A stretch of 64,000 nucleotides of DNA from Alphaproteobacteria bacterium (GTDB lineage Bacteria > Pseudomonadota > Alphaproteobacteria > Caulobacterales > Maricaulaceae): positions 248,001-312,000 of the forward strand of contig WGOD01000001.1 in the NCBI GenBank assembly GCA_016124205.1. The letters run 5' to 3'. Shown in pieces: positions 1-64,000 of the stretch. The position numbers were made by a program, and so were the translations under genes. The notes under the pieces were generated by a model. That model made no database searches and was not told where the DNA came from. It worked only from the letters and a program-made list of their open reading frames with translations. How positions within the stretch are numbered: the first letter of the stretch is position 1; each line of letters begins with the position of its first letter.

Positions 1-61
1 CATATCCGTCGCCGAATGCGGCAACGATCTTTGGGAATCCTACGAGCGGGCGGGTGAGTGA
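1..61 (+). CDS. ribD: C-terminal end of probable RibD (partial)
   Basis: An open frame enters from the left edge and ends at TGA 59-61, immediately before the ribE ATG at 62. The last residues read ...LWESYERAGE, like the short C-terminal tail of the bifunctional diaminohydroxyphosphoribosylaminopyrimidine deaminase / reductase. The assignment rests mainly on position: ribD precedes ribE in alphaproteobacterial riboflavin operons. Too little is visible to check any motif. Confidence 0.5.
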   Translation, partial: ISVAECGNDLWESYERAGE

Positions 62-673
62 ATGTTCACAGGACTGGTCAGTGCGGTCGGCGAGGTGGTT
101 TCGGTCGAGGCCGGTGATGTGCACCGTTTCGCCGTGCACAGCCCCTATGTGGCCGGTGGCATCGAACTCGGCGCGTCAATCAGTCATGCCGGCGCCTGTT
201 TGACGGTCACGTCTGTCGTCGCAGACGGAGACGGCGCGATCCACACGGTCGAGGTGTCGCCGGAAACGCTGGCGCGCACGACGCTCGGTCAGTGGCGCGA
301 AGGATCGAAGGTCAATCTCGAGCGCTCACTGAAGATGGGCGACGAGCTGGGCGGTCATCTGGTCACCGGGCATGTCGACGGTATCGGCACGGTGCGCGCC
401 ATCGAGCGCGATGGCGAGTGGACCAGGATCGACGTCGCGATACCGGACGCGCTCGCCCGGTTCATCGCCGAAAAGGGCTCGATCGCGGTCGATGGAGTGT
501 CTCTCACCGTGAACGCGGCCGCCGCCGATACGTTCTCGGTCATGATCATCCCGCACACGGCTTCGGTGACGACGCTCGGCGCGTTGAAGCCCGGGGAAGC
601 GGTCAATCTGGAAGTCGACCTGATGGCGCGCTATGCCGCGCGCCTCGCGCAATTTGAAAAGGCCGTGCAGTGA
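62..673 (+). CDS. ribE: riboflavin synthase, alpha subunit
   Basis: Dismutates two 6,7-dimethyl-8-ribityllumazine molecules into riboflavin and a pyrimidinedione in the cytosol. The 203-residue protein starts with the family signature MFTGLVSAVGEV and shows the expected two lumazine-binding repeats: the first contains NLERSLKMGDELGGHLVTGH near residues 86-105, the second GVSLTVNAA near 144-152 and an IIPHT segment near 162. Length matches the family. It starts directly after the upstream stop and its own TGA overlaps the GTG start of ribBA, so translation is probably coupled. No FMN riboswitch can be judged because the operon start lies outside the window. Confidence 0.97.
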   Translation: MFTGLVSAVGEVVSVEAGDVHRFAVHSPYVAGGIELGASISHAGACLTVTSVVADGDGAIHTVEVSPETLARTTLGQWREGSKVNLERSLKMGDELGGHLVTGHVDGIGTVRAIERDGEWTRIDVAIPDALARFIAEKGSIAVDGVSLTVNAAAADTFSVMIIPHTASVTTLGALKPGEAVNLEVDLMARYAARLAQFEKAVQ

Positions 674-1800
674 GCCAGACCTCCGACACGCCGCTCTCGC
701 CCATCGAGGACATTATCGAGGATGCCCGCAACGGGCGGATGTTCATCCTGGTCGATGCCGACGACCGCGAGAATGAGGGCGATCTGGTCATCCCGGCGCA
801 ATTCGCGACGCCGGACGCAGTCAATTTCATGGCCAAGCACGGACGCGGTCTGATCTGCCTGTCGCTGACCGGCGAGCGGGCGAACACGCTCGGTCTCAAA
901 CTGATGAGCTCCGACAACCGCTCGCGCCACCAGACGGCCTTCACCGTCTCCATCGAGGCGCGCGAGGGGATCTCGACCGGGATCTCCGCCCATGACCGCG
1001 CCCGGACAATCTCGGTCGCGACCGATCCGTCGAAAGGCGCGGACGACATCGTCTCGCCGGGTCACGTCTTCCCTCTGGTGGCGCGCGACGGCGGCGTGCT
1101 GGTCCGCGCGGGGCATACCGAAGCGGCGGTGGACGTGTCGCGGCTGGCCGGCCTGGGCCCTGCAGGCGTGATCTGCGAGATCATGAATGAAGACGGTACG
1201 ATGGCCCGCATGCCGGATCTCGTCGCCTTCGCGCAGCTGCACGGGCTGAAGATCGGCACGATCGCGGACCTGATCGCCTATCGCCGCAAGCATGACCGCT
1301 TTATCGAACGGCGGCTGGAAACCCCGTTCGAGAGCCGGTGGGGCGGGGCTTTCGATCTTGTCGTTTTCCGCAACACGATCGACGGCGCGGAACATGTCGC
1401 GCTGGTGAAGGGTAAGCCGAGCGCCAAATCACCGACCCTGGTCCGGATGCACAAGGTCAGCTTCGCCGACGATGTGATCGGCGCGGCGGGTGACCGGTCG
1501 GGTCTCGTGGAAGAGGGTATCCGTGCGCTCACCGCGCATGACGGCCCGGCTGTGATGGTCTGCATCCGGGAAACCAATCCGAATGCCATCATCGAGCGGC
1601 TCGGCGCGGCCCCTGTCGAACCCACCTCGCAGCGCGAGGAGCGCCGCCTGCGCGAATACGGAATCGGCGCGCAGATCCTGCTCGATCTGGGCGTGCGCGA
1701 GATGATCCTCCTGTCCACTGCACCGCAGACGATTGTCGGCCTTGACGGTTACGGCCTGACGGTGAAGGAGGTGCGGGACATCCGCAGCGAGGCTTCATGA
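670..1800 (+). CDS. ribBA: 3,4-dihydroxy-2-butanone-4-phosphate synthase fused to a degenerate GTP cyclohydrolase II domain
   Basis: Makes the four-carbon riboflavin precursor from ribulose 5-phosphate. The N-terminal RibB domain (about 1-210) has the family elements DADDRENEGDL, SSDNRSRHQTAFTVSIEAREG and the HTEAAVD segment. The C-terminal half keeps the end of the GTP cyclohydrolase II fold (YGIGAQILLDLGVREM and VGLDGYGLTV) but lacks the zinc-binding region: where active enzymes have a C...CxC cluster this protein reads HKVSFADDVIGAAGDRSG with no cysteine. It therefore resembles RibB fused to a RibX-like domain, and GTP cyclohydrolase II activity is doubtful. The GTG start at 670 overlaps the ribE stop (GTGA). 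Confidence 0.92.
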   Translation: MSQTSDTPLSPIEDIIEDARNGRMFILVDADDRENEGDLVIPAQFATPDAVNFMAKHGRGLICLSLTGERANTLGLKLMSSDNRSRHQTAFTVSIEAREGISTGISAHDRARTISVATDPSKGADDIVSPGHVFPLVARDGGVLVRAGHTEAAVDVSRLAGLGPAGVICEIMNEDGTMARMPDLVAFAQLHGLKIGTIADLIAYRRKHDRFIERRLETPFESRWGGAFDLVVFRNTIDGAEHVALVKGKPSAKSPTLVRMHKVSFADDVIGAAGDRSGLVEEGIRALTAHDGPAVMVCIRETNPNAIIERLGAAPVEPTSQREERRLREYGIGAQILLDLGVREMILLSTAPQTIVGLDGYGLTVKEVRDIRSEAS

Positions 1801-2222
1801 GACCCCGGATCCTGATCATCACCGCCGTTTTCTATCGCGAGGTGGCCGACGCCCTGACGAAGGGCGCGACCGAAGCGCTGGAAGACTGCGACGTCGACAC
1901 CGCCGAAGTGCCGGGGGCGCTGGAACTGCCCGGGGCGATCACGATCGCCGCGTCGTCCGGCGCTGGCTATGACGGCTATGTCGCGCTCGGCTGCGTCATT
2001 CGCGGCGAGACCAGCCATTACGACTATGTCTGCGGGGAATCCGCGCGCGGCCTGATGGATCTGTCGCTGATGGGCGTGCCGGTCGGGAACGGCATCCTGA
2101 CGGTGGAGAACCGCGACCAGGCGATGGAACGCGCCGTGAAGCGCAACAAGGGCGCCGCGGCGGCGCATGCCGTCCTGTCGCTGATCGCGCTGCGCGCCCG
2201 GTTCGAGGCGGCCAATGACTGA
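1797..2222 (+). CDS. ribH: 6,7-dimethyl-8-ribityllumazine synthase
   Basis: Condenses the ribBA product with the pyrimidine intermediate, the penultimate riboflavin step, usually as a multimeric shell. The 141-residue protein has the signature segments EVPGALELPGA (near 36-47), GCVIRGETSHYDYVC (near 64-79) and PVGNGILTVENRDQA (near 91-106). The catalytic His of the family falls in the HYDYV segment. The ATG overlaps the ribBA stop by 4 nt (ATGA), and its own end overlaps nusB by 8 nt, so the genes are one translation-coupled operon. Confidence 0.96.
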   Translation: MRPRILIITAVFYREVADALTKGATEALEDCDVDTAEVPGALELPGAITIAASSGAGYDGYVALGCVIRGETSHYDYVCGESARGLMDLSLMGVPVGNGILTVENRDQAMERAVKRNKGAAAAHAVLSLIALRARFEAAND

Positions 2223-2703
2223 TCGCAAGGAAACCGACAGCGAGGAACGCGCGCGCCTTCGCGCAGCATCACGTCTCGCGGCGGTCCAGGCGCTCTACCA
2301 GATGGATCTGTCCGGGCGCGGCGCGAAGGCCGTGGCCGACGAATTCCTTGAAGTCCGCTTCCGCGAGGAGGGCGCCGAGCGCCCGATCGTCGAGGCGGAT
2401 GAAGACCTGTTCTCCGACATCCTGTCCGGCGTCGTCGCGACGCAGGCGGAGATCGACGGCGCGGTGAAAGACGCGCTGGCGAAAGGCTGGACCCTGCCGC
2501 GCCTCGACGCCACCGTGCGGGCGATCCTGCGCTGCGGGGCCTATGAGCTGATGAAGCGGCCGGACGTGCCGGCGCGTGTCGTGATCGACCAGTATGTCGA
2601 TGTCGCGCACGCCTTCTTCGAAGGCCCGGAGCCGGGCTTCGTCAATGCGGCGCTCGACACCTGCGCGCGCAAGGTCCGCGCCGACGAGCTGAAAGCGAAA
2701 TAG
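2215..2703 (+). CDS. nusB: transcription antitermination factor NusB
   Basis: RNA-binding antitermination factor that acts with S10 (NusE) on rRNA operons. The 162-residue all-helical protein has the NusB pattern: ASRLAAVQALYQMDLSG at 18-34, and near the C terminus LDATVRAILRCGAYELM followed by VVIDQYVDVAHAFF and FVNAALD. It starts inside the end of ribH (8 nt overlap, ATGACTGA). The position after ribH is the usual one in Proteobacteria. Confidence 0.95.
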   Translation: MTDRKETDSEERARLRAASRLAAVQALYQMDLSGRGAKAVADEFLEVRFREEGAERPIVEADEDLFSDILSGVVATQAEIDGAVKDALAKGWTLPRLDATVRAILRCGAYELMKRPDVPARVVIDQYVDVAHAFFEGPEPGFVNAALDTCARKVRADELKAK

Positions 2704-2704
2704 C

Positions 2705-3682
2705 TTGAACGAATTCGGCTTCATCCGGGACAGGCTGGCGGCACTGAGCCGCGGTTTTCCCGGTGCGCTGGACCTGAAGGACGATGCGGCGCTGCTGTCC
2801 TGCGGGCCGGACGAGGAGATCGTCCTGACGCAGGACATGCTCGTCGCCGGCGTGCATTTCCTCGACACCGACCCGGCCGACCTCGTGGCGCGCAAGGCGC
2901 TCAGGGTGAACCTGTCCGATCTCGCCGCGATGGGCGCGATGCCGGTCGCCGTCATGACGTCCGTGGCCTGGCCGCGCGACGGCGGCGAGGCGCTGCGCGA
3001 GGACTGGGTGCGGGGGCTGGCCGAGGACCTGAATGGCGCTGAACTGCCGCTGATCGGCGGCGACACCACCGTCACGCCCGGCCCGTGGACGATGACGATC
3101 ACGGCGATCGGAAAGACGCCGAAGGGCCAGGCCCTGACGCGGTCCGGAGCCAAGCCTGGCGATCTGGTCTGCGTCACCGGTACGATCGGCGATGCGGGGC
3201 TGGGTCTGAAAGTCCTTCAGGGTGAGATAGGTCTGTCCGACGGATCTCGCGATTTCGTCGCCACACGCTACCGCGTCCCGGCGCCCAGGCTCGAAATGGG
3301 TCTGGCCCTGCGCGGCAAGGCAACCGCCTGTATCGATATCTCGGATGGGCTTCTGGCCGATGCCGGGCATATCGCCGCCGCGAGCGGTGTGGGGCTGACG
3401 CTCAATCTCGGGGATCTGCCGCGCTCCGACGCCGCTGCGGAATGGCTCGGCGACCAGGGTGATCTTGATGCGGCGCTGATCACGCTCGCGGGCGCGGGCG
3501 ATGACTACGAATTGCTCTTCACCCTGCCGCCGGAGGCATTCGACGCGGCCTATATGGCGGCGCTGCAGGCGGGGGTACGGCTGACGCAGATCGGCGAGGT
3601 GACCGAGGGGGAAGGCGTTACCGCGCTTGGCATGACCGGCGAGATGCTTTCAATCGAAACGGCCGGCTTCACCCATTTTTGA
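2705..3682 (+). CDS. thiL: thiamine-monophosphate kinase
   Basis: Phosphorylates thiamine monophosphate to the active cofactor TPP. Motifs of the PurM/ThiL fold are present: LKDDAALL near 23-30, LTQDMLVAGVHF near 41-52, NLSDLAAMGA near 69-78, IGGDTT near 117-122 and DISDGLLADAGHIAA near 210-224. Length 325 is normal. The start is taken as TTG 2705, one base after the nusB stop, because no ATG or GTG lies between that stop and the conserved N terminus. Downstream of nusB, as in many Proteobacteria. Confidence 0.93.
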   Translation: MNEFGFIRDRLAALSRGFPGALDLKDDAALLSCGPDEEIVLTQDMLVAGVHFLDTDPADLVARKALRVNLSDLAAMGAMPVAVMTSVAWPRDGGEALREDWVRGLAEDLNGAELPLIGGDTTVTPGPWTMTITAIGKTPKGQALTRSGAKPGDLVCVTGTIGDAGLGLKVLQGEIGLSDGSRDFVATRYRVPAPRLEMGLALRGKATACIDISDGLLADAGHIAAASGVGLTLNLGDLPRSDAAAEWLGDQGDLDAALITLAGAGDDYELLFTLPPEAFDAAYMAALQAGVRLTQIGEVTEGEGVTALGMTGEMLSIETAGFTHF

Positions 3683-3720
3683 CCCCTTCATGCCTATGCT
3701 GCGCGCGGATGGAGGTGTTC

Positions 3721-4329
3721 ATGCGCGTTTCGGCTCTCGCTTTGGCGTTCGCTTCGGCAGTTTGCCTGACCGCTCCGGCCTTTGCCGGAGGCGGTGGAGG
3801 TGGCGGCGGCGGCGGGTCCGGTTCGGGCTCGAGCGCCGGCAACCGCATCCAGGCGGGCTTCACCATCGGCGAAGACGGCACGATCTCGACCGGTTCCGGG
3901 AATTCCGGCGGTCATGGCGCGCCAGCCGATGACGGTCATGGTGCTCCGGCGGCCGATGACGGCCATGGCGCGCCGTCCGGCAGCGCCGGGGAAGGCATCG
4001 CCGACGACAATCCGCGCATGATCGCTCTGCCCACACTCGTGGTGCCGCTCAGCCGCGACAACCACCTGACCGGCTATGGATTCGTGACCTTGCGCTTCGT
4101 CGTCGCCAGCGGCTTCGACCACTGGGACATTCGCGAGCACGCGCATTTTGCGCTCGACCGGTTGATCCGGTCCAGTCACAGCCATTCGATCGCGACCGCT
4201 GACGGGCTCAATATCGACCCGGTGCGCGCCGAGGAAGTCTGGCGGGAGGCGCTGTCGGCCGAATTCGGCGAAGGCGTGGTCGATACGCTCAGCTTCGAAG
4301 TGCCGGATATCCGCCGCGTCGGGCGGTAG
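3721..4329 (+). CDS. exported Gly- and His-repeat protein, unknown function
   Basis: A probable Sec signal peptide (MRVSALALAFASAVCLTAPAFA) is followed by a run of ten glycines and a Ser/Gly linker. Three near-perfect copies of a (D)DGHGAP unit lie around 3910-3985. The C-terminal half (about 110-202) is a compact predicted globular domain containing FDHWDIREHAHFALDRLIR. The histidine-rich repeat suggests metal binding or a flexible spacer, but this is inference. ATG 3721 is chosen because it puts the signal peptide at the N terminus; upstream in-frame starts add a Cys-rich, non-signal extension. Confidence 0.7.
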   Translation: MRVSALALAFASAVCLTAPAFAGGGGGGGGGGSGSGSSAGNRIQAGFTIGEDGTISTGSGNSGGHGAPADDGHGAPAADDGHGAPSGSAGEGIADDNPRMIALPTLVVPLSRDNHLTGYGFVTLRFVVASGFDHWDIREHAHFALDRLIRSSHSHSIATADGLNIDPVRAEEVWREALSAEFGEGVVDTLSFEVPDIRRVGR

Positions 4330-4395
4330 GGCGAATAATTTCTTGCGATCAACTGCCAGTTGTCGAAACTCGCTTCTCGTAGCCGAGGGTACGAG

Positions 4396-4587
4396 ATGAA
4401 AAAGCATCATGTTGTTGCGCTGGTCGCCGGGATCGTTGCTGCGGCTGGTTTTGTTGCCTTCAATTTCAATCAGCCCGGGATCATGGCCACGCTCTTCTTC
4501 GGGTCGCTTTTGGGCCTTTTCACATTTGTCGGAGTCCTGATGGCTCAGATCCAAGCGGGAGCTGGCGAAGATGAGGCAGAGGACTGA
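4396..4587 (+). CDS. small membrane protein, two predicted TM segments
   Basis: The 63-residue protein starts MKKHHVVALVAGIVAAAGFVAF and has two hydrophobic stretches (about 5-24 and 31-52) and an acidic tail GEDEAED. The basic N terminus and the short loop fit a two-helix inner-membrane protein. An upstream TTG at 4360 is in frame but would add a polar extension before the first helix, so the ATG is preferred. No family recognised. Confidence 0.5.
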   Translation: MKKHHVVALVAGIVAAAGFVAFNFNQPGIMATLFFGSLLGLFTFVGVLMAQIQAGAGEDEAED

Positions 4588-4641
4588 CCCAACAAGGCGT
4601 GGTCAGCTTGCTCAACCGGCAGCGGAGCGTATGCTTCGCGC

Positions 4642-5043
4642 ATGCTCTGGTTCGCGATATTCCTGATCGCATCGGGCGTGGGTGACGCTCCGGTTCAGCC
4701 GGTTGAGGAACCGAGCTGGTTCCGTGATGTCGAGATTGTTCGCGTTGAGCGAGCGACCGCCGGGAGCGGCGTGTTTGCCATCTGCCACCGTGTGGAGGGT
4801 CACATGACGTCGCTCGAGCAGGTCGTCACATTCTATCGTCTCAGTATGTCGCCGCAGGAGGACGTTCTGCCGCAACCCGAAGCGGTTTGTGATCTCTCGG
4901 CACGGCAATCCTCATTCTGCGAGATTGCACCCGAGGGAAATCCGCCAGAGTCCCATCTTCTGTTGGGAGAGTTCCATTGCGGACCGGATCGCAGGATGCG
5001 TTCGGAAACCGGAACGACCAGCCTGATGGCGACCGGACAATAA
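4642..5043 (+). CDS. hypothetical secreted protein
   Basis: 133 residues, beginning with a short hydrophobic segment MLWFAIFLIASGVGDA that looks like a signal peptide. The rest contains six cysteines with no recognised metal motif (ICHRVEG, AVCDLS, FCEIAP, FHCGPD). They could form disulfides in the periplasm. No family recognised. The moderate confidence rests on codon bias and the signal-like N terminus. Confidence 0.45.
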   Translation: MLWFAIFLIASGVGDAPVQPVEEPSWFRDVEIVRVERATAGSGVFAICHRVEGHMTSLEQVVTFYRLSMSPQEDVLPQPEAVCDLSARQSSFCEIAPEGNPPESHLLLGEFHCGPDRRMRSETGTTSLMATGQ

Positions 5044-5059
5044 TAATACCGCAACTTAC

Positions 5060-5090
5060 GGAATGACTGGATGGCCCAGAAAGTCATTCC
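5060..5090. repeat. inverted repeat, 9-bp arms
   Basis: Arms GGAATGACT (5060-5068) and AGTCATTCC (5082-5090) flank a 13-nt loop, 17 nt after the stop of the preceding gene and about 210 nt before hppA. No T-tract follows, so it is not a standard intrinsic terminator. It could be an RNA hairpin in the hppA leader or a protein-binding site. The rest of the 5044-5302 gap shows nothing I recognise. Confidence 0.45.
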
Positions 5091-5302
5091 GGACCGAGGC
5101 CTTTCAGGTCGCGCCGCGCGGTAGAATTTCCCGCAACTGACATTCCCCGAGCGGCCCGCCACGCCTTTTGTTGCGTGCTCCAAGGCCTTCGGCCATATTC
5201 CGGCCCTCTTTGGGAGGGGGTGCACTGATTCACGTATCGGTGCGGACCGGGGAGGTGCCCTCTCTCATTCCTGAAGAACGAGCGGGGAGCATAGCTCAGG
5301 AC

Positions 5303-7465
5303 ATGACACTCATTCTGGTAATCGTCGCCGGACTGCTGGCCGTTGTTTACGGCATCTGGCAGAGCCGTGCGATCCTGTCGGCGAGCGCCGGCAACGACAA
5401 GATGAAAGAGATCGCCGCGGCGATCCAGGAAGGCGCCAACGCCTATCTGAAGCGCCAGTACATGACGATCGGCATCGTGGGTGCCGTGATCTTCGTCATC
5501 GTCTTCCTGCTTCTGGGCTGGCAGGTGGCGCTCGGCTTCCTGATCGGTGCGGTGTTGTCCGGCGCGGCCGGCTTCATCGGCATGCTGATCTCGGTGCGCG
5601 CCAATGTCCGCACGACCGAAGCGGCCTCGAAGTCGCTGGCCGGCGGCCTGTCGATGGCGTTCCGGTCGGGTGCCGTCACGGGCATGCTCGTGGCCGGTCT
5701 CGCGCTTCTGGGCGTCGCGGTCTACTACTATCTCCTGACCAATGTGCTGCCGGTTCCGACCGAGCGCACGGTGATCGACGCGCTCGTGGCCCTCGGCTTC
5801 GGTGCCTCGCTGATCTCCATCTTCGCCCGTCTCGGCGGCGGTATCTTCACCAAGGGTGCGGATGTCGGCGGCGACATGGTCGGCAAGGTGGAAGCTGGCA
5901 TCCCGGAAGACGATCCCCGCAATGCCGCGACCATCGCGGACAATGTCGGCGACAATGTCGGCGACTGCGCGGGCATGGCAGCCGACCTGTTCGAAACCTA
6001 CGCCGTGACCATCGTCGCCACGATGGTGCTGGCCTCGATCTTCTTCACCGGTGGTGAGGCGACGGCGATGATGCTGTTGCCGCTGGCGATCGGCGGGGTC
6101 TGCATCGTGACCTCGATCATCGGCACCTTCTTCGTGAAGCTCGGCAAGTCGAACAACATCATGAACGCCCTCTACAAGGGCTTCGTGGTCTCGGCGGTGC
6201 TGTCGCTGTTCGCGATCGGCGGGCTGATCTACCAGACGGTCGGCTTCGACACCGTGTTCACGACCGGTGCCGGTCTCGAAATCACCGGTATGGAACTCTT
6301 CCTGTGCGGTGTGATCGGTCTGGTCGTTACCGGCCTGATCATCTGGATCACCGAATACTATACCGGCGTCAGCGCGCGTCCGGTCCGTTCGGTGGCCCAG
6401 GCTTCGGTCTCCGGTCACGGCACGAACGTGATCCAGGGTCTGGCCGTGTCGCTCGAAGCGACCGCGCTGCCGGCGCTCGTGATCATCGCGGGCATCATCA
6501 CCACCTATGTGCTGGCGGGCCTGTTCGGCATCGCCATCGCGGTGACGACGATGCTGGCGCTGGCGGGCATGGTCGTGGCGCTCGACGCCTTTGGTCCGGT
6601 CACCGACAACGCGGGCGGCATCGCCGAAATGGCGGGTCTGCCGGAAGAGGTGCGGAACACGACCGACGCGCTCGACGCTGTGGGCAACACCACGAAGGCC
6701 GTCACCAAGGGCTATGCGATCGGTTCGGCGGGCCTCGGCGCGCTGGTGCTGTTCGCGGCCTACACGGCCGATATCGAGCACTTCATCGACACCGCAACTG
6801 AAGGCAGCTTCTTCTCCGGCCTGATTTATGGCGGAACGGAAGTCGCGGCGAATGTCGTGAACTTCTCGCTGTCCAACCCGTATGTCGTCGTCGGCCTTCT
6901 GTTTGGCGGTCTTCTGCCCTTCCTGTTCGGCGGCATGTCGATGATGGCGGTGGGCCGCGCGGCGCAGTCGGTCGTGGTCGAGGTGCGCCGTCAGTTCCGC
7001 GAAATTCCGGGCATCATGGATTTCACGGCCAAGCCGGACTACGGCAAGGCGGTTGACCTGCTGACCAAGGCGGCGATCCGGGAAATGATTATTCCGTCGC
7101 TGCTGCCGGTGCTGTCGCCGATCGTGCTGTTCGCCGTCATCTGGGGTATTGCCGGTGTCGGCCCGGCCCTGTCGGCCGTCGGCGCGATGCTGCTCGGCGT
7201 GATCGTCACCGGCCTGTTCGTCGCCATCTCGATGACGTCGGGCGGTGGTGCATGGGACAATGCCAAGAAGGCGATCGAGGACGGCTTCACCGACTCCGAC
7301 GGTGTCCTCCACGAGAAGGGTTCCGATGCCCACAAGGCGGCGGTGACCGGCGATACGGTCGGCGATCCCTACAAGGATACGGCCGGTCCGGCGGTGAACC
7401 CGATGATCAAGATCACGAACATCGTGGCCCTGCTCATGCTGGCGGTTCTGGCCAACTTCGCCTGA
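5303..7465 (+). CDS. hppA: K+-independent membrane-bound proton-translocating pyrophosphatase
   Basis: Hydrolyses pyrophosphate and pumps protons across the inner membrane. The 720-residue protein is almost entirely hydrophobic helices (about 16 expected). The catalytic loops are intact: [14 protein letters not shown], the double [19 protein letters not shown] loop and [19 protein letters not shown] near the C terminus. The [10 protein letters not shown] segment carries Lys where K+-dependent enzymes have Ala, which marks the K+-independent subclass. ATG 5303 is chosen because [10 protein letters not shown] starts the first TM helix; the longer upstream frame is polar and unlike the family. 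A strong terminator follows. Confidence 0.97.
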
Positions 7466-7487
7466 TCCGGCGTCCAGCCGAAACGAG

Positions 7488-7517
7488 AAAGCCCCGGCCT
7501 TGCGCCGGGGCTTTTTT
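7488..7517 (+). terminator. intrinsic terminator of hppA
   Basis: AAGCCCCGGC, a short loop and GCCGGGGCTT form a GC-rich stem followed by a run of T, 22 nt after the hppA stop. Orientation fits hppA transcription. Confidence 0.9.
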
Positions 7518-7543
7518 GTTGGCGCTACCGGATGCGCAAATGA

Positions 7544-7577
7544 AAAGGCCCCGGACACCGCCGGGGCCTGATCTTTT
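7544..7577 (-). terminator. intrinsic terminator of bamE
   Basis: AGGCCCCGG and CCGGGGCCT arms. Read on the minus strand the stem is followed by TTTT. It lies 17 nt past the bamE stop, so the two convergent genes each have their own terminator. Confidence 0.8.
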
Positions 7578-7593
7578 GATTGTCCGGAGGGAC

Positions 7594-8085
7594 CTACTGG
7601 TCGCGGCGGGGACCGCCAGCGCCGCCCGGCAGGTTTTCTTCGCCAGTGAAGGAACCGGCCGGCAGACGGCCGATATTGCCGAGGACCTGTTCGAGGAATG
7701 TCAGCTCGCGGCCACGGGTCGGTGTTTCACGGCGCACGAGGTTCACCCGGCGGCCGTCGTCCAGCCCGTACTCCTCGACCGCCGTCACCATGCCGGCATC
7801 GTCGAACTCGACGGCCAGGATGCGGCGCTCGCGCGTTTGCGGCAGCTGGTAGGCCAGCGTCTCGCGCGTGGTGGAGATGTAATACCAGGTATCATCCTCG
7901 AAGACGCCAACGGTCGAAGGATTGCCGAGCCGTGACAAGAGGCTCGACTGGGTATCCTGACCGGGCGTGATGACCGGCGTTTCGCCATTCACATAGGCAT
8001 AGCCATGGTTACGCAGCGTCGGGGTGCAGGCGGCGAGACCGGCTGCACACAGGGCGATCGCGGCGGCAAAACGGGTACGGGTCAT
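7594..8085 (-). CDS. bamE: outer membrane protein assembly lipoprotein BamE (SmpA/OmlA)
   Basis: Small lipoprotein of the BAM complex that inserts beta-barrel proteins in the outer membrane. The 163-residue precursor has a signal peptide ending in lipobox L17-A-A-C20. The BamE core follows: PGQDTQSSLLSRLGNPSTVGVFEDDTWYY (here shown in parts: SRLGNPST, DDTWYYIS), then ERRILAVEFDDAGMV and VEEYGL. An additional C-terminal Gly/Pro-rich tail is present. It is divergent from the bc1 chaperone gene, the usual alphaproteobacterial arrangement. Confidence 0.88.
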   Translation of the reverse strand: MTRTRFAAAIALCAAGLAACTPTLRNHGYAYVNGETPVITPGQDTQSSLLSRLGNPSTVGVFEDDTWYYISTTRETLAYQLPQTRERRILAVEFDDAGMVTAVEEYGLDDGRRVNLVRRETPTRGRELTFLEQVLGNIGRLPAGSFTGEENLPGGAGGPRRDQ

Positions 8086-8185
8086 ACGAACTTGTCCTGT
8101 CTTCGGGGCACGCGGTGTGTCCGCGCGTTGACCTAGCCGGGCGCGACCTTAGCTTCAAGTCCCGCGATTGAGGAGAGGGGGCTGC

Positions 8186-8734
8186 ATGTTCGGCTCACTG
8201 AAACGCCGGAAGGCCCAGAAGGAACGCGCCGAGGCGCTCTACTGGGCGTGTGTCGAACAGGCGAGATCGCCTGAATTCTATGCCGATCTGGGGGTTCCCG
8301 ACACGCTCGAGGGCCGGTTCGAACTGATCACGCTGCATACCGGCCTCCTGATCCGCCGGCTCAATGCCGAAGGCGAGACCGGCAAAGCCGTCGCGCAGGA
8401 CGTGTTCGACGCCATGTTCCGCGAGCTTGATTCGGCGCTGCGCGAGATGGCCGTCGGCGACATGAGCGTCGGCAAGAAGATCAAGGCGATGGGCGAGGCC
8501 TTCTACGGCCGCATGAAGGCCTATGACGACGGGCTGACGGCAGGCGATCCGCGCCAGCTCGATGCGCCCTTTGCCCGCAATCTGCTGGGCGAGGGAGCGA
8601 ATGATGCGGACGCCCGTCCGCTGTCGGATTATGCCATCACGGTACAGGCATCGCTGGCCGGCCAGGAGGGCGAGACACTGATGTTCCGCGGGCTTCCTCA
8701 ATTCCCTGCCGTCCCGGTGCGGGCGGGCGCTTGA
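8186..8734 (+). CDS. ubiquinol-cytochrome c chaperone family protein
   Basis: Homolog of mitochondrial Cbp3/UQCC1, an assembly factor for cytochrome b of complex III. The 182-residue helical protein has the family core: YWACVEQARSPEFYADLGVPD near 18-38, GRFELITLHTGLLIRRL near 41-57, and GDMSVGKKIKAMGEAFYGRMKAY near 93-115. ATG 8186 is preferred because a purine-rich Shine-Dalgarno (GAGGAGAGGG) lies just upstream. Position between bamE and plsX is conserved in alphaproteobacteria. Confidence 0.88.
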   Translation: MFGSLKRRKAQKERAEALYWACVEQARSPEFYADLGVPDTLEGRFELITLHTGLLIRRLNAEGETGKAVAQDVFDAMFRELDSALREMAVGDMSVGKKIKAMGEAFYGRMKAYDDGLTAGDPRQLDAPFARNLLGEGANDADARPLSDYAITVQASLAGQEGETLMFRGLPQFPAVPVRAGA

Positions 8735-8813
8735 ATCCGGTCTCTCTTCGGCTAAGGTCCGCGCGACGCCGGGGCCGATGCCTCGCCACACCGTCAACAG
8801 CCGGACCTTCCTG

Positions 8814-9881
8814 ATGAGCCAGCCTTTAATCGTATCCGTGGACGCCATGGGCGGCGATCATGGGCCGGGCATTGCCATCCAAGCCATCGACATCGCGCTG
8901 AAGAAGCGCCCGGGTGTCGAGGCCCGCTTTCTGGTCCATGGCGACGAAGCCCAGCTGAAGCCGTTTCTGGACAAGGTGAGCGAACGCGGGCGTGCGGCCA
9001 TCGAGATCCGGCACACCGACAGCGTCGTGCGCATGACGGACAAGCCGAGCGAGGCGGTTCGCCGCGCGCGCGGGTCGTCGATGTGGAATGCCATCATGGC
9101 AGTGCGCGACGGCGAGGCGAGCATTGCCGTCTCGTGCGGTAATACCGGCGCGCTGATGGCGATCTCCAAGGTCGTTCTGCGCATGAAGAAGGGCGTTCAT
9201 CGCCCTGCGATCGCGGCCAGCTGGCCGACGGTGCGTGGCCATACCGTCGTTCTGGACGTCGGCGCGAATGTGGAATGCGGCCCGTCGCAGCTCGTCGAAT
9301 TCGCGATCATGGGCGAAGCCTTCCACCGCGCCGTGCATGGATCGACCGAGCCGACTGTGGGTCTGCTCAATGTCGGTCAGGAAGAGCTCAAGGGGAATGA
9401 CACGGTGCGCGAGGCCGACCGGCTGGTGCGCGCGGCCAATCTCGACCTCAACTATCAGGGTTTCGTCGAAGGCGACGATATCTCGCTCGGCCGGACCGAC
9501 GTCGTCGTGACCGACGGGTTCAGCGGCAATATCGCGCTGAAGACCGCCGAGGGCACGGCGAAGCTCGTCGCGGCCTGGATGCGGGAATCCTTCACCAGTT
9601 CGATGCTGGCGAAGCTGGGCGCGGCCTACATGAATGCCGTCGGTGCGCTCGACCTGCTGCGTGACCGGATGGACCCGCGGAAGATCAACGCGGGCGTTCT
9701 GCTCGGCCTCAACGGCATGGTGGTGAAGAGCCATGGCGGCGCCGACGAGATCGGGTTCGCGACGGCACTGTGCACGGGACTGGACCTCGCGCCATCAACC
9801 TTTACGAGCGAGATCGAGAAAAATCTGGCGCGCCTGGCGCGCACCGAAGCCGCCGAAATGGAGGCAGAGCCTCAATCGTGA
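8814..9881 (+). CDS. plsX: phosphate acyltransferase PlsX
   Basis: Converts acyl-ACP to acyl-phosphate for the PlsY route of phospholipid synthesis; soluble, membrane-associated. Conserved elements: [12 protein letters not shown] near the N terminus, SCGNTGALM (about 104-112), [10 protein letters not shown] (about 146-155), [11 protein letters not shown] and [15 protein letters not shown]. The start ATG 8814 gives the usual [15 protein letters not shown] beginning and a normal length of 355. Its TGA overlaps the GTG of fabH. The DUF177 gene that often sits just before plsX in related genomes is not here. Confidence 0.95.
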
Positions 9882-10846
9882 CCGAAGTCGTCACCCGCAT
9901 TGCCGGGTCGGGCAGTTTCCTGCCCGGCCGGGTGCTCACCAATGACGAACTGGCCGAACGCGTCGAGACAAGCGATGCCTGGATCCGCGAGCGGACCGGG
10001 ATCAAACGCCGCCATATCGCGTCGGAAGGTGAAACCACTGCGTCTCTGGGCGAAGCGGCCGCGCGGCGGGCGCTGGAAGACGCCGGATTGACGCCGGCGG
10101 ACATCGATCTTGTTGTCGTGGCGACGACCACGCCCGATCTGGTCTTTCCCTCCACCGCCACGCTGATCCAGGCCCGGCTGGGGATGGAGCAGGGCGCTGC
10201 CTTCGATATTCAGGCCGTGTGTTCCGGCTTCGTCTATGCGCTGTCGGTGACCGATGCCCTCCTGCGTACCGGCCAATACCGGCGGGCTCTGCTGATCGGT
10301 GCGGAGACCATGTCGCGTATCCTCAACTGGGAGGACCGGGCGACCTGCGTGCTGTTCGGAGACGGGGCGGGGGCCTGGGTGCTGGAAGCGGGAGAAGGCG
10401 AGGCGGGCGACGGCGTGCTCGGCTGCTATCTGCGCAGCGACGGTCGGCTGAAGGATTTGCTGCATACGTCGGGTGGTCCGTCGTCGACGCAAAGTTCCGG
10501 TCACCTGATCATGCAGGGCAATGCCGTTTTCAAACATGCGGTTGTGAACATTTCAGAAGCCATGACGACACTCATGGTAAAACACGGGATTTCCGGCGAC
10601 GATGTCGACTGGTTCGTGCCGCATCAGGCCAACCAGCGCATCCTCGAAGCGGTGGCCAAAAGACTGGGTATCATGCCGGGAAAAGTTGTCTCCACAGTGG
10701 CCGAGCACGGGAATACTTCCGCGGCATCGGTGCCCTTGGCGTTTGATGTTGCGGTAAAGGACGGTCGCATTCAGCGCGGCCATCTGTGCCTTCTCGAGGC
10801 CCTTGGTGGCGGACTGACTTGGGGTTCGGCCCTTGTAAGATACTGA
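9878..10846 (+). CDS. fabH: beta-ketoacyl-ACP synthase III
   Basis: Condenses acetyl-CoA with malonyl-ACP to start fatty acid synthesis. The Cys-His-Asn triad is visible: C115 in [12 protein letters not shown], His in [10 protein letters not shown], Asn in EHGNTSAAS. The C-terminal [17 protein letters not shown] is typical. Start is GTG 9878, overlapping the plsX stop (GTGA); it gives 322 residues, the family norm, whereas an upstream ATG would add 36 non-homologous residues. Confidence 0.96.
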
Positions 10847-10864
10847 TCTTGACCGCATGGTGCG

Positions 10865-10893
10865 TTGACGAGAGCGGGCAGCGAGCGCTAGCC
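10865..10893 (+). promoter_or_regulatory. possible sigma-70 promoter for ihfA
   Basis: TTGACG (10865-10870), 17-nt spacer, CTAGCC (10888-10893), 26 nt before the ihfA ATG. The -35 is good and the -10 is weak, so this is tentative. Confidence 0.35.
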
Positions 10894-10918
10894 TGCCTTC
10901 TTCTGCCGGGGGAATGAC

Positions 10919-11227
10919 ATGGCGGGTAAAACCCTAACGCGAGCTGATCTTGCCGAAGCAGTGCACCGGGATGTCGGGCTGACGCGGCAAGAATCGGCGG
11001 ACATGGTCCAGGCCGTTTTCCAGACGCTTTCCGATACGCTGGCCGGGGGCGATTCGGTCAAACTTTCGTCCTTCGGGTCGTTTCAGCTACGTGACAAGAC
11101 CGGCCGGGTCGGCCGCAATCCGAAGACGGGCGAAGAAGTTCCGATCGATCCGCGGCGGGTGCTTGTGTTCAAGCCGTCGCAAGTCCTGAAGGACCAGATC
11201 GACAAGGCGCTGTCGAAGAAGAGCTGA
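10919..11227 (+). CDS. ihfA: integration host factor subunit alpha
   Basis: DNA-bending HU/IHF-family protein, partner of IhfB. The 102-residue protein begins with [18 protein letters not shown] and has the beta-arm region [28 protein letters not shown], whose RNPKTGEE segment is the DNA-intercalating arm, then [14 protein letters not shown]. The position fabH-ihfA-merR is conserved in alphaproteobacteria and favours IhfA over HU. Confidence 0.93.
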
Positions 11228-11231
11228 GCGT

Positions 11232-11669
11232 ATGACCACGGACAAGGGTCCGGACGCCTATCGCACGATCAGCGAGGCGGCCGAGGAACTCGATCTGCCT
11301 GCACACGTCCTTCGGTTCTGGGAAGGCAAGTTTCCGCAATTGCGCCCGGTCAAACGGGCTGGCGGCCGGCGGTTCTACCGCCCCGGCGATATCGCGCTTT
11401 TGCGCGGCCTGAAGGCGCTGCTCTACGAAGACGGCTATACGATCAAGGGTGCGCAGAAATTCCTGCGCGAGAACGGTGCAGCCTCGGCCACGGCCCGGGG
11501 CGAGGAGGGCGTACAGCGCCCGGTTCCGAAACCCATCGCCGAGCAATACGTCCAGCGCCGCGAATCCTCAGCGGCGGCGAGCGATCGCGGCCCGGACATG
11601 ATTGCGCGCCTCGAAGCGGCCAAGGCAAAACTCGACGCTGCCATCGCTGCCAGCCGGGCGGCTGGCTAG
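11232..11669 (+). CDS. MerR-family transcriptional regulator
   Basis: 145 residues. The N-terminal winged helix reads [23 protein letters not shown], then [38 protein letters not shown], a MerR DNA-binding domain (about 10-75). The C-terminal region is a low-complexity Ala/Glu helix without effector-binding cysteines, so no metal or drug sensing is implied. It starts 4 nt after ihfA and is likely co-transcribed. The target is unknown. Confidence 0.88.
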
Positions 11670-11749
11670 GCGCCGTCAAGCATGGTTGCGGGCGCAGGCG
11701 AGCGCCCCTATAAGCGGCTTCCCCAACGGCGCGGTCGCGCCGGAAATGT

Positions 11750-11826
11750 CGGAGCGTAGCGCAGCCCGGTAGCGCACTTGTCTGGGGGACAAGGGGTCGT
11801 GGGTTCGAATCCCGCCGCTCCGACCA
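11750..11826 (+). tRNA. tRNA-Pro (anticodon GGG)
   Basis: Seven-bp acceptor stem CGGAGCG / CGCTCCG, anticodon stem CTTGT / ACAAG with loop CTGGGGG (anticodon GGG), T arm with GGTTCGAATCC, discriminator A and encoded CCA. 77 nt. Confidence 0.95.
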
Positions 11827-11838
11827 TTTACCCGTATT

Positions 11839-12363
11839 CTAGAGTTTGCGGTGTGCCGCCGCGATGCGGCCTGAGGCCAGCATCAGCATGAGCGCGGCGA
11901 AGGTGAAGAACCAGACGCCCGGCTGTTCGCCGAGGCTCGACAGGCCGCCGCGGCCGATCGTGAAGACGAAGAGCGCGGCGATCAGCACGTCCATCATCGT
12001 CCACTTGCCCAGCATCTCGATCCAGTAGAGCGCGCGTCGCGGCACTAGGTGAGGCGGCGCGACGTGCAGCCAGATCAGCGTGAGCAGCTTGGCGACTGGA
12101 AAGATCATCGAGAAGACGATGACGGTTCCGGCGAGGAGATAGCTGCGCGTGTCGACAAGCGACCAGGCCACGTCGAACAGCGAATAGGCTTCGCGGAAGA
12201 AGACGAGGCGCTGTGCTTCCAGCATGGGCAGCCAGATGCCGAGCGGGAGGGCGATGGCCGCCAGGATCAGCGCGGCACGGGCGAGCGCCCCGCCGGCCCC
12301 GTGAGGGTCTCGCTGCGCGGGGGCGGATCGAGATTCGATCTCCGCCGGAATCGCCCTGTCCAT
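11839..12363 (-). CDS. paraquat-inducible protein A-like membrane protein
   Basis: 174 residues with four hydrophobic segments (about 29-50, 76-98, 121-140, 148-165). The sequence LPLGIWLPMLEAQRLVFF then SLFDVAWSLVD and YLLAGTVIVFSMIFPVAKLLTLIWLH matches one PqiA/YebS module, a family linked to outer-membrane lipid transport with MCE proteins. Standard PqiA has two modules and cysteine motifs; this has one module and no CxxC. No MCE-domain gene is adjacent. Confidence 0.75.
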   Translation of the reverse strand: MDRAIPAEIESRSAPAQRDPHGAGGALARAALILAAIALPLGIWLPMLEAQRLVFFREAYSLFDVAWSLVDTRSYLLAGTVIVFSMIFPVAKLLTLIWLHVAPPHLVPRRALYWIEMLGKWTMMDVLIAALFVFTIGRGGLSSLGEQPGVWFFTFAALMLMLASGRIAAAHRKL

Positions 12364-12425
12364 CCGGAGATGGGGCAGGGCAATTCGGGCGATTCATGGG
12401 CGAAAATCGCCCGTCAGGCGAATTT

Positions 12426-13550
12426 CTAGAACCCGGTCGTCGTGGCGACGCGCTCGGCGTTGAACCGTTCGTCGCCCATGAATTCTCCAGCAGCACGCGC
12501 CCGCTTGAAGAAGAAGCCGATCTCGTGCTCGTCGGTCATGCCGATGCCGCCATGCATCTGGATGGCTTCGCCGGTGACGTGACGCGAGACCTCGGTGGCC
12601 TTGGCCTTCGCCGCGGCGATCCAGAGCGGGGCCTGAGACGGGTTCTCGTCGAGCGTGCGCAGCGCCTTCATCACGAGAGAGTGCGCAAGTTCGATTTCGC
12701 CCAGCATGTGTGCCGCGCGGTGCTGCAGACTCTGGAAGCTGCCGATCGGCTGGCCGAACTGCGAGCGGTCCTTGAGGTAGGAGAGGGTGCGGTCGAAGGC
12801 CTCTTCCGCCGTGCCGAGCTGTTCGGCGGCGAGGCAGGCGCGCCCGACGTCGAGCACGTGGTCGAAGGTCGCCTGACCGTCCGCACCGCCCGACAGCATG
12901 GCATCGCCGTCGAGTTTGACATCCTTGAAGTCGATATCGGCGGGGACATGGCTGTCGACGGTACGGCGCATCGTCTTCGTGACGCCATCCGCTTTCGGAT
13001 CGACGAGGAAGAAGCCGAGGCTGTCATCCTCAAGCCGGGCCGCGACGATCAGCATGTCGGCGCCATTGCCGCAGGCGACGAAGCGCTTCGAGCCATTGAG
13101 GCGGAAGCCGTTGCCGTCCTTGGTTGCGCGGGTGTCGATCGTGCCGGGGTCGTGGCGGGCCTTCTCGTCGAAGGCGAAGGCGTAGACCGCTTCCCCGCCG
13201 GCGATCTTCGGCAGGTGTTCGCCCTTCTGCGCGTCCGAACCGGCCAGGCGCAGCAGCGTGGCCGACAGGATGGCGGAGGGGATGAAGGGGGTGGCGGCGA
13301 GGGTGCGGCCCATTTCACGCAGCAGCACGCCCGCAGCCGTGAAGCCCATGTCGACGCCGCCGAAATCCTCCTCGACGACGATGCCGTTCCAGCCCATTTC
13401 GGCCATGCCGCGCCATACCGCATGCCGGAATCCGTCCTTGCAGCCCTCGTCGCGCAGGCGGCGAAGCTCGGAGACGGGCGACTTGGCGGCGAGGAAGTCC
13501 TTCGCGGAATCCCGCAGCATCTGTTCTTCTTCGGTGAGTACGAAGCTCAT
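12426..13550 (-). CDS. acyl-CoA dehydrogenase family protein (second of pair)
   Basis: FAD-dependent alpha,beta-desaturation of an acyl-CoA. 374 residues with the N-terminal helical domain (EEEQMLRDSAKDFLA), the beta domain (LNGSKRFVACGNGADMLIVAAR) and the C-terminal helices (YLKDRSQFGQPIGSFQSLQHRAA, in part). The QMHGGIGMTDEHEIG segment is present, but the IYEGT-like segment that supplies the catalytic Glu in classic enzymes is absent, so the pair may work as a two-subunit enzyme. It is 29 nt downstream of the other acyl-CoA dehydrogenase on the same strand. Substrate unknown. Confidence 0.9.
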   Translation of the reverse strand: MSFVLTEEEQMLRDSAKDFLAAKSPVSELRRLRDEGCKDGFRHAVWRGMAEMGWNGIVVEEDFGGVDMGFTAAGVLLREMGRTLAATPFIPSAILSATLLRLAGSDAQKGEHLPKIAGGEAVYAFAFDEKARHDPGTIDTRATKDGNGFRLNGSKRFVACGNGADMLIVAARLEDDSLGFFLVDPKADGVTKTMRRTVDSHVPADIDFKDVKLDGDAMLSGGADGQATFDHVLDVGRACLAAEQLGTAEEAFDRTLSYLKDRSQFGQPIGSFQSLQHRAAHMLGEIELAHSLVMKALRTLDENPSQAPLWIAAAKAKATEVSRHVTGEAIQMHGGIGMTDEHEIGFFFKRARAAGEFMGDERFNAERVATTTGF

Positions 13551-13579
13551 GGATCAATTCCGTATCTGGATGCGGCCGC

Positions 13580-14764
13580 TCAGGCGCCCGGCAGGTTGAG
13601 GACGCGTTTGGCGAGAATGTTCAACTGGATTTCGGACGTGCCGCCCTCGATGGAGTTGGCGCGCGACCGCAGCCAGTCGCGGGCCGGGCCGCCATCGGAC
13701 GGGTCCGGGCCTTCCCAGAGCAGGCCGTCCGCGCCCATGGCCGACAAATTCAGCTCATGGCGGCGCTTGTTCAGCTCGGTGCCGATATATTTCAGCATCG
13801 AGGCGCGTGCGCCGACACCCTGGCCGGCATCGCTTTCGTCCTTCACGCGGCGCATGGTCGCTTCGAAAGCCAGCGCGTCGATCGTCAGACGTGCGACGTC
13901 CGCACGCAGCATCGGGTCGGCGATGCGGCCCTTGTCGTCGACTTCGCCGGATTTGTGCGCGGCCCCGACCGGGTTGAGGCCCGCAGCCATGCCGCCCGCG
14001 CCAACGATATTCGTGCGCTCGTGCGAAAGCAGATATTTCGCGATGTCCCAGCCCTTGCCCGCGGTGCCGATGAGGTTCGCTTTCGGGACTTTCACCTCGT
14101 CGAAGAAGGTCTCGCAGAAGGGCGACTTGCCGGAGATGAGCTTGATCGGCTTGGTCGTGACGCCGTCGGATTCCATGTCGATCAGCAGGAAGGAAATGCC
14201 TTCATGCTTCGGCTTGTCGGGCTCGGTGCGGACGAGGGCGAAGATCCAGTCGGCCTTGTCGGCGTAGCTGGTCCAGACCTTCTGGCCGGTGACTTCGTAA
14301 TAATCGCCCTTGTCGACGCCCTTGGTACGCAGCGAGGCGAGGTCGGAGCCCGCGCCCGGTTCGGAATAGCCCTGGCACCAGCGGATCTCGCCGCGGGTGA
14401 TCTGGGGCAGGTAATGCTTCTTCTGCTCTTCGGAGCCGTATTTCAGGAGGGCCGGTCCAAGCATCCAGATGCCGAAAGAGGTGAGGGGATCGCGCGCATT
14501 GATCGCCTTCATTTCCTCCTTGAGGATCTGGGCCTCGTCGCTCGACAGGCCGCCGCCGCCGTATTCGACCGGCCATTGCGGCGCGGTCCAGCCCTTTTCC
14601 GCCATGCGGTCGAGCCAGAGTTTCTGGTCGTCATTGGCGAATTCGAACTTCTTGCCGCCCCAGCAGACGTCTTTCTCGTCCTTCATGGGCTGGCGCATGC
14701 TGGCTGGGCAGTTGGCCTCCAGCCAGTCGCGGGTTTCCTTGCGGAAGGATTCCAGGTTGCTCAT
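13580..14764 (-). CDS. acyl-CoA dehydrogenase family protein (first of pair)
   Basis: 394 residues. The FAD-binding beta domain reads CQGYSEPGAGSDLASLRTK, then VTGQKVWTSYADKADWIFALVRT. The C terminus is SIEGGTSEIQLNILAKRVL, where Gly appears at the usual catalytic Glu position, as in subunits of heterotetrameric steroid and branched-acyl dehydrogenases. With the neighbouring gene it likely forms an alpha2-beta2 enzyme (inference). A 17-bp palindrome lies 10 nt upstream of the start and probably binds a repressor. Confidence 0.92.
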   Translation of the reverse strand: MSNLESFRKETRDWLEANCPASMRQPMKDEKDVCWGGKKFEFANDDQKLWLDRMAEKGWTAPQWPVEYGGGGLSSDEAQILKEEMKAINARDPLTSFGIWMLGPALLKYGSEEQKKHYLPQITRGEIRWCQGYSEPGAGSDLASLRTKGVDKGDYYEVTGQKVWTSYADKADWIFALVRTEPDKPKHEGISFLLIDMESDGVTTKPIKLISGKSPFCETFFDEVKVPKANLIGTAGKGWDIAKYLLSHERTNIVGAGGMAAGLNPVGAAHKSGEVDDKGRIADPMLRADVARLTIDALAFEATMRRVKDESDAGQGVGARASMLKYIGTELNKRRHELNLSAMGADGLLWEGPDPSDGGPARDWLRSRANSIEGGTSEIQLNILAKRVLNLPGA

Positions 14765-14774
14765 GTCTCTCCCC

Positions 14775-14791
14775 GAACAAACTCTTTGTTC
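14775..14791. promoter_or_regulatory. 17-bp palindrome, candidate operator
   Basis: GAACAAA CTC TTTGTTC: perfect 7-bp arms with a 3-nt centre, between the acyl-CoA dehydrogenase start (14764, minus) and ctaA. TetR-type regulators of acyl-CoA catabolism bind sites of this size. The rest of the 14765-14914 gap shows nothing clear. Confidence 0.6.
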
Positions 14792-14914
14792 GAAACATTA
14801 GCGCACTCGGCGCGCTTGGCGAGAGGGGGAAGGCGGTGCGGCGCATCGGCGCGGGCGTCTTGCTTTCCGGAGTGCGTGGGGTAAGTCCGCCTCGTTGGCG
14901 CAGAGGACAGACGC

Positions 14915-15937
14915 ATGACAACCGCCCCGGAAACCAGCAAGGCCGTATCAAACTGGCTGATCGTAGTCGCGATCATGGTGATCGGAATGATCCTTGTGGG
15001 TGGCGCCACACGCCTGACCGATTCCGGCCTGTCCATTACTGAATGGCGGCCCGTCACCGGTGTTGTGCCGCCGCTGACGCATGAGGGCTGGCTGGAAGAG
15101 TTCGAAAAATACCGGTCGAGCTCGGAATATCAGCTGCAGAATGCCGGCATGACGCTCGGCGAGTTCGAGTTCATCTACTGGTGGGAATGGGGTCACCGCT
15201 TCCTCGGGCGCACGATCGGGCTGGTTTTCGCGCTGCCGCTGATCTTCTTCTGGGTTCGGGGCATGATCCCGGCGGGCATGAAGCCGAAGCTGGTCGGGCT
15301 GCTCGCGCTCGGCGGCCTGCAAGGCTTTGTCGGCTGGTGGATGGTGGCGAGCGGTCTCGTCGACCGGGTCGATGTCAGCCAGTACCGGCTGGCCACGCAC
15401 CTCTCACTGGCTTTCGTGATCCTCGGCGCGACGCTCTGGCTCGCCCTGTCGGCGCGGTTCGGGACGGCGACAGGCAAGGCCGGGCGGTTGACGCCGGTGG
15501 CGCTCGTCTTCTGGGGGGCGGTGATGCTCCAGATCGCGCTCGGCGCCTTCGTGGCGGGGCTCGATGCCGGGCGGATCTACACGACCTGGCCGGGCATGGA
15601 GGGGCGGATCATCCCGGACGGCTATCTGGCCGGACTGCCCTGGTATCAGGCGATTTTCGAAAGCCACGCCGCCGTGCAGATGCACCATCGCTGGATGGGG
15701 TATTTCGTCGGCCTGTTCGCCTTTGTGGCCGCCTTCCAGTTCTGGACGTCCGGCGACCGGAAGCTGAAAGGCCTGTCGCACGCCATCGCGACGATGGTCG
15801 TGATCCAGATCGCGCTCGGCATCGTGACGCTGGTTCATGCCGCGCCGCTGTCGCTGTCGCTCATCCACCAGTTCGGTGCGGTCGTGCTCTTCCTGCTCGC
15901 AGGCAGTGCGGCGTGGAGCGCGCGCCGCGCGGTCTAG
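14915..15937 (+). CDS. ctaA: heme A synthase (COX15/CtaA type)
   Basis: Oxidises the C8 methyl of heme O to give heme A for cytochrome aa3 oxidase; polytopic inner-membrane protein. 340 residues, eight likely TM segments. Family elements: GGATRLTDSGLSITEWRPVTG (in part GLSITEWRP), FIYWWEWGHRFLGR with the heme-ligand His, the second ligand in the ATHLSLAF region, and HHRWMGYFVG and LSLIHQFGAVVLF in the second half. Its TAG shares a CTAG with the convergent gene's stop. Confidence 0.94.
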   Translation: MTTAPETSKAVSNWLIVVAIMVIGMILVGGATRLTDSGLSITEWRPVTGVVPPLTHEGWLEEFEKYRSSSEYQLQNAGMTLGEFEFIYWWEWGHRFLGRTIGLVFALPLIFFWVRGMIPAGMKPKLVGLLALGGLQGFVGWWMVASGLVDRVDVSQYRLATHLSLAFVILGATLWLALSARFGTATGKAGRLTPVALVFWGAVMLQIALGAFVAGLDAGRIYTTWPGMEGRIIPDGYLAGLPWYQAIFESHAAVQMHHRWMGYFVGLFAFVAAFQFWTSGDRKLKGLSHAIATMVVIQIALGIVTLVHAAPLSLSLIHQFGAVVLFLLAGSAAWSARRAV

Positions 15938-17034
15938 CCGCCGAGGCTGTCCGGCCCGGCGTTGGGAGACAGCGCCCGGGCAAAGGTCTCGCGCGCAATG
16001 AAGCGGATGCGATTGTCTGCCCCGTCCACCACCGCGACAATGCCGGACTGGTAGGCCGTGCCGCCATAGGACTCGGTCGACATCGTGACCGAAACGGCCT
16101 GATCGACGCCCGGCGTCGACATGCCGTCGACAATCTGAATGTTCTGCAGCACCGACAGATCGCGGCCATCGAGGATGGCGAGCCCCCCCGTCGTGCCGCC
16201 CGCTGCGATCACGACCGGACGGCCCAGCAGCAGGCCGGCCGTCAGGCTTTGGGCGCTCGGGACGCCGCGTGCCTCGACGGTGCCGGACGCGTTGATCCGG
16301 GTCACCGAAAGGGTCGGGCCGGCGACATAGAGTTCGTCCTGGAAGCTGGCGCAGGTGCGGGCCGGGGCGGGCAGGACGTAGCTGCCGGTCTGCTCCGCAC
16401 CGATCAGGTCACCGCCGGTGTCGCGAATGCGCCAGGTCGTGGCGCGGGCCTCGCGGCCAAGCACGGCGATATCGAGATGGCCGGGGGCTTCCTCGATGAA
16501 GCAGACGGCGGAGGCGCCGCCTTCCGGTTCGATGGGGGCGAGCGGAGCTTCGATCGCCGTCGGTTCGGAACGCAGAAGCACATAGCCGCGCACACTGCCC
16601 GATGACGGTTCGACGCCGATGATGAGGGGAAGGCTCTCCCCGCGCAGGGCGAAGCCCGGCGAGACGGCGAGCGAGTTCAGGCGCGGACCGGTCACGCGTT
16701 CCAGTGCTTCGCCATCGACATTGAAGATGTCTAGCCCGCCATCGAGCGGAGCGGAGACGATCAGGCCCGCCCACGGCGTGTCCGCATTCGGTACGAAGGC
16801 CACCGCACCGGAGCCGCCATCCACCGCGTCCATTGCGGCGGTCACGGTCACTTCAACGGCGTCGATCTCCTGTTCGGGCTCTTCGCCGGTTTCGCCCGGA
16901 TCGCAGGCCGTCAGGCCGAGCGCGGCTCCGAGGAGCGCTGCTGCCAGGGCCCGCGGATGGCGAAGGTTCTCGAAGGACTGGATTGCACGTTCAGGAAAAG
17001 CACCGAACCGTCGGGAGAAAAGCATGGACCGCAA
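15934..17034 (-). CDS. lipoprotein with predicted beta-propeller, phytase-like
   Basis: 366 residues. A hydrophobic segment and lipobox L41-T-A-C44 indicate an outer- or inner-membrane lipoprotein; the n-region of about 27 residues is unusually long. The mature part is repetitive beta structure (VAFVPNADTPWAGLIVSAP, GGLDIFNVDGE, GGLAILDGRDL, GIVAVVDGADNRIRF) recalling beta-propeller phytases, but the acidic calcium and phosphate sites cannot be verified by eye. It overlaps the 3' end of the PhoX-like gene by about 120 nt. No in-frame ATG, GTG or TTG lies closer to the h-region, so the overlap seems real or the start codon is unusual. Confidence 0.5.
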   Translation of the reverse strand: MRSMLFSRRFGAFPERAIQSFENLRHPRALAAALLGAALGLTACDPGETGEEPEQEIDAVEVTVTAAMDAVDGGSGAVAFVPNADTPWAGLIVSAPLDGGLDIFNVDGEALERVTGPRLNSLAVSPGFALRGESLPLIIGVEPSSGSVRGYVLLRSEPTAIEAPLAPIEPEGGASAVCFIEEAPGHLDIAVLGREARATTWRIRDTGGDLIGAEQTGSYVLPAPARTCASFQDELYVAGPTLSVTRINASGTVEARGVPSAQSLTAGLLLGRPVVIAAGGTTGGLAILDGRDLSVLQNIQIVDGMSTPGVDQAVSVTMSTESYGGTAYQSGIVAVVDGADNRIRFIARETFARALSPNAGPDSLGG

Positions 17035-18326
17035 AACTCGCTGTAGCTGACTTCATCGCCTTCGCCGGTCGGGACCGCCAAGGCATTGCGCGCAATTGTA
17101 TAGATGCGTCCTTCCGGCGTCACGCCGCGAATGTACTGCTCGGACGGGCCGTCCTCGGCGACGATCAGGTCGCCCCAGGGCGCGATGGTGATGTTGTCGC
17201 AGTATTCCAGAATGCTGGTGTCGGTGCTTTCCACGAAGAGCTGGATGCGTCCGCCATTCTCGTCGTGGACGTAGCGGAAGATCTGCCCGGAACGCAGCGC
17301 GCCGCCATCCGTGCAGGTGAAATAGACTTCGCCCTGACCGAACCAGCAGCCTTCACCGCGCGTGAATTGCGCCGCGCCGCGTGCGATGTGGCGCAGGGCG
17401 ATGTCGTCGTCGGAATTGTCGATATCGACAAGATCCATCCACTCGGTTTCCAGCCATTCGCCGGGCGTGAAATCCTGTGCCGACCAGTTGCGCGTGTCGA
17501 AGCCGGGGCGGCCCCGAATGGCGAGCGCCTGAAGCCGGCCGCCGCGCCAGAGCTGCCCGGGCACGTCCGGGATGAAGCGGTAGAAGAGGGCGTTGTCGTA
17601 TTCGTCCTCGGTCAGATAGACGATGCCGGTCTCCGGATCGACCGCCGCGGCTTCATGCCGGAAGCGCCCAAGTCCGCGCAGCGGGACGGCCGCGACCAGT
17701 TCGTCGGCATCGGCGGGTACTTCGAAGACATAGCCATGATCGCGGCGCGCGGTTTCCCCGGCGCGGACCGTCGTCTCCTCGCAGGTCAGCCAGGTGCCCC
17801 ACGGGGTCGGGCCGCCGGCACAATTGTCATAGGTGCCGCCGAGCGAGAGGAATTGGCGCTCAACCTCCAGCGTTTCGGGATCGAGGACGAGGGTGGTGGT
17901 GCCGCCATGGTGGGGCGTGCCATCCGGCGCGACGTCGTAGAGCTTGCCGGCGTCGACGCCTTCGAAGCGCTCGTTCTCCGGGCCGAAGGGCGAGCGGTCC
18001 TGCTGGGTGAAGCGAAGCTCGTGATTGCGGACGAGGGCGATCTTGCCGTCCTCACGCTCGAACGCTGCCATGCCGTCGAAATCGCCGGGCGTGACAAGGC
18101 CGTCCGTCATCTCCTCGCCCTCGGTGGAGATCACCTGGTAGGAGAAGCCGCGCGGCAGATCGAGCAGGCCATCCGGATCGCGGTAGAGCGGGCCGAAGCC
18201 TTCCAGTTCCGCGCCGACATTCTCGACGGCCTCGCGCCGGCCGAAGCCGGACAAGGCCAGAAGGCCGGCAAAGGCGGTGGTCGTGGCGGCGGAAGTCCGC
18301 AGGAAATTACGGCGCGACAGCTTCAT
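16911..18326 (-). CDS. PhoX-like (DUF839) Tat-exported protein
   Basis: 471 residues starting with a Tat signal, MKLSRRNFLRTSAATTTAFAG, so the folded protein is exported. The body matches the PhoX/DUF839 six-bladed family: DGMAAFEREDGKIALVRNHE, GGTTTLVLDPETLEVERQF, CAGGPTPWGTWLTCEET, HEAAAVDPETGIVYLTEDEY and C-terminal FCGPCFSPDGSVLFLNVQ. PhoX is a calcium/iron alkaline phosphatase, but many DUF839 members are uncharacterised, so phosphatase activity is inferred. The start ATG is chosen for the twin-arginine signal. With the lipoprotein downstream it could form a phosphate-scavenging pair. Confidence 0.82.
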   Translation of the reverse strand: MKLSRRNFLRTSAATTTAFAGLLALSGFGRREAVENVGAELEGFGPLYRDPDGLLDLPRGFSYQVISTEGEEMTDGLVTPGDFDGMAAFEREDGKIALVRNHELRFTQQDRSPFGPENERFEGVDAGKLYDVAPDGTPHHGGTTTLVLDPETLEVERQFLSLGGTYDNCAGGPTPWGTWLTCEETTVRAGETARRDHGYVFEVPADADELVAAVPLRGLGRFRHEAAAVDPETGIVYLTEDEYDNALFYRFIPDVPGQLWRGGRLQALAIRGRPGFDTRNWSAQDFTPGEWLETEWMDLVDIDNSDDDIALRHIARGAAQFTRGEGCWFGQGEVYFTCTDGGALRSGQIFRYVHDENGGRIQLFVESTDTSILEYCDNITIAPWGDLIVAEDGPSEQYIRGVTPEGRIYTIARNALAVPTGEGDEVSYSEFCGPCFSPDGSVLFLNVQSSPSRTFAIRGPWQQRSSEPRSA

Positions 18327-18403
18327 GGTCGGTGTCCTCTCTCGTGCCTGCGGAGTTAAGGCAAAACCGGGCAAATGGGGAGGCCGTCACGGAAATTTCG
18401 CGG

Positions 18404-18425
18404 ATGCGGTAATTATATACCGCAT
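18404..18425. promoter_or_regulatory. 22-bp inverted repeat over a TATAAT
   Basis: Arms ATGCGGTA (18404-18411) and TACCGCAT (18418-18425) surround a 6-nt AT centre. Read on the minus strand the centre includes TATAAT, a good -10 for the PhoX-like gene. A regulator binding here could control that gene. Confidence 0.5.
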
Positions 18426-18464
18426 AGCTAACCCCATGTGACTGCGTTTGTTTTCAGGCCGGTG

Positions 18465-18493
18465 TTGACCAAAGTGCAAACTGCGTCTATCTG
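18465..18493 (+). promoter_or_regulatory. sigma-70 promoter for rplM-rpsI
   Basis: TTGACC (18465-18470), 17-nt spacer, TATCTG (18488-18493), leaving a leader of about 45 nt before rplM. Confidence 0.65.
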
Positions 18494-18543
18494 GCGCGCT
18501 TCCGCAGAGAGGGGCCGCCCTCTCCAAGCACAAGAGACACGTC

Positions 18544-19008
18544 ATGAAGACCTATTCCGCCAAGCCCGCGGACGTGGTGAACAACTGGATCGTCGTCGAC
18601 GCGCAAGACGCCGTCGTCGGCCGTCTGGCGGCGTTCATTGCCACGCGCCTGCGCGGCAAGCACCGTCCGGACTACACCCCCCACGTCGATCTGGGCGACC
18701 ACGTCATCGTCATCAACGCCGACAAGGTCCGCTTCACCGGCCGCAAGATGGGCGACAAGCGCTACTACCGTCACACGGGTCACCCGGGCGGTATCAAGGA
18801 AACTTCCCCGGAAAAGATCCTGGGCGGCAAGCACCCTGAGCGCGTCGTCGAGCTCGCCGTGAAGCGCATGCTGCCGAAAGACAGCCCGCTCGCCCGCGGT
18901 CAATTCTCCAAGCTGCGCGTCTATGCCGGCTCGGATCACCCCCATGAAGCGCAGAAGCCGGAAACGATCGACTTCAAGGCGCTCAACACCAAGAATGCGC
19001 GGAGCTGA
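18544..19008 (+). CDS. rplM: 50S ribosomal protein L13
   Basis: Early-assembly large-subunit protein. 154 residues: [26 protein letters not shown] (in part VVGRLA), [19 protein letters not shown]-type core seen here as [19 protein letters not shown], the [13 protein letters not shown] motif and AVKRMLPK. Followed 2 nt later by rpsI, the universal pair. Confidence 0.98.
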
Positions 19009-19010
19009 TC

Positions 19011-19511
19011 ATGGCTGAGCAAACCCGTTCCCTCGAGGACCTGAAGGACGCGCTGAAGAACGCCGACGCCCCGGTTTCCGCCGCGGTCGAGGAAGCCGCC
19101 CTCCCGGAGCCGAAGATCGACGAGCATGGCCGCGCCTATGCGACCGGCAAGCGCAAGAACGCCATCGCGCGCGTCTGGATCAAGCGCGGCAATGGCAAGG
19201 TCACCGTCAATGGCCGTGACCAGGAAGTCTATTTCGCCCGCCCGGTGCTGCGGATGATGATCCGCCAGCCGTTCGAGGTGGCCGAGCGTCTCGACGAGTT
19301 CGACGTGATCTGCACGGTCACCGGCGGTGGCCTGTCGGGTCAGGCCGGCGCGGTGCGTCACGGCATCTCCAAGGCGCTGACCTATTTCGAACCGGAACTG
19401 CGCAAGCCCCTCAAGGCGCGCGGCTTCCTGACCCGCGACAGCCGCGTGGTCGAGCGGAAGAAGTACGGCCGGGCCAAGGCTCGCCGCAGCTTCCAGTTCT
19501 CGAAGCGCTAG
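19011..19511 (+). CDS. rpsI: 30S ribosomal protein S9
   Basis: 166 residues. The conserved S9 domain occupies the C-terminal 130: [37 protein letters not shown] and the C-terminal tail [20 protein letters not shown] that ends in FSKR, the tRNA P-site tail. The N terminus has an acidic extension of about 40 residues ([12 protein letters not shown]...), common in alphaproteobacteria. Its stop shares CTAG with the convergent gene. Confidence 0.98.
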
Positions 19512-19903
19512 ACTTCCGGAACACTCGAGACTTTGCGGACGGGCGGCTCTTCGGGGCCGCCCGTTTTGCTGTCGGCCTGCCAGAGGATTTTCTCCCAAGG
19601 CGTGCCCGGGTCTTCGCTGGCGCGTTCGTGGGCGTGGGCGGCCAGTTCGCCCATTTCGTATTCGAGCTCGATCGCGAGCCAGTCATGAATGGCGTCGAAA
19701 TCGGTGTGCTCGAAGCCGACGCGAAGCCGCTCGCCATGGCCGTCGATCACGAATTCCCATTCCATGTCCAGTGGCCCGCCGCCGCGAACCGCGATCCGAT
19801 CCACGCCGGCCTTCAGGAAGCGGTCGGTCTCCGCCGAGGGCTGCGCCATCGGTTCGACGTCGTAGCTGAAGCGCAGAACGCCGGTGCCGTCGTGGATGAG
19901 CAT
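19508..19903 (-). CDS. hypothetical protein downstream of phaC
   Basis: 131 residues from [18 protein letters not shown]; soluble, mixed alpha/beta, no signal peptide. ATG at 19903 follows a GGGGCGAG ribosome-binding site 14 nt after the phaC stop, so it is probably co-transcribed. Segments [21 protein letters not shown] and [18 protein letters not shown] are distinctive but not assigned to a family. Confidence 0.6.
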
Positions 19904-19917
19904 TTCGCGGCTCGCCC

Positions 19918-21867
19918 CTAGCTCCGCACCTTCACATACTCGCCCGGGGCGTCGCAGATCGGCTTGTGCTTCTTGCTGCCCGGTTCGCGGGCAGGGACGT
20001 CCTTGCCCGAACGGGTGTAGAGCCAGTCGCGCCAGTGCATCCACCAGGAACCCGGATGTTCCTCGGCGCCCTTGATCCAGTCCTCCACCGTTCCGGGCAG
20101 GTCGGCATTGGTCCAGTGCTGGTATTTGTTCGCGCCGGGGTGGTTGATCACGCCGGCGATGTGGCCGGAGCCGGCCATCATGAACTCGACCGGGCCGCCG
20201 AAAAGCTTCGCGCCGCGATAGACGGACGGGAAGGGGGCGATGTGGTCGTCCTTGCTGGCCTGCATGAAGATCGGTGTCTTCACCTTCGACAGGTCGAGCG
20301 TGTGACCATCGATCTCGACTTCGCCCTTCGATAGCATGTTCTTGCGGTACATCGTGTCGAGATACCAGAGGTGCAGCGTCTTCGGCATGCGGGTCTGGTC
20401 GGCATTCCAGAACAGGAGGTCGAAGGCCTGCGGCTGGCGGCCGAGCAGGTAGTTCGACACCACGAAGGACCAGACGAGATCGTTCGACCGGAGGAGGTTG
20501 AACGTGTCGGCCATCGTCCGCCCGTCGAGCACGCCGCCCTGGGCATCCATGAGCCGCTCGATCTCGGCGATCCACGCCTCGTCGACGAAGAGGAGGAGGT
20601 CGCCCGCCAGTTCGAAATCAGTCTGGGCGGCGAAGAAGGTCGCCGTCTCGATCCGATCGGCCTCACCGCGCGCTTCCAGAAGGGCGAGGGCGGAGGCGAG
20701 CATCGTTCCGCCGATGCAGTAACCGACCGTATGGACGCTCTTCTCGCCGGTAATCTCCTCGACCACGTCCAGCGCGGTGAAGAGGCCGTCATGGATGTAA
20801 TCGGCGAAGGTCTTGTCCTTCAGCTTCGCGTCCGGATTGACCCAGGAAATGAGGAAGACGGTGAAGCCCTGCTCGGTGAGCCATTTCACCATCGAGCTCT
20901 TCTCGCGCATGTCGAGGATGTAGAATTTGTTGATCCAGGGCGGTGCGAACAGGATGGGACGCTGTTTCACCCTCTCGGTCGCCGGGGCGTACTGGATCAG
21001 CTCGATCAGTTCGTTGCGGAAGACGACCTTGCCGGGCGTCGTGGCGAGATCCTCGCCGATGCGGAAGCCTTCCAGATCGGTCTGGCTCAAGGCGAGGCGG
21101 CCGCCCCCGCGTTCTAGGTCCGCCATCAGGTTGGCGAGGCCCTTGGTCAAATTCTCGCCCTTGCTTTGCAGCGTCTCGCGCAGCACGTCCGGATTGGTCA
21201 GCGCGAAATTGGTTGGCGCCATCGCGTCCGTCATCTGCTTGGTCAGGAACTCGACCTTGCGCTTGATCGCGTCGTCGACGCCTTCAACGCCGTGGACGAG
21301 GCCCATCATGAAATTCTGGTTCAGGAGGTAGGACTGCTTGATGGCGTCGAAGACCGGATGGGCGGTCCAGTCGGCGCTGCGCCAGCGCTTGTCGGACGGG
21401 TCGGGTTTGACGACGTCCTCGGCTTCGCCGGAAACCATTTTCCGCGTCGTGGACGTCCACAGATCGAGATAGCCCTTCAGAAGGCCGGCCTGGGCCTGCA
21501 TCAGCTTGTTCGGATCGGAGACGATCTGGCTCCACACCGTCCCGAATTCCGGGGCGTTGTTGAACGCGTCGGCGCGCGGCATCGACGCCTCGCCCGACAG
21601 CGCCTGCCGCATCACGTCGGCGACCAGCTTCTGCGACTTCAGCGAGGCCTGCATCAGATTGCGCGACATGTGGTCGAGCGCTTCGAGATCGGCCTCCGAC
21701 AGCGATTCCCAGTTCGGCAGGGGCGGCGCGGCGGCTTCCGCTTCCGGGGCCGGCTTCGCCTTCGCTTCGGTTTCCGGCTTCGGCGCAGCCTTGGGTGCAG
21801 CCTTCCTGGCGGCGGGTTTGCGGGTCGGGTTGGCCTTTGCGGGCTTCTTGGCGGGCTTGCGGGCCAT
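19918..21867 (-). CDS. phaC: class I poly(3-hydroxyalkanoate) synthase
   Basis: Polymerises (R)-3-hydroxyacyl-CoA into storage granules. About 649 residues. The catalytic Cys is in the lipase-like box HTVGYCIGGTMLA, with the Asp in ASKDDHIAPF and His in GSGHIAGVINHP. The first 50 residues after the start are Lys/Ala/Pro-rich (ARKPAKKPAKANPTRKPAAR...), unlike the core family and similar to the histone-like tails of phasins such as PhaF. ATG 21867 is favoured by GAGGGAC upstream; ATG 21885 in frame would add six residues. No phaAB or depolymerase gene is adjacent. Confidence 0.94.
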   Translation of the reverse strand: MARKPAKKPAKANPTRKPAARKAAPKAAPKPETEAKAKPAPEAEAAAPPLPNWESLSEADLEALDHMSRNLMQASLKSQKLVADVMRQALSGEASMPRADAFNNAPEFGTVWSQIVSDPNKLMQAQAGLLKGYLDLWTSTTRKMVSGEAEDVVKPDPSDKRWRSADWTAHPVFDAIKQSYLLNQNFMMGLVHGVEGVDDAIKRKVEFLTKQMTDAMAPTNFALTNPDVLRETLQSKGENLTKGLANLMADLERGGGRLALSQTDLEGFRIGEDLATTPGKVVFRNELIELIQYAPATERVKQRPILFAPPWINKFYILDMREKSSMVKWLTEQGFTVFLISWVNPDAKLKDKTFADYIHDGLFTALDVVEEITGEKSVHTVGYCIGGTMLASALALLEARGEADRIETATFFAAQTDFELAGDLLLFVDEAWIAEIERLMDAQGGVLDGRTMADTFNLLRSNDLVWSFVVSNYLLGRQPQAFDLLFWNADQTRMPKTLHLWYLDTMYRKNMLSKGEVEIDGHTLDLSKVKTPIFMQASKDDHIAPFPSVYRGAKLFGGPVEFMMAGSGHIAGVINHPGANKYQHWTNADLPGTVEDWIKGAEEHPGSWWMHWRDWLYTRSGKDVPAREPGSKKHKPICDAPGEYVKVRS

Positions 21868-21969
21868 GTCGGACTTGTCCCTCATGTCTGCCGGGCGCAG
21901 GCGGCGGGTGACAGCGCGGTTCCAGAGCGTATAGATAGCACCGCGCGCGTCCAGCGCCGGAGAGGCCGC

Positions 21970-22293
21970 ATGATCCGAATTTTCCTGCTTTCGTCAGCCC
22001 TGCTTGTGGCAGCGTGCGCGACGCCGGACCTGCCCGACGGGCCGGATGGCGCGCCGCAATGGTATGACGAACAGCTGGACAATGCCGACCGCACCGCGAC
22101 CGCGCCGGAAGCCATTCCCACGCGGTCGCTCGACCCCGTCGAGGATTCGCGCCGCGCGGAATCGATGGAAGACGTGCTTGAAGCGCGTGACGAATTGATC
22201 GCTGCCGACCGGGCCCAGCCCGTGGAGCCGCAGACCGAAGCCTATGCGAACGAGCAGCGTCCGCGTACGACGCCGCCGCAGCGTGACGACTGA
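21970..22293 (+). CDS. small lipoprotein, unknown function
   Basis: 107-residue precursor with signal MIRIFLLSSALLVAAC, lipobox VAAC with Cys16. The mature part is acidic, Pro-rich and predicted mostly unstructured or helical (EDSRRAESMEDVLEARDELIAADR). It is divergent from phaC and 28 nt before glpX. No family recognised; it could anchor to the outer membrane because the residue after Cys is Ala, not Asp. Confidence 0.6.
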   Translation: MIRIFLLSSALLVAACATPDLPDGPDGAPQWYDEQLDNADRTATAPEAIPTRSLDPVEDSRRAESMEDVLEARDELIAADRAQPVEPQTEAYANEQRPRTTPPQRDD

Positions 22294-22321
22294 TTCCCGC
22301 CCTTACGGAGACGACCCGACG

Positions 22322-23278
22322 ATGAGCGACGCCTACGCCCTTCAATCCCTCGCTTTTGCCGCCGCACGTGCGGCCGAGTCCGCAGCCATTGCGGCGCATG
22401 CGCTTGTCGGCCGCGGCGACAAGGAAGCCGCCGACCAGGCGGCTGTCGATGCGCTGCGCACCGGGCTCAACGCCATGCCGATGCGGGGCCGGATCGTGAT
22501 CGGCGAGGGTGAGCGCGACGAGGCGCCGATGCTCTATATCGGCGAGGAAGTCGGTACGGGCGAGGGGCCGGAGATCGACATTGCGCTCGATCCGCTGGAA
22601 GGCACGTCACTGACCGCGAAGGGCCAGCCGAACGCGCTGGCCGTTCTGGCGCTTAGCCCGCGCGGCGGTCTTCTGAACGCGCCGGACACCTATATGGACA
22701 AGATCGCGGTCGGCCCCGGCCTGCCGCGCGGCGTCGTCGATCTCGACAACTCGGTCGAGGACAATATCCGTTCGCTCGCCAAGGCGAAGGATTGCGACGT
22801 GTCGGACATCACCGCCTGCGTCCTCGAGCGCGAGCGGCATGCGAAAATCCTGTCGGAACTGAAGCGGCTCGGCTGCCGCGTCATCCTGATTCCGGACGGC
22901 GACGTCGCCGGCGTGATCGCGACGACCGATCCCGATACCGGTGTCGATATCTATATGGGTCAGGGCGGTGCGCCCGAAGGCGTTCTCGCCGCGTCGGCGC
23001 TGCGCTGCGTCGGCGGTCAGATGCAGACGCGTCTCTTCTTCCGCAATGACGACGAACGGGCCCGCGCCGCGAAGCACGGCGTGTCTGATCTCAACCGTAA
23101 ATACTCGCTCAACGACCTGGCGTCGAAGGATTGCATGTTCATCGCCACCGGCGTGACCGACGGTTCGCTGCTGGACGGCGTTCATTTCACGGGGGAGTTC
23201 GTCGAAACCGAGACGCTGATCATGCAGAGCTCCGACAAGTCGGTGCGGCGCCTCTTCTCCCGCAAGCCGAAGGGCTGA
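22322..23278 (+). CDS. glpX: fructose-1,6-bisphosphatase class II
   Basis: Gluconeogenic (and possibly Calvin-type) phosphatase. 318 residues: the metal-binding GEGERDEAPMLYIGEEVG, the signature DPLEGTSLTAKGQPNALAVL (in two parts), and GQGGAPEGVLAASALRCVGGQMQ. ATG 22322 gives a normal N terminus; the open frame upstream overlaps the lipoprotein and is not family-like. Its TGA overlaps the recJ ATG (TGATG). Confidence 0.95.
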   Translation: MSDAYALQSLAFAAARAAESAAIAAHALVGRGDKEAADQAAVDALRTGLNAMPMRGRIVIGEGERDEAPMLYIGEEVGTGEGPEIDIALDPLEGTSLTAKGQPNALAVLALSPRGGLLNAPDTYMDKIAVGPGLPRGVVDLDNSVEDNIRSLAKAKDCDVSDITACVLERERHAKILSELKRLGCRVILIPDGDVAGVIATTDPDTGVDIYMGQGGAPEGVLAASALRCVGGQMQTRLFFRNDDERARAAKHGVSDLNRKYSLNDLASKDCMFIATGVTDGSLLDGVHFTGEFVETETLIMQSSDKSVRRLFSRKPKG

Positions 23279-25071
23279 TGGCGGCGGAGACGATATCCGA
23301 CACTCCGGGCGCCTTTCTCGGCGTCGAAACCTCGCTCGCCGGTCAGGCCTGGCGTCTGCGCGTCGCGGACGAGACGCAGGTGCGCGAGATCGCCCGCATG
23401 GCCAGCGTCAGCGATCTGGTTGCACGCGTTCTGGCGGCGCGCGGCGTCGCGCCCGATGCCGCGGCGCGACATCTCGATCCGCGGCTGCGCGACTTCTTCC
23501 CGGACCCGTCGAGCTTTCAGGACATGGATCTCGCCGCCGCGAAGATCTGGGATGCGGTCGAATCAGGCCGGTCGATCACCGTCTTCGCCGACTATGACGT
23601 CGATGGCGGCACCTCGGCTGCACAGCTGATCCGCTGGTTCCGGCAGATCGGCGTTGAGGCCGGTGTCTATGTGCCGGACCGTATCAATGAGGGTTATGGC
23701 CCGTCCGCCGACGCCTTCGAGACGCTGAAGGCGCGCGGGACGGATTTCGTGATCACCGTCGATTGCGGGGCGACGGCCGGTGCGGCCCTCGACGCGGCGG
23801 ACGCGCTCGGGCTCGGCGTCGTGGTGGTGGACCATCACCTGATGGGTGCAGACCTGCCGGTCGCCGACGCCGTGGTGAATCCCAATCGCGCCGATTGCCA
23901 ATCCGGGCAGGGGCATCTGGCCGCCGCCGGTGTCGTCTTCGTGCTGCTCGCCGCGCTCAACCGCGAGGGCCGCAAGCGCGGCAGCTTCGAAGGGCGCAGT
24001 GAACCGGACATCCTGGCGCTCGCCGATCTGGCGGCGCTCGGCACGGTCTGCGACGTGGTGGCGCTCAGCGGGTTCAATCGCTCCGTGGTGACGCAGGGGC
24101 TCAAAGTCATGGGCGGCTGGGCCAATCCGGGCCTGCGCGCGCTCGCCGAGGTGTCGGGCGTGAAGAGCGCGCCGGGCGTCTATCATGCCGGCTTCCTTCT
24201 GGGTCCGCGGATCAATGCCGGGGGACGGGTCGGGCGCTCCGATCTCGGTGCGCGCCTGCTTTCCACCGATGATTTCGACGAGGCGATGGAAATCGCCGTC
24301 GAGCTCGACCGGCTCAATGCGGAACGCAAGGCGATCGAGGCCGACGTCATCGAAGCTGCCACCGCGCAGATCGAGTGCAGCGGGCACAATGCCGGACCTG
24401 TGCTGGTCGCCGACGGGGCGGGCTGGCATCCCGGTGTGATCGGAATTGCCGCGGGACGCCTCAAGGACCGCTATGGCCGCCCGACCGTGGTCATCGGGGT
24501 CGAGAACGGCGTCGGCAAGGGCTCCGGCCGGTCGGTGCCGGGCGTCGATCTCGGCCGGGCCGTGTCGGACGCAAAGGCCGAAGGTCTGCTCGTCGCGGGC
24601 GGTGGTCACCCGATGGCGGCCGGTCTGACGATCGAGGAAGGCCGGATCTCGGATTTCACGGAATTCCTGAACGCCCGGCTCGGACCGGAATACGACAAGG
24701 CCGCCGATGCGCGCGCGCTGAAGCTCGACGGGCTCATGTCCCCGGCTGGTGCAACGCAGGCCTTCGTCGAGGAACTCCAGCGCGCCGGACCCTTCGGGCA
24801 GGGCTATTCCGAGCCGCGATTCGCGATCGGACCGGTTCGCGTGGCCTATGCCGAGCGGGTCGGCGGAGCCCATGTCCGATTTTCGCTGGCGGGCGAGAGC
24901 GGCGACCGGGTTTCCGGTGTCGCCTTCCGTTCGGCGGACACGCCGATCGGCGAAGCATTACTGGGCGGAGATCGCCAGCGCTGGTATGCGGCGGGCCGCA
25001 TCAAGCTCGATGAATGGCGCGGCCGCAAGCGGGTGGAATTCCATCTGGAAGACCTCGCTGCAACGGAGTGA
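23278..25071 (+). CDS. recJ: single-stranded-DNA-specific exonuclease RecJ
   Basis: 5'-3' ssDNA exonuclease acting in RecFOR recombination and mismatch repair. 597 residues: motif I FADYDVDGGTSAAQL, the DHH motif VVVDHHLMGAD, the NPN segment VVNPNRADC, and GGRVGRSDLGARLL. The DHHA1 domain near the C terminus has GKGSGRSVPG and GGGHPMAAGLTIEEG. Translation-coupled to glpX by the 1-nt TGATG overlap, as in Caulobacter-like genomes. Confidence 0.95.
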   Translation: MAAETISDTPGAFLGVETSLAGQAWRLRVADETQVREIARMASVSDLVARVLAARGVAPDAAARHLDPRLRDFFPDPSSFQDMDLAAAKIWDAVESGRSITVFADYDVDGGTSAAQLIRWFRQIGVEAGVYVPDRINEGYGPSADAFETLKARGTDFVITVDCGATAGAALDAADALGLGVVVVDHHLMGADLPVADAVVNPNRADCQSGQGHLAAAGVVFVLLAALNREGRKRGSFEGRSEPDILALADLAALGTVCDVVALSGFNRSVVTQGLKVMGGWANPGLRALAEVSGVKSAPGVYHAGFLLGPRINAGGRVGRSDLGARLLSTDDFDEAMEIAVELDRLNAERKAIEADVIEAATAQIECSGHNAGPVLVADGAGWHPGVIGIAAGRLKDRYGRPTVVIGVENGVGKGSGRSVPGVDLGRAVSDAKAEGLLVAGGGHPMAAGLTIEEGRISDFTEFLNARLGPEYDKAADARALKLDGLMSPAGATQAFVEELQRAGPFGQGYSEPRFAIGPVRVAYAERVGGAHVRFSLAGESGDRVSGVAFRSADTPIGEALLGGDRQRWYAAGRIKLDEWRGRKRVEFHLEDLAATE

Positions 25072-25091
25072 CAAAGCGCCGGAAAGGGTGC

Positions 25092-25120
25092 TTGCATCCG
25101 AAAAACCGGCGCTATATAGA
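25092..25120 (+). promoter_or_regulatory. promoter of tRNA-Glu
   Basis: TTGCAT (25092-25097), 17-nt spacer, TATAGA (25115-25120), 18 nt before the mature tRNA. Confidence 0.6.
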
Positions 25121-25138
25121 AGCGCCTCTCGTGACCGC

Positions 25139-25213
25139 GGGCCCTTCGTCTATCGGTTAGGACGCCAGGTTTTCAACCTGGAAAGAGGGGTTCGATTCCC
25201 CTAGGGCCTGCCA
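25139..25213 (+). tRNA. tRNA-Glu (anticodon TTC)
   Basis: Acceptor GGGCCCT / AGGGCCT (one G-U pair), anticodon stem CCAGG / CCTGG with loop TTTTCAA (TTC), T arm AGGGG-TTCGATT-CCCCT, discriminator G and encoded CCA. 75 nt. Confidence 0.95.
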
Positions 25214-25354
25214 CGCGATCTTCCACTTATCGACAGGATATTTTTCGGTGCCGTTTGCGGCGACCGGCTGATTGAATTCGCCTTTTCGCTGTGTGCGGCT
25301 CGCTGCATTCATGCCGGTGAACGTTCCGTTCCCGGAAAGTCTTCCCGTATTTGG

Positions 25355-25368
25355 TTAATGCGTGTTAA
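25355..25368. promoter_or_regulatory. TTAA-N6-TTAA site, CtrA-like
   Basis: TTAA at 25355-25358 and 25365-25368, 36 nt before the cold-shock gene. CtrA sites are TTAA-N7-TTAA; this has N6, so it is only a candidate. Confidence 0.25.
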
Positions 25369-25403
25369 GGTTTCCCCTGTGAGTTGTGCGGGGGAGTAGT
25401 GGT

Positions 25404-25928
25404 ATGGCGCTTGAAACACTGGTCTGCGGCGAAAATGCAGGCCCGCAGCGCGTAGCCGGCACGGTCAAATGGTTCGACCCGGCCCGGGGCTACGGTTTTC
25501 TCGAAACGGATGACGGTGAAGGCGATGTGCTGCTGCACGCGACGCGGCTTCGCGCCGCCGGTCACGCCTATGCGCCCGAGGGCGCGCGGGTGGACTGTCT
25601 CGCGGTGAAAGGCCCGAAAGGCCGGCAGGCGCTGCAGATCCTGCACATGACGGGCGGGACGGCGGAAGCGCCGCGACCGCGCCGCTTCCATCCGGACGGG
25701 GAGGGGCATGACCCCCTCGTTGCCGCGACCGTGAAGTGGTTCGACAACGGCAAGGGCTATGGTTTCCTGACCTGCGACGGGGTCGAGGGCGACGTTTTCG
25801 TGCATGCGGTGACGCTGCACCGGGCCGGGTTCGACGATGTCCGCGCCGGCGACAATCTGCAGGCGCGATGCACGAATGGACCCAAGGGCTTGCTCGCTTC
25901 CGAGATCCGCCCCGCCGCCAGCGTCTGA
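25404..25928 (+). CDS. double cold-shock-domain protein
   Basis: 174 residues with two CspA-type OB folds: the first around 20-90 ([29 protein letters not shown]) and the second around 108-172 ([32 protein letters not shown]). Each has the RNP1-like KGYGF/RGYGF surface and RNP2-like V(F/L)(V/L)HA. Tandem Csp proteins are typical of alphaproteobacteria (Caulobacter CspC/CspD-like) and act as nucleic-acid chaperones, some in stationary phase. It stands alone between the tRNA and DUF192 gene. Confidence 0.92.
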
Positions 25929-25991
25929 GCGCCGAGATTCAACGGTCATCGCCGATTGCGCGCCAGACCTGTCAGGGCTAGCGTGCGCGCC

Positions 25992-26618
25992 ATGTTGAAG
26001 CATGTCCTGACCGCCTTCGTTCTGCTGACCAGCGCGCCCGCGCTGGCGCAGCTTCCCGATGCCCGTATGGAAGCCCAGCCGGGCGACCCGGCGCATCCCG
26101 ACACCGTCATCGATTTCGGCGATCCGCAGCCGCTGACCATCGTCACGGACGCGGGCGATATCGAAATGTCGGTGCTGTTTGCCGATACCGATCCGGAACG
26201 CGCGCGCGGCCTGATGTTCCGCGAGGAGTTGGCCGACGACGCGGGCATGCTGTTCGATTTCGAAACCGTTCGCCCCGTCTCGATGTGGATGCGCAACACG
26301 TTGATTCCGCTCGATATCATCTTCCTTTCGGAAGAGGGCGAGATCGTGAAGATCATCGGCAATGCGCGGCCGCACTCGCTGCGCCAGCTGCTCTCCGATT
26401 TCCCGGTCCGCGCGGTGCTGGAAGTCCGTGGTGGCCTGACGGCCGAGCGTGAGATCATGCCGGGGGACCGGGTCGAGCACGCCATGTTCCCGATGCCGGA
26501 GACCGACGACGCGCCGTCCGAGGAGGCGGGTGACGCACCGGCCGAGGACGAGACGGGCGACGAGGCGGCGGCTGAAGACGCGCCCGAAGACACCGGGGCG
26601 GCAGACACAGAAGAATGA
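25992..26618 (+). CDS. DUF192 exported protein
   Basis: 208 residues. Signal peptide MLKHVLTAFVLLTSAPALA, then the DUF192 (UPF0127) core at about 45-160: FADTDPERARGLMFREELADDAGMLFDF, SMWMRNTLIPLDIIFL and VLEVRGGLTAEREIMPGDRVEH. A very acidic tail of about 45 residues (EEAGDAPAEDETGDEAA...) follows. Function of the family is unknown. ATG 25992 is chosen because it starts the signal peptide. Confidence 0.85.
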   Translation: MLKHVLTAFVLLTSAPALAQLPDARMEAQPGDPAHPDTVIDFGDPQPLTIVTDAGDIEMSVLFADTDPERARGLMFREELADDAGMLFDFETVRPVSMWMRNTLIPLDIIFLSEEGEIVKIIGNARPHSLRQLLSDFPVRAVLEVRGGLTAEREIMPGDRVEHAMFPMPETDDAPSEEAGDAPAEDETGDEAAAEDAPEDTGAADTEE

Positions 26619-26662
26619 CCGGCTTGCGCCCCGGCGCGGCGCTTTCTAAGAAGCGGACAGTT

Positions 26663-26739
26663 CGGGGCGTGGCGCAGTCTGGTAGCGCATCTGCTTTGGG
26701 AGCAGAGGGTCGTTGGTTCGAATCCAGCCGCCCCGACCA
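26663..26739 (+). tRNA. tRNA-Pro (anticodon TGG)
   Basis: Acceptor CGGGGCG / CGCCCCG, anticodon stem TCTGC / GCAGA with loop TTTGGGA (TGG), T arm with GGTTCGAATCC, discriminator A, encoded CCA. 77 nt. Confidence 0.95.
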
Positions 26740-26760
26740 ATAACAGGCGAGGCAACGGGC

Positions 26761-27066
26761 ATGTTCGCGACCATCTACAGACCGTCCAGAAACGCGATGC
26801 AGTCGGGCCAGGCGAAGATGCGCCACTGGGTGCTCGATTTTCCGCAAGGCGCGGCCCGCCGTCCGGATCCGCTGATGGGCTGGACCAGTTCGACGGATAC
26901 GAAGGCGCAGCTGAAGCTGAAATTCGACACCAAGGAAGAGGCGGTCGCCTACGCCAGGAAGCATGGCATTCCGTTCCGCGTCACCGAGAAGCCGGAAACC
27001 AAGCGGGTCGGTAAATCCTACGCCGCGAACTTCGCGGCCGACCGTAAAGAGCCCTGGTCTCACTAG
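26761..27066 (+). CDS. NADH:ubiquinone oxidoreductase accessory subunit, NDUFS4 type
   Basis: 101-residue homolog of the mitochondrial 18-kDa complex I subunit, found in alphaproteobacterial complex I. It begins FATIYRPSRNAMQSGQAKMRHWVLDF, has PDPLMGWTSSTDTKAQLKLKF (in part DPLMGWTSSTDT) and EEAVAYARKHGIPFRVTE. ATG 26761 removes a short tRNA-encoded leader in the longer frame. It lies between tRNA genes, away from nuo genes, as usual. Confidence 0.92.
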   Translation: MFATIYRPSRNAMQSGQAKMRHWVLDFPQGAARRPDPLMGWTSSTDTKAQLKLKFDTKEEAVAYARKHGIPFRVTEKPETKRVGKSYAANFAADRKEPWSH

Positions 27067-27125
27067 CCGTCGTCGCGAGATTTCGCGTTGGCCCCGCTGG
27101 TGCGGGGGGCTAGACCTTTTCCCAC

Positions 27126-27202
27126 GCCTCCGTAGCTCAACCGGATAGAGCACCCGCCTTCTAAGCGGACGGTTGCAGGTTCGAGTCCTGCCGGGGGCGC
27201 CA
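27126..27202 (+). tRNA. tRNA-Arg (anticodon TCT)
   Basis: Acceptor GCCTCCG / CGGGGGC (one U-G pair), anticodon loop CTTCTAA (TCT), T arm with GGTTCGAGTCC, discriminator G, encoded CCA. 77 nt. The base pair at the bottom of the anticodon stem (27-43) is a C-A mismatch. Confidence 0.92.
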
Positions 27203-27306
27203 GGATTTCTGTGCTTCGACCCATCCGGGTCTTCGCTCCTCGCGATCGGTCAGAAAGGCTGACCTACGCTGCGGACGTTTCGCATCCGAATGCGAAGCCG
27301 GCTTGT

Positions 27307-28449
27307 TTAGCGGCTGACCGCCTCGAACGCTGCCGCGATATCCGCGATCAGATCATCGGGGTCTTCAAGCCCGATGGCGAAACGGATGAGGTTGCCCTCC
27401 GGCTTGCCGTGATTGCGGCGGATCTGCGGGTCGCAGTGGATGGCGAGGCTTTCAAACCCGCCCCAGGAAAAGCCGAGCCCGAACAGTTTCAGCGCGTCGA
27501 GGAAGGCCTCGGTGCGCGCCCGGTCGAAACCGGTCAACGTGACGGCGAACAGACCGCACGACCCTGTGAAGTCGCGCTGATAGAGGGCATGGTCGGGATG
27601 GTCTTCCCGGCCCGGGTGAATGACCGTGGACACTTCGGGCCGATCAGCGAGCCAGTTGGCGATTTTGAGCCCGCTCGCGCCGGACCGGTTCAGCCGGACG
27701 CCAAGCGTGCGCAGTCCGCGCAGGGCGAGCCACGCGTCATCCGGTGAGACATGGCAGCCGATCGTGCGTTCGTAATCCTTCAGCTTCTCCGCCGTTTCGC
27801 CGCGCGCCAGTGCCGCGCCCAGCAGGATGTCGGAATGTCCGCCGACATATTTGGTCAGCGCTTGCGCGGCGATCCCGGCCCCGAGATCGAGCGGGTTCAT
27901 CAGGAGGCCGGCGCTCCAGGTGTCGTCGGCGATGACAACGGCGCCCACCTCAGCGGCGGCTTTCGAGATCGCCGGAATGTCCTGCAGCTCGAAGCTGAGC
28001 GATCCGGGCGATTCCACGAAGACGGCCTGCGTATTCTCGTCGATCAGCTCGGCAATCCCCGCGCCTATGTCCGGTGCGAAGAAGTCTGCCGTCACGCCGT
28101 AGCGCGGCAGGATTTCGGTGATGAATTTACGCGTGGGGCCATAGACGCAGTCGGCGGCCAGAACGCGCCCGCCGGTCGAGGTGAAGGCAAGGAGGGGCAG
28201 GGTCATCGCCGACAGGCCGGAGGGCGTCAGCATGCACCAGTCCGCACCGTAGAGCTCGCACATCGCATCCCGCAGTGCCGACTGAGCCGACAGGCCCATG
28301 CGTCCGTAGTGCGGTTTTCCGGGCGGCGCGTCGTACAGCGTCGCAGCGCTTTCCGCGAGAACGGTCGAACCGCGCTCGACCGCCGGATTGACGAGCCCGC
28401 GGCCATCATGCGGACGTCCGAGGCGGGTCAGGCGGGTCTCCGGCTTCAT
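27307..28449 (-). CDS. metC: cystathionine beta-lyase / gamma-synthase family PLP enzyme, MetC-like
   Basis: 380 residues. PLP Lys200 lies in ALTKYVGGHSDILLGA; the cofactor Asp is in VVIADDTWSAG. Other family segments: GRMGLSAQSALRDAMCELYGA, LTPSGLSAMTLPLLAF, VFVESPGS. It converts cystathionine to homocysteine, pyruvate and ammonia, or cleaves cysteine, in methionine biosynthesis. The N terminus YGR motif is as in MetC. Neighbouring sulfur genes (sseA, cysK) support the assignment. Confidence 0.88.
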   Translation of the reverse strand: MKPETRLTRLGRPHDGRGLVNPAVERGSTVLAESAATLYDAPPGKPHYGRMGLSAQSALRDAMCELYGADWCMLTPSGLSAMTLPLLAFTSTGGRVLAADCVYGPTRKFITEILPRYGVTADFFAPDIGAGIAELIDENTQAVFVESPGSLSFELQDIPAISKAAAEVGAVVIADDTWSAGLLMNPLDLGAGIAAQALTKYVGGHSDILLGAALARGETAEKLKDYERTIGCHVSPDDAWLALRGLRTLGVRLNRSGASGLKIANWLADRPEVSTVIHPGREDHPDHALYQRDFTGSCGLFAVTLTGFDRARTEAFLDALKLFGLGFSWGGFESLAIHCDPQIRRNHGKPEGNLIRFAIGLEDPDDLIADIAAAFEAVSR

Positions 28450-28503
28450 TTTGCCCTCACAGGTCTGTAGTAATGACGGAACAGCCTTAGAAGGCTCTTT
28501 GCC

Positions 28504-29565
28504 GTGACGCCAGTCTCACTCCTGTTTCCGCGCAAATTGCGCCGGATCGTCTCGTTCATGACGGGTGCGCTCGCGGGTCTGGCCGTGGACGCACAGGAAG
28601 TCGCGGATTCGGGCAGCACGCTGCGCGCGATCGAGTCGCGCGGCTATCTGCGCTGCGGCGTCGATGTGGGGCTCAGCGGTTTTGCCGAGCGCGGTGAAGA
28701 CGGCGTCTGGCGCGGTTTCGATGTCGACCTCTGCCACGCCTATGCCGCGGCGATCCTCGGGCGGGCGAGCGCTGTGCGCTTCGTGCCGCTGACGACGGCA
28801 GAGCGGTTCGACGCGCTGGCCGAGGACGATGTCGATATCCTGATCCGGAACACGAGCTGGACGTTCGAACGCGATGTCGGGATGGGGTTCGACTTCGCCG
28901 GCATCGCGTATTTCGACGGACAGGGCTTCATGGCGCCCGCCGACCTTGGCATCACGAGCGCACGCGATCTGCATGGTGCGCGCGTCTGTGTGCAAGGCGC
29001 GACGACGAGCGCGCTCAATCTCGCCGACTATTCCGCCACCCACAGCCTCGACATGCTGGCGATGGAATATCCGACGGCCACAGCCGGGCTCGAGGCCTAT
29101 GCGGCCGGCGAATGCGACGTCTACACCAACGACCTCTCCTCGCTCGCCGGGTTGCGGGCGAGTCTCGAGGACCGCGATGCGCATATCCTGCTGCCAGACG
29201 TAATCTCGAAGGAGCCGCTCGGCCCGGTGATCCGGGAGGGCGATGCGGTCTTCGAGGACGTCGCGCGCTGGATATTGATGTCGCTGATCGCTGCCGAGGA
29301 ACTCGGCGTCACGTCCGAGAATGCCCGGGCGCAGGCACAGAACAATCCCAACCCGGAAGTCCGCCGCCTGCTCGGCGCGGACGGGGATTTCGGTGACCGC
29401 CTCGGTCTCGACAGCCGATTTGCGCTTCGTGCCATCGAGGCGGGGGGCAATTACGGCCAGATCTTCGATCGCAATCTCGGCGCGGCCTCGCCGCTGCAAT
29501 TGCGCCGGGGCCTCAATGCGCAATGGACCGAGGGCGGTCTGATCTACGCGCCGCCCTTCCGCTGA
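28504..29565 (+). CDS. amino-acid ABC transporter substrate-binding protein (orphan)
   Basis: 353 residues with a signal-like N terminus (about 13-30) and the AapJ/BztA family type-II binding fold: LRAIESRGYLRCGVDVGLSGFAE, GVWRGFDVDLCHAYAAAILG, DILIRNTSWTFERDVGMGFDFAGIAYFDGQGF (in parts) and GGNYGQIFDRNLG at the end. Such proteins bind L-amino acids in the periplasm. No permease or ATPase gene is adjacent. GTG start at 28504. The 3' end overlaps sseA by 22 nt on the opposite strand. Confidence 0.88.
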   Translation: MTPVSLLFPRKLRRIVSFMTGALAGLAVDAQEVADSGSTLRAIESRGYLRCGVDVGLSGFAERGEDGVWRGFDVDLCHAYAAAILGRASAVRFVPLTTAERFDALAEDDVDILIRNTSWTFERDVGMGFDFAGIAYFDGQGFMAPADLGITSARDLHGARVCVQGATTSALNLADYSATHSLDMLAMEYPTATAGLEAYAAGECDVYTNDLSSLAGLRASLEDRDAHILLPDVISKEPLGPVIREGDAVFEDVARWILMSLIAAEELGVTSENARAQAQNNPNPEVRRLLGADGDFGDRLGLDSRFALRAIEAGGNYGQIFDRNLGAASPLQLRRGLNAQWTEGGLIYAPPFR

Positions 29566-30383
29566 GGCCCGGTCTCGATCGGCGTATCGTCGCGCGATCC
29601 CCATTCCGCCCAGGACCCGTCATAGACCGCAGCCGTGATGCCTTCGCGCTCGAGCGCGAGCGCCAGAAGGCTGGCGGTCACACCGGACCCGCAGGTCGTG
29701 ATGACGGGCTTGGCCGGGTCATATCCCGGCGTCTGCGAAACCCGGCAGTCACGCTTCAGCGCCTTGTCCCCGGTCCAGAGGTCGAGAAAGGGATGGCAGA
29801 TCGCGCCGGGGATGTGGCCGCTGCGCATGCCTTCGCGGGGTTCGGGCGAGGCGCCTTCAAAACGGGCGCGGGGCCGGGCATCGACGATGTTGGCGTGACC
29901 GGCTTCGCTGGCCGCCAGCAAGGCCTCCCGATCAGCCACCCTTTCCGGGCGGAAGTTCGGTTGGTATCCCGAAGACGGCTCCGATGCCCCCGGTTCGCTG
30001 GCAATCGGTCCGCCGGCCGCGAGCCAGGCTGGCAGGCCGCCGTCGATCACGCGCACATCGTCGTGTCCCATGACCTTGAACATCCACCAGACACGCGGCG
30101 CGCTGAACAGGCCAATCCGGTCGTAGACGATGACCGGCATGTCGCTCGCGATGCCGAGCGCGTCCATGTGCGCGGCGAAATCCTGCGGCGTAGGGAGCAT
30201 GTGGGGCAGGGGATTGCCCATGTCCTTCACCGTGTCGATATCGAGCGGGAGGGCACCGGGGATATAGCCCTCATGCGTCGGCTGCGGTCCTGCCGGAAAC
30301 GTCCATGTGGCGTCGACAAAGACGGCCGTGCCTTGCTGATGAAGCGCCAAAGCCTCATCGGCAGTGACGAGCGGATCAGTCAT
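29544..30383 (-). CDS. sseA: 3-mercaptopyruvate sulfurtransferase
   Basis: Transfers sulfur from 3-mercaptopyruvate to thiols or cyanide. 279 residues, two rhodanese domains: the inactive one (about 1-140, VFVDATWTFP, YDRIGLFSAPRVWWMFKVMGH, VRVIDGGLPAWLAAGG) and the active one with loop CGSGVTAS; CG(S/T)GV is the mercaptopyruvate type, as opposed to the CRKGVT of thiosulfate enzymes. Its start overlaps the cysK stop by 8 nt (ATGACTGA), so the two are coupled. Confidence 0.92.
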   Translation of the reverse strand: MTDPLVTADEALALHQQGTAVFVDATWTFPAGPQPTHEGYIPGALPLDIDTVKDMGNPLPHMLPTPQDFAAHMDALGIASDMPVIVYDRIGLFSAPRVWWMFKVMGHDDVRVIDGGLPAWLAAGGPIASEPGASEPSSGYQPNFRPERVADREALLAASEAGHANIVDARPRARFEGASPEPREGMRSGHIPGAICHPFLDLWTGDKALKRDCRVSQTPGYDPAKPVITTCGSGVTASLLALALEREGITAAVYDGSWAEWGSRDDTPIETGPQRKGGA

Positions 30384-31383
30384 CGAGCCAGTCCGGAACC
30401 GGCAATCCCTTCTCTTTGAGGAAGGCCGGGTTGTAGAGCTTTGACTGATAGCGCGAGCCGTGGTCGCACAGGATGGTCACGATCGTGTGGCCCGGGCCCA
30501 TTTCCTTCGCGAGGCGGATGGCGCCGGCGATATTGACGCCTGACGAACCACCGAGGCAGAGGCCTTCTTCCTTCACCAGGTTGAACAGGATGGGCAGGGC
30601 TTCCTCGTCCGGGATCCGGAAGGCGCTGTCGACTTCGACGCCTTCGAGATTTTTCGTGATGCGGCTTTGGCCGATGCCTTCGGTGATCGAATTGCCGGAC
30701 GCGCAGAGCTCGCCTTCGGCGTAATAGCCATAGAGCGCCGCGCCGCCCGGATCGGCGATGCCGATGCGGACGTCCCTGTTCTTCGCCTTGAGCGCCATGG
30801 AGACCCCGCCGAGCGTGCCGCCGGAGCCGACCGCGCAGATGAATCCATCGACCTTGCCGCCGGTCTGCTCCCAGATTTCCGGAGCCGTGGTTTCGGCATG
30901 GGCCGCTCGATTGTCGGTGTTGTCGAACTGGTTGGCCCAGATCGCGCCATTGGGCTCGGTCCGGTTCAGTTCCTCGGCGAGCGTGCCGGAATAGCGGGCA
31001 TAGTGGTTCGGGTTCGCATAGGGAACGGCGTCGACCTCGATCAGCTCCGCGCCGAGGAGGCGGATCGCGTCCTTCTTTTCCTTCGACTGGGTCCGGGGAA
31101 AGACGATGACGGTGCGATAGCCGAGCGCGCCGCCGACAAGCGCCAGACCGATTCCGGTATTGCCCGCCGTGCCTTCCACGATCGTTCCGCCGGGTTTCAG
31201 CGCGCCGGAGGCTTCGGCCTTGCGGATGATGCCGAGCGCGGCGCGGTCCTTCACCGAACCGCCTGGATTGAGGAATTCGCACTTGCCGAGAATGGTGCAA
31301 CCGGTCTCTTCCGAGGCGCGCTTCAGTTTCAGAAGCGGCGTGTTTCCAATGAGATCGATGACGCTTTCGGCCGGTGCTGTCAT
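30376..31383 (-). CDS. cysK: cysteine synthase A (O-acetylserine sulfhydrylase)
   Basis: Makes cysteine from O-acetylserine and sulfide. 335 residues: PLP Lys45 in NPGGSVKDRAAL, the substrate loop EGTAGNTGIGLA, the phosphate-binding GSGGTLGG, and LCLGGSSGVNIAGA near the C terminus. TAGNTG rather than TSGNTG at the substrate loop is a modest deviation. It leads an operon with sseA. Confidence 0.92.
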   Translation of the reverse strand: MTAPAESVIDLIGNTPLLKLKRASEETGCTILGKCEFLNPGGSVKDRAALGIIRKAEASGALKPGGTIVEGTAGNTGIGLALVGGALGYRTVIVFPRTQSKEKKDAIRLLGAELIEVDAVPYANPNHYARYSGTLAEELNRTEPNGAIWANQFDNTDNRAAHAETTAPEIWEQTGGKVDGFICAVGSGGTLGGVSMALKAKNRDVRIGIADPGGAALYGYYAEGELCASGNSITEGIGQSRITKNLEGVEVDSAFRIPDEEALPILFNLVKEEGLCLGGSSGVNIAGAIRLAKEMGPGHTIVTILCDHGSRYQSKLYNPAFLKEKGLPVPDWLDD

Positions 31384-31455
31384 GACGGGTTTCCTCGCTG
31401 TCTGCCCCGGAAACTAGGAAGCTGTTCGGTTCGCCGCAATGCACGCGCGATGAAT

Positions 31456-31484
31456 TGATCCGATTTGCATCCGTTTGCGTAGAC
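31456..31484 (+). promoter_or_regulatory. ECF sigma (RpoE/singlet-oxygen type) promoter
   Basis: TGATCC (31456-31461), 18-nt spacer, TAGAC (31480-31484). Rhodobacter sphaeroides RpoE promoters read TGATCC-N18-TAAGA. The -35 and spacing are exact and the -10 is partial. An AAGGAG and GTG 31512 follow at the right distance. A matching promoter of the opposite orientation lies at 39926-39954. Confidence 0.7.
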
Positions 31485-31511
31485 CCCTTGAGAAGCAAGG
31501 AGACTGACCGC

Positions 31512-32123
31512 GTGGCTGCCATTCCTGACGACAGCTGGTTTGCGGACTACGCCGCCGGTGCTGGTCCGGCGGCCGTTCGCACGCTGATTTCCGCACAGAT
31601 CGAGATCAATCCTGACGCCGCACGGCGGGCAGCCTTTTTTGATGCGATTGCCAGCGAGTTCGCCCTGTCCGACGTTTCGCTCGCGGGTAACGCTCCCGAC
31701 GATCTCGACGATTTCCTTCGAATTCCGGACCAACAGCCTGACGCGATCTATCCGTCGGCGCTTGCCCGTCTGGGTTTCTCCAGTGACCGAAAGCCCTGGC
31801 GCAGCCATTTGGGCGGCGTCAGCGCGCGCAAGATCAAGCGTTTGTGCGCGCCGGGTGTGGACGCGCGCCTGTTCCGCTTCGCGCCCGGCGCCGCGATTCC
31901 GCAGCATGATCACGGCGGGGAAGAAATGACGCTGGTTCTGACCGGCGGATTCGCCGACGAGAAGGGCGTCTATCACCGCGGCGACGTGGCCGTCGGCCGG
32001 GCCGGAGAGGCGCATACGCCGATGGGTCTGCCCGGTGAGCCCTGCATCTGTTTCGCGGTGTCCGTTGGCGGTTACCGCTTCCGCAATCCGCTGATGTCGC
32101 TGGCCGCGCGCTGGCTGGAGTAG
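31512..32123 (+). CDS. ChrR-like cupin, anti-sigma zinc site lost
   Basis: 203 residues from GTG 31512 (AAGGAG at 31496-31501). The C-terminal cupin keeps the metal ligands of the R. sphaeroides anti-sigma factor ChrR: H132, H134, E138 and H168 here have the same spacing as its H141, H143, E147, H177. The N-terminal helices (SWFADYAAGAGPAAVRTLISAQ) resemble the ChrR anti-sigma domain, but its zinc ligands are gone: the H..C..C positions read Q, N and A (SAQIEINPDAARR). It may be a ChrR-derived sensor that does not need zinc, or no longer an anti-sigma factor. First gene of a four-gene operon. Confidence 0.75.
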   Translation: MAAIPDDSWFADYAAGAGPAAVRTLISAQIEINPDAARRAAFFDAIASEFALSDVSLAGNAPDDLDDFLRIPDQQPDAIYPSALARLGFSSDRKPWRSHLGGVSARKIKRLCAPGVDARLFRFAPGAAIPQHDHGGEEMTLVLTGGFADEKGVYHRGDVAVGRAGEAHTPMGLPGEPCICFAVSVGGYRFRNPLMSLAARWLE

Positions 32124-32127
32124 TTTC

Positions 32128-32844
32128 ATGACGACTTTGATCTTTGGCGCGACCGGCGGTGTCGGCGCGGCGCTCGCACGCCGGCTCGTGGATCGCGATA
32201 TCGTCGTTCACCTCGCCGGCCGGGATGAGTCCAAACTCGCCGCGTTGCATGACGAACTGGGGTCGCCGACGACGGTTTGCGACGTGCTCGACGACGCGCA
32301 AATTGCTGCGGCGGTCGAGGCTGCCGGACCCGACCTGTCCGGGCTGGCCTTCTGCGTCGGATCGATCGATCTCGCCCCGCTGCGCCGGGTCGACCGGGAT
32401 CTGGTCCGCAAGAGTGTCGAGCTGAATGCGGTCAGCGCCGCCATGGCGCTGAAGGCTGCGGAAGGTGCGCTGAAGAAGAACAATGGCTCGGCCGTCCTGT
32501 TCTCATCGGTCGCCGTCGCTCAGGGCTTTGCCCAGCACGCCGCGATTTCCGCGGCCAAGGGCGCCGTCGAGGGGCTTGTCCGTGCCGTCGCGGCGGAATG
32601 GGCGCCCAAGGCGCGGATCAACGCCATCGCGCCGAGCCTGATGAAGACCGGCATTGCCGAGCCGATGACTGCCAACGAGGCGGTTGCGGACGGCATTGCG
32701 AAAATGCATCCCATGGCGCGGCTTGGAGAGGCGAATGACGCCGCTGCGCTGGCGGATTTCCTGTTGTCGGAGGACGCAGGTTGGATTTGCGGTGAAGTGT
32801 TTGCCGTCGACGGGGGACGTGGACGGGTCAGAAGCAGAGGATGA
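32128..32844 (+). CDS. short-chain dehydrogenase/reductase lacking the catalytic Tyr
   Basis: 238 residues. The Rossmann loop is FGATGGVGAALAR; N100 and S126/S127 (LFSSVAVAQGF) are in place, and K144 is in the AISAAKGAVEGL segment. The Tyr that precedes Lys by four residues in the YxxxK motif is Ile140. Members of the family with ISAAK occur in proteobacteria, so the protein is likely a real but non-canonical clade; NAD(P)-dependent oxidoreductase activity is uncertain. It begins 4 nt after the ChrR-like gene and ends 4 nt before the next. Confidence 0.85.
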   Translation: MTTLIFGATGGVGAALARRLVDRDIVVHLAGRDESKLAALHDELGSPTTVCDVLDDAQIAAAVEAAGPDLSGLAFCVGSIDLAPLRRVDRDLVRKSVELNAVSAAMALKAAEGALKKNNGSAVLFSSVAVAQGFAQHAAISAAKGAVEGLVRAVAAEWAPKARINAIAPSLMKTGIAEPMTANEAVADGIAKMHPMARLGEANDAAALADFLLSEDAGWICGEVFAVDGGRGRVRSRG

Positions 32845-32848
32845 CCTG

Positions 32849-33511
32849 ATGAAACGCCTGATGATTTCCGCCGCCGTGCTGCCCTTCCTGGCCGGCTCGG
32901 CCTTGGCAACCGATTTTGCCCCGCAGTCAGGGTCGGTGATCGCGTTCGATGTCATGCGCGGCGACAGCCCCATGGGCACGCACACGATCACCTTCGAACG
33001 CGATGGCGACCGTCTGGTGGCCACGACCGATGTCGATCTGCGTGTCAGCTTCGGCCCCGTGACCTTCTTCCGCTACGAACATGAAGCCCGCGAAGTCTGG
33101 ATGGGCGACCGTCTGGTGTCGTTCAGCTCCGAAACGCTGAAAGACGGCAATGACCTTGAAGTGGCCGCCGAACGCGCGGGCGATGAGCTCGCCATCGATG
33201 GCATGACCTATGAGGAAGAACCGGTTTCGCTGACCCTTCCGGCGACACTGGCCTTGTCGAGCCATTGGCGGGGATACGATCCCGAGGCTTCGGTGATTTT
33301 CAACACCGAGACCGGCCAGGAAATGGAAGTCGAGATCGAGGAAGTCGGGACCGAAACCATCACGGTCATGGGCCGCGAGATCGAGGCAAGGCGCATCCGG
33401 ATGGCCGGCTCGCTGACGGTTGACCTCTGGTACGGACCGGACGACGAATGGGTGAAGTGCGCCTTCGAGGCGCGCGGTGAAACCATCACCTATGTTCGCC
33501 GGGACGCCTGA
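32849..33511 (+). CDS. exported DUF6134-like protein
   Basis: 220 residues. A Sec signal (MKRLMISAAVLPFLAGSALA) precedes a beta-rich domain: VIAFDVMRGDSPMGTHTITFERDG, VDLRVSFGPVTFFRYEHEAREVWMGDRLVSF (in parts) and a C-terminal EIEARRIRMAGSLTVDLWYGPDDEWVK. This resembles the DUF6134 / DUF3108 type that may handle lipids in the periplasm, but no function is established. Operon position between the SDR and the photolyase. Confidence 0.7.
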   Translation: MKRLMISAAVLPFLAGSALATDFAPQSGSVIAFDVMRGDSPMGTHTITFERDGDRLVATTDVDLRVSFGPVTFFRYEHEAREVWMGDRLVSFSSETLKDGNDLEVAAERAGDELAIDGMTYEEEPVSLTLPATLALSSHWRGYDPEASVIFNTETGQEMEVEIEEVGTETITVMGREIEARRIRMAGSLTVDLWYGPDDEWVKCAFEARGETITYVRRDA

Positions 33512-33514
33512 TCC

Positions 33515-35035
33515 GTGGGCGTGCTGCGGCTGATCCTCGGCGATCAGCTCGACCCTCACATTGCGGCACTGAAAGACGCCGACAAGGACGCCGACCTGAT
33601 CCTCATGGCCGAGGTGATGGAGGAGGCGACCTATGTCCGGCATCACAAGAAAAAGATCGCCTTCCTGTTTTCGGCGATGCGCCATTTCGCGGGTGAGCTC
33701 GAAGAGAAGGGCTATCGGGTCCGCTATGTGAGGCTGGATGCGGCGGGCAATTCCGGTTCGCTCAAGGGTGAGGTCGCGCGGGCCCTCAAGGAGGGATCAT
33801 TCGAGCGGGTGGTCGTGACCGAACCGGGGGAGTACCGGCTCAAAGCCGGCATGGACACCTGGTCCGACGCGCTCGGCCTGCCGGTCGAGATCCGCGAGGA
33901 TGACCGGTTCATCTGCTCGCACGAGGATTTCCGGAACTGGGCGCGGGGCCGCCAGCGCCTGACGATGGAATATTTCTACCGCGAGATGCGCCGAAAGACC
34001 GGCCTCCTGATGAAGGGGGACAAGCCTGAAGGCGGTCAGTGGAATTACGACAAGGAGAACCGCAAACCGCCAAAGGACGGTCTCGATTTCCCAAGGCGCG
34101 TGACGCGGATTCCCGACGACACGACGAAGGCGGTTCTGGATCTGGTCGCGGAGCGGTTCGCCGATCATCCGGGTGATCTGGAGCCGTTCGGCTTCGCGGT
34201 CACGCGCGAGGAGGCCATGCGCGAACGCGATGCCTTCATGGAAAAGGCGCTGCCGTATTTTGGTGACTATCAGGACGCGATGGTCGCGGGCGAGCCGTGG
34301 CTCTACCACTCCGTCCTGTCGCTCTACATGAATTGCGGCCTGCTCGATCCGCGCGATGTCTGCGAGCGCGCCGAACAGGCCTACCGGGACGGGCACGCAC
34401 CGCTGAATGCGGTGGAAGGCTTCATCCGCCAGATCCTCGGCTGGCGGGAATATGTCCGCGGCCTCTACTGGCTGAAAATGCCGGACTATGCCGAGAGCAA
34501 TTTCCTGATGGCGCAGCACAAGCTGCCGGACTTCTACTGGACAGGCGAGACCGACATGGCTTGTCTTGCCGACGCGATCGGCACGACGCTGAAACACGCC
34601 TATGCCCACCACATCCAGCGACTGACGATCACCGGGGCCTTTGCGCTCCTCGTCGGCATTCGCCCCAGCGAGGTCGAGGACTGGTATCTGCTGGTCTATG
34701 CCGACGCGTACGAATGGGTGGAATTGCCGAACACGCACGGCATGGCGCTGTTTGCCGATGGCGGGCTGATGGCGACGAAGCCCTATGCGGTCTCAGGCAG
34801 CTACATCAACAAGATGAGCAATTATTGCGGGTCATGCGCCTACAGCGTGAAAGATAGGACCGGCAAAAAAGCGTGTCCGTTCAATTATCTCTACTGGGAT
34901 TTTCTGGCACGAAATGAAGAGCGCCTGAAGGGCAATCACCGCCTGGCAATGCCCTACAGGACGCTCGAGAAAATGGATCCGGAACAGGTTGAGGCGATGC
35001 GCGCCGAGGCACGCCGATTCCTCGACGCGCTATGA
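33515..35035 (+). CDS. FeS-type cryptochrome / prokaryotic (6-4) photolyase
   Basis: Repairs UV (6-4) photoproducts or signals in light, with FAD, a lumazine-type antenna and a [4Fe-4S] cluster. 506 residues. The four cluster Cys are C350 (TDMACLADAI), C438 and C441 (YCGSCAYS) and C454 (KKACPFNYLYWDF), the same numbering as reported for Agrobacterium PhrB. GTG start 33515 is 4 nt after the previous stop. It is the last gene of the + operon and its TGA abuts the stop of cfa (CTATGA). Confidence 0.92.
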   Translation: MGVLRLILGDQLDPHIAALKDADKDADLILMAEVMEEATYVRHHKKKIAFLFSAMRHFAGELEEKGYRVRYVRLDAAGNSGSLKGEVARALKEGSFERVVVTEPGEYRLKAGMDTWSDALGLPVEIREDDRFICSHEDFRNWARGRQRLTMEYFYREMRRKTGLLMKGDKPEGGQWNYDKENRKPPKDGLDFPRRVTRIPDDTTKAVLDLVAERFADHPGDLEPFGFAVTREEAMRERDAFMEKALPYFGDYQDAMVAGEPWLYHSVLSLYMNCGLLDPRDVCERAEQAYRDGHAPLNAVEGFIRQILGWREYVRGLYWLKMPDYAESNFLMAQHKLPDFYWTGETDMACLADAIGTTLKHAYAHHIQRLTITGAFALLVGIRPSEVEDWYLLVYADAYEWVELPNTHGMALFADGGLMATKPYAVSGSYINKMSNYCGSCAYSVKDRTGKKACPFNYLYWDFLARNEERLKGNHRLAMPYRTLEKMDPEQVEAMRAEARRFLDAL

Positions 35036-36280
35036 TTTCGCCAGCGCGTATTGCGCGACGTCGATCCGTCCGGTCTTGAAGCCGGCCTCGCAATAGCTGA
35101 GGTAGAATTTCCACATCCGGCGGAAGCGCTCGTCAAAGCCCATCGGCTGGATCGTGTCCCATTTCTCCTCGAAGCGTTCGTGCCATTCGGCCAGGGTGCG
35201 CGCGTAGTCGAGCGCGAAGCTCTCGACGGTCTTCAGCGCGAGCTTCGCCTTGTCGAACTCCTCGTTCAGCTTCTCCTTCGACGGCAGAATGCCGCCCGGG
35301 AAGATGTAGCGCTGAATGAAGTCCGCGCGCTTGGCATACGCCTCGAAGATGTCGTCGCGGATCGAGATGATCTGGAGGCCGGCCCGGCCGCCGGGTTTCA
35401 GGACGTCGGAGACTTTCGAGAAGAAGGACGGCCAGTATTCCTGACCGACCGCCTCGAACATCTCGATCGATGCGACCCGGTCATAGGTGCCGGTCTCGTC
35501 GCGATAGTCCTGAAGCTTGATCTCCACGCGGTCGGACAGTTGCAGCCGCTCCATCCGCTCGATCGCGTATTCGCGCTGCGACGGGGAAAGCGTCAGACAG
35601 GTCACTCGTGCCCCGACATCGCGCGCGGCGTATTCGGCGAAGCCGCCCCAGCCACAGCCGATTTCGAGGACATGGTGGTCCTTCTCGAGCCCGATCATCT
35701 CGGCGAGCTGGCGGTATTTCGAGCGCTGCGCATCCTCGAGCGTCTGGCTTTCGCTTTCGAAGCGGGCCGAGGAATAGGTCATCGTGGGGTCGAGCCACTG
35801 CTCGTAGAAATCATTCCCGAGGTCGTAGTGGGCCTCGATATTCTTGCGCGCGCCCTTGCGCGTGTTGGGGCGCATGCGGTGATAGATCCAGTGCACGAAG
35901 CGCTGCACCGGCCCGCCCTTGGCGAGGTCCGGCTGGTTATCGAGATTGGACGAGAAAAGCTCGAGCAGCGCCGTCAGGTCGGGCGTGTCCCACTGATCGG
36001 CCATATAGCCTTCGGCAAAACCGATATCGCCGCCGGCCGCCGCGCGGCCGATGCAGCGATAGTCGTGGATCACAAATTCGGCCGCGGGGCCGGGCAATTC
36101 ACCCTCGAACAGGAGCGCCTTTCCGTTCGGCAGTGTGACTTTCAGCGTGCCGATGCGGATTTTCAGCAGCATTCGGAAGGCGATCCGGGCGGTCGCCGGG
36201 ACTTTTCTGAGACGCGAAAGGACCTCGCGCGTGGCGATTTCCACGTTGGAGGCGCGGGCGTTCATCGTGACGTCGGCCAT
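35030..36280 (-). CDS. cfa: cyclopropane-fatty-acid-synthase family methyltransferase
   Basis: SAM-dependent transfer of a methyl(ene) to phospholipid unsaturated acyl chains. 416 residues: YMADQWDTPDLTALLELF (membrane-side N-terminal region), HYDLGNDFYEQWLDPTMTYSS (in part), the SAM loop VLEIGCGWGGFAEYA and FIQRYIFPGGILPS. It could make cyclopropane fatty acids or the methyl intermediates of furan fatty acids; the neighbouring FAD protein and DUF1365 protein make the second alternative worth testing. Last gene of the minus-strand operon. Confidence 0.9.
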   Translation of the reverse strand: MADVTMNARASNVEIATREVLSRLRKVPATARIAFRMLLKIRIGTLKVTLPNGKALLFEGELPGPAAEFVIHDYRCIGRAAAGGDIGFAEGYMADQWDTPDLTALLELFSSNLDNQPDLAKGGPVQRFVHWIYHRMRPNTRKGARKNIEAHYDLGNDFYEQWLDPTMTYSSARFESESQTLEDAQRSKYRQLAEMIGLEKDHHVLEIGCGWGGFAEYAARDVGARVTCLTLSPSQREYAIERMERLQLSDRVEIKLQDYRDETGTYDRVASIEMFEAVGQEYWPSFFSKVSDVLKPGGRAGLQIISIRDDIFEAYAKRADFIQRYIFPGGILPSKEKLNEEFDKAKLALKTVESFALDYARTLAEWHERFEEKWDTIQPMGFDERFRRMWKFYLSYCEAGFKTGRIDVAQYALAKS

Positions 36281-36289
36281 GAGCGAATA

Positions 36290-37081
36290 TTACTCCGAAA
36301 CAGACCCGGTTCCAAACCGGGCGGAGGTGAGAGGGCGTGATGGCGGCGTGGGTCTGGGGTGGTAACGCGCACCCTTCAGCCACAGTTTCAGTGCTTCGAA
36401 ATGGATCGCCGCGATCGTCTTGTGTGTCGAAAAGGGCTGGCGCAGGAAAAGCTTCCACAGCGAGCTCGACGTCGCTTCCTGCCGGATGAGCGTCATCGAG
36501 GCGGTGAAGTCGGTCTCGCCGGAGACGGACTTCACGATGGAAAGTCCCAGACGGTCGTCGCCGGGTTTCAGGGAAAATCCGTACTGACCCTCGACGCCGA
36601 AGAAGGGCGAGACGTGGAAACTCTTGGTGGCCCGGTGATGCAGGTCTTCGTCGGAGCGAATGCGAACGCCGTAGGTATGCGCGTCGCCGAACGTGTTGTG
36701 GACCTCGTAGAGGGCGCCACGCAGAGCGCCGTCCGGGCCGTAACCCAGCCAGACCGAGATCGGATTGAACTGGTAACCGAGTACGCGGGGCTGACAGACC
36801 AGGCGAATTGAGCCGCCATCGAGCTCGACGCCAACCTCCGCGAAACGCTTCAGCGCCCAGTCCCTGAGGTCGCTACCGTCGCGTGCGCCGTGGTCCCCGG
36901 GGTGGAAGCTGAACAGGTTGAACTTGCCGACACTGAACCAGCGCGACGTAGCCGCGGCGTCGTCCAGCCGGTCGAGATCAAGGCCGATATAGGCAATCCG
37001 GTAGCCGAAGCGGTGCGTGAACGGCTTGGTTCGCGCATGCACGGTGCGGCCTGGCCAGAGGGAGAGGGCGGGGAAGCTCAC
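36290..37081 (-). CDS. DUF1365 family protein
   Basis: 263 residues, soluble: TVHARTKPFTHRFGYRIAYIGLDLDRL, FNLFSFHPGDHGARDGSDLRDWALK (in parts), QPRVLGYQFNPISVWLGYG, ALYEVHNTFGDAHTYG and the F-H-V-S-P-F-F motif. The family has no fixed function but regularly sits with amine-oxidase-like and CFA synthase genes. It overlaps the FAD protein gene by 4 nt and is 9 nt before cfa. Confidence 0.85.
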   Translation of the reverse strand: MSFPALSLWPGRTVHARTKPFTHRFGYRIAYIGLDLDRLDDAAATSRWFSVGKFNLFSFHPGDHGARDGSDLRDWALKRFAEVGVELDGGSIRLVCQPRVLGYQFNPISVWLGYGPDGALRGALYEVHNTFGDAHTYGVRIRSDEDLHHRATKSFHVSPFFGVEGQYGFSLKPGDDRLGLSIVKSVSGETDFTASMTLIRQEATSSSLWKLFLRQPFSTHKTIAAIHFEALKLWLKGARYHPRPTPPSRPLTSARFGTGSVSE

Positions 37082-38448
37082 TCCGCTGCCACCCAGGCTG
37101 CAGCCTTCGACGGTCCGGCCACCTGATCCGGCCAGGCGCCGCCATCGACATCGCCTTCGGCGAATTGCCAGGGGATCTGACCGCCCAGTTTGAGCGCGAC
37201 GCGAAGGCCGGCCCGCAAACCGTCCTCGTGGAAGCCGTAGCCCAGCCAGGCACCGGCGAACCAGACATTCCGGCGACCCTGGATGCGGTTGAAGATGCGC
37301 TGCGCGGCAAGGCCGGCGCGGTTGAACTGCGGGTGGTCGTATTCGAACACGCCAAAGGTCAGTGCCGGATCTGGTAGACGGTCCGGATTCAGCGTCACAT
37401 AGACCGGCGTTTCGGCCGGGATGCCCTGAAGACGGTTCATGTCATAGGTGACGCATGCCGGCGCATCGGGTTCCCGGCGAAGATAATTCCAGGCGGCGTG
37501 TGCGCCCTTGCGGTCCGGCATAAAGGACGGGTCGCGGTGCAGGACAACACGGTTCGGTGCGTAGGGGATCGCCGCCAGCATGTCGCGCTCCTCGGCGTCG
37601 GCATCCGAGAGCATTCCAAGGGCCTGATCGCTGTGACAGGCCAGAATCACATCGTCATAAACCGCGCTGGTGCCATCCTCGGTCACGACGATGGCCTTTC
37701 CGCCTGCGCGTCGCACTTCGCGCACCGGGCTCGACAGGAGGACCCGGTCACCCAGATCGCGGGCGAGGGCCTCGACATAGGTGCGGCTGCCGCCGGTGAC
37801 CGTGCGCCATTGCGGGCGCTGCATGTTCATCAGCCGGTGGTTCTTGAAGAAGCGGATCAGCGCGTCGGCCGGATAGTCGAGCATTCCGTCCTCAGTGGAC
37901 GACCAGATCGCGGCTCCCATCGGCAGCAGATAGTTGACCCGGAAGCGTTCGCCGAAACCATGACGGTCGAGAAACTGGCCGATGGTCAGGCCGTCGAGCT
38001 CGCCGGCCTCGAGGGCCGCCGGGGCGAGATCATTGAAACGCAGAATGTCCCGCAGCATGGCGAGATAAGACGGATTCAGCAGGTTGCGCTTCTGCGCAAA
38101 CACGCCGCCGAGACCGTTCGAACACCATTCGAACTGGCCCTTCAGGGCGAAGCCGAAACTCATGTCGGCCTCGGTGGAGGCGATGCCGAGATGCTCGAAC
38201 AGGCCGCAGAGATTGGGGTAGTTCAGCGGGTTGAAAACGATGAAGCCGGTATCGACCGCGATGGGCGTGCCATCATAGTCGATATCGACCGTGGCGGAGT
38301 GTCCGCCGAGCCGGTCGCGCTTTTCATATAGTGTGACGTCATGCGTGTCGCGCAGCGACCAGGCGGCACCGAGCCCGGCGATGCCGGAGCCGATGACGGC
38401 GATGCGCTTGCGGTCGCTCGTGGGGTGCAGGTCTACGATTTCAGTCAC
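37078..38448 (-). CDS. FAD-dependent amine-oxidase-like protein
   Basis: 456 residues. The dinucleotide fold IAVIGSGIAGLGAAWSLRDTHDVTLYEK with the GG motif RLGGHSATVD, then PLNYPNLCGLFEHLG, and C-terminal NVWFAGAWLGYGFHEDGLRAGLRVA. Related proteins act as desaturases or oxidases; the neighbours suggest lipid modification. GTG 38448 overlaps the phrB stop (GTGA); the longer frame upstream lies inside phrB and is not homologous. Its stop overlaps DUF1365. Confidence 0.85.
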   Translation of the reverse strand: MTEIVDLHPTSDRKRIAVIGSGIAGLGAAWSLRDTHDVTLYEKRDRLGGHSATVDIDYDGTPIAVDTGFIVFNPLNYPNLCGLFEHLGIASTEADMSFGFALKGQFEWCSNGLGGVFAQKRNLLNPSYLAMLRDILRFNDLAPAALEAGELDGLTIGQFLDRHGFGERFRVNYLLPMGAAIWSSTEDGMLDYPADALIRFFKNHRLMNMQRPQWRTVTGGSRTYVEALARDLGDRVLLSSPVREVRRAGGKAIVVTEDGTSAVYDDVILACHSDQALGMLSDADAEERDMLAAIPYAPNRVVLHRDPSFMPDRKGAHAAWNYLRREPDAPACVTYDMNRLQGIPAETPVYVTLNPDRLPDPALTFGVFEYDHPQFNRAGLAAQRIFNRIQGRRNVWFAGAWLGYGFHEDGLRAGLRVALKLGGQIPWQFAEGDVDGGAWPDQVAGPSKAAAWVAAE

Positions 38449-39893
38449 GCGGCCTCCTTCAGGCCCTTGAAGGCCGCCAGCGCGCGTTCGCGCGCCTGAG
38501 AATGATCGACAATGGGTTCGGGATAGGTCGTGCCCAGCTTTATGCCGGCCTGTGCCAGCACCGAGGCGGGTGCGGTCCACGGGGCGTGGATGTATTTCAC
38601 CGGCAGCTTTGCCAGCTCCGGCACGAAGCGTTTCACATATTTTCCGTCGGGGTCGAATTTCTCGCCCTGGGTGATCGGATTGAAGATCCGGAAATAGGGC
38701 GCCGCGTCGGCGCCGGACCCGGCGACCCACTGCCAGCTGGCCGAATTGTTCGCCAGATCCGCATCAACCAGCGTGTCCCAGAACCAGTCCTGTCCGCGCC
38801 GCCAGTCGATTAGCAAATGCTTGATCAGGAAGGAGGCCGCGATCATCCGGACACGGTTGTGCATCCAGCCGGTCTGCCAGAGCTGGCGCATGCCGGCATC
38901 GACCACGGGGTAGCCGGTCTGCCCCTTCGTCCACGCCGTGAAGGCGTCGTCGTTCCCGGACCATGGAAAGCCGTCGAACTTGTCCTGATAGTTCCGGTCC
39001 GGGAAATGCGGGAAGTGGAAGAGCAAATTGTAGGAGAATTCGCGCCAGCCGACCTCCGACAAGAATTTGTCGGCATTCTTGCCTTCCGACCGGCTGCGTG
39101 TCTGGTGCCAGATCTGGCGCGGTGAGATTTCGCCCCAATGCAGGTGCGGGCTGAGGCCGCTCGTGTCGTCGCGGTCCGGGCGGTCGCGGCCATCGGCGTA
39201 GGACAACAGGCGTTCATCGAGGAAATCGCTCAGCCGTTCCGCGGCCCCGGCCTCGCCCGGCGTCCAGTGATCGGAAAAGCCCTTGGCCCAATCCGGCCTA
39301 GACGGGGTCAGCTTCCAATCTGCCAGATCGTCCGAGGCAATCGATTTCCAGGGTTTGATCGATTTCGGCGCGGGCAGGGGATCGGCCGGATCGATGACCT
39401 CCCGTTCCGCGCGCCAGAAGGGCGTGAAGACCTTGTAGGGGTCGCCGGTCTTCGTCTGGACAGTCCAGGGCTCGGCGAGCAGCGAGCCGTTGAAACTTGC
39501 CGCGTCGACGCCCTTGTCCTTGAGTGCCGACTTGATCGTTTCGTCGCGCTTTCGGGCGAAGGGTTCGTAGCAGCGATTCCAGAAAACGGCGGATGCGCCG
39601 GTTTCCTCGACCAGATCGGCGATGACCTTGTCCGACGGACCCGAGCGCAAAACGAGATGAACGCCGCGCGTTTCCAGATCGGCGGCGAGCTTCTCCAGTG
39701 AATGATGCAGCCACCAGCGCGATGCGCCGCCCCGAGCCCACTTTCCCGGCGTGTCGTCGTCGAGGACGAAAACCGGGATGACCGGAGCGCCGGATTCGGC
39801 GGCCTGATGCAGCGCCGGATTGTCTGACAGGCGCAAATCCTGCCGGAACCAGACGATAGCAGGACCGGATTGGGTGGAGGCAGATGACGACAA
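38445..39893 (-). CDS. phrB: deoxyribodipyrimidine photolyase (CPD class I)
   Basis: Light-driven repair of cyclobutane dimers using FAD and an antenna. 482 residues: antenna domain IVWFRQDLRLSDNPALHQA and VLDDDT, then the FAD domain SPHLHWGEISPRQIWHQ, EVGWREFSYNLLFHFP, GYPVVDAGMRQLWQTGWMHNRVRMI (in parts), HLLIDWRRGQDWFWDTLVDADLANNSASWQWVAGSG (in parts). The start is TTG 39893, consistent with the promoter just upstream. First gene of the minus-strand operon. Confidence 0.93.
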   Translation of the reverse strand: MSSSASTQSGPAIVWFRQDLRLSDNPALHQAAESGAPVIPVFVLDDDTPGKWARGGASRWWLHHSLEKLAADLETRGVHLVLRSGPSDKVIADLVEETGASAVFWNRCYEPFARKRDETIKSALKDKGVDAASFNGSLLAEPWTVQTKTGDPYKVFTPFWRAEREVIDPADPLPAPKSIKPWKSIASDDLADWKLTPSRPDWAKGFSDHWTPGEAGAAERLSDFLDERLLSYADGRDRPDRDDTSGLSPHLHWGEISPRQIWHQTRSRSEGKNADKFLSEVGWREFSYNLLFHFPHFPDRNYQDKFDGFPWSGNDDAFTAWTKGQTGYPVVDAGMRQLWQTGWMHNRVRMIAASFLIKHLLIDWRRGQDWFWDTLVDADLANNSASWQWVAGSGADAAPYFRIFNPITQGEKFDPDGKYVKRFVPELAKLPVKYIHAPWTAPASVLAQAGIKLGTTYPEPIVDHSQARERALAAFKGLKEAA

Positions 39894-39925
39894 GAGCGCA
39901 GGGGCCTTCTATTCTTCTTGCCTAA

Positions 39926-39954
39926 AATTACGTAAGAGGCCCGAAACTGGATCA
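39926..39954 (-). promoter_or_regulatory. ECF sigma (RpoE/singlet-oxygen type) promoter of the phrB operon
   Basis: On the minus strand: TGATCC (39954-39949), 18-nt spacer, TAATT (39930-39926), giving a leader of about 30 nt before TTG 39893. Same -35 and spacing as the promoter at 31456, facing it across 8.4 kb. Confidence 0.65.
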
Positions 39955-39983
39955 GGCCGAATATGCCTGAAGGAGCCCGAGCC

Positions 39984-40835
39984 GTGTCCGAACCCAATTC
40001 CGTCATTTCCATTGCGCGCCCCGGGCGCGACCCGCTGCAGATCGGCAATCACCTGCCGCTGGTGATGATTGCCGGTCCGTGTGCGCTGGAAAGCCGCGAA
40101 CATGCGCTCGAGGTGTCGGCACAGCTGAAAGAGATCGCCGACCGGCTCGGTATCGGACTGATCTACAAGACGTCTTTCGACAAGGCCAACCGCACCAGCC
40201 TGACGAGTGCGAGGGGCATCGGGCTAGAAACTGCGCTGCCTATCTTCCGTGAAATCCGGGAAACGACCGGTCTGCCCGTGCTGACCGACGTGCACACCGC
40301 CGAGCAATGCGCGATCGCCGCGCAGGCGGTCGATGTGCTGCAGATCCCGGCCTTCCTGTGCCGTCAGACCGATCTGCTGATCGCAGCGGCGGAAACCGGC
40401 AAACCGGTGAATGTGAAGAAGGGCCAGTTCCTGGCGCCCTGGGACATGAAGAATGTCGTGTCCAAGCTGACCGGTGCCGGCAATTCGAATGTGATGGCGT
40501 GCGAGCGCGGCGTCAGCTTCGGCTACAACACGCTGGTCTCCGACATGCGCGCGATCCCGATCATGCGCGACATCGGCTGCCCGATCGTGTTCGACGCAAC
40601 TCACTCGGTGCAGCAGCCGGGCGGTCAGGGTGGAACGAGCGGCGGACAGCGCGAATTCGTGCCCACGCTGGCGACGGCTGCGGTTTCGATCGGTGTCGCC
40701 GCGGTGTTCATGGAAACGCACCCCGATCCGGCCAATGCGCCGTCCGACGGCCCCAACATGGTCCCGCTCAACGAATTCGAAAGCCTCGTCGGCCGATTGA
40801 TGGAATTCGACGCGCTCGCCAAGAAGCGCGCCTGA
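39984..40835 (+). CDS. kdsA: 3-deoxy-8-phosphooctulonate synthase, metal-dependent type
   Basis: Condenses arabinose 5-phosphate and PEP to KDO-8-phosphate for LPS. 283 residues from GTG 39984, with GGAG at the right distance. IAGPCALES carries the Cys of metal-dependent enzymes (metal-independent ones have Asn). Other motifs: [49 protein letters not shown] (in parts), [13 protein letters not shown]. It precedes hldE by 26 nt, an LPS-core unit. Confidence 0.94.
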
Positions 40836-40861
40836 CCCGCGACCGGGGCGAGGGGCTGATC

Positions 40862-42337
40862 ATGGATATCGCCGAACTGTCGGAATTGTTCGACCGCGTG
40901 AAGGGGCTGAACGTCCTGTGCGTGGGCGACATTGTGCTCGACCAGTTCATCTATGGCGACACGAACCGCGTCTCGCGCGAAGCGCCCGTGCCCGTGCTGG
41001 AGGAGAAGCGGCGGGAACGCATGCTCGGTGCCGCCGGCAATGTCGTGCGCAATGTGCGTGCGCTCGGCGCGACGCCCATTCCCGTCGCGCTTGTCGGTGA
41101 CGATGCCGAAGGCCAAGCTCTGCTTGAACTGATCGAAGCTGAAGGCGTCAGCCGCGATCATCTGATCGTTGAGGCCGGCCGCCGTACCGCGATGAAGACG
41201 CGTTTCGTGTCGGGCGGTCACCAGATGCTCTGCGTCGACCGCGACCCGCTCCCGGGCGGGCAGGGCGATATCGAGGCGCGTTTGATCGCGGCGATCAAGA
41301 CGGCTGTTGGCGAAGCGGATGTCGCCATTCTGTCGGACTATGGCCGAGGACTGGTGTCTCGCGAGGTGTCTCAGGCGCTGATCACGGCCTGCCGCGCCAA
41401 GGGCATTCCGGTCTGTGTCGATCCGCGCGGGCGCGATTACTCGCGCTATGACGGGGCGACGGTGATCAAGCCGAATGCGTTGGAGCTCTCGGAAGAGTGC
41501 GGACACCCCGTCTCGACCGATGACGACGCCTTTACGGGTCTGTCCTGTGTCATGGACCGGCTCGAGCGCACGGAAAACCTGATCGTGACCCGGTCGTCGC
41601 TCGGCATGACGGCGCAATGCCGGGATGGAAGCCGGTTCCACGTTCGGTCACGTCCGCGCCCGGTCTATGATGTGTCCGGTGCAGGCGACACGGCGATTTC
41701 CATGCTTTCACTTGCGCTTGGCGCAGGCTCTTCACTTGAAACCGCAATGCGCGCTGCCGATCTGGCCGCCGGTCTGGTCGTGACCAAGGTCGGGACGGCG
41801 ACCGTGACGGCAGAGGAGGTGCTGGCCGAAGAACGGATGCGCGAATCCGGAGAGGCGAGCGCCAAGCTGCGGTCGCGCGAATCCGTTGCCGAAGCCGCGG
41901 CGCGCTGGAAGGCAATGGGGCTGAAGGTCGGCTTCACGAATGGCTGTTTCGACCTGATTCATCCCGGCCATGTCTCCTTGCTGAAACAGGCGCGGGCCGA
42001 ATGCGACCGGCTGATCGTCGGTCTGAATTCGGATTCGTCCGTGCGGCGTCTCAAAGGGCCGGAGCGTCCGGTGAACAATGAGGTCTCCCGCGCCATCGTG
42101 CTGGGCTCGCTGGAATCGGTCGACCAGATCGTCGTGTTCGACGAGGACACGCCGACCGATCTGATCGAGGCGATCAAGCCGGACGTCTATGTGAAGGGCG
42201 CGGATTATACGGTCGAGCAGCTGAAGCCGCTCGGCGGCGAAGCCGTGCTGCGACATGGCGGCCGGATTCATCTGGCGCAGCTCGAAGACGGTCATTCCAC
42301 GACGGCAATGATCCGCCGCTCGCGCGGCACCGACTAG
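40862..42337 (+). CDS. hldE: bifunctional heptose 7-phosphate kinase / heptose 1-phosphate adenylyltransferase
   Basis: Activates ADP-heptose for the LPS inner core. 491 residues: N-terminal ribokinase-like domain (VLCVGDIVLDQFIYGDTNRVSREAP and C-terminal VSGAGDTAISMLSL) and a nucleotidyltransferase domain (GFTNGCFDLIHPGHVSLLKQAR, LNSDSSVRRLKGPERPV, TPTDLIEAIKPDVYVKGADY in parts). Both active-site motifs are intact. The shared CTAG with the convergent DUF3089 gene marks its stop. Confidence 0.95.
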   Translation: MDIAELSELFDRVKGLNVLCVGDIVLDQFIYGDTNRVSREAPVPVLEEKRRERMLGAAGNVVRNVRALGATPIPVALVGDDAEGQALLELIEAEGVSRDHLIVEAGRRTAMKTRFVSGGHQMLCVDRDPLPGGQGDIEARLIAAIKTAVGEADVAILSDYGRGLVSREVSQALITACRAKGIPVCVDPRGRDYSRYDGATVIKPNALELSEECGHPVSTDDDAFTGLSCVMDRLERTENLIVTRSSLGMTAQCRDGSRFHVRSRPRPVYDVSGAGDTAISMLSLALGAGSSLETAMRAADLAAGLVVTKVGTATVTAEEVLAEERMRESGEASAKLRSRESVAEAAARWKAMGLKVGFTNGCFDLIHPGHVSLLKQARAECDRLIVGLNSDSSVRRLKGPERPVNNEVSRAIVLGSLESVDQIVVFDEDTPTDLIEAIKPDVYVKGADYTVEQLKPLGGEAVLRHGGRIHLAQLEDGHSTTAMIRRSRGTD

Positions 42338-43554
42338 CCGCCGCGGCCGCGCCCCTCGATCGGGCGCACGGGCGCATCCCCGATTTCTTCCGGCGCTTCC
42401 AGAGGCGGGGCGTAAAGCCGCTCATTGGTCAGCGTTTCGACGAGGATTTCGGTCCGGTGGGCAGCGTCGAGGCGCAGATCCTCATAAAAGACATTGAACG
42501 GCGGCACGCGGAACATTTCGCCCAATCGGTCGGGACGGCGAAGCGCCGGCGAGTTCGGCTGTTCGGTCATCAGAACGCCATCGACGCATTGCGCGCCGGT
42601 CTGGCCGGTCTGGATCGGCGGCAATGTGTCGCCCTCGATCCCGTCGGCTGCCGCGCCGCCGCGGTGCAGGCGTGCCGGGGCGAAATCGACCGACCGGGCG
42701 CCCAGAATCGGGTTCACGCAGAGAAGGCCGCGTCCGAGCGTGAGGTCGAGCTGGCCGGCCGGTGTCCAGGTCTGACTGCGCTCCGTGATGATGCGCAGCC
42801 GGGAATCTTCCTCCGGCCGCGCCGAGGAATAGGCGATCACGCAGCGGATCGAGTTCGGGGTCTGACAGGGTGGCAGAGCCGCGAGCCGGTCGGAGAAAAG
42901 TTCCAGGGCGACCGGGGTTTCCATCAGATAGGCGGCGATCAGGCGCTGTCGCAGGTCTTCGGACGGTGCGACGCGCTCCAGCAGGACATAGGCGGCGTGC
43001 AGACCGCCCTGGCCGACGCCGGCAATCAGGAAGGGCCGGCCCTCGCCGATATCGCTCAGAAAGGCGTCGAAGGCCGCAAGCACGTCCTGCGCCGCGAATT
43101 CGCGCGCAAGCACGCTGTCCTCACGATTGTTCATGAAGGTGTAGAGCGCGGCCTGGCGATAGCGCGGTACGAAGAGCGGGCCGGTTTCGCGGAACGGCCC
43201 GGCGAAATTCGGGATCTGAGTGTGGATGACGCCCTCATTGGCATCATTGTCATCCAGAGGCGCGTTCCAGTCAGAGCCTCCGTTGTAGGTGGTTCCGTGA
43301 ACAAAGAAGACGGCGGGTTCATCCCCTTCGACCGAGGGGTGGAGATACCAACCGTCCGCCGCGGCATAGTCGGCACCGTCGGGCGGGGTGTAGGTCTGGA
43401 AGGGCTCGCCGGGATCGAGCAGCGATTGAAAGATCTGGTGGCGCGAGAACCAGATGGCGAGGGCCAGCAGAACGACGAAGAGCGCGGCTGCCGAAATCAG
43501 CAACCACCGGGTCAGGCCGGAGAAACGCTGCTTGCGGAAAATCGCCATCGGCAC
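42334..43554 (-). CDS. DUF3089 alpha/beta-hydrolase-fold protein, nucleophile missing
   Basis: 406 residues with an N-terminal TM helix (about 14-36), then a predicted periplasmic alpha/beta-hydrolase. Conserved segments: AVFFVHGTTYNGGSDWNAPLDD (in part), YRQAALYTFMN, ARPEEDS. The nucleophile elbow, normally GxSxG, reads G179-V-G181-Q-G183, so the Ser is Gly (codon GGC). Either a pseudo-enzyme or a sequencing/assembly slip. It ends in CTAG shared with hldE. Confidence 0.78.
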   Translation of the reverse strand: MPMAIFRKQRFSGLTRWLLISAAALFVVLLALAIWFSRHQIFQSLLDPGEPFQTYTPPDGADYAAADGWYLHPSVEGDEPAVFFVHGTTYNGGSDWNAPLDDNDANEGVIHTQIPNFAGPFRETGPLFVPRYRQAALYTFMNNREDSVLAREFAAQDVLAAFDAFLSDIGEGRPFLIAGVGQGGLHAAYVLLERVAPSEDLRQRLIAAYLMETPVALELFSDRLAALPPCQTPNSIRCVIAYSSARPEEDSRLRIITERSQTWTPAGQLDLTLGRGLLCVNPILGARSVDFAPARLHRGGAAADGIEGDTLPPIQTGQTGAQCVDGVLMTEQPNSPALRRPDRLGEMFRVPPFNVFYEDLRLDAAHRTEILVETLTNERLYAPPLEAPEEIGDAPVRPIEGRGRGG

Positions 43555-43679
43555 GGCTCCTCGTTCGCTGTTTCCGTCATCTGAGCGCGGCGTGCGGCCA
43601 TATTAGGGCCACACACCTACCGCGCTATGCCGCAGCGCGATAGATTGCAGCCGCGCTGCCCCCGGAGGCCGAGTCGCCC

Positions 43680-44402
43680 GTGTTTCGCTGGCTCAGAAAT
43701 TCATTCCTGACCGGAGTTGTCGTCGCCCTTCCGGTGACGGTGACGATCTGGCTCATCTATGCCTTTGTGAATTTCGTCGATCAGACGGTGAAGCCGCTGA
43801 TCCCGGAACGCTACAATCCTGAAAGCTATCTGCCGTTTGCGATCCCGGGTCTGGGCGTGGTCATCGCGGTGATCGCACTGACCCTTCTCGGCGCGCTCGC
43901 AGCCAATATTTTCGGACGCACGCTGATCAATGTCGGCGAGCGGATCCTGAATACGGTGCCGCTGGTCCGGAACGTCTATGGCGCGGTCAAGCAGATCGCG
44001 ACGACGATTTTCTCGGATCGGCAGAATTCGTTCAAGGAAGTCGTCCTCGTGGAGTTTCCGACCAAAGGCTCCTACGCCGTCGGCTTCGTGACTGCACCCG
44101 CACGCGGTGAAGTGAAGAAGGGCGTCGGTGAGGACACGATCGGCATCTTCGTGCCGACGACACCGAACCCGACCTCGGGCTTCCTTCTTTACACGCCCCG
44201 GAACCGGGTCACGCCGCTCTCAATGAGCGTGGAGGAAGCGGCCAAGCTGATCATTTCCTTCGGTCTCGTGAGCCCGGAAACGATGGGGCTGTCACCCGAT
44301 GCGTCGTCGGAAGCGATTGCGGCGGAGATGTCCGGCAAAACGCCGCGCGGGCGGGGCCGGGGCGACGCGAAGCCTCCCGCCGATTCTAGCCAGAGCGAAT
44401 AA
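43680..44402 (+). CDS. DUF502 membrane protein
   Basis: 240 residues, GTG start. Two TM segments (about 10-32 and 55-80) and the conserved DUF502 segments RTLINVGERILNTVPLVRNVYGAVKQ (in part) and GFVTAPARGEVKKGVGEDTIGIFVPTTPNPTSGFLL (in parts). Family of unknown function. An Arg/Gly/Ser-rich tail follows. Overlaps recG by 17 nt. Confidence 0.88.
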   Translation: MFRWLRNSFLTGVVVALPVTVTIWLIYAFVNFVDQTVKPLIPERYNPESYLPFAIPGLGVVIAVIALTLLGALAANIFGRTLINVGERILNTVPLVRNVYGAVKQIATTIFSDRQNSFKEVVLVEFPTKGSYAVGFVTAPARGEVKKGVGEDTIGIFVPTTPNPTSGFLLYTPRNRVTPLSMSVEEAAKLIISFGLVSPETMGLSPDASSEAIAAEMSGKTPRGRGRGDAKPPADSSQSE

Positions 44403-46473
44403 GCCTGATGCCCTGTTCGCGCTCGAACAGGTAAAGCAGGGTACGGCGCGCGTCGGCCTTCGGGCCGGTGAAGTCCGGATCCGTCGTGACCGCCATTTTC
44501 GCAGCATCATGCGCCAGGTTGATCAGGTCGGCATGTTCGGCGAGGTCGGCGAGCCGGTAGTCGGGCAGGCCGCTCTGCCTGAGGCCCAGCGGGTCACCCA
44601 TGCCGCGCAGCTTCCAGTCCTCCTCGGCGATCCGGAAGCCGTCCTCGGTCTCGCGCATGATTTCGAGCCGCGCCTTCGCGGTTTCGCCGAGTGGGCCGCG
44701 ATAGAGCAGGAGACAGGTCGATTTCCGGTCGCCGCGGCCGACGCGGCCCCTGAGCTGGTGAAGCTGGGCCAGGCCGAAGCGCTCGGCATGTTCGATCACC
44801 ATGATCGTCGCGTCGGGCGCATCGACACCGACCTCGATCACGGTGGTGGCGACCAGCACGGCCGTCTTGCCTTCTCGGAAGGCAACGGCGGCGGCTTCCT
44901 TTTCCTTCGGCTTCATCCGGCCATGGACGAGTCCGACTCGATCCTCGCCGAAGATGGCCGAGAGTTCGCGGTGCCGGTCTTCGGCAGCGGACAGATCGCT
45001 GGTCTCGCTTTCTGCCACGAGCGGGCAGACCCAGTAGATGCGCTCGCCGCGCTGCATGGCGCGGCTGATCCCGCCAATGACCTCATCAAGCCGGTCCATG
45101 GACACAAGGCGGGTGTCGATCGGCTGACGCCCGACCGGCTTCTCATCGAGGCGGGACACGTCGAGATCGCCATAGAGGGCGAGCGTGACCGTGCGCGGGA
45201 TGGGCGTGGCCGTCATCACCAGCGTGTCGGGACGTTGGCCCTTGGCGGACAGGCGCATCCGGTCGGACACGCCGAAGCGGTGCTGTTCGTCGATCACGGC
45301 GAGGCCGAGATCGGCCATCTCCACGCCTTCCTGGAACAGGGCATGCGTGCCGCAGATTACATCGATCTCGCCCGATCTCAGCCGTTCAAGAATGTCTTCG
45401 CGCGCCTTGCCCTTGTCGCGGCCGGTCAGGGCTTCGACGGTCAATCCCGCCGGCTCGAGCAAAGGCCGCAGTGTCTTCAGATGCTGCCGGGCGAGGATCT
45501 CGGTCGGGGCCATGATCGCCGTCTGCGCTCCGCTTTCCGCGGCGCGCGCGGCCGCGAGCGCGGCCATGAAAGTCTTGCCGGCCCCGACATCGCCGTGAAG
45601 CAGGCGCGTCATCCGGTCGGGCGAGGCCATGTCCTGAACGATCTCGGCGAAGGCGCGCTCCTGCGCACCGGTGGGCGGGAAGGGGGCGTGATCGAGGACG
45701 GCCTGAACCTTCGCATTGTCGCCTGAGAGGGCGCGGCCCTTGCTGCGTTTGCGGTTGGCGCGTGCGAGTTGAAGCGTCAGCTGCCAGGCAAACAATTCGT
45801 CGAAGGCAAGCCGCCGGCGGACCGGGGTCTGCGGGTCGATGTCCGCTTCGCTCGCGGGAGCATGAAGTGCGCGCAGGGCATCGCGCCATAACGGCCAGTC
45901 CTGAACCCCGGACAGCTGGGGATCGACCCATTCCGGCAGGTTCGGGACGTCCTTCAGCGCCGCGCCGATCGCCTTGCGCAGAACTTTCGGGCTGAGCCCC
46001 GCCGTCATGGGATAAACCGGCTCGATCGGTGGCGCGCTCCGCGCATCCTCGACCGTCATGATCAGGTCGGGATGGGTGATCTGATATTCGCCGCCGAACC
46101 GCTCCATCTTGCCGGAAACGACGCGGCGTTCGCCGGGTGGCAGGGTTTTCTTCAGCCAGTCGGATCGGGGGTGGAAATAGGTCAGGTGCAGGAAGCCGCT
46201 CTCGTCCGACATGCGCACCTTGTAGGGCCGGAAGCTGCCGCGCGGGGCGGGGATGTGTTCCTCGACCGTCGCCTCGATCGTCACGATACGGCCCTCCGGC
46301 GCATCGGTGATGAGGGAGCGCAGGCTGCGGTCGATCACGCCGACGGGTTTGTGGAACAGCACATCCTTCACATGCGGGCCTGCCAGGCGCGCGATCAGCG
46401 TGGCCATGCGCGGACCGATCCCCGGCAGGGATTCGACGGTTTTGAATAGCGGAAAGAGAATCTCCGGGCGCAT
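44386..46473 (-). CDS. recG: ATP-dependent DNA helicase RecG
   Basis: Remodels stalled forks and R-loops. 695 residues. N-terminal wedge OB fold (about 50-150), Walker A LLHGDVGAGKTFMAALA, motif Ia (MAPTEILARQH), DEQH box in VIDEQHRFGVS, motif III TATPIPRT, motif VI QLRGRVGRG. The 3' end runs 17 nt into DUF502. No recG partner nearby. Confidence 0.96.
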   Translation of the reverse strand: MRPEILFPLFKTVESLPGIGPRMATLIARLAGPHVKDVLFHKPVGVIDRSLRSLITDAPEGRIVTIEATVEEHIPAPRGSFRPYKVRMSDESGFLHLTYFHPRSDWLKKTLPPGERRVVSGKMERFGGEYQITHPDLIMTVEDARSAPPIEPVYPMTAGLSPKVLRKAIGAALKDVPNLPEWVDPQLSGVQDWPLWRDALRALHAPASEADIDPQTPVRRRLAFDELFAWQLTLQLARANRKRSKGRALSGDNAKVQAVLDHAPFPPTGAQERAFAEIVQDMASPDRMTRLLHGDVGAGKTFMAALAAARAAESGAQTAIMAPTEILARQHLKTLRPLLEPAGLTVEALTGRDKGKAREDILERLRSGEIDVICGTHALFQEGVEMADLGLAVIDEQHRFGVSDRMRLSAKGQRPDTLVMTATPIPRTVTLALYGDLDVSRLDEKPVGRQPIDTRLVSMDRLDEVIGGISRAMQRGERIYWVCPLVAESETSDLSAAEDRHRELSAIFGEDRVGLVHGRMKPKEKEAAAVAFREGKTAVLVATTVIEVGVDAPDATIMVIEHAERFGLAQLHQLRGRVGRGDRKSTCLLLYRGPLGETAKARLEIMRETEDGFRIAEEDWKLRGMGDPLGLRQSGLPDYRLADLAEHADLINLAHDAAKMAVTTDPDFTGPKADARRTLLYLFEREQGIRLIRSG

Positions 46474-46536
46474 GGCTGCACGATGGGGCAGGCGGGCGCT
46501 TCACGCCAGCGCGAGAGCGGCCTATATCGCGGCCCC

Positions 46537-46814
46537 ATGACCGATGATCTCACCGTAATGCGCAAAAAGCTGCTGTTCCGCGCGGAACATCGCGGTTTCA
46601 AGGAAGCCGATATCGTGATCGGCGGCTTCGTCCGTTCGCGCCTGGAGGTGTTGGACCGGGAAGGGCTGGACGCACTCGAACTTCTGCTCAGCGCGCCCGA
46701 TCAGGAACTCTATGCCTGGATCATGGAGCGTGAGGCTGTCCCGGCCGAGCGCGATGCCTCGCTGATCGCCGACATCCGCCGCTTCGTCGCCGCGGGCGGA
46801 GCGAAACAGCTCTG

Positions 46815-46815
<1 letters not shown>
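46537..46815 (+). CDS. sdhE: succinate dehydrogenase assembly factor SdhE
   Basis: 92-residue all-helical protein promoting covalent FAD attachment to SdhA. The RGxxE motif is EHRGFKEAD near 15-23, with LLSAPDQELYAWIME further on. ATG 46537 gives the canonical MTDDLTVMRKKLLFRAEHRGFKE. Its TGA overlaps the mfd ATG (TGATG). Position between recG and mfd is common in alphaproteobacteria. Confidence 0.9.
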
Positions 46816-50296
<3,481 letters not shown>

Positions 50297-50300
<4 letters not shown>

Positions 50301-51634
50301 ACCGCCTTCGTCTGCGGCAGGCCCAGCTGGCGCTGCGTGCGCTCGATCAGGGCTTCGGCAGTCTCACCGCCGCGGGCTTCGGCCGTGCCGGTCTCGACGG
50401 TCAGGCGGAAGGCCTTCAGCGGATCATCGCCCTCGAACGCCGTACACTCTGCGATTGCCCGGATGCGTTCGGCGACGCTATCGGCTCCATCCAGGTGCGT
50501 GCAGGGCAGGATGGCGGCATAGAGATCGTTGGCCATCGCGACCGGGCAGTCCTCGGCCCGCAGGAGGTGCCTGAGCATTGAGGCAAACTGGATCCGCGCG
50601 GACCGGATGGCCGCGTCAGATTGAGCTTCCGACGGCGCCCCAAGGCGCATCAGGACCAGACCGGTCGGGCGGTGGGCCTTTTCCCCGGCGTTAAGCAGGT
50701 CCTGGAGGTGGGCAAGGCCGAAGCGCGCCTTGAACAGACCGGAATCCGCGTCGAGCGTTTTTGTGGCGCGGCAGGCATCAAGTTGGGCGCGGGCCTTGCG
50801 GCGGCGCTGACGTTCGCTGGCCAGACGCAGGACACGCTCGCGAATCTCTGTCTCGTCCGCGTCCCACGGCAGGATGTCGGACACACCGCGGGCAAAGGCC
50901 TCATCGGCCTCTTCCTGCCGGTTGCTGCGCGAGAGAAGCAGGACGGGCGTGTGGTAGAGGCGCGCGTTACGGCGCATCGCCGAGGAGATCGTGAAGGCCA
51001 TTTCCTGGCGCGTCGTCGCGTTCAGGACAACGGCGTCGAAAGCGCGTTCATGCAGATAGTCGAACGCGGAATAGCTGGAAAAGGCCGCCACGACATCGGC
51101 TTCGGCCCGAGACAGGGCATGACGCAGATCAAGGAAGCGCGTGGTCGCTTCACCGACGAAGAGAACGGTCGGCCGGCCGGATTCCTCCGCGATGGCAAAA
51201 TCGTCATGGCCGAACACTTCCGCCGCGGCGCGGCGGCGGCGGACAATGTCCTCCATGACCTTCAGCCGGACGAGGGCGCGCAGGCGCGACGCGATCTGGT
51301 TCGCGGCGGCGGGCGGGCGCAGCCAGGCATCTAGGCCTTCGGGCACGTCCGACCCATCGGCGATCGCCAGACGCGGGACCTGACGTGAGGGTGAGGCGTT
51401 GATGCGCTCGATCACCGGCTGGAGACGATCGATATCGCTGTCCACCAGTATGATGGCGTCGAAATTGGTTGCGTTCAGCGCCGCTGCGCTGCCGTCCCAG
51501 TCGCGCGTGCGAATGTCGAGGCGCGACAAGCCGGGAAGCGAAGCTTCGCCGGAACCGTCGAACACCAGAATGTCGAGGATGCGCGCCAATCCGACCCCCA
51601 ATGGAAATGCGCTCGGGACACGGCACAGTGTCAC
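50297..51634 (-). CDS. PopA-like REC-REC-degenerate-GGDEF protein
   Basis: 445 residues. Two receiver-like domains (about 15-140 and 150-285): the first keeps an Asp at D65 (IILVDSDI); the second has Asn in the expected position (AVVLNATT). The GGDEF domain has the active-site motif replaced (AMANDLY) but keeps the c-di-GMP inhibition site RxxD as R359-AED362, five residues upstream, as GGDEF proteins require. That combination is the hallmark of Caulobacter PopA, which recruits RcdA for CtrA degradation. GTG 51634 is the open-frame start; a TTG at 51589 after GGGGTCGGA may be the true one. The gene lies beside mfd. Confidence 0.78.
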
Positions 51635-51695
51635 ATTCCCGCCAAGACGAAAACCGTGTTTGCCCGGTCTCGCGCGATCGAAGCTGAACGGAACC

Positions 51696-51710
51696 GTTCA
51701 TCCGCGGTTC
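51696..51710. promoter_or_regulatory. LexA-type SOS box GTTC-N7-GTTC
   Basis: GTTC (51696-51699), seven bases, GTTC (51707-51710); this is the alphaproteobacterial LexA operator form. It lies 62-76 nt upstream of the PopA-like start; on the minus strand a TTGAAC that could be a -35 overlaps it. Confidence 0.55.
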
Positions 51711-51804
51711 AAGACGGTTTTGGCATACCGATCCTCGAGACCGGCGGAATTTTCGTCCCTCGCACCTCCGCCGCCTCATCGGCACACTGCCGATCAAGCA
51801 CAAG

Positions 51805-51843
51805 AAGCGCCAGCCACCCCCAATGGCTGGCGCTTCGCTTTTC
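51805..51843 (+). terminator. 12-bp hairpin with T-rich tail, candidate terminator
   Basis: Arms AAGCGCCAGCCA (51805-51816) and TGGCTGGCGCTT (51824-51835) with a 7-nt loop, followed by CGCTTTT. No coding gene ends upstream on the + strand, so it may terminate an unannotated RNA transcribed from about 51650-51750. The rest of the 51635-51874 gap contains only the SOS box and a 14-bp palindrome (GAACGG AA CCGTTC at 51686-51699). Confidence 0.6.
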
Positions 51844-51874
51844 GTGTGGCGCCGAATGCGCTAAGCGCAGGGCC

Positions 51875-52768
51875 ATGCATCCTGTCCGCCAGGTCTTTCG
51901 TCATTTTCGCCGCCTGTCCGTGCTGTTCGCACGGCTTCCGGTCGTCGGTGTTGTCTTCCGCGCCATCCGCCGGACGATGGCGCGGGAAGTCATGCTGTTC
52001 GCGGGTGGGGTTTCCTTCTTCACGCTGCTGGCGCTGTTTCCTGCCGTTGCGGCACTGGCCTCGGTATACGGTCTCATCTTCTCGATCGAGGACGCGCAGG
52101 GCCAGATCGCCCGCTTGGCTGGCGTACTGCCGCCGTCGGCACGTAGCTTCGCGACCGATCAGGTGGCGCGTCTCGCTGAAACATCGAGCGCCTCGCTGTC
52201 CATCCAGGGTCTGATCGCGCTGACGATTTCCTTCTTCGCAGCGTCCCGCGGTGCCAAGGCGTTGATTGCCGGTTTGAACCAGATCGCGAAAGTCGGCGAT
52301 CTGCGCAGTATCGTGAAATTCAACCTGATCGCGATCGCGGCCGTCATGGCCGGCGGGACGCTGCTCGCCACCGCGAATCTGATCGTCCTGACGATCCCGA
52401 TCGTGCTTCGGCCGATCCTGCAGTGGCTCGGATTACGGAGTCTCGATACCGGCTATCTCTTCAACGAGTGGACGGCCGTGGCTGTCACGATGATCTCGGC
52501 ACTCATACTGCTCTACCGCTACACGATGCGCAGGGCCGGAGAGGTCAGCTGGAATGCGTCTGTGTTCGCCGCGTTGACGTCGACCGTGATCTGGATGCTG
52601 ATCTCGGCCGGTTTCACCTATTATGTGCAAACCGTCGTGCACCCCAGCGCCTACGGGTCGCTCGGCGCGCTGATCGTGTTTCTGCTCTGGATCTACTGGG
52701 CCTCCTATGCCGTTTTCTTCGGCGGGGCGCTGGCGATCGAGATTGATCTGAAACGCGAGCACGGCTGA
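51875..52768 (+). CDS. YihY/BrkB family membrane protein
   Basis: 297 residues, six predicted TM segments. [90 protein letters not shown] in parts; these are the conserved YihY elements (once mis-annotated as RNase BN). Function is unknown. ATG 51875 is chosen because the upstream frame is unlike the family and overlaps the hairpin and SOS region. Confidence 0.88.
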
Positions 52769-52851
52769 CGCCCGGCACTGGTTTTTGCAGTGCAACGCGA
52801 TATAACGCAGCGCAACACATCCGAACCGCCAAAGGGCCGAAGAGGACGTTC

Positions 52852-53555
52852 ATGAAGAAGATTTATCCCGATGCCGCGACAGCCCTCGACGGGCTTCTGT
52901 TCGACGGCATGACGATCATGGCCGGCGGGTTCGGCCTGTGCGGCATTCCGGAGAATGCGATCGAGGCCATCCTCGACTCCGGCGTCAAGGACCTGACGAT
53001 CATCTCGAACAATTGCGGGGTCGACGGTTTCGGTCTTGGCAAGCTGCTCGATGCCAAGCGCATCAAGAAGATGCTCTCGTCCTATGTCGGCGAGAACAAG
53101 GAGTTCGAGCGCCAGTTCCTGTCCGGCGAGCTGGAGCTCGAATTCAACCCGCAAGGCACGCTGGCCGAGCGCATCCGCGCCGGCGGGGCGGGCATTCCGG
53201 CCTTCTTCGTGAAGACCGGCGTCGGCACGCTGGTCGCGGAGGGCAAGGAAGAGCGCGAGTTCAATGGCGAGCGCTACATCATGGAAACCGGCCTGACCGC
53301 GGACCTCTCCATCGTGAAGGCCTGGAAGGCCGACCCGCAAGGCAATCTGATCTACCGGAAGACGGCGCGTAACTTCAATCCGATGATGGCGACGGCCGGC
53401 AAGGTGACGGTCGCGGAAGTCGAAGAGATCGTTGAACTCGGCGATCTCGATCCGGACGCGATCCACACGCCCGGCATCTTCGTTCAACGGGTGGTGAAGG
53501 GGTCGTTCGAGAAGCGCATCGAACAGCGCACCGTGCGTCAGAAGGAGACTGCGTA

Positions 53556-53556
<1 letters not shown>
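52852..53556 (+). CDS. scoA: 3-oxoacid CoA-transferase subunit A
   Basis: Small-molecule CoA transfer between succinyl-CoA and 3-oxoacids (acetoacetate or 3-oxoadipate). 234 residues: [89 protein letters not shown] in parts ([27 protein letters not shown]). Its TAA overlaps the scoB ATG by 1 nt. Substrate cannot be told by eye; PcaF at 62 kb leaves a 3-oxoadipate role open. Confidence 0.92.
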
Positions 53557-54203
<647 letters not shown>

Positions 54204-54227
54204 GTGCAGAAGACCCTTTGAATTGCG

Positions 54228-54260
54228 AAAGCCGCGCCGGGCATCCGGCGCGGCTTTTTC
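54228..54260 (+). terminator. intrinsic terminator of scoAB
   Basis: AGCCGCGCCGG and CCGGCGCGGCT with a GCAT loop and a T-run, 25 nt after scoB. Confidence 0.9.
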
Positions 54261-54328
54261 TTGGGTTAAACCCCGGCGGCGTCAGGGGTAACGCGCTCCC
54301 GCGTGAACCAAGTGTAATCCCGCCGTAT

Positions 54329-54351
54329 AGGTGCGGCGAGGCGCCGCACCT
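54329..54351. repeat. 23-nt perfect hairpin in the RND pump leader
   Basis: AGGTGCGGCG and CGCCGCACCT with a 3-nt loop, 29 nt before the RND start. No T-tract follows. A TetR-type operator or RNA hairpin is possible. Confidence 0.5.
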
Positions 54352-54380
54352 CACCAAGACGGTGAGGGAGATCCAATTTC

Positions 54381-57300
54381 ATGTTCCTGACTCGCTTCGC
54401 GCTCAAGAATCCCGTGGCGGTGCTGATCGCCGTTCTGCTCATTGGCGTCGTCGGCGCGATGGCGTTCACACGCCTGCCGCTGCAACTGTTCCCGGACACG
54501 AGCCAGCCTCAGCTCTTCGTGATGACGGGATGGCGCAGCGCGTCGCCGCAGGAGATGGAATCGGAAATCGTCGAGCCGATGGAGCAGGCCCTGACCGGCA
54601 TATCCGGGCTTGAGGAAATGCGGGTGAATATCAATCAGGGCTTTTCCTTCATTGCCCTGAGCTTCGCCAACGGCACCGATATGGATCAGGCCTATATCGA
54701 GGTGATCGGCCGGATGAACCAGCTGCCGCCGATGCCGCTCGATGCGTTCGGACCGAACGTCATCAACGGTGCAGCCGGCGGATCCGGCGACATGCTGATC
54801 TATTATTTCATCCAGTTGCTGCCGGATAACCCGAACGAGGTCGACGATTTCGCCGATTTCGCCTCGAACGTGGTTGTGCCGCGCCTGTCCTCGCTGCCTG
54901 GTGTCGCGAATGCCCAGATCAACTGGGGCCTCCGGAACCGCGAATTCCAGATCATCCTCGATCCCTATCGCGCGGCCGCGCTTGGCGTGTCGATCCCGGA
55001 GATCGCGGCGGCGCTGAACGGCAATCGTGACGTGTCCGGCGGTAACGCGACGGTCGGTCGGCGGTCCTTCGTCCTGAACTATGAGGGGCAATACGACCCC
55101 CGCGAACTGCGCGATCTCGTCATCGACTGGCGCGACGGACGGCCTGTGCGTCTGAGCGATGTCGCCTCGGTCGGGATCGGACTGGGCGAGCGCCAGGGCT
55201 TTGCCTTCCAGAACGGCAATCCGGCAATCGGCATTGCGGTCAGCCGGCAGAATGGCGCCAACGTGCTCTCGACGCTGCAAGCAGTCCGGGCGGAGGTGGA
55301 GCGGCTGAACGCGAACGAGGCCGCCGAACTTGGCCTGAACCTGCAGCCTTCCTTCGACTCCTCGGTCTTCATCAACCGGGCCATCAACCTGCTTCGGACC
55401 AATCTGCTGTTCGGCGTGGTGCTGGCGATCGGAGGATTGTGGTTGTTCCTGCGCCGGGCGCGGGCGACGGCGATCATCGCGCTGGCCATTCCGATCTGCC
55501 TGCTGGCCACGCTGATCGTGCTGTTCGTTCTCGGACGATCGCTCAACGTCATCTCACTGGCCGGGCTCGCCTTCGCGACCGGTATGGTGCTCGACGCTGC
55601 CATCGTCGTGATGGAAAACATCGTGCGAAGACGGGAGGCGGGAGAGAGCCCGGAAACCGCATCGGCAAACGGGGCCGGGCAGGTGTGGGGGGCGCTGTTC
55701 GCCTCAACCACGACGACGGTCGCGATCTTCCTGCCGATCATCTTCCTCGACGACGCCGAAGGTCAGCTCTTCGCCGATCTGGCGATCACCATCGCGGTCG
55801 GAGTCGGCCTGTCGATGATCGTCGCGGTCACCATATTGCCGGTCGCGGCAGCGAAATGGGTGCGTTCGGGCGGGCTGGAGGCGAAGCAGCCCCTGCTGTC
55901 AAAACTCGCCGACTTCATCATGTTCGCCAGCGACCGGCCGGTGCGGCGCTATGGCATGATCGCCGCACTGGTTTCGGTGCCGCTCGGCCTGACCTGTGTG
56001 ATGTTGCCCAATCTCGACTATCTGCCGCCGGTCCGCCGCGATGCGATCGACGCCTTCTTCATGCTGCCTCCCGGATCGGACGGGGAGTGGGTGCGCGAGG
56101 AGGTCGTGCAGCCGGTCATGGAGCGGCTGGCACCCTATATGAACGGCGAACGCGAGCCGGCGCTGCGCAACTATTATATCGGCGGGCAGGGCGGGAATTT
56201 CGCGACGCTCGGCGTGCGTCCGCGCGACATTGCCGATGTCCGGGAACTGGAGCGCATCGTGCGCGACGAGATCGTGCAGGGCATTCCGGACGTGCAGGCG
56301 TTTGCGGCGCGCGGTGAGCTGTTCGGCAATTTCGGCGGCGGCGGCAATGTTCAGGTGAACATCCAGTCGGCCGAGCCGGGGCCGCTCGCGACTGCCGCGC
56401 AGGAGGGGATGCGCCTTCTGCGTGAGCGCTTCCCGACCTCCAACATCAACGCCAACCCGTCACCCCAGGCGACCCAGCCGAGCTATTCGATCATCCCGAA
56501 TGACCGCCGCATCCAGGAAGTGAACTGGACCCGCGCGGGTGTCGCCAGTGTCGTCTCGGCGATGGGCGATGGTCTGTTCGTCGGGGAGTATTTCGACGGC
56601 GACCGCCGGCTGAACATGATCCTGCGGTCCGATGGCTGGCGATCCGCGCAGGAACTGGAAGGCATGCCGGTCACCACACCGTCCGGCGTCGTCCTGCCGC
56701 TCGGCGACCTCGTCGATATCGAGGAAACGCTGACGCCCTCGGGTCTGCAGCGCCTCGACGGACGGCGCACGATTTCGCTCTTCATGTCGCAGCCTGAAGA
56801 CATGACGCTGCAGGAGGTGCTCGCCGTCATTCAGAACGAGATCGAACCACAACTGCGTGCGGCCCTGCCGGCGGACGGGTCGATCACCTATGGCGGCGCG
56901 GCCGATGCGCTGAACCGGGCGATCAACACGATGACGCAGAACTTCCTGTTTGCGCTGTTCATCCTGTTCCTGATCCTTGCCGGCCTGTTCCGGTCGATCC
57001 GGGATGCCGGTCTTGTGCTGATCACCATTCCGCTGGCGACCGTCGGCGGCGTGGCGGTGCTGCGCATCCTCGACATGGTGATGCAGGCGACAACGCACAC
57101 GCGTCAGCCGCTCGACCTTCTGACGATGATGGGCTTCATCATCCTGCTGGGGCTCGTCATCAACAACGCCATCCTGCTGGTCGATCAGACGCGTCAGGGC
57201 GAACGCGAGGGTCTTGGCCGACGCGAAGCCGTCGACCAGGCGCTGCGGATGCGGATGCGGCCGATCTTCATGTCGACGCTGACCAGCATTCTCGGCATGA

Positions 57301-57476
57301 CGCCGCTGCTGATCTTCCCCGGCGCGGGCAGCGAAATCTATCGCGGTCTTGCCGCGGCGATCGTCGGAGGCATGGCGGTGTCGATGATCTTCACGCTTTT
57401 CCTTCTGCCGTCGCTTCTGCGGATCGGTGAAACCCGTGCGGCGCCCGTCGCCCTCAATCCGCAGCCTGCGGAATAG
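54381..57476 (+). CDS. RND efflux transporter permease (HAE1 family)
   Basis: 1031-residue inner-membrane pump with 12 predicted TM segments and two large periplasmic loops. It begins MFLTRFALKNPVAVLIAVLL and has the family elements PDTSQPQLFVMTGWRSASPQEME and LGLVINNAILLVDQTRQGEREG. The proton-relay Asp pair in TM4 is LDAA (first Asp kept, second Ala), and the TM10 Lys position reads N in VINNAIL, so the coupling site differs from AcrB. The adaptor follows 11 nt downstream, the reverse of the usual order. Substrate unknown. Confidence 0.92.
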   Translation: MFLTRFALKNPVAVLIAVLLIGVVGAMAFTRLPLQLFPDTSQPQLFVMTGWRSASPQEMESEIVEPMEQALTGISGLEEMRVNINQGFSFIALSFANGTDMDQAYIEVIGRMNQLPPMPLDAFGPNVINGAAGGSGDMLIYYFIQLLPDNPNEVDDFADFASNVVVPRLSSLPGVANAQINWGLRNREFQIILDPYRAAALGVSIPEIAAALNGNRDVSGGNATVGRRSFVLNYEGQYDPRELRDLVIDWRDGRPVRLSDVASVGIGLGERQGFAFQNGNPAIGIAVSRQNGANVLSTLQAVRAEVERLNANEAAELGLNLQPSFDSSVFINRAINLLRTNLLFGVVLAIGGLWLFLRRARATAIIALAIPICLLATLIVLFVLGRSLNVISLAGLAFATGMVLDAAIVVMENIVRRREAGESPETASANGAGQVWGALFASTTTTVAIFLPIIFLDDAEGQLFADLAITIAVGVGLSMIVAVTILPVAAAKWVRSGGLEAKQPLLSKLADFIMFASDRPVRRYGMIAALVSVPLGLTCVMLPNLDYLPPVRRDAIDAFFMLPPGSDGEWVREEVVQPVMERLAPYMNGEREPALRNYYIGGQGGNFATLGVRPRDIADVRELERIVRDEIVQGIPDVQAFAARGELFGNFGGGGNVQVNIQSAEPGPLATAAQEGMRLLRERFPTSNINANPSPQATQPSYSIIPNDRRIQEVNWTRAGVASVVSAMGDGLFVGEYFDGDRRLNMILRSDGWRSAQELEGMPVTTPSGVVLPLGDLVDIEETLTPSGLQRLDGRRTISLFMSQPEDMTLQEVLAVIQNEIEPQLRAALPADGSITYGGAADALNRAINTMTQNFLFALFILFLILAGLFRSIRDAGLVLITIPLATVGGVAVLRILDMVMQATTHTRQPLDLLTMMGFIILLGLVINNAILLVDQTRQGEREGLGRREAVDQALRMRMRPIFMSTLTSILGMTPLLIFPGAGSEIYRGLAAAIVGGMAVSMIFTLFLLPSLLRIGETRAAPVALNPQPAE

Positions 57477-57487
57477 GAGCCCTTTCG

Positions 57488-58573
57488 ATGAAACGCTTTT
57501 TCATTCCTCTGGCCGCAATCCTGGCGTTCGCGACGGGTGGTTTCCAGCAGGCGGGCGGACCGCCGCCAGCGAACGTCCGTGTTGCCACCTCCGAAATGCG
57601 GGAAATGGCGCGGCAGATCGAAAGCCCGGCCAGCGTCTACAGCCGGAATGATGCGCAGATCGCATCCGAAGCCTCGGGCCGCGTCGTGGATGTCGCGGAA
57701 GCCGGTGACTGGGTCGAGGCCGGCGAGCCGGTCGCGCAGCTGGATGACCGTATGGCGCGCCTGGCACTGGACGAGGCGCGGTCGCGCTACGCCCGGACTT
57801 CGGAGAATGCCGCCTATCAGGAAGGCGAACTGGAGCGCTGGACGCAGCTCGTCGAAAACGGCACGGCGGCGGCCAACCGGCTGCGTGAGGTGCAACTGGC
57901 CCGCAATCTGGCGGTTCAGGAGAACACAGAGGCGCGCAGCGCGGTCGAACGCGCCCGCCTCGACCTTGACCGGACGCGCGTCCTGGCCCCGTTCAGCGGC
58001 CGCGTGACCGAGCGCCTGATTGAGGTTGGCGAGTATGCCAATCCCGGCGCGCAGATCGTTCGCCTCGTGGATACGCAGCGGATCGAGGCCCGCGCTCAGG
58101 TGCCGGTTTCGGTCGCGCCCTATCTCCGTGAAGGTCAGACCATCCGCGTCAGCGACGGCACGAATGATGTCGATGCGCCGATCCGGGCGCTGATCCCGGT
58201 CGGCGATTCTGTAACCCGGACGTTTGAAGTACGGATCGATCTCTCGGATTCGCCCTGGCTGATCGGTTCGGCCGTGCGCGCGTCCTTCCCGACCGAAACG
58301 CCAGCGACGGTTGTTGCCTTGCCGCAGGATGCCGTGGTGCTGCGCAATGAAGGCAGCTTCGTCTGGGTGGTGTCGGAGGAGAATACCGCACGCCGCGTGC
58401 TGATCCGTAGCGGGGCGCAGGATGGCGACTGGATCGGTGTGACGGGCGAGATCGAGGCGGGCGACCGGGTCGTCGTCCGCGGCGCGGAAAACCTCCGCGA
58501 CGGTCAGCCGCTCAACATCCTCGACGACACCGAAAACACCGCCTCGAACGCGGTGGCCAGCAACGCCGGGTGA
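57488..58573 (+). CDS. RND periplasmic adaptor (membrane fusion protein)
   Basis: 361 residues. Signal peptide MKRFFIPLAAILAFATG, two lipoyl-like halves split by a helical hairpin: VYSRNDAQIASEASGRVVDVAEAGDWVEAGEPVAQLDDRMARLAL in parts, a coiled coil (about 90-150), LDLDRTRVLAPFSGRVTERLIEVGEYANPGAQIVRLVDTQRIEARAQV in parts, then barrel domain. No outer-membrane channel gene in this unit. Overlap-free, tail to tail with sdaA: TGA 58571-58573 abuts TCA 58574-58576. Confidence 0.9.
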   Translation: MKRFFIPLAAILAFATGGFQQAGGPPPANVRVATSEMREMARQIESPASVYSRNDAQIASEASGRVVDVAEAGDWVEAGEPVAQLDDRMARLALDEARSRYARTSENAAYQEGELERWTQLVENGTAAANRLREVQLARNLAVQENTEARSAVERARLDLDRTRVLAPFSGRVTERLIEVGEYANPGAQIVRLVDTQRIEARAQVPVSVAPYLREGQTIRVSDGTNDVDAPIRALIPVGDSVTRTFEVRIDLSDSPWLIGSAVRASFPTETPATVVALPQDAVVLRNEGSFVWVVSEENTARRVLIRSGAQDGDWIGVTGEIEAGDRVVVRGAENLRDGQPLNILDDTENTASNAVASNAG

Positions 58574-59959
58574 TCAGCACATCGGAACGTTGACGGCGAG
58601 ACCGCCGGTCGAGGTTTCCTTGTACTTGTCCGACATGTCCTTCGCGACCTCGGCCATGGTGCGGATCACCTGATCAAGCGAGACCTTGTGCTCGCCATCG
58701 CCCTTGAGGGCGAGGCGGGCCGCATCGATCGCCTTGATCGCGCCGATCGCGTTGCGTTCGATGCAGGGGATCTGGACGAGGCCGCCGACCGGGTCGCAGG
58801 TTAGGCCCAGATTGTGCTCCATACCGATCTCGGCGGCGTTCTCGATCTGGCGGTTGGCCCCACCGAGTGCCGCGGCAAGACCGCCGGCCGCCATCGAGCA
58901 GGCAACGCCGACTTCGCCCTGGCAACCGGCTTCCGCGCCGGAGATCGAGGCGTTCTTCTTGTAGAGTGCGCCGATCGCGGCGGCCGTCAGGAAGAAACGC
59001 AACATGGCGTCAGGATCATCGTCGCGGCGATGGTGGCGGTCGAAATAGCGTGCGACGGCGGGAATGATGCCGGCCGCGCCATTGGTCGGTGCGGTGACGA
59101 CCCGGCCGCCGGCGGCATTCTCCTCATTCACGGCCATGGCCCAGAGATTGATCCAATCCATCGCGGTGAGGGGATCGATTTCGGCCTTTTCCGGATTGTC
59201 GAGCAGGTCCCTGCGGATGGACGGCGCGCGGCGGCGGACGTTCAGCCCGCCGGGTAATGTGCCTGTCTCGCGAAGGCCGCGGTCGATGCAGTCCTCCATG
59301 GCGCGCCAGATCCGATCCACGCCATCGCGGATCTCCTGTTCGTCGCGGAACGCCGTCTCGTTGGCCATCATCAGGGCGGGGATGGTCAGGCCGTAGCGCT
59401 CGCACTGGGCGAGCAATTCATCGCCGGTATCGAAAGGAAACGGTTCGCCTTCGTGGTCACCGGTGACGGCCGAGTTGCGGCCGGCCTCAGCCTCGTCGAT
59501 CACGAAGCCACCGCCGATCGAATACCAGATTTCCTCGCGCAGCACGTCGCCATTGGCGTCCAGTGCGCGGAATTTCATGCCGTTCGAATGAAAGGGCAAG
59601 CGCGTTTCACCCTTCATCTTCACGTCGGTTGCAGGGTCGAGAGAAACTTCCTTCTTTCCCAGAAGGTTGATTCGCTTTTCCTTGCGCGCGGCATGAAGAC
59701 GGTTCTCGGCGTCGTCGGGGTCCAGCGTGTCGGGTTTTGCGCCTTCAAGGCCGAGAATGACCGCCTTGTCGGTGCCGTGACCCGGCCCGGTCAGGGCCAG
59801 AGAGCCATAAAGCTCAGCCTGAACCGTTTCGACGGCTTCGATGCCATGCTCGTCATCGACGCGAACCAGGAAGGAGCGCGCCGCAATCATGGGGCCGACC
59901 GTGTGCGAGCTGGACGGGCCGATACCGATCTTGAAGAGGTCGAAGACTCCGAAATGCAT
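58574..59959 (-). CDS. sdaA: L-serine dehydratase (iron-sulfur type)
   Basis: Converts L-serine to pyruvate and ammonia. 461 residues: N-terminal IGIGPSSSHTVGPM and C-terminal GEVGVACSMAAGGLAA, LTCDPVGGLVQIPCIERNAIGAIKAIDAA (in part), with the Cys that ligate the [4Fe-4S] cluster. It is one base after the stop of the RAM-domain gene, so co-transcribed with it. Role in serine catabolism and as pyruvate source. Confidence 0.94.
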   Translation of the reverse strand: MHFGVFDLFKIGIGPSSSHTVGPMIAARSFLVRVDDEHGIEAVETVQAELYGSLALTGPGHGTDKAVILGLEGAKPDTLDPDDAENRLHAARKEKRINLLGKKEVSLDPATDVKMKGETRLPFHSNGMKFRALDANGDVLREEIWYSIGGGFVIDEAEAGRNSAVTGDHEGEPFPFDTGDELLAQCERYGLTIPALMMANETAFRDEQEIRDGVDRIWRAMEDCIDRGLRETGTLPGGLNVRRRAPSIRRDLLDNPEKAEIDPLTAMDWINLWAMAVNEENAAGGRVVTAPTNGAAGIIPAVARYFDRHHRRDDDPDAMLRFFLTAAAIGALYKKNASISGAEAGCQGEVGVACSMAAGGLAAALGGANRQIENAAEIGMEHNLGLTCDPVGGLVQIPCIERNAIGAIKAIDAARLALKGDGEHKVSLDQVIRTMAEVAKDMSDKYKETSTGGLAVNVPMC

Positions 59960-59960
59960 G

Positions 59961-60227
59961 TCAGCCTTCGCCGAGGCCCTGGTCGCGCGTGAAGGCGTTG
60001 AAGCAGAGGATGGTCTGGGTGTCCTTGATGCCCGGGATGGTCTGAACCTTCTGGTTCACGAAGCGCCCGATATCGGCGTCCGCCTCCACCGAGAAGTGCG
60101 CCAGCAGGTCGAACGAGCCGGAGATCGAGTGGACCTGACGCGCTTCCTCGACCTGGTCGACCAGCGCCGCGGCGACGTCATAGGTCTGCCCCAGCTCGCA
60201 TTTGATGAAGACGAAGAATTGCCGCAT
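59961..60227 (-). CDS. stand-alone Lrp/AsnC ligand-binding (RAM) domain protein
   Basis: 88 residues, the C-terminal domain of Lrp/AsnC regulators only; the HTH domain is absent. FVFIKCELGQTYDVAAALVDQVEEARQVHSISGSFDLLAHF in parts, IGRFVNQKVQTIPGIKDTQTILCF. It likely forms beta-barrel-like dimers or decamers that bind an amino acid; position before sdaA suggests serine or related feedback. Co-transcribed with sdaA. Confidence 0.85.
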   Translation of the reverse strand: MRQFFVFIKCELGQTYDVAAALVDQVEEARQVHSISGSFDLLAHFSVEADADIGRFVNQKVQTIPGIKDTQTILCFNAFTRDQGLGEG

Positions 60228-60284
60228 CGCACCACTCCCGATTGGTTGGGCGCACCCTAGTGTGCGCCGCGTCTGCGTGCCAGA

Positions 60285-61901
60285 TCAGGTCTCAGCCTCG
60301 CGCAGACGGAAACGCTGGATCTTGCCGGTCTGCGTCTTGGGCAGGGCCTCCGCGTAGATCACGCGGCGCGGGTATTTGTAGGGCGCGATGGTGCGCTTCA
60401 CGAAGGCCTGGATGTCCGCGGTCAGGGCGTCATTACCGGCATGGCCGTCCTTCAGCACGATATGTGCGGTCACCACACTGCCGCGCTCCTCGCAAGGTGT
60501 GCCGACGACGGCGCATTCCATGACCGCGTCGTGCATGAGCAGCGCCTGCTCTACCTCGGGTCCAGCAATGTTGTAGCCGGACGAGACGATCAGATCGTCA
60601 TTGCGCGCGACATACCAGAAATACCCGTCCGTATCGCGGCGATAGAGATCGCCGGTGATGTTCCAGCCGTCCTGCACATAGGACTTCTGCCGGTCGTCAT
60701 CGAGATAGAGGCAACCTGTGGGTCCGCGCACGGCGAGGCGGCCGATCTCGCCGTCGGGAACCGGGTTGCCGTCCTCGCCGATCACCTTCGCCTCGTAGCC
60801 GGGGACGGGTTTGCCGGTAGAGCCGGGGCGGATTTTCGACCCCGAGGCGGAGATGAAGATGTGGATCATTTCCGTCGCGCCGATCCCGTCGATCAGCGAG
60901 ATGCCGGTTTCCACCTTCCACGCCTGCCATGTCGCGGCGGGAAGGTGTTCGCCGGCGGAGACGCCGCCCTTGAGCGAAGAGAGGTCGAACCGGTCCTTGA
61001 GACCCAGCACGACGCGGTAGCCGGTCGGAGCGGTGAAGGTGTGCGTGACCCCGAAGCGCTCGATTGTTTCGCACAGGGCCTCGAAACCGGGCTTCGAGGG
61101 CAGGGCGACCGCTGCGCCGAACCGTGCGGGGAAGACGACGAACGCCCCGAGCCCGAAGGTGAAGGCAAAGGGCGGCGTGCCCGCATAGATGTCACCCGGC
61201 TTCGTATGCAGGTGATGCTTCGCGAAACTGTCGGCCATGGCCAGCACGTTGCGGTGGAAGTGCGCGCACGCCTTCGGCTGGCCCGTCGTGCCTGACGTGA
61301 AGGCGATCAGCGCGATATCGTCCGCCGCCGTGTCGCAATTCTCGAACGTGTCGGGTTTTCGGGCGGTGAGTGCGCCGAGCATCTTGCCCTCGCCCCATTC
61401 CACCACGTCGGTGAGCGGCGTGTCGGCCTTGGCCACCGCGTGGACCGGCTCGGCCAGTCTTGCGTCGCAAAGGGCAAGGCGGATATCGGCCTTGGTGACG
61501 ACCTTGGTCAGTTCCGCCTCGCGCAGGAGGGGCATGGTCGCGACCACGATTCCGCCGGCCTTCAGGATGGCGTACCAGGCGATGACCATCTCGGCGCTGT
61601 TGGGCCCGTGCAAAAGGACGCGGTTGCCCGGCCGAAGCCCCAGATCGTCGACCAGCGCATGCGCCATGCGGTTCGCCGCGGCGAGCAGCTGGGCATAGGT
61701 GAGGGTCTTTTCGGCCGAATAGACCGCCACACGGCCTCCATGGCCACTCTTCACGGCGCGGTCGAGCAACTCGGCGGCGGCGTTCAGGCGGTCAGGATAT
61801 TGAACGTCGGGCGTGGTGAAGATCAGGTCCGGCCAGTCGGACTCCTCGGGCAGCGCTTCGCGCGCGCTCGTGTCGACATAGCCCGTGGGCTGCATCGGCA
61901 T
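60285..61901 (-). CDS. benzoate/2-aminobenzoate-CoA ligase-like acyl-CoA synthetase
   Basis: ATP-dependent adenylate-forming ligase. 538 residues from ATG 61901 (GGGGAG upstream). The P-loop-like motif is FTSGTTGQPKACAHFHRN, the A5-type NITGDLY, and the C-terminal Lys in KTQTGKIQRFRL. The N-terminal segment DTSAREALPEESDWPDLIFTTP (in part) resembles anthranilate- and benzoate-CoA ligases, so an aromatic acid is the likely substrate. The neighbouring thiolase supports an aromatic pathway. Confidence 0.82.
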   Translation of the reverse strand: MPMQPTGYVDTSAREALPEESDWPDLIFTTPDVQYPDRLNAAAELLDRAVKSGHGGRVAVYSAEKTLTYAQLLAAANRMAHALVDDLGLRPGNRVLLHGPNSAEMVIAWYAILKAGGIVVATMPLLREAELTKVVTKADIRLALCDARLAEPVHAVAKADTPLTDVVEWGEGKMLGALTARKPDTFENCDTAADDIALIAFTSGTTGQPKACAHFHRNVLAMADSFAKHHLHTKPGDIYAGTPPFAFTFGLGAFVVFPARFGAAVALPSKPGFEALCETIERFGVTHTFTAPTGYRVVLGLKDRFDLSSLKGGVSAGEHLPAATWQAWKVETGISLIDGIGATEMIHIFISASGSKIRPGSTGKPVPGYEAKVIGEDGNPVPDGEIGRLAVRGPTGCLYLDDDRQKSYVQDGWNITGDLYRRDTDGYFWYVARNDDLIVSSGYNIAGPEVEQALLMHDAVMECAVVGTPCEERGSVVTAHIVLKDGHAGNDALTADIQAFVKRTIAPYKYPRRVIYAEALPKTQTGKIQRFRLREAET

Positions 61902-61986
61902 GGCATATCTCCCCTTGGTACGGCAGCGCTTCTTGTGGTGGTGTGACGCCGTCCGGATTCGCAATGTCTAGCACGGGAAGCCGCCA

Positions 61987-63171
61987 ATGACCGAAGCCTT
62001 CATTCTGGACGGTGTGCGTACGCCGATCGGCCGCTATGGCGGGGCGCTGTCGAGCGTGCGTCCCGACGATCTTGCCGCGCATGCGATGACGGCGCTTCTG
62101 GCGCGGCATCCGGGCCTCGATCCCGCTTCGCTCGACGAGGTGATCCTCGGCTGTGCCAACCAGGCGGGCGAAGACAACCGCAATGTCGCGCGCATGGCGC
62201 TGCTGGTCGCAGGCCTGCCGCAGAGCGTGCCGGGCGTGACGGTGAACCGGCTGTGCGCCTCGGGCCTCGAAGCCGTGGCGCAGGCGGCGCGCGCGGTGAA
62301 GACCGGTGAGGCGCGCTGCGTGATCGCCGGCGGCGTTGAAAGCATGTCGCGCGCGCCCTTCGTGATGGGAAAGGCGGAAAGCGCCTTCGACCGGCGTGCG
62401 GAGATGTTCGACACGACGATCGGCTGGCGCTTCGTGAACCCGAAACTCAACGAGATTTACGGCTGCGAGGCGATGGGCGAGACGGCGGAAAACCTCGCCG
62501 AGGAATTCGGCATTTCCCGCGAGGACCAGGACGCCTTCGCGCTGCGATCGCAAAGGCTTGCCGGTGCTTCTGAATCCAGACTGGCGGATCAGATCGTCGC
62601 CGTTCCCGTGCCGCAACGACGGGGCGATCCGGTGTCGGTGACGAAGGACGAGCATCCACGCCCTGACGTATCACCGGACGATCTCGCCAAGCTGAAGCCG
62701 GCCTTTCGCAAGGGTGGCAGCGTGACGGCCGGCAATGCGTCAGGCGTAAATGACGGCGCGGCGGCATTGCTGGTCGGTGGCGGGAAGTCCGGTGATCCAC
62801 TGGCGCGGATCGTGTCCTACGCCACCGCCGGGGTCGCGCCGCGCACGATGGGGATCGGCCCGGTCCCGGCGAGCGAAAAGGCGCTGAAGCTTGCTGGCCT
62901 CAGCCTCGATCAGATCGATGTGATCGAGCTCAACGAAGCCTTCGCCGCGCAGGTGCTCGCCTGTACGCGCAGCTGGGGCATCGCGGACGACGATCCGCGC
63001 CTCAACGCCTGGGGCGGGGCGGTCGCCCTCGGCCATCCGCTCGGCATGAGCGGCGCACGTCTGGCGCTGACGGCGGCGCACCGGTTGAAAGTGGAACAGG
63101 GTCGATACGCCCTCGTCACGCTGTGTGTCGGCGTCGGGCAGGGCGCGGCGATGGTGCTGGAGCGGGCGTAG
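61987..63171 (+). CDS. pcaF: 3-oxoadipyl-CoA thiolase (PcaF-like)
   Basis: Cleaves 3-oxoadipyl-CoA to succinyl-CoA and acetyl-CoA. 394 residues: catalytic Cys90 in [25 protein letters not shown], His in [10 protein letters not shown] and the C-terminal Cys in [10 protein letters not shown]. The close fit to PcaF or PaaJ comes from the [15 protein letters not shown] segment. Divergent from the CoA ligase. Sequence composition falls sharply directly after its stop. Confidence 0.88.
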
Positions 63172-63180
63172 ACGACGAGT

Positions 63181-64000
63181 TCAGTATCCTTGGATGTAGG
63201 GCTCGACTCTTAGATTTCCGACTCTGGACAAACTTCCCTTCGGGCCCATCCCGACAAATTGTTTGAAATCGGTCGAAGTATCAAGCGTGTGATTGGGCAA
63301 TAAGATGAAGCCGTGAAGCCGCGCTTGAGCGCGCTGAATTGCGCCTCCAATTGGGCCGGAATTTTCTTTTACTTTTTCTAATACTATCTCACGGGGGTCA
63401 AATTCAATGTTGCCTTCAAAGCCATCCGATAGTTCTTTTGAAATAGATACCTTGTTGCTACCGATAACACCAAATGAGCCGTTAGGGTCTAAGTTAATTT
63501 TCGTATATTCCACTATGGAAGTTATCGGATTGAATTCGATTTTGTAACAATTTGGCGCAGACGAACCTTTCTTTGAAAGTTCAGAGCCTGTTAAAAAGGC
63601 CTCGAATGGCGATTGAACCTCTTTTATGTAACTGGTTGCTGCGGTGCAAATAAATCTAATAAATTCTTCGAATTCTGGAAATTCTTCATCGTAATTAATA
63701 CGCAAAGACTGGAAGGCGGAGGCACATAGGGAGTAAGTAAGGCTTGCGGATAGCGTGCTACCAGCAAAACAAAATCCAATATCTCCTTGAAACACCCGAC
63801 CGCAACCCGGACCATATTCTTCATCTCTAAATATCTCGAAAGGAAGGCGCAATAATTTTGCTGCGCGATCACTAAGGATCCGGGTGGAAGTGCCTTGAAT
63901 CTGGCTGGTGCTGCTAATGCGACTGTCTGCTACGATATTGAGTTGCTGTGATAGCGAAACTGAACCTTTGAAAATTGTTTCTCGTGGTTGCCAAACGATG
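63181..64000 (-). CDS. AT-rich partial gene, proteasome/HslV (Ntn-hydrolase) fold-like protein
   Basis: The frame runs without a stop from TGA 63181-63183 on the minus strand to the right edge, so the N terminus is missing; an internal TTG at 63852 is not the real start. The visible part has the order of elements of the HslV/proteasome-beta fold: RETIFKGSVSLSQQLNIVADSR, ILSDRAAKLLRL, GDIGFCFAGSTLSASLTYS, FEAFLTGS and GSFGVIGSNK. The Thr before IFKG, Asp of ADSR and Lys of RAAKL are candidate active-site residues (inference). Hand counts of two 60-nt lines give 37% and 32% GC against 77% in a line of pcaF; it is probably horizontally acquired. Function unknown. Confidence 0.55.
   Translation of the reverse strand, partial: IVWQPRETIFKGSVSLSQQLNIVADSRISSTSQIQGTSTRILSDRAAKLLRLPFEIFRDEEYGPGCGRVFQGDIGFCFAGSTLSASLTYSLCASAFQSLRINYDEEFPEFEEFIRFICTAATSYIKEVQSPFEAFLTGSELSKKGSSAPNCYKIEFNPITSIVEYTKINLDPNGSFGVIGSNKVSISKELSDGFEGNIEFDPREIVLEKVKENSGPIGGAIQRAQARLHGFILLPNHTLDTSTDFKQFVGMGPKGSLSRVGNLRVEPYIQGY

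Follow-up and report, generated by a model that had tools for sequence, protein, structure and literature searches.

A ChrR paralog without a sigma neighbour, led by a predicted ECF11-type promoter, in a Maricaulis-like genome

The locus and its gene content

The window considered here, i.e. the whole 64 kb stretch of DNA that was analysed, contains an open reading frame with a GTG start codon which encodes a ChrR-like protein (Table 1). This protein (hereafter, the window protein) is matched by: (i) the ChrR model TIGR02451, over residues 5-195 (E 1.2e-25); (ii) Pfam Cupin_7 (E 5.9e-15); and (iii) the ChrR structure PDB 2z2s, over residues 7-191 (E 4.2e-15). Despite the extent of the TIGR02451 alignment, its 90.6 bits fall short of the curated cut-off (124.5 bits). 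Together with a structural match to 2q1z (Z 22.4), these matches bear out the ChrR-like character that a preliminary description had attributed to the protein. The nearest named relative (68%) belongs to Maricaulis sp. IN14, and the host genome is Maricaulis-like.

Table 1. Position and strand of the genes, signals and protein parts at the locus, with the basis of each assignment
Feature	Coordinates	Strand	Basis
Predicted ECF11-type promoter, TGATCC-N16-CGTA	31456..31481	+	Exact consensus match
Shine-Dalgarno-like AAGGAG	31497..31502	+	Sequence
Sigma-less ChrR paralog, 203 aa	31512..32123	+	TIGR02451, Pfam Cupin_7, PDB 2z2s; 2q1z structure match
Helices I-III of the ASD (residues 7-54), with substitutions at the zinc ligands	31530..31673	+	AlphaFold2 model, alignment
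Position expected for ASD helix IV (residues 55-70); no predicted helix of >=4 residues, pLDDT <50	31674..31721	+	AlphaFold2, profile tests
Cupin barrel (residues 97-190) with H132, H134, E138, H168 and C178-x-C180	31800..32081	+	Alignment, AlphaFold2
SDR-family oxidoreductase	32128..32844	+	Pfam
DUF6134 protein	32849..33511	+	Pfam 3.9e-48; start from sequence
Deoxyribodipyrimidine photolyase-related protein (DPRP)	33515..35035	+	Pfam 1.8e-85
CFA/UfaM-like methyltransferase	35030..36280	-	Pfam CMAS 1e-85
DUF1365 protein, perhaps UfaO (RSP1090)-like	36290..37081	-	Pfam DUF1365 8.3e-72
Flavin amine-oxidase-family oxidoreductase	37078..38448	-	Pfam Amino_oxidase 4.4e-29
DNA photolyase (phr)	38445..39893	-	Pfam FAD_binding_7 7.7e-95, DNA_photolyase 1.8e-58
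Second predicted ECF11-type promoter, ahead of the gene run that begins with the photolyase	39929..39954	-	Exact consensus

On the plus strand, the chrR-like gene is followed by the SDR, DUF6134 and DPRP genes, each of which starts at most 5 bases past the preceding stop. These genes are faced by a minus-strand run that comprises the DNA photolyase, flavin amine-oxidase-family, DUF1365 and CFA-type methyltransferase genes. By gene order, the DUF1365 protein is perhaps like UfaO (RSP1090), and the flavin amine-oxidase-family product is perhaps UfaD (RSP1091)-like. In R. sphaeroides, the furan-fatty-acid genes are those of UfaD (RSP1091), UfaO (RSP1090) and a UfaM- or RSP1089-type enzyme (PMC7380195, PMC3818230), which the flavin amine-oxidase-family, DUF1365 and CFA-type genes of the window, respectively, appear to resemble in their order. 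The whole minus-strand run (35030-39954 with its promoter) lies behind an exact ECF11-type consensus and is likely a furan-fatty-acid and DNA-repair operon.

No ECF sigma match (TIGR02937, E<=1) was found anywhere in the window, in agreement with the earlier statement that the gene has no adjacent sigma; the closest TIGR02937 match over the cut-off on the contig is located at C1:324593, 12.6 kb past the window end. A search of the host genome (69.86% complete) yielded neither a second ChrR nor an ECF11-type sigma. An ECF11-type sigma is present in the genome that harbours the nearest relative of the window protein (G001) and, in related genomes, a second ChrR lies directly behind an ECF sigma. 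The preliminary description had considered that a full-length ChrR with its own sigma might be found nearby: such pairs do exist, elsewhere in the genomes of relatives and not near the paralog. The label ECF11-type, as applied here to a sigma, is based on its ChrR neighbour and on the promoter.

Occurrence of sigma-less ChrR paralogs

Co-occurrence was surveyed in 149 sampled genomes of the order, the host genome being excluded. At least 41 of them carry a ChrR match away from any sigma match, as judged by eye on coordinates. All 41 genomes with a listed sigma-less ChrR contain a sigma (weakest E 2.3e-55), and a sigma match at E<=1e-25, weak in some cases, was found in 75 of the remaining 108. 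Within the genus, the ChrR-like protein, the sigma and the DUF1365 protein are all present in five of seven relatives (G001, G003, G005, G006 and G007); none of the three was found in the other two (G002 and G004). In addition, one genome (G144) has a sigma gene at 1341-2033 on the minus strand of locus L143 (G144:C23:5000-9000), with its own ECF11 promoter and no adjoining ChrR; the only ChrR match of that genome is a sigma-less paralog on another contig. Genome G144 thus represents a natural test of action in trans.

Forty sigma-less loci were compared in detail. None of them contains a sigma, and DUF6134 and either cysM or rhodanese are each present in 39. The later 20 of these loci correspond to 20 of the 28 then unseen among the listed 41, and the 20 sigma loci taken from genomes without the paralog were the highest in the ChrR score list rather than a random draw. 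Before counting, the following rows were dropped: (i) L102, the same gene as L059; (ii) L042, a near copy of L043; and (iii) L100 and L101, which are short and have no anti-sigma domain (ASD). The last two (G028:C4 and G011:C2) are ChrR matches that perhaps correspond to double-cupin proteins like 3o14. As the rows are related, Fisher values are nominal. Restriction of the paralog to one family was ruled out, for it is present in families f1, f2 and f4 and in other alphaproteobacterial MAGs. The gene is dispensable, since two genomes (G019 and G010) retain the locus without it.

The ECF11-type promoter

The string TGATCC-N16-CGTA is the reported promoter consensus for a P. syringae sigma of ECF11 type, and has also been seen in Shewanella (PMC5507510, PMC4336711). 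It occurs twice in the 64 kb window, each time upstream of one of the two gene sets, and at least two occurrences were found in none of 100 shuffles. The exact consensus ahead of the paralog points to an ECF-type operon headed by this gene, as had been proposed.

The exact string lies upstream of 39 of the 40 sigma-less rows, and the fortieth (L052) carries it with one mismatch. These 39 comprise 17 of the 20 rows of the first set, L043 and L090 (whose frames start far upstream), and all 20 rows of the later set, which was fetched after the pattern had been fixed on the earlier rows. By comparison, the exact promoter was found at 14 of 73 sigma operons (6/33, 1/20 and 7/20), the sigma start of L051 having been placed by hand because of its very long frame, and in about 1-3% of random stretches, one of these controls being drawn from the same loci. 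In genomes that have the paralog, sigma operons mostly lack the promoter (0/18 and 1/20 carry one). The idea that feedback has been strictly exchanged, passing from the sigma operon to the paralog, is nevertheless not upheld: in five genomes of the zinc-less sigma-linked clade (L064-L066, L071 and L072), no paralog was detected and the sigma operon has no such promoter either. In four genomes, a TGATC[CT]-N16-CGTC-like string recurs close to the Maricaulis sigma-chrR operon (L045:6763, L046:9186, L047:718 and L048:6735); it may represent a weak promoter or simply part of a coding region.

Cupin metal site and ASD zinc ligands

In R. sphaeroides ChrR, the metal ligands are H141, H143, E147 and H177 in the cupin and H31, C35 and C38 in the ASD (PMC6852236). 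The former align with H132, H134, E138 and H168 of the window protein, so that the cupin ligands previously listed as intact are indeed so. The latter align with Q29, N33 and A36, and the motif H-x3-C-x2-C is absent; H6 of R. sphaeroides ChrR falls beyond the alignment and would correspond, by offset, to I4. The earlier claim that the zinc ligands are all replaced consequently holds for the window protein and not for its whole clade, as the Maricaulis sp. IN14 paralog retains a His at the H31 position.

The four cupin ligands (HHEH) are present in 40/40 sigma-less and 71/72 sigma-linked rows. The CxC pair equivalent to C187 and C189 of R. sphaeroides is found in 40/40 sigma-less versus 26/72 sigma-linked rows, 12 of the latter being among the 56 zinc-less ones. 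Both ASD zinc cysteines are missing from 56 of the 72 sampled ChrRs that adjoin an ECF sigma. The weight formerly placed on zinc loss was therefore misplaced: being common in the order, it does not by itself single out the window protein, and it can be discarded as the defining feature.

According to work on R. sphaeroides, ASD zinc is required for sigma inhibition and C187 and C189 are dispensable for the response (PMC6852236), and ASD groups that mix zinc and zinc-free members are known (PMC7406223). Although a ChrR that adjoins a sigma does not necessarily inhibit it, the sigma-linked relatives hint, short of proof, that ASD zinc is not needed by many of the order's ChrRs. In ten tested f3 genomes (L144-L152 and L155), the ChrRs exceed the cut-off of NF051881, an NCBI equivalog for the cadmium/peroxide/UV-responsive ChrR, as does, as a control, that of Caulobacter vibrioides; the zinc cysteine pair is present in 0 of 11 f3 rows, i.e. 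these ten plus an eleventh. From these rows, we infer that Caulobacter ChrR itself probably lacks the ASD zinc cysteines, in which case the characterised Caulobacter stress system may work without ASD zinc.

Predicted fold and the helices of the ASD

The AlphaFold2 model of the window protein (mean pLDDT 78; of five models, two were confident, at 78.0 and 76.2, and three were not, at about 39) has the two-domain fold of ASD plus cupin. It superposes on 2q1z, the ChrR of the SigE-ChrR crystal, with Z 22.4, rmsd 1.7 and 28% identity over 166 residues, long low-confidence stretches having been omitted by the tool. An N-terminal domain unrelated to ChrR, the case envisaged against the assignment, is at odds with this superposition.

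In ASDs, sigma region 2 is bound by helix IV, which keeps core polymerase out, and region 4 by helix I (PMC6852236, PMC7406223); 12 of the 14 top predicted sigma contacts fall in helix IV (PMC7406223). In the model of the window protein, the sole helix within residues 55-70 spans three residues (66-68), with pLDDT <50. A helix IV profile scored -0.1 (p 0.11) at residues 55-74; a second run gave p 0.015, but at residues 74-93, which adjoin the cupin. For the IN14 paralog, the top score was -9.3. A sigma-linked control (L041; mean pLDDT 66.8) was modelled with helix IV at 64-73, in blocks of pLDDT 36-48; both models were built on five-sequence alignments, which limits what can be deduced about this helix. 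Among all the rows, the profile (p<=0.01) detects helix IV in 8/40 sigma-less paralogs versus 61/72 sigma-linked ChrRs, the 11 sigma-linked failures indicating that it is imperfect; seven of the 14 f1 sigma-less rows match. Helices I-III are recognisable in 40/40 sigma-less rows, and position 14 of helix I is Asp in 38/40 of them versus 11/72 sigma-linked rows. The helix IV clamp on sigma region 2 seems to have been lost from the window protein.

Relationships and selective constraint

In a tree built from the cupin only, 19 of 20 sigma-less rows form one group, whose support (80/88) is under the tool's own mark, and 23 zinc-less sigma-linked rows form another at 98/95, the remaining zinc-less ones being placed elsewhere; the tree carries a long-branch warning (f2 with f4). 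A single origin of the sigma-less paralogs is likely from these groupings, though not proved. Outside this group lies the sigma-less ChrR of L043 (L043:7102-7731), located in a cysM-DUF6134 setting, in which the H-x3-C-x2-C motif is complete and whose gene has an ECF11 promoter; it is a possible intermediate.

Median dN/dS values were obtained for three groups of genomes. In four Maricaulis genomes, helices I-III have the same value in the sigma-less and sigma-linked genes (0.12 in both) and the cupin practically the same (0.025 vs 0.027), while the linker that holds the place of helix IV is relaxed in the former (0.32 vs 0.15). In seven f4 genomes, helices I-III are more constrained in the sigma-less gene (0.038 vs 0.124) and the linker shows no relaxation (0.055 vs 0.104). 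In seven f2 genomes, constraint is weaker throughout the sigma-less and the sigma-linked gene alike: 0.24 vs 0.22 for helices I-III, 0.22 vs 0.25 for the cupin, and 0.79 (three pairs) vs 0.24 for the linker. For the window/IN14 pair, synonymous sites are saturated and there is no ratio for helices I-III or the linker. Where it can be measured, then, the constraint on helices I-III resembles that of sigma-linked ChrR and, hence, these helices are not debris; the equal values in both Maricaulis genes weaken the case for a vestigial ASD. ASD identity averages 39% (sigma-less) vs 60% (sigma-linked) within Maricaulis, and 72 vs 60% in f4.

Interpretation

On sequence grounds, the window protein is a full-length ChrR homologue that has kept its metal site and has no sigma neighbour, and it is very probably a ChrR paralog belonging to an ECF11 regulon. 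By the same kind of data, the paralog is set apart by: (i) an undetected helix IV; (ii) an ECF11 promoter of its own; and (iii) a second, sigma-linked ChrR in related genomes.

The best reading, held with slightly less than even confidence, is that of an ECF11-induced metal cupin that acts in trans on a distant sigma/ChrR circuit without sequestering the sigma. According to this proposal, singlet oxygen or an organic peroxide would release the distant ECF11 sigma, which would then transcribe the paralog gene together with the DPRP and the photolyase and lipid genes. The product, a metal cupin with a three-helix bundle, would act on the same circuit by docking through helices I-III, its target being either region 4 of the sigma or the sigma-linked ChrR. 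Sequestration is not proposed because the clamp on region 2 is gone; instead, the paralog would tune or sense the response. In sister genera, where helix IV is retained, the paralog may still serve as an anti-sigma in a feedback loop. The promoter, the co-occurrence with a sigma, the helix IV counts, the constraint on helices I-III and genome G144 all speak for action in trans, and the earlier suggestion of a distant sigma was right, as a possibility. More specifically, a widespread, sigma-induced paralog in which an anti-sigma has turned trans-acting tuner (a decoy or an anti-anti-sigma), with its clamp lost and its sigma-docking bundle and metal cupin kept, is a rather less likely proposition; if true, sensing and sequestration, which are joined in classical ChrR, would be divided between two proteins.

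Several observations stand against action in trans. The loss of helix IV, with its 12 of 14 top contacts, argues against any sigma contact, and the partner may differ because helix I does (Asp14). The sigma was not found in the host genome (69.86% complete), the paralog is dispensable, and the helix IV stretch is relaxed in Maricaulis and not in f4. Inhibition of the sigma in R. sphaeroides needs ASD zinc (PMC6852236). Furthermore, a plain regulon effector would show the promoter and the co-occurrence just as well, and this explanation is nearly as likely: an ECF11-induced metal cupin that handles a lipid photo-oxidation product (a peroxide, an aldehyde or a furan-fatty-acid product) or buffers metal, and which does not touch the sigma, its helical domain being needed solely for folding or oligomerisation. 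The invariance of HHEH and the CxC pair (40/40, against CxC in 12/56 zinc-less sigma-linked ChrRs), the low cupin dN/dS in Maricaulis, the adjoining DUF6134 in 39/40 loci, the window run that includes DPRP and faces lipid and photolyase genes, and the failure to detect helix IV in 32/40 sigma-less rows all fit an effector. Nevertheless, helices I-III are recognisable in every row and about as constrained as in sigma-linked ChrR, whose cupin has about the same dN/dS; moreover, the literature passages on ChrR report no activity of its cupin, and C187 and C189 are dispensable in R. sphaeroides (PMC6852236).

Two further explanations deserve consideration. The paralog might be a full, zinc-free anti-sigma that is produced once the distant ECF11 sigma has induced it and that then inhibits this sigma in order to end the response. 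This agrees with the absence of zinc cysteines from most sigma-linked ChrRs, with the promoter on the gene and its scarcity on sigma operons of the same genomes, with the sister-genus paralogs that have helix IV (7/14 f1 rows), and with G144, where a sigma coexists with a sigma-less ChrR as the sole ChrR match. Yet it is disfavoured by the missing helix IV, unpredicted in the window protein and scored at -0.1 there and at best -9.3 in IN14, as well as by the five same-clade genomes in which feedback was not strictly exchanged, and we hold it improbable. Far less credible still is a decaying duplicate heading for loss: the gene has disappeared from the retained locus in G019 and G010, and its ASD is less conserved within Maricaulis than that of sigma-linked ChrR, but the metal site is invariant, the promoter is exact in 39/40 rows, both retained modules are under purifying selection, and the ASD of the f4 paralogs is more conserved than its sigma-linked counterpart.

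Comparison with known systems

Singlet-oxygen sensing by ChrR, and the role of ASD zinc in it, are a standing question (PMC6852236, PMC6432622). In this respect, the paralog offers a natural separation: it retains the metal site of the cupin without the zinc ligands or the clamp, and its gene should still answer the same sigma, which makes the cupin's own role testable. Within open PMC full text, where most subscription journals are uncovered, no paper recognisable from its title or the start of its abstract deals with a sigma-less ChrR paralog.

Four known systems can be compared with the window protein. The Marinobacter 'ChrR' 3o14, which we take to be a double cupin without an ASD, shares the ChrR-type cupin, and its match is limited to residues 90-180. 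The ChrRs of the Caulobacter type (NF051881) likewise lack the ASD zinc cysteines but, unlike the window protein, they have a sigma beside them and match the helix IV profile (11/11); the window protein scores 59.6 bits against NF051881 (cut-off 300), over the cupin only. R. sphaeroides ChrR, the anti-sigma of the ECF11 SigE (2q1z, 2z2s), has the same two-domain fold, cupin metal ligands and CxC pair; in contrast, the window protein lacks a sigma partner gene, the ASD zinc ligands and any detectable helix IV, and its gene has an ECF11 promoter of its own away from any sigma. Finally, the genes of the window, along with its two promoters, are of the types known as targets of the ECF11 core regulon (DPRP plus SDR, phrB, cfa and RSP1087-1091) in R. 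sphaeroides, P. syringae and Shewanella (PMC3818230, PMC7380195, PMC5507510, PMC4336711); the target lists given in these sources include chrR itself and no ChrR paralog, in which the window differs. The known parts are, in short, the ChrR family and the ECF11 regulon, and the sigma-less paralog is a variant within these.
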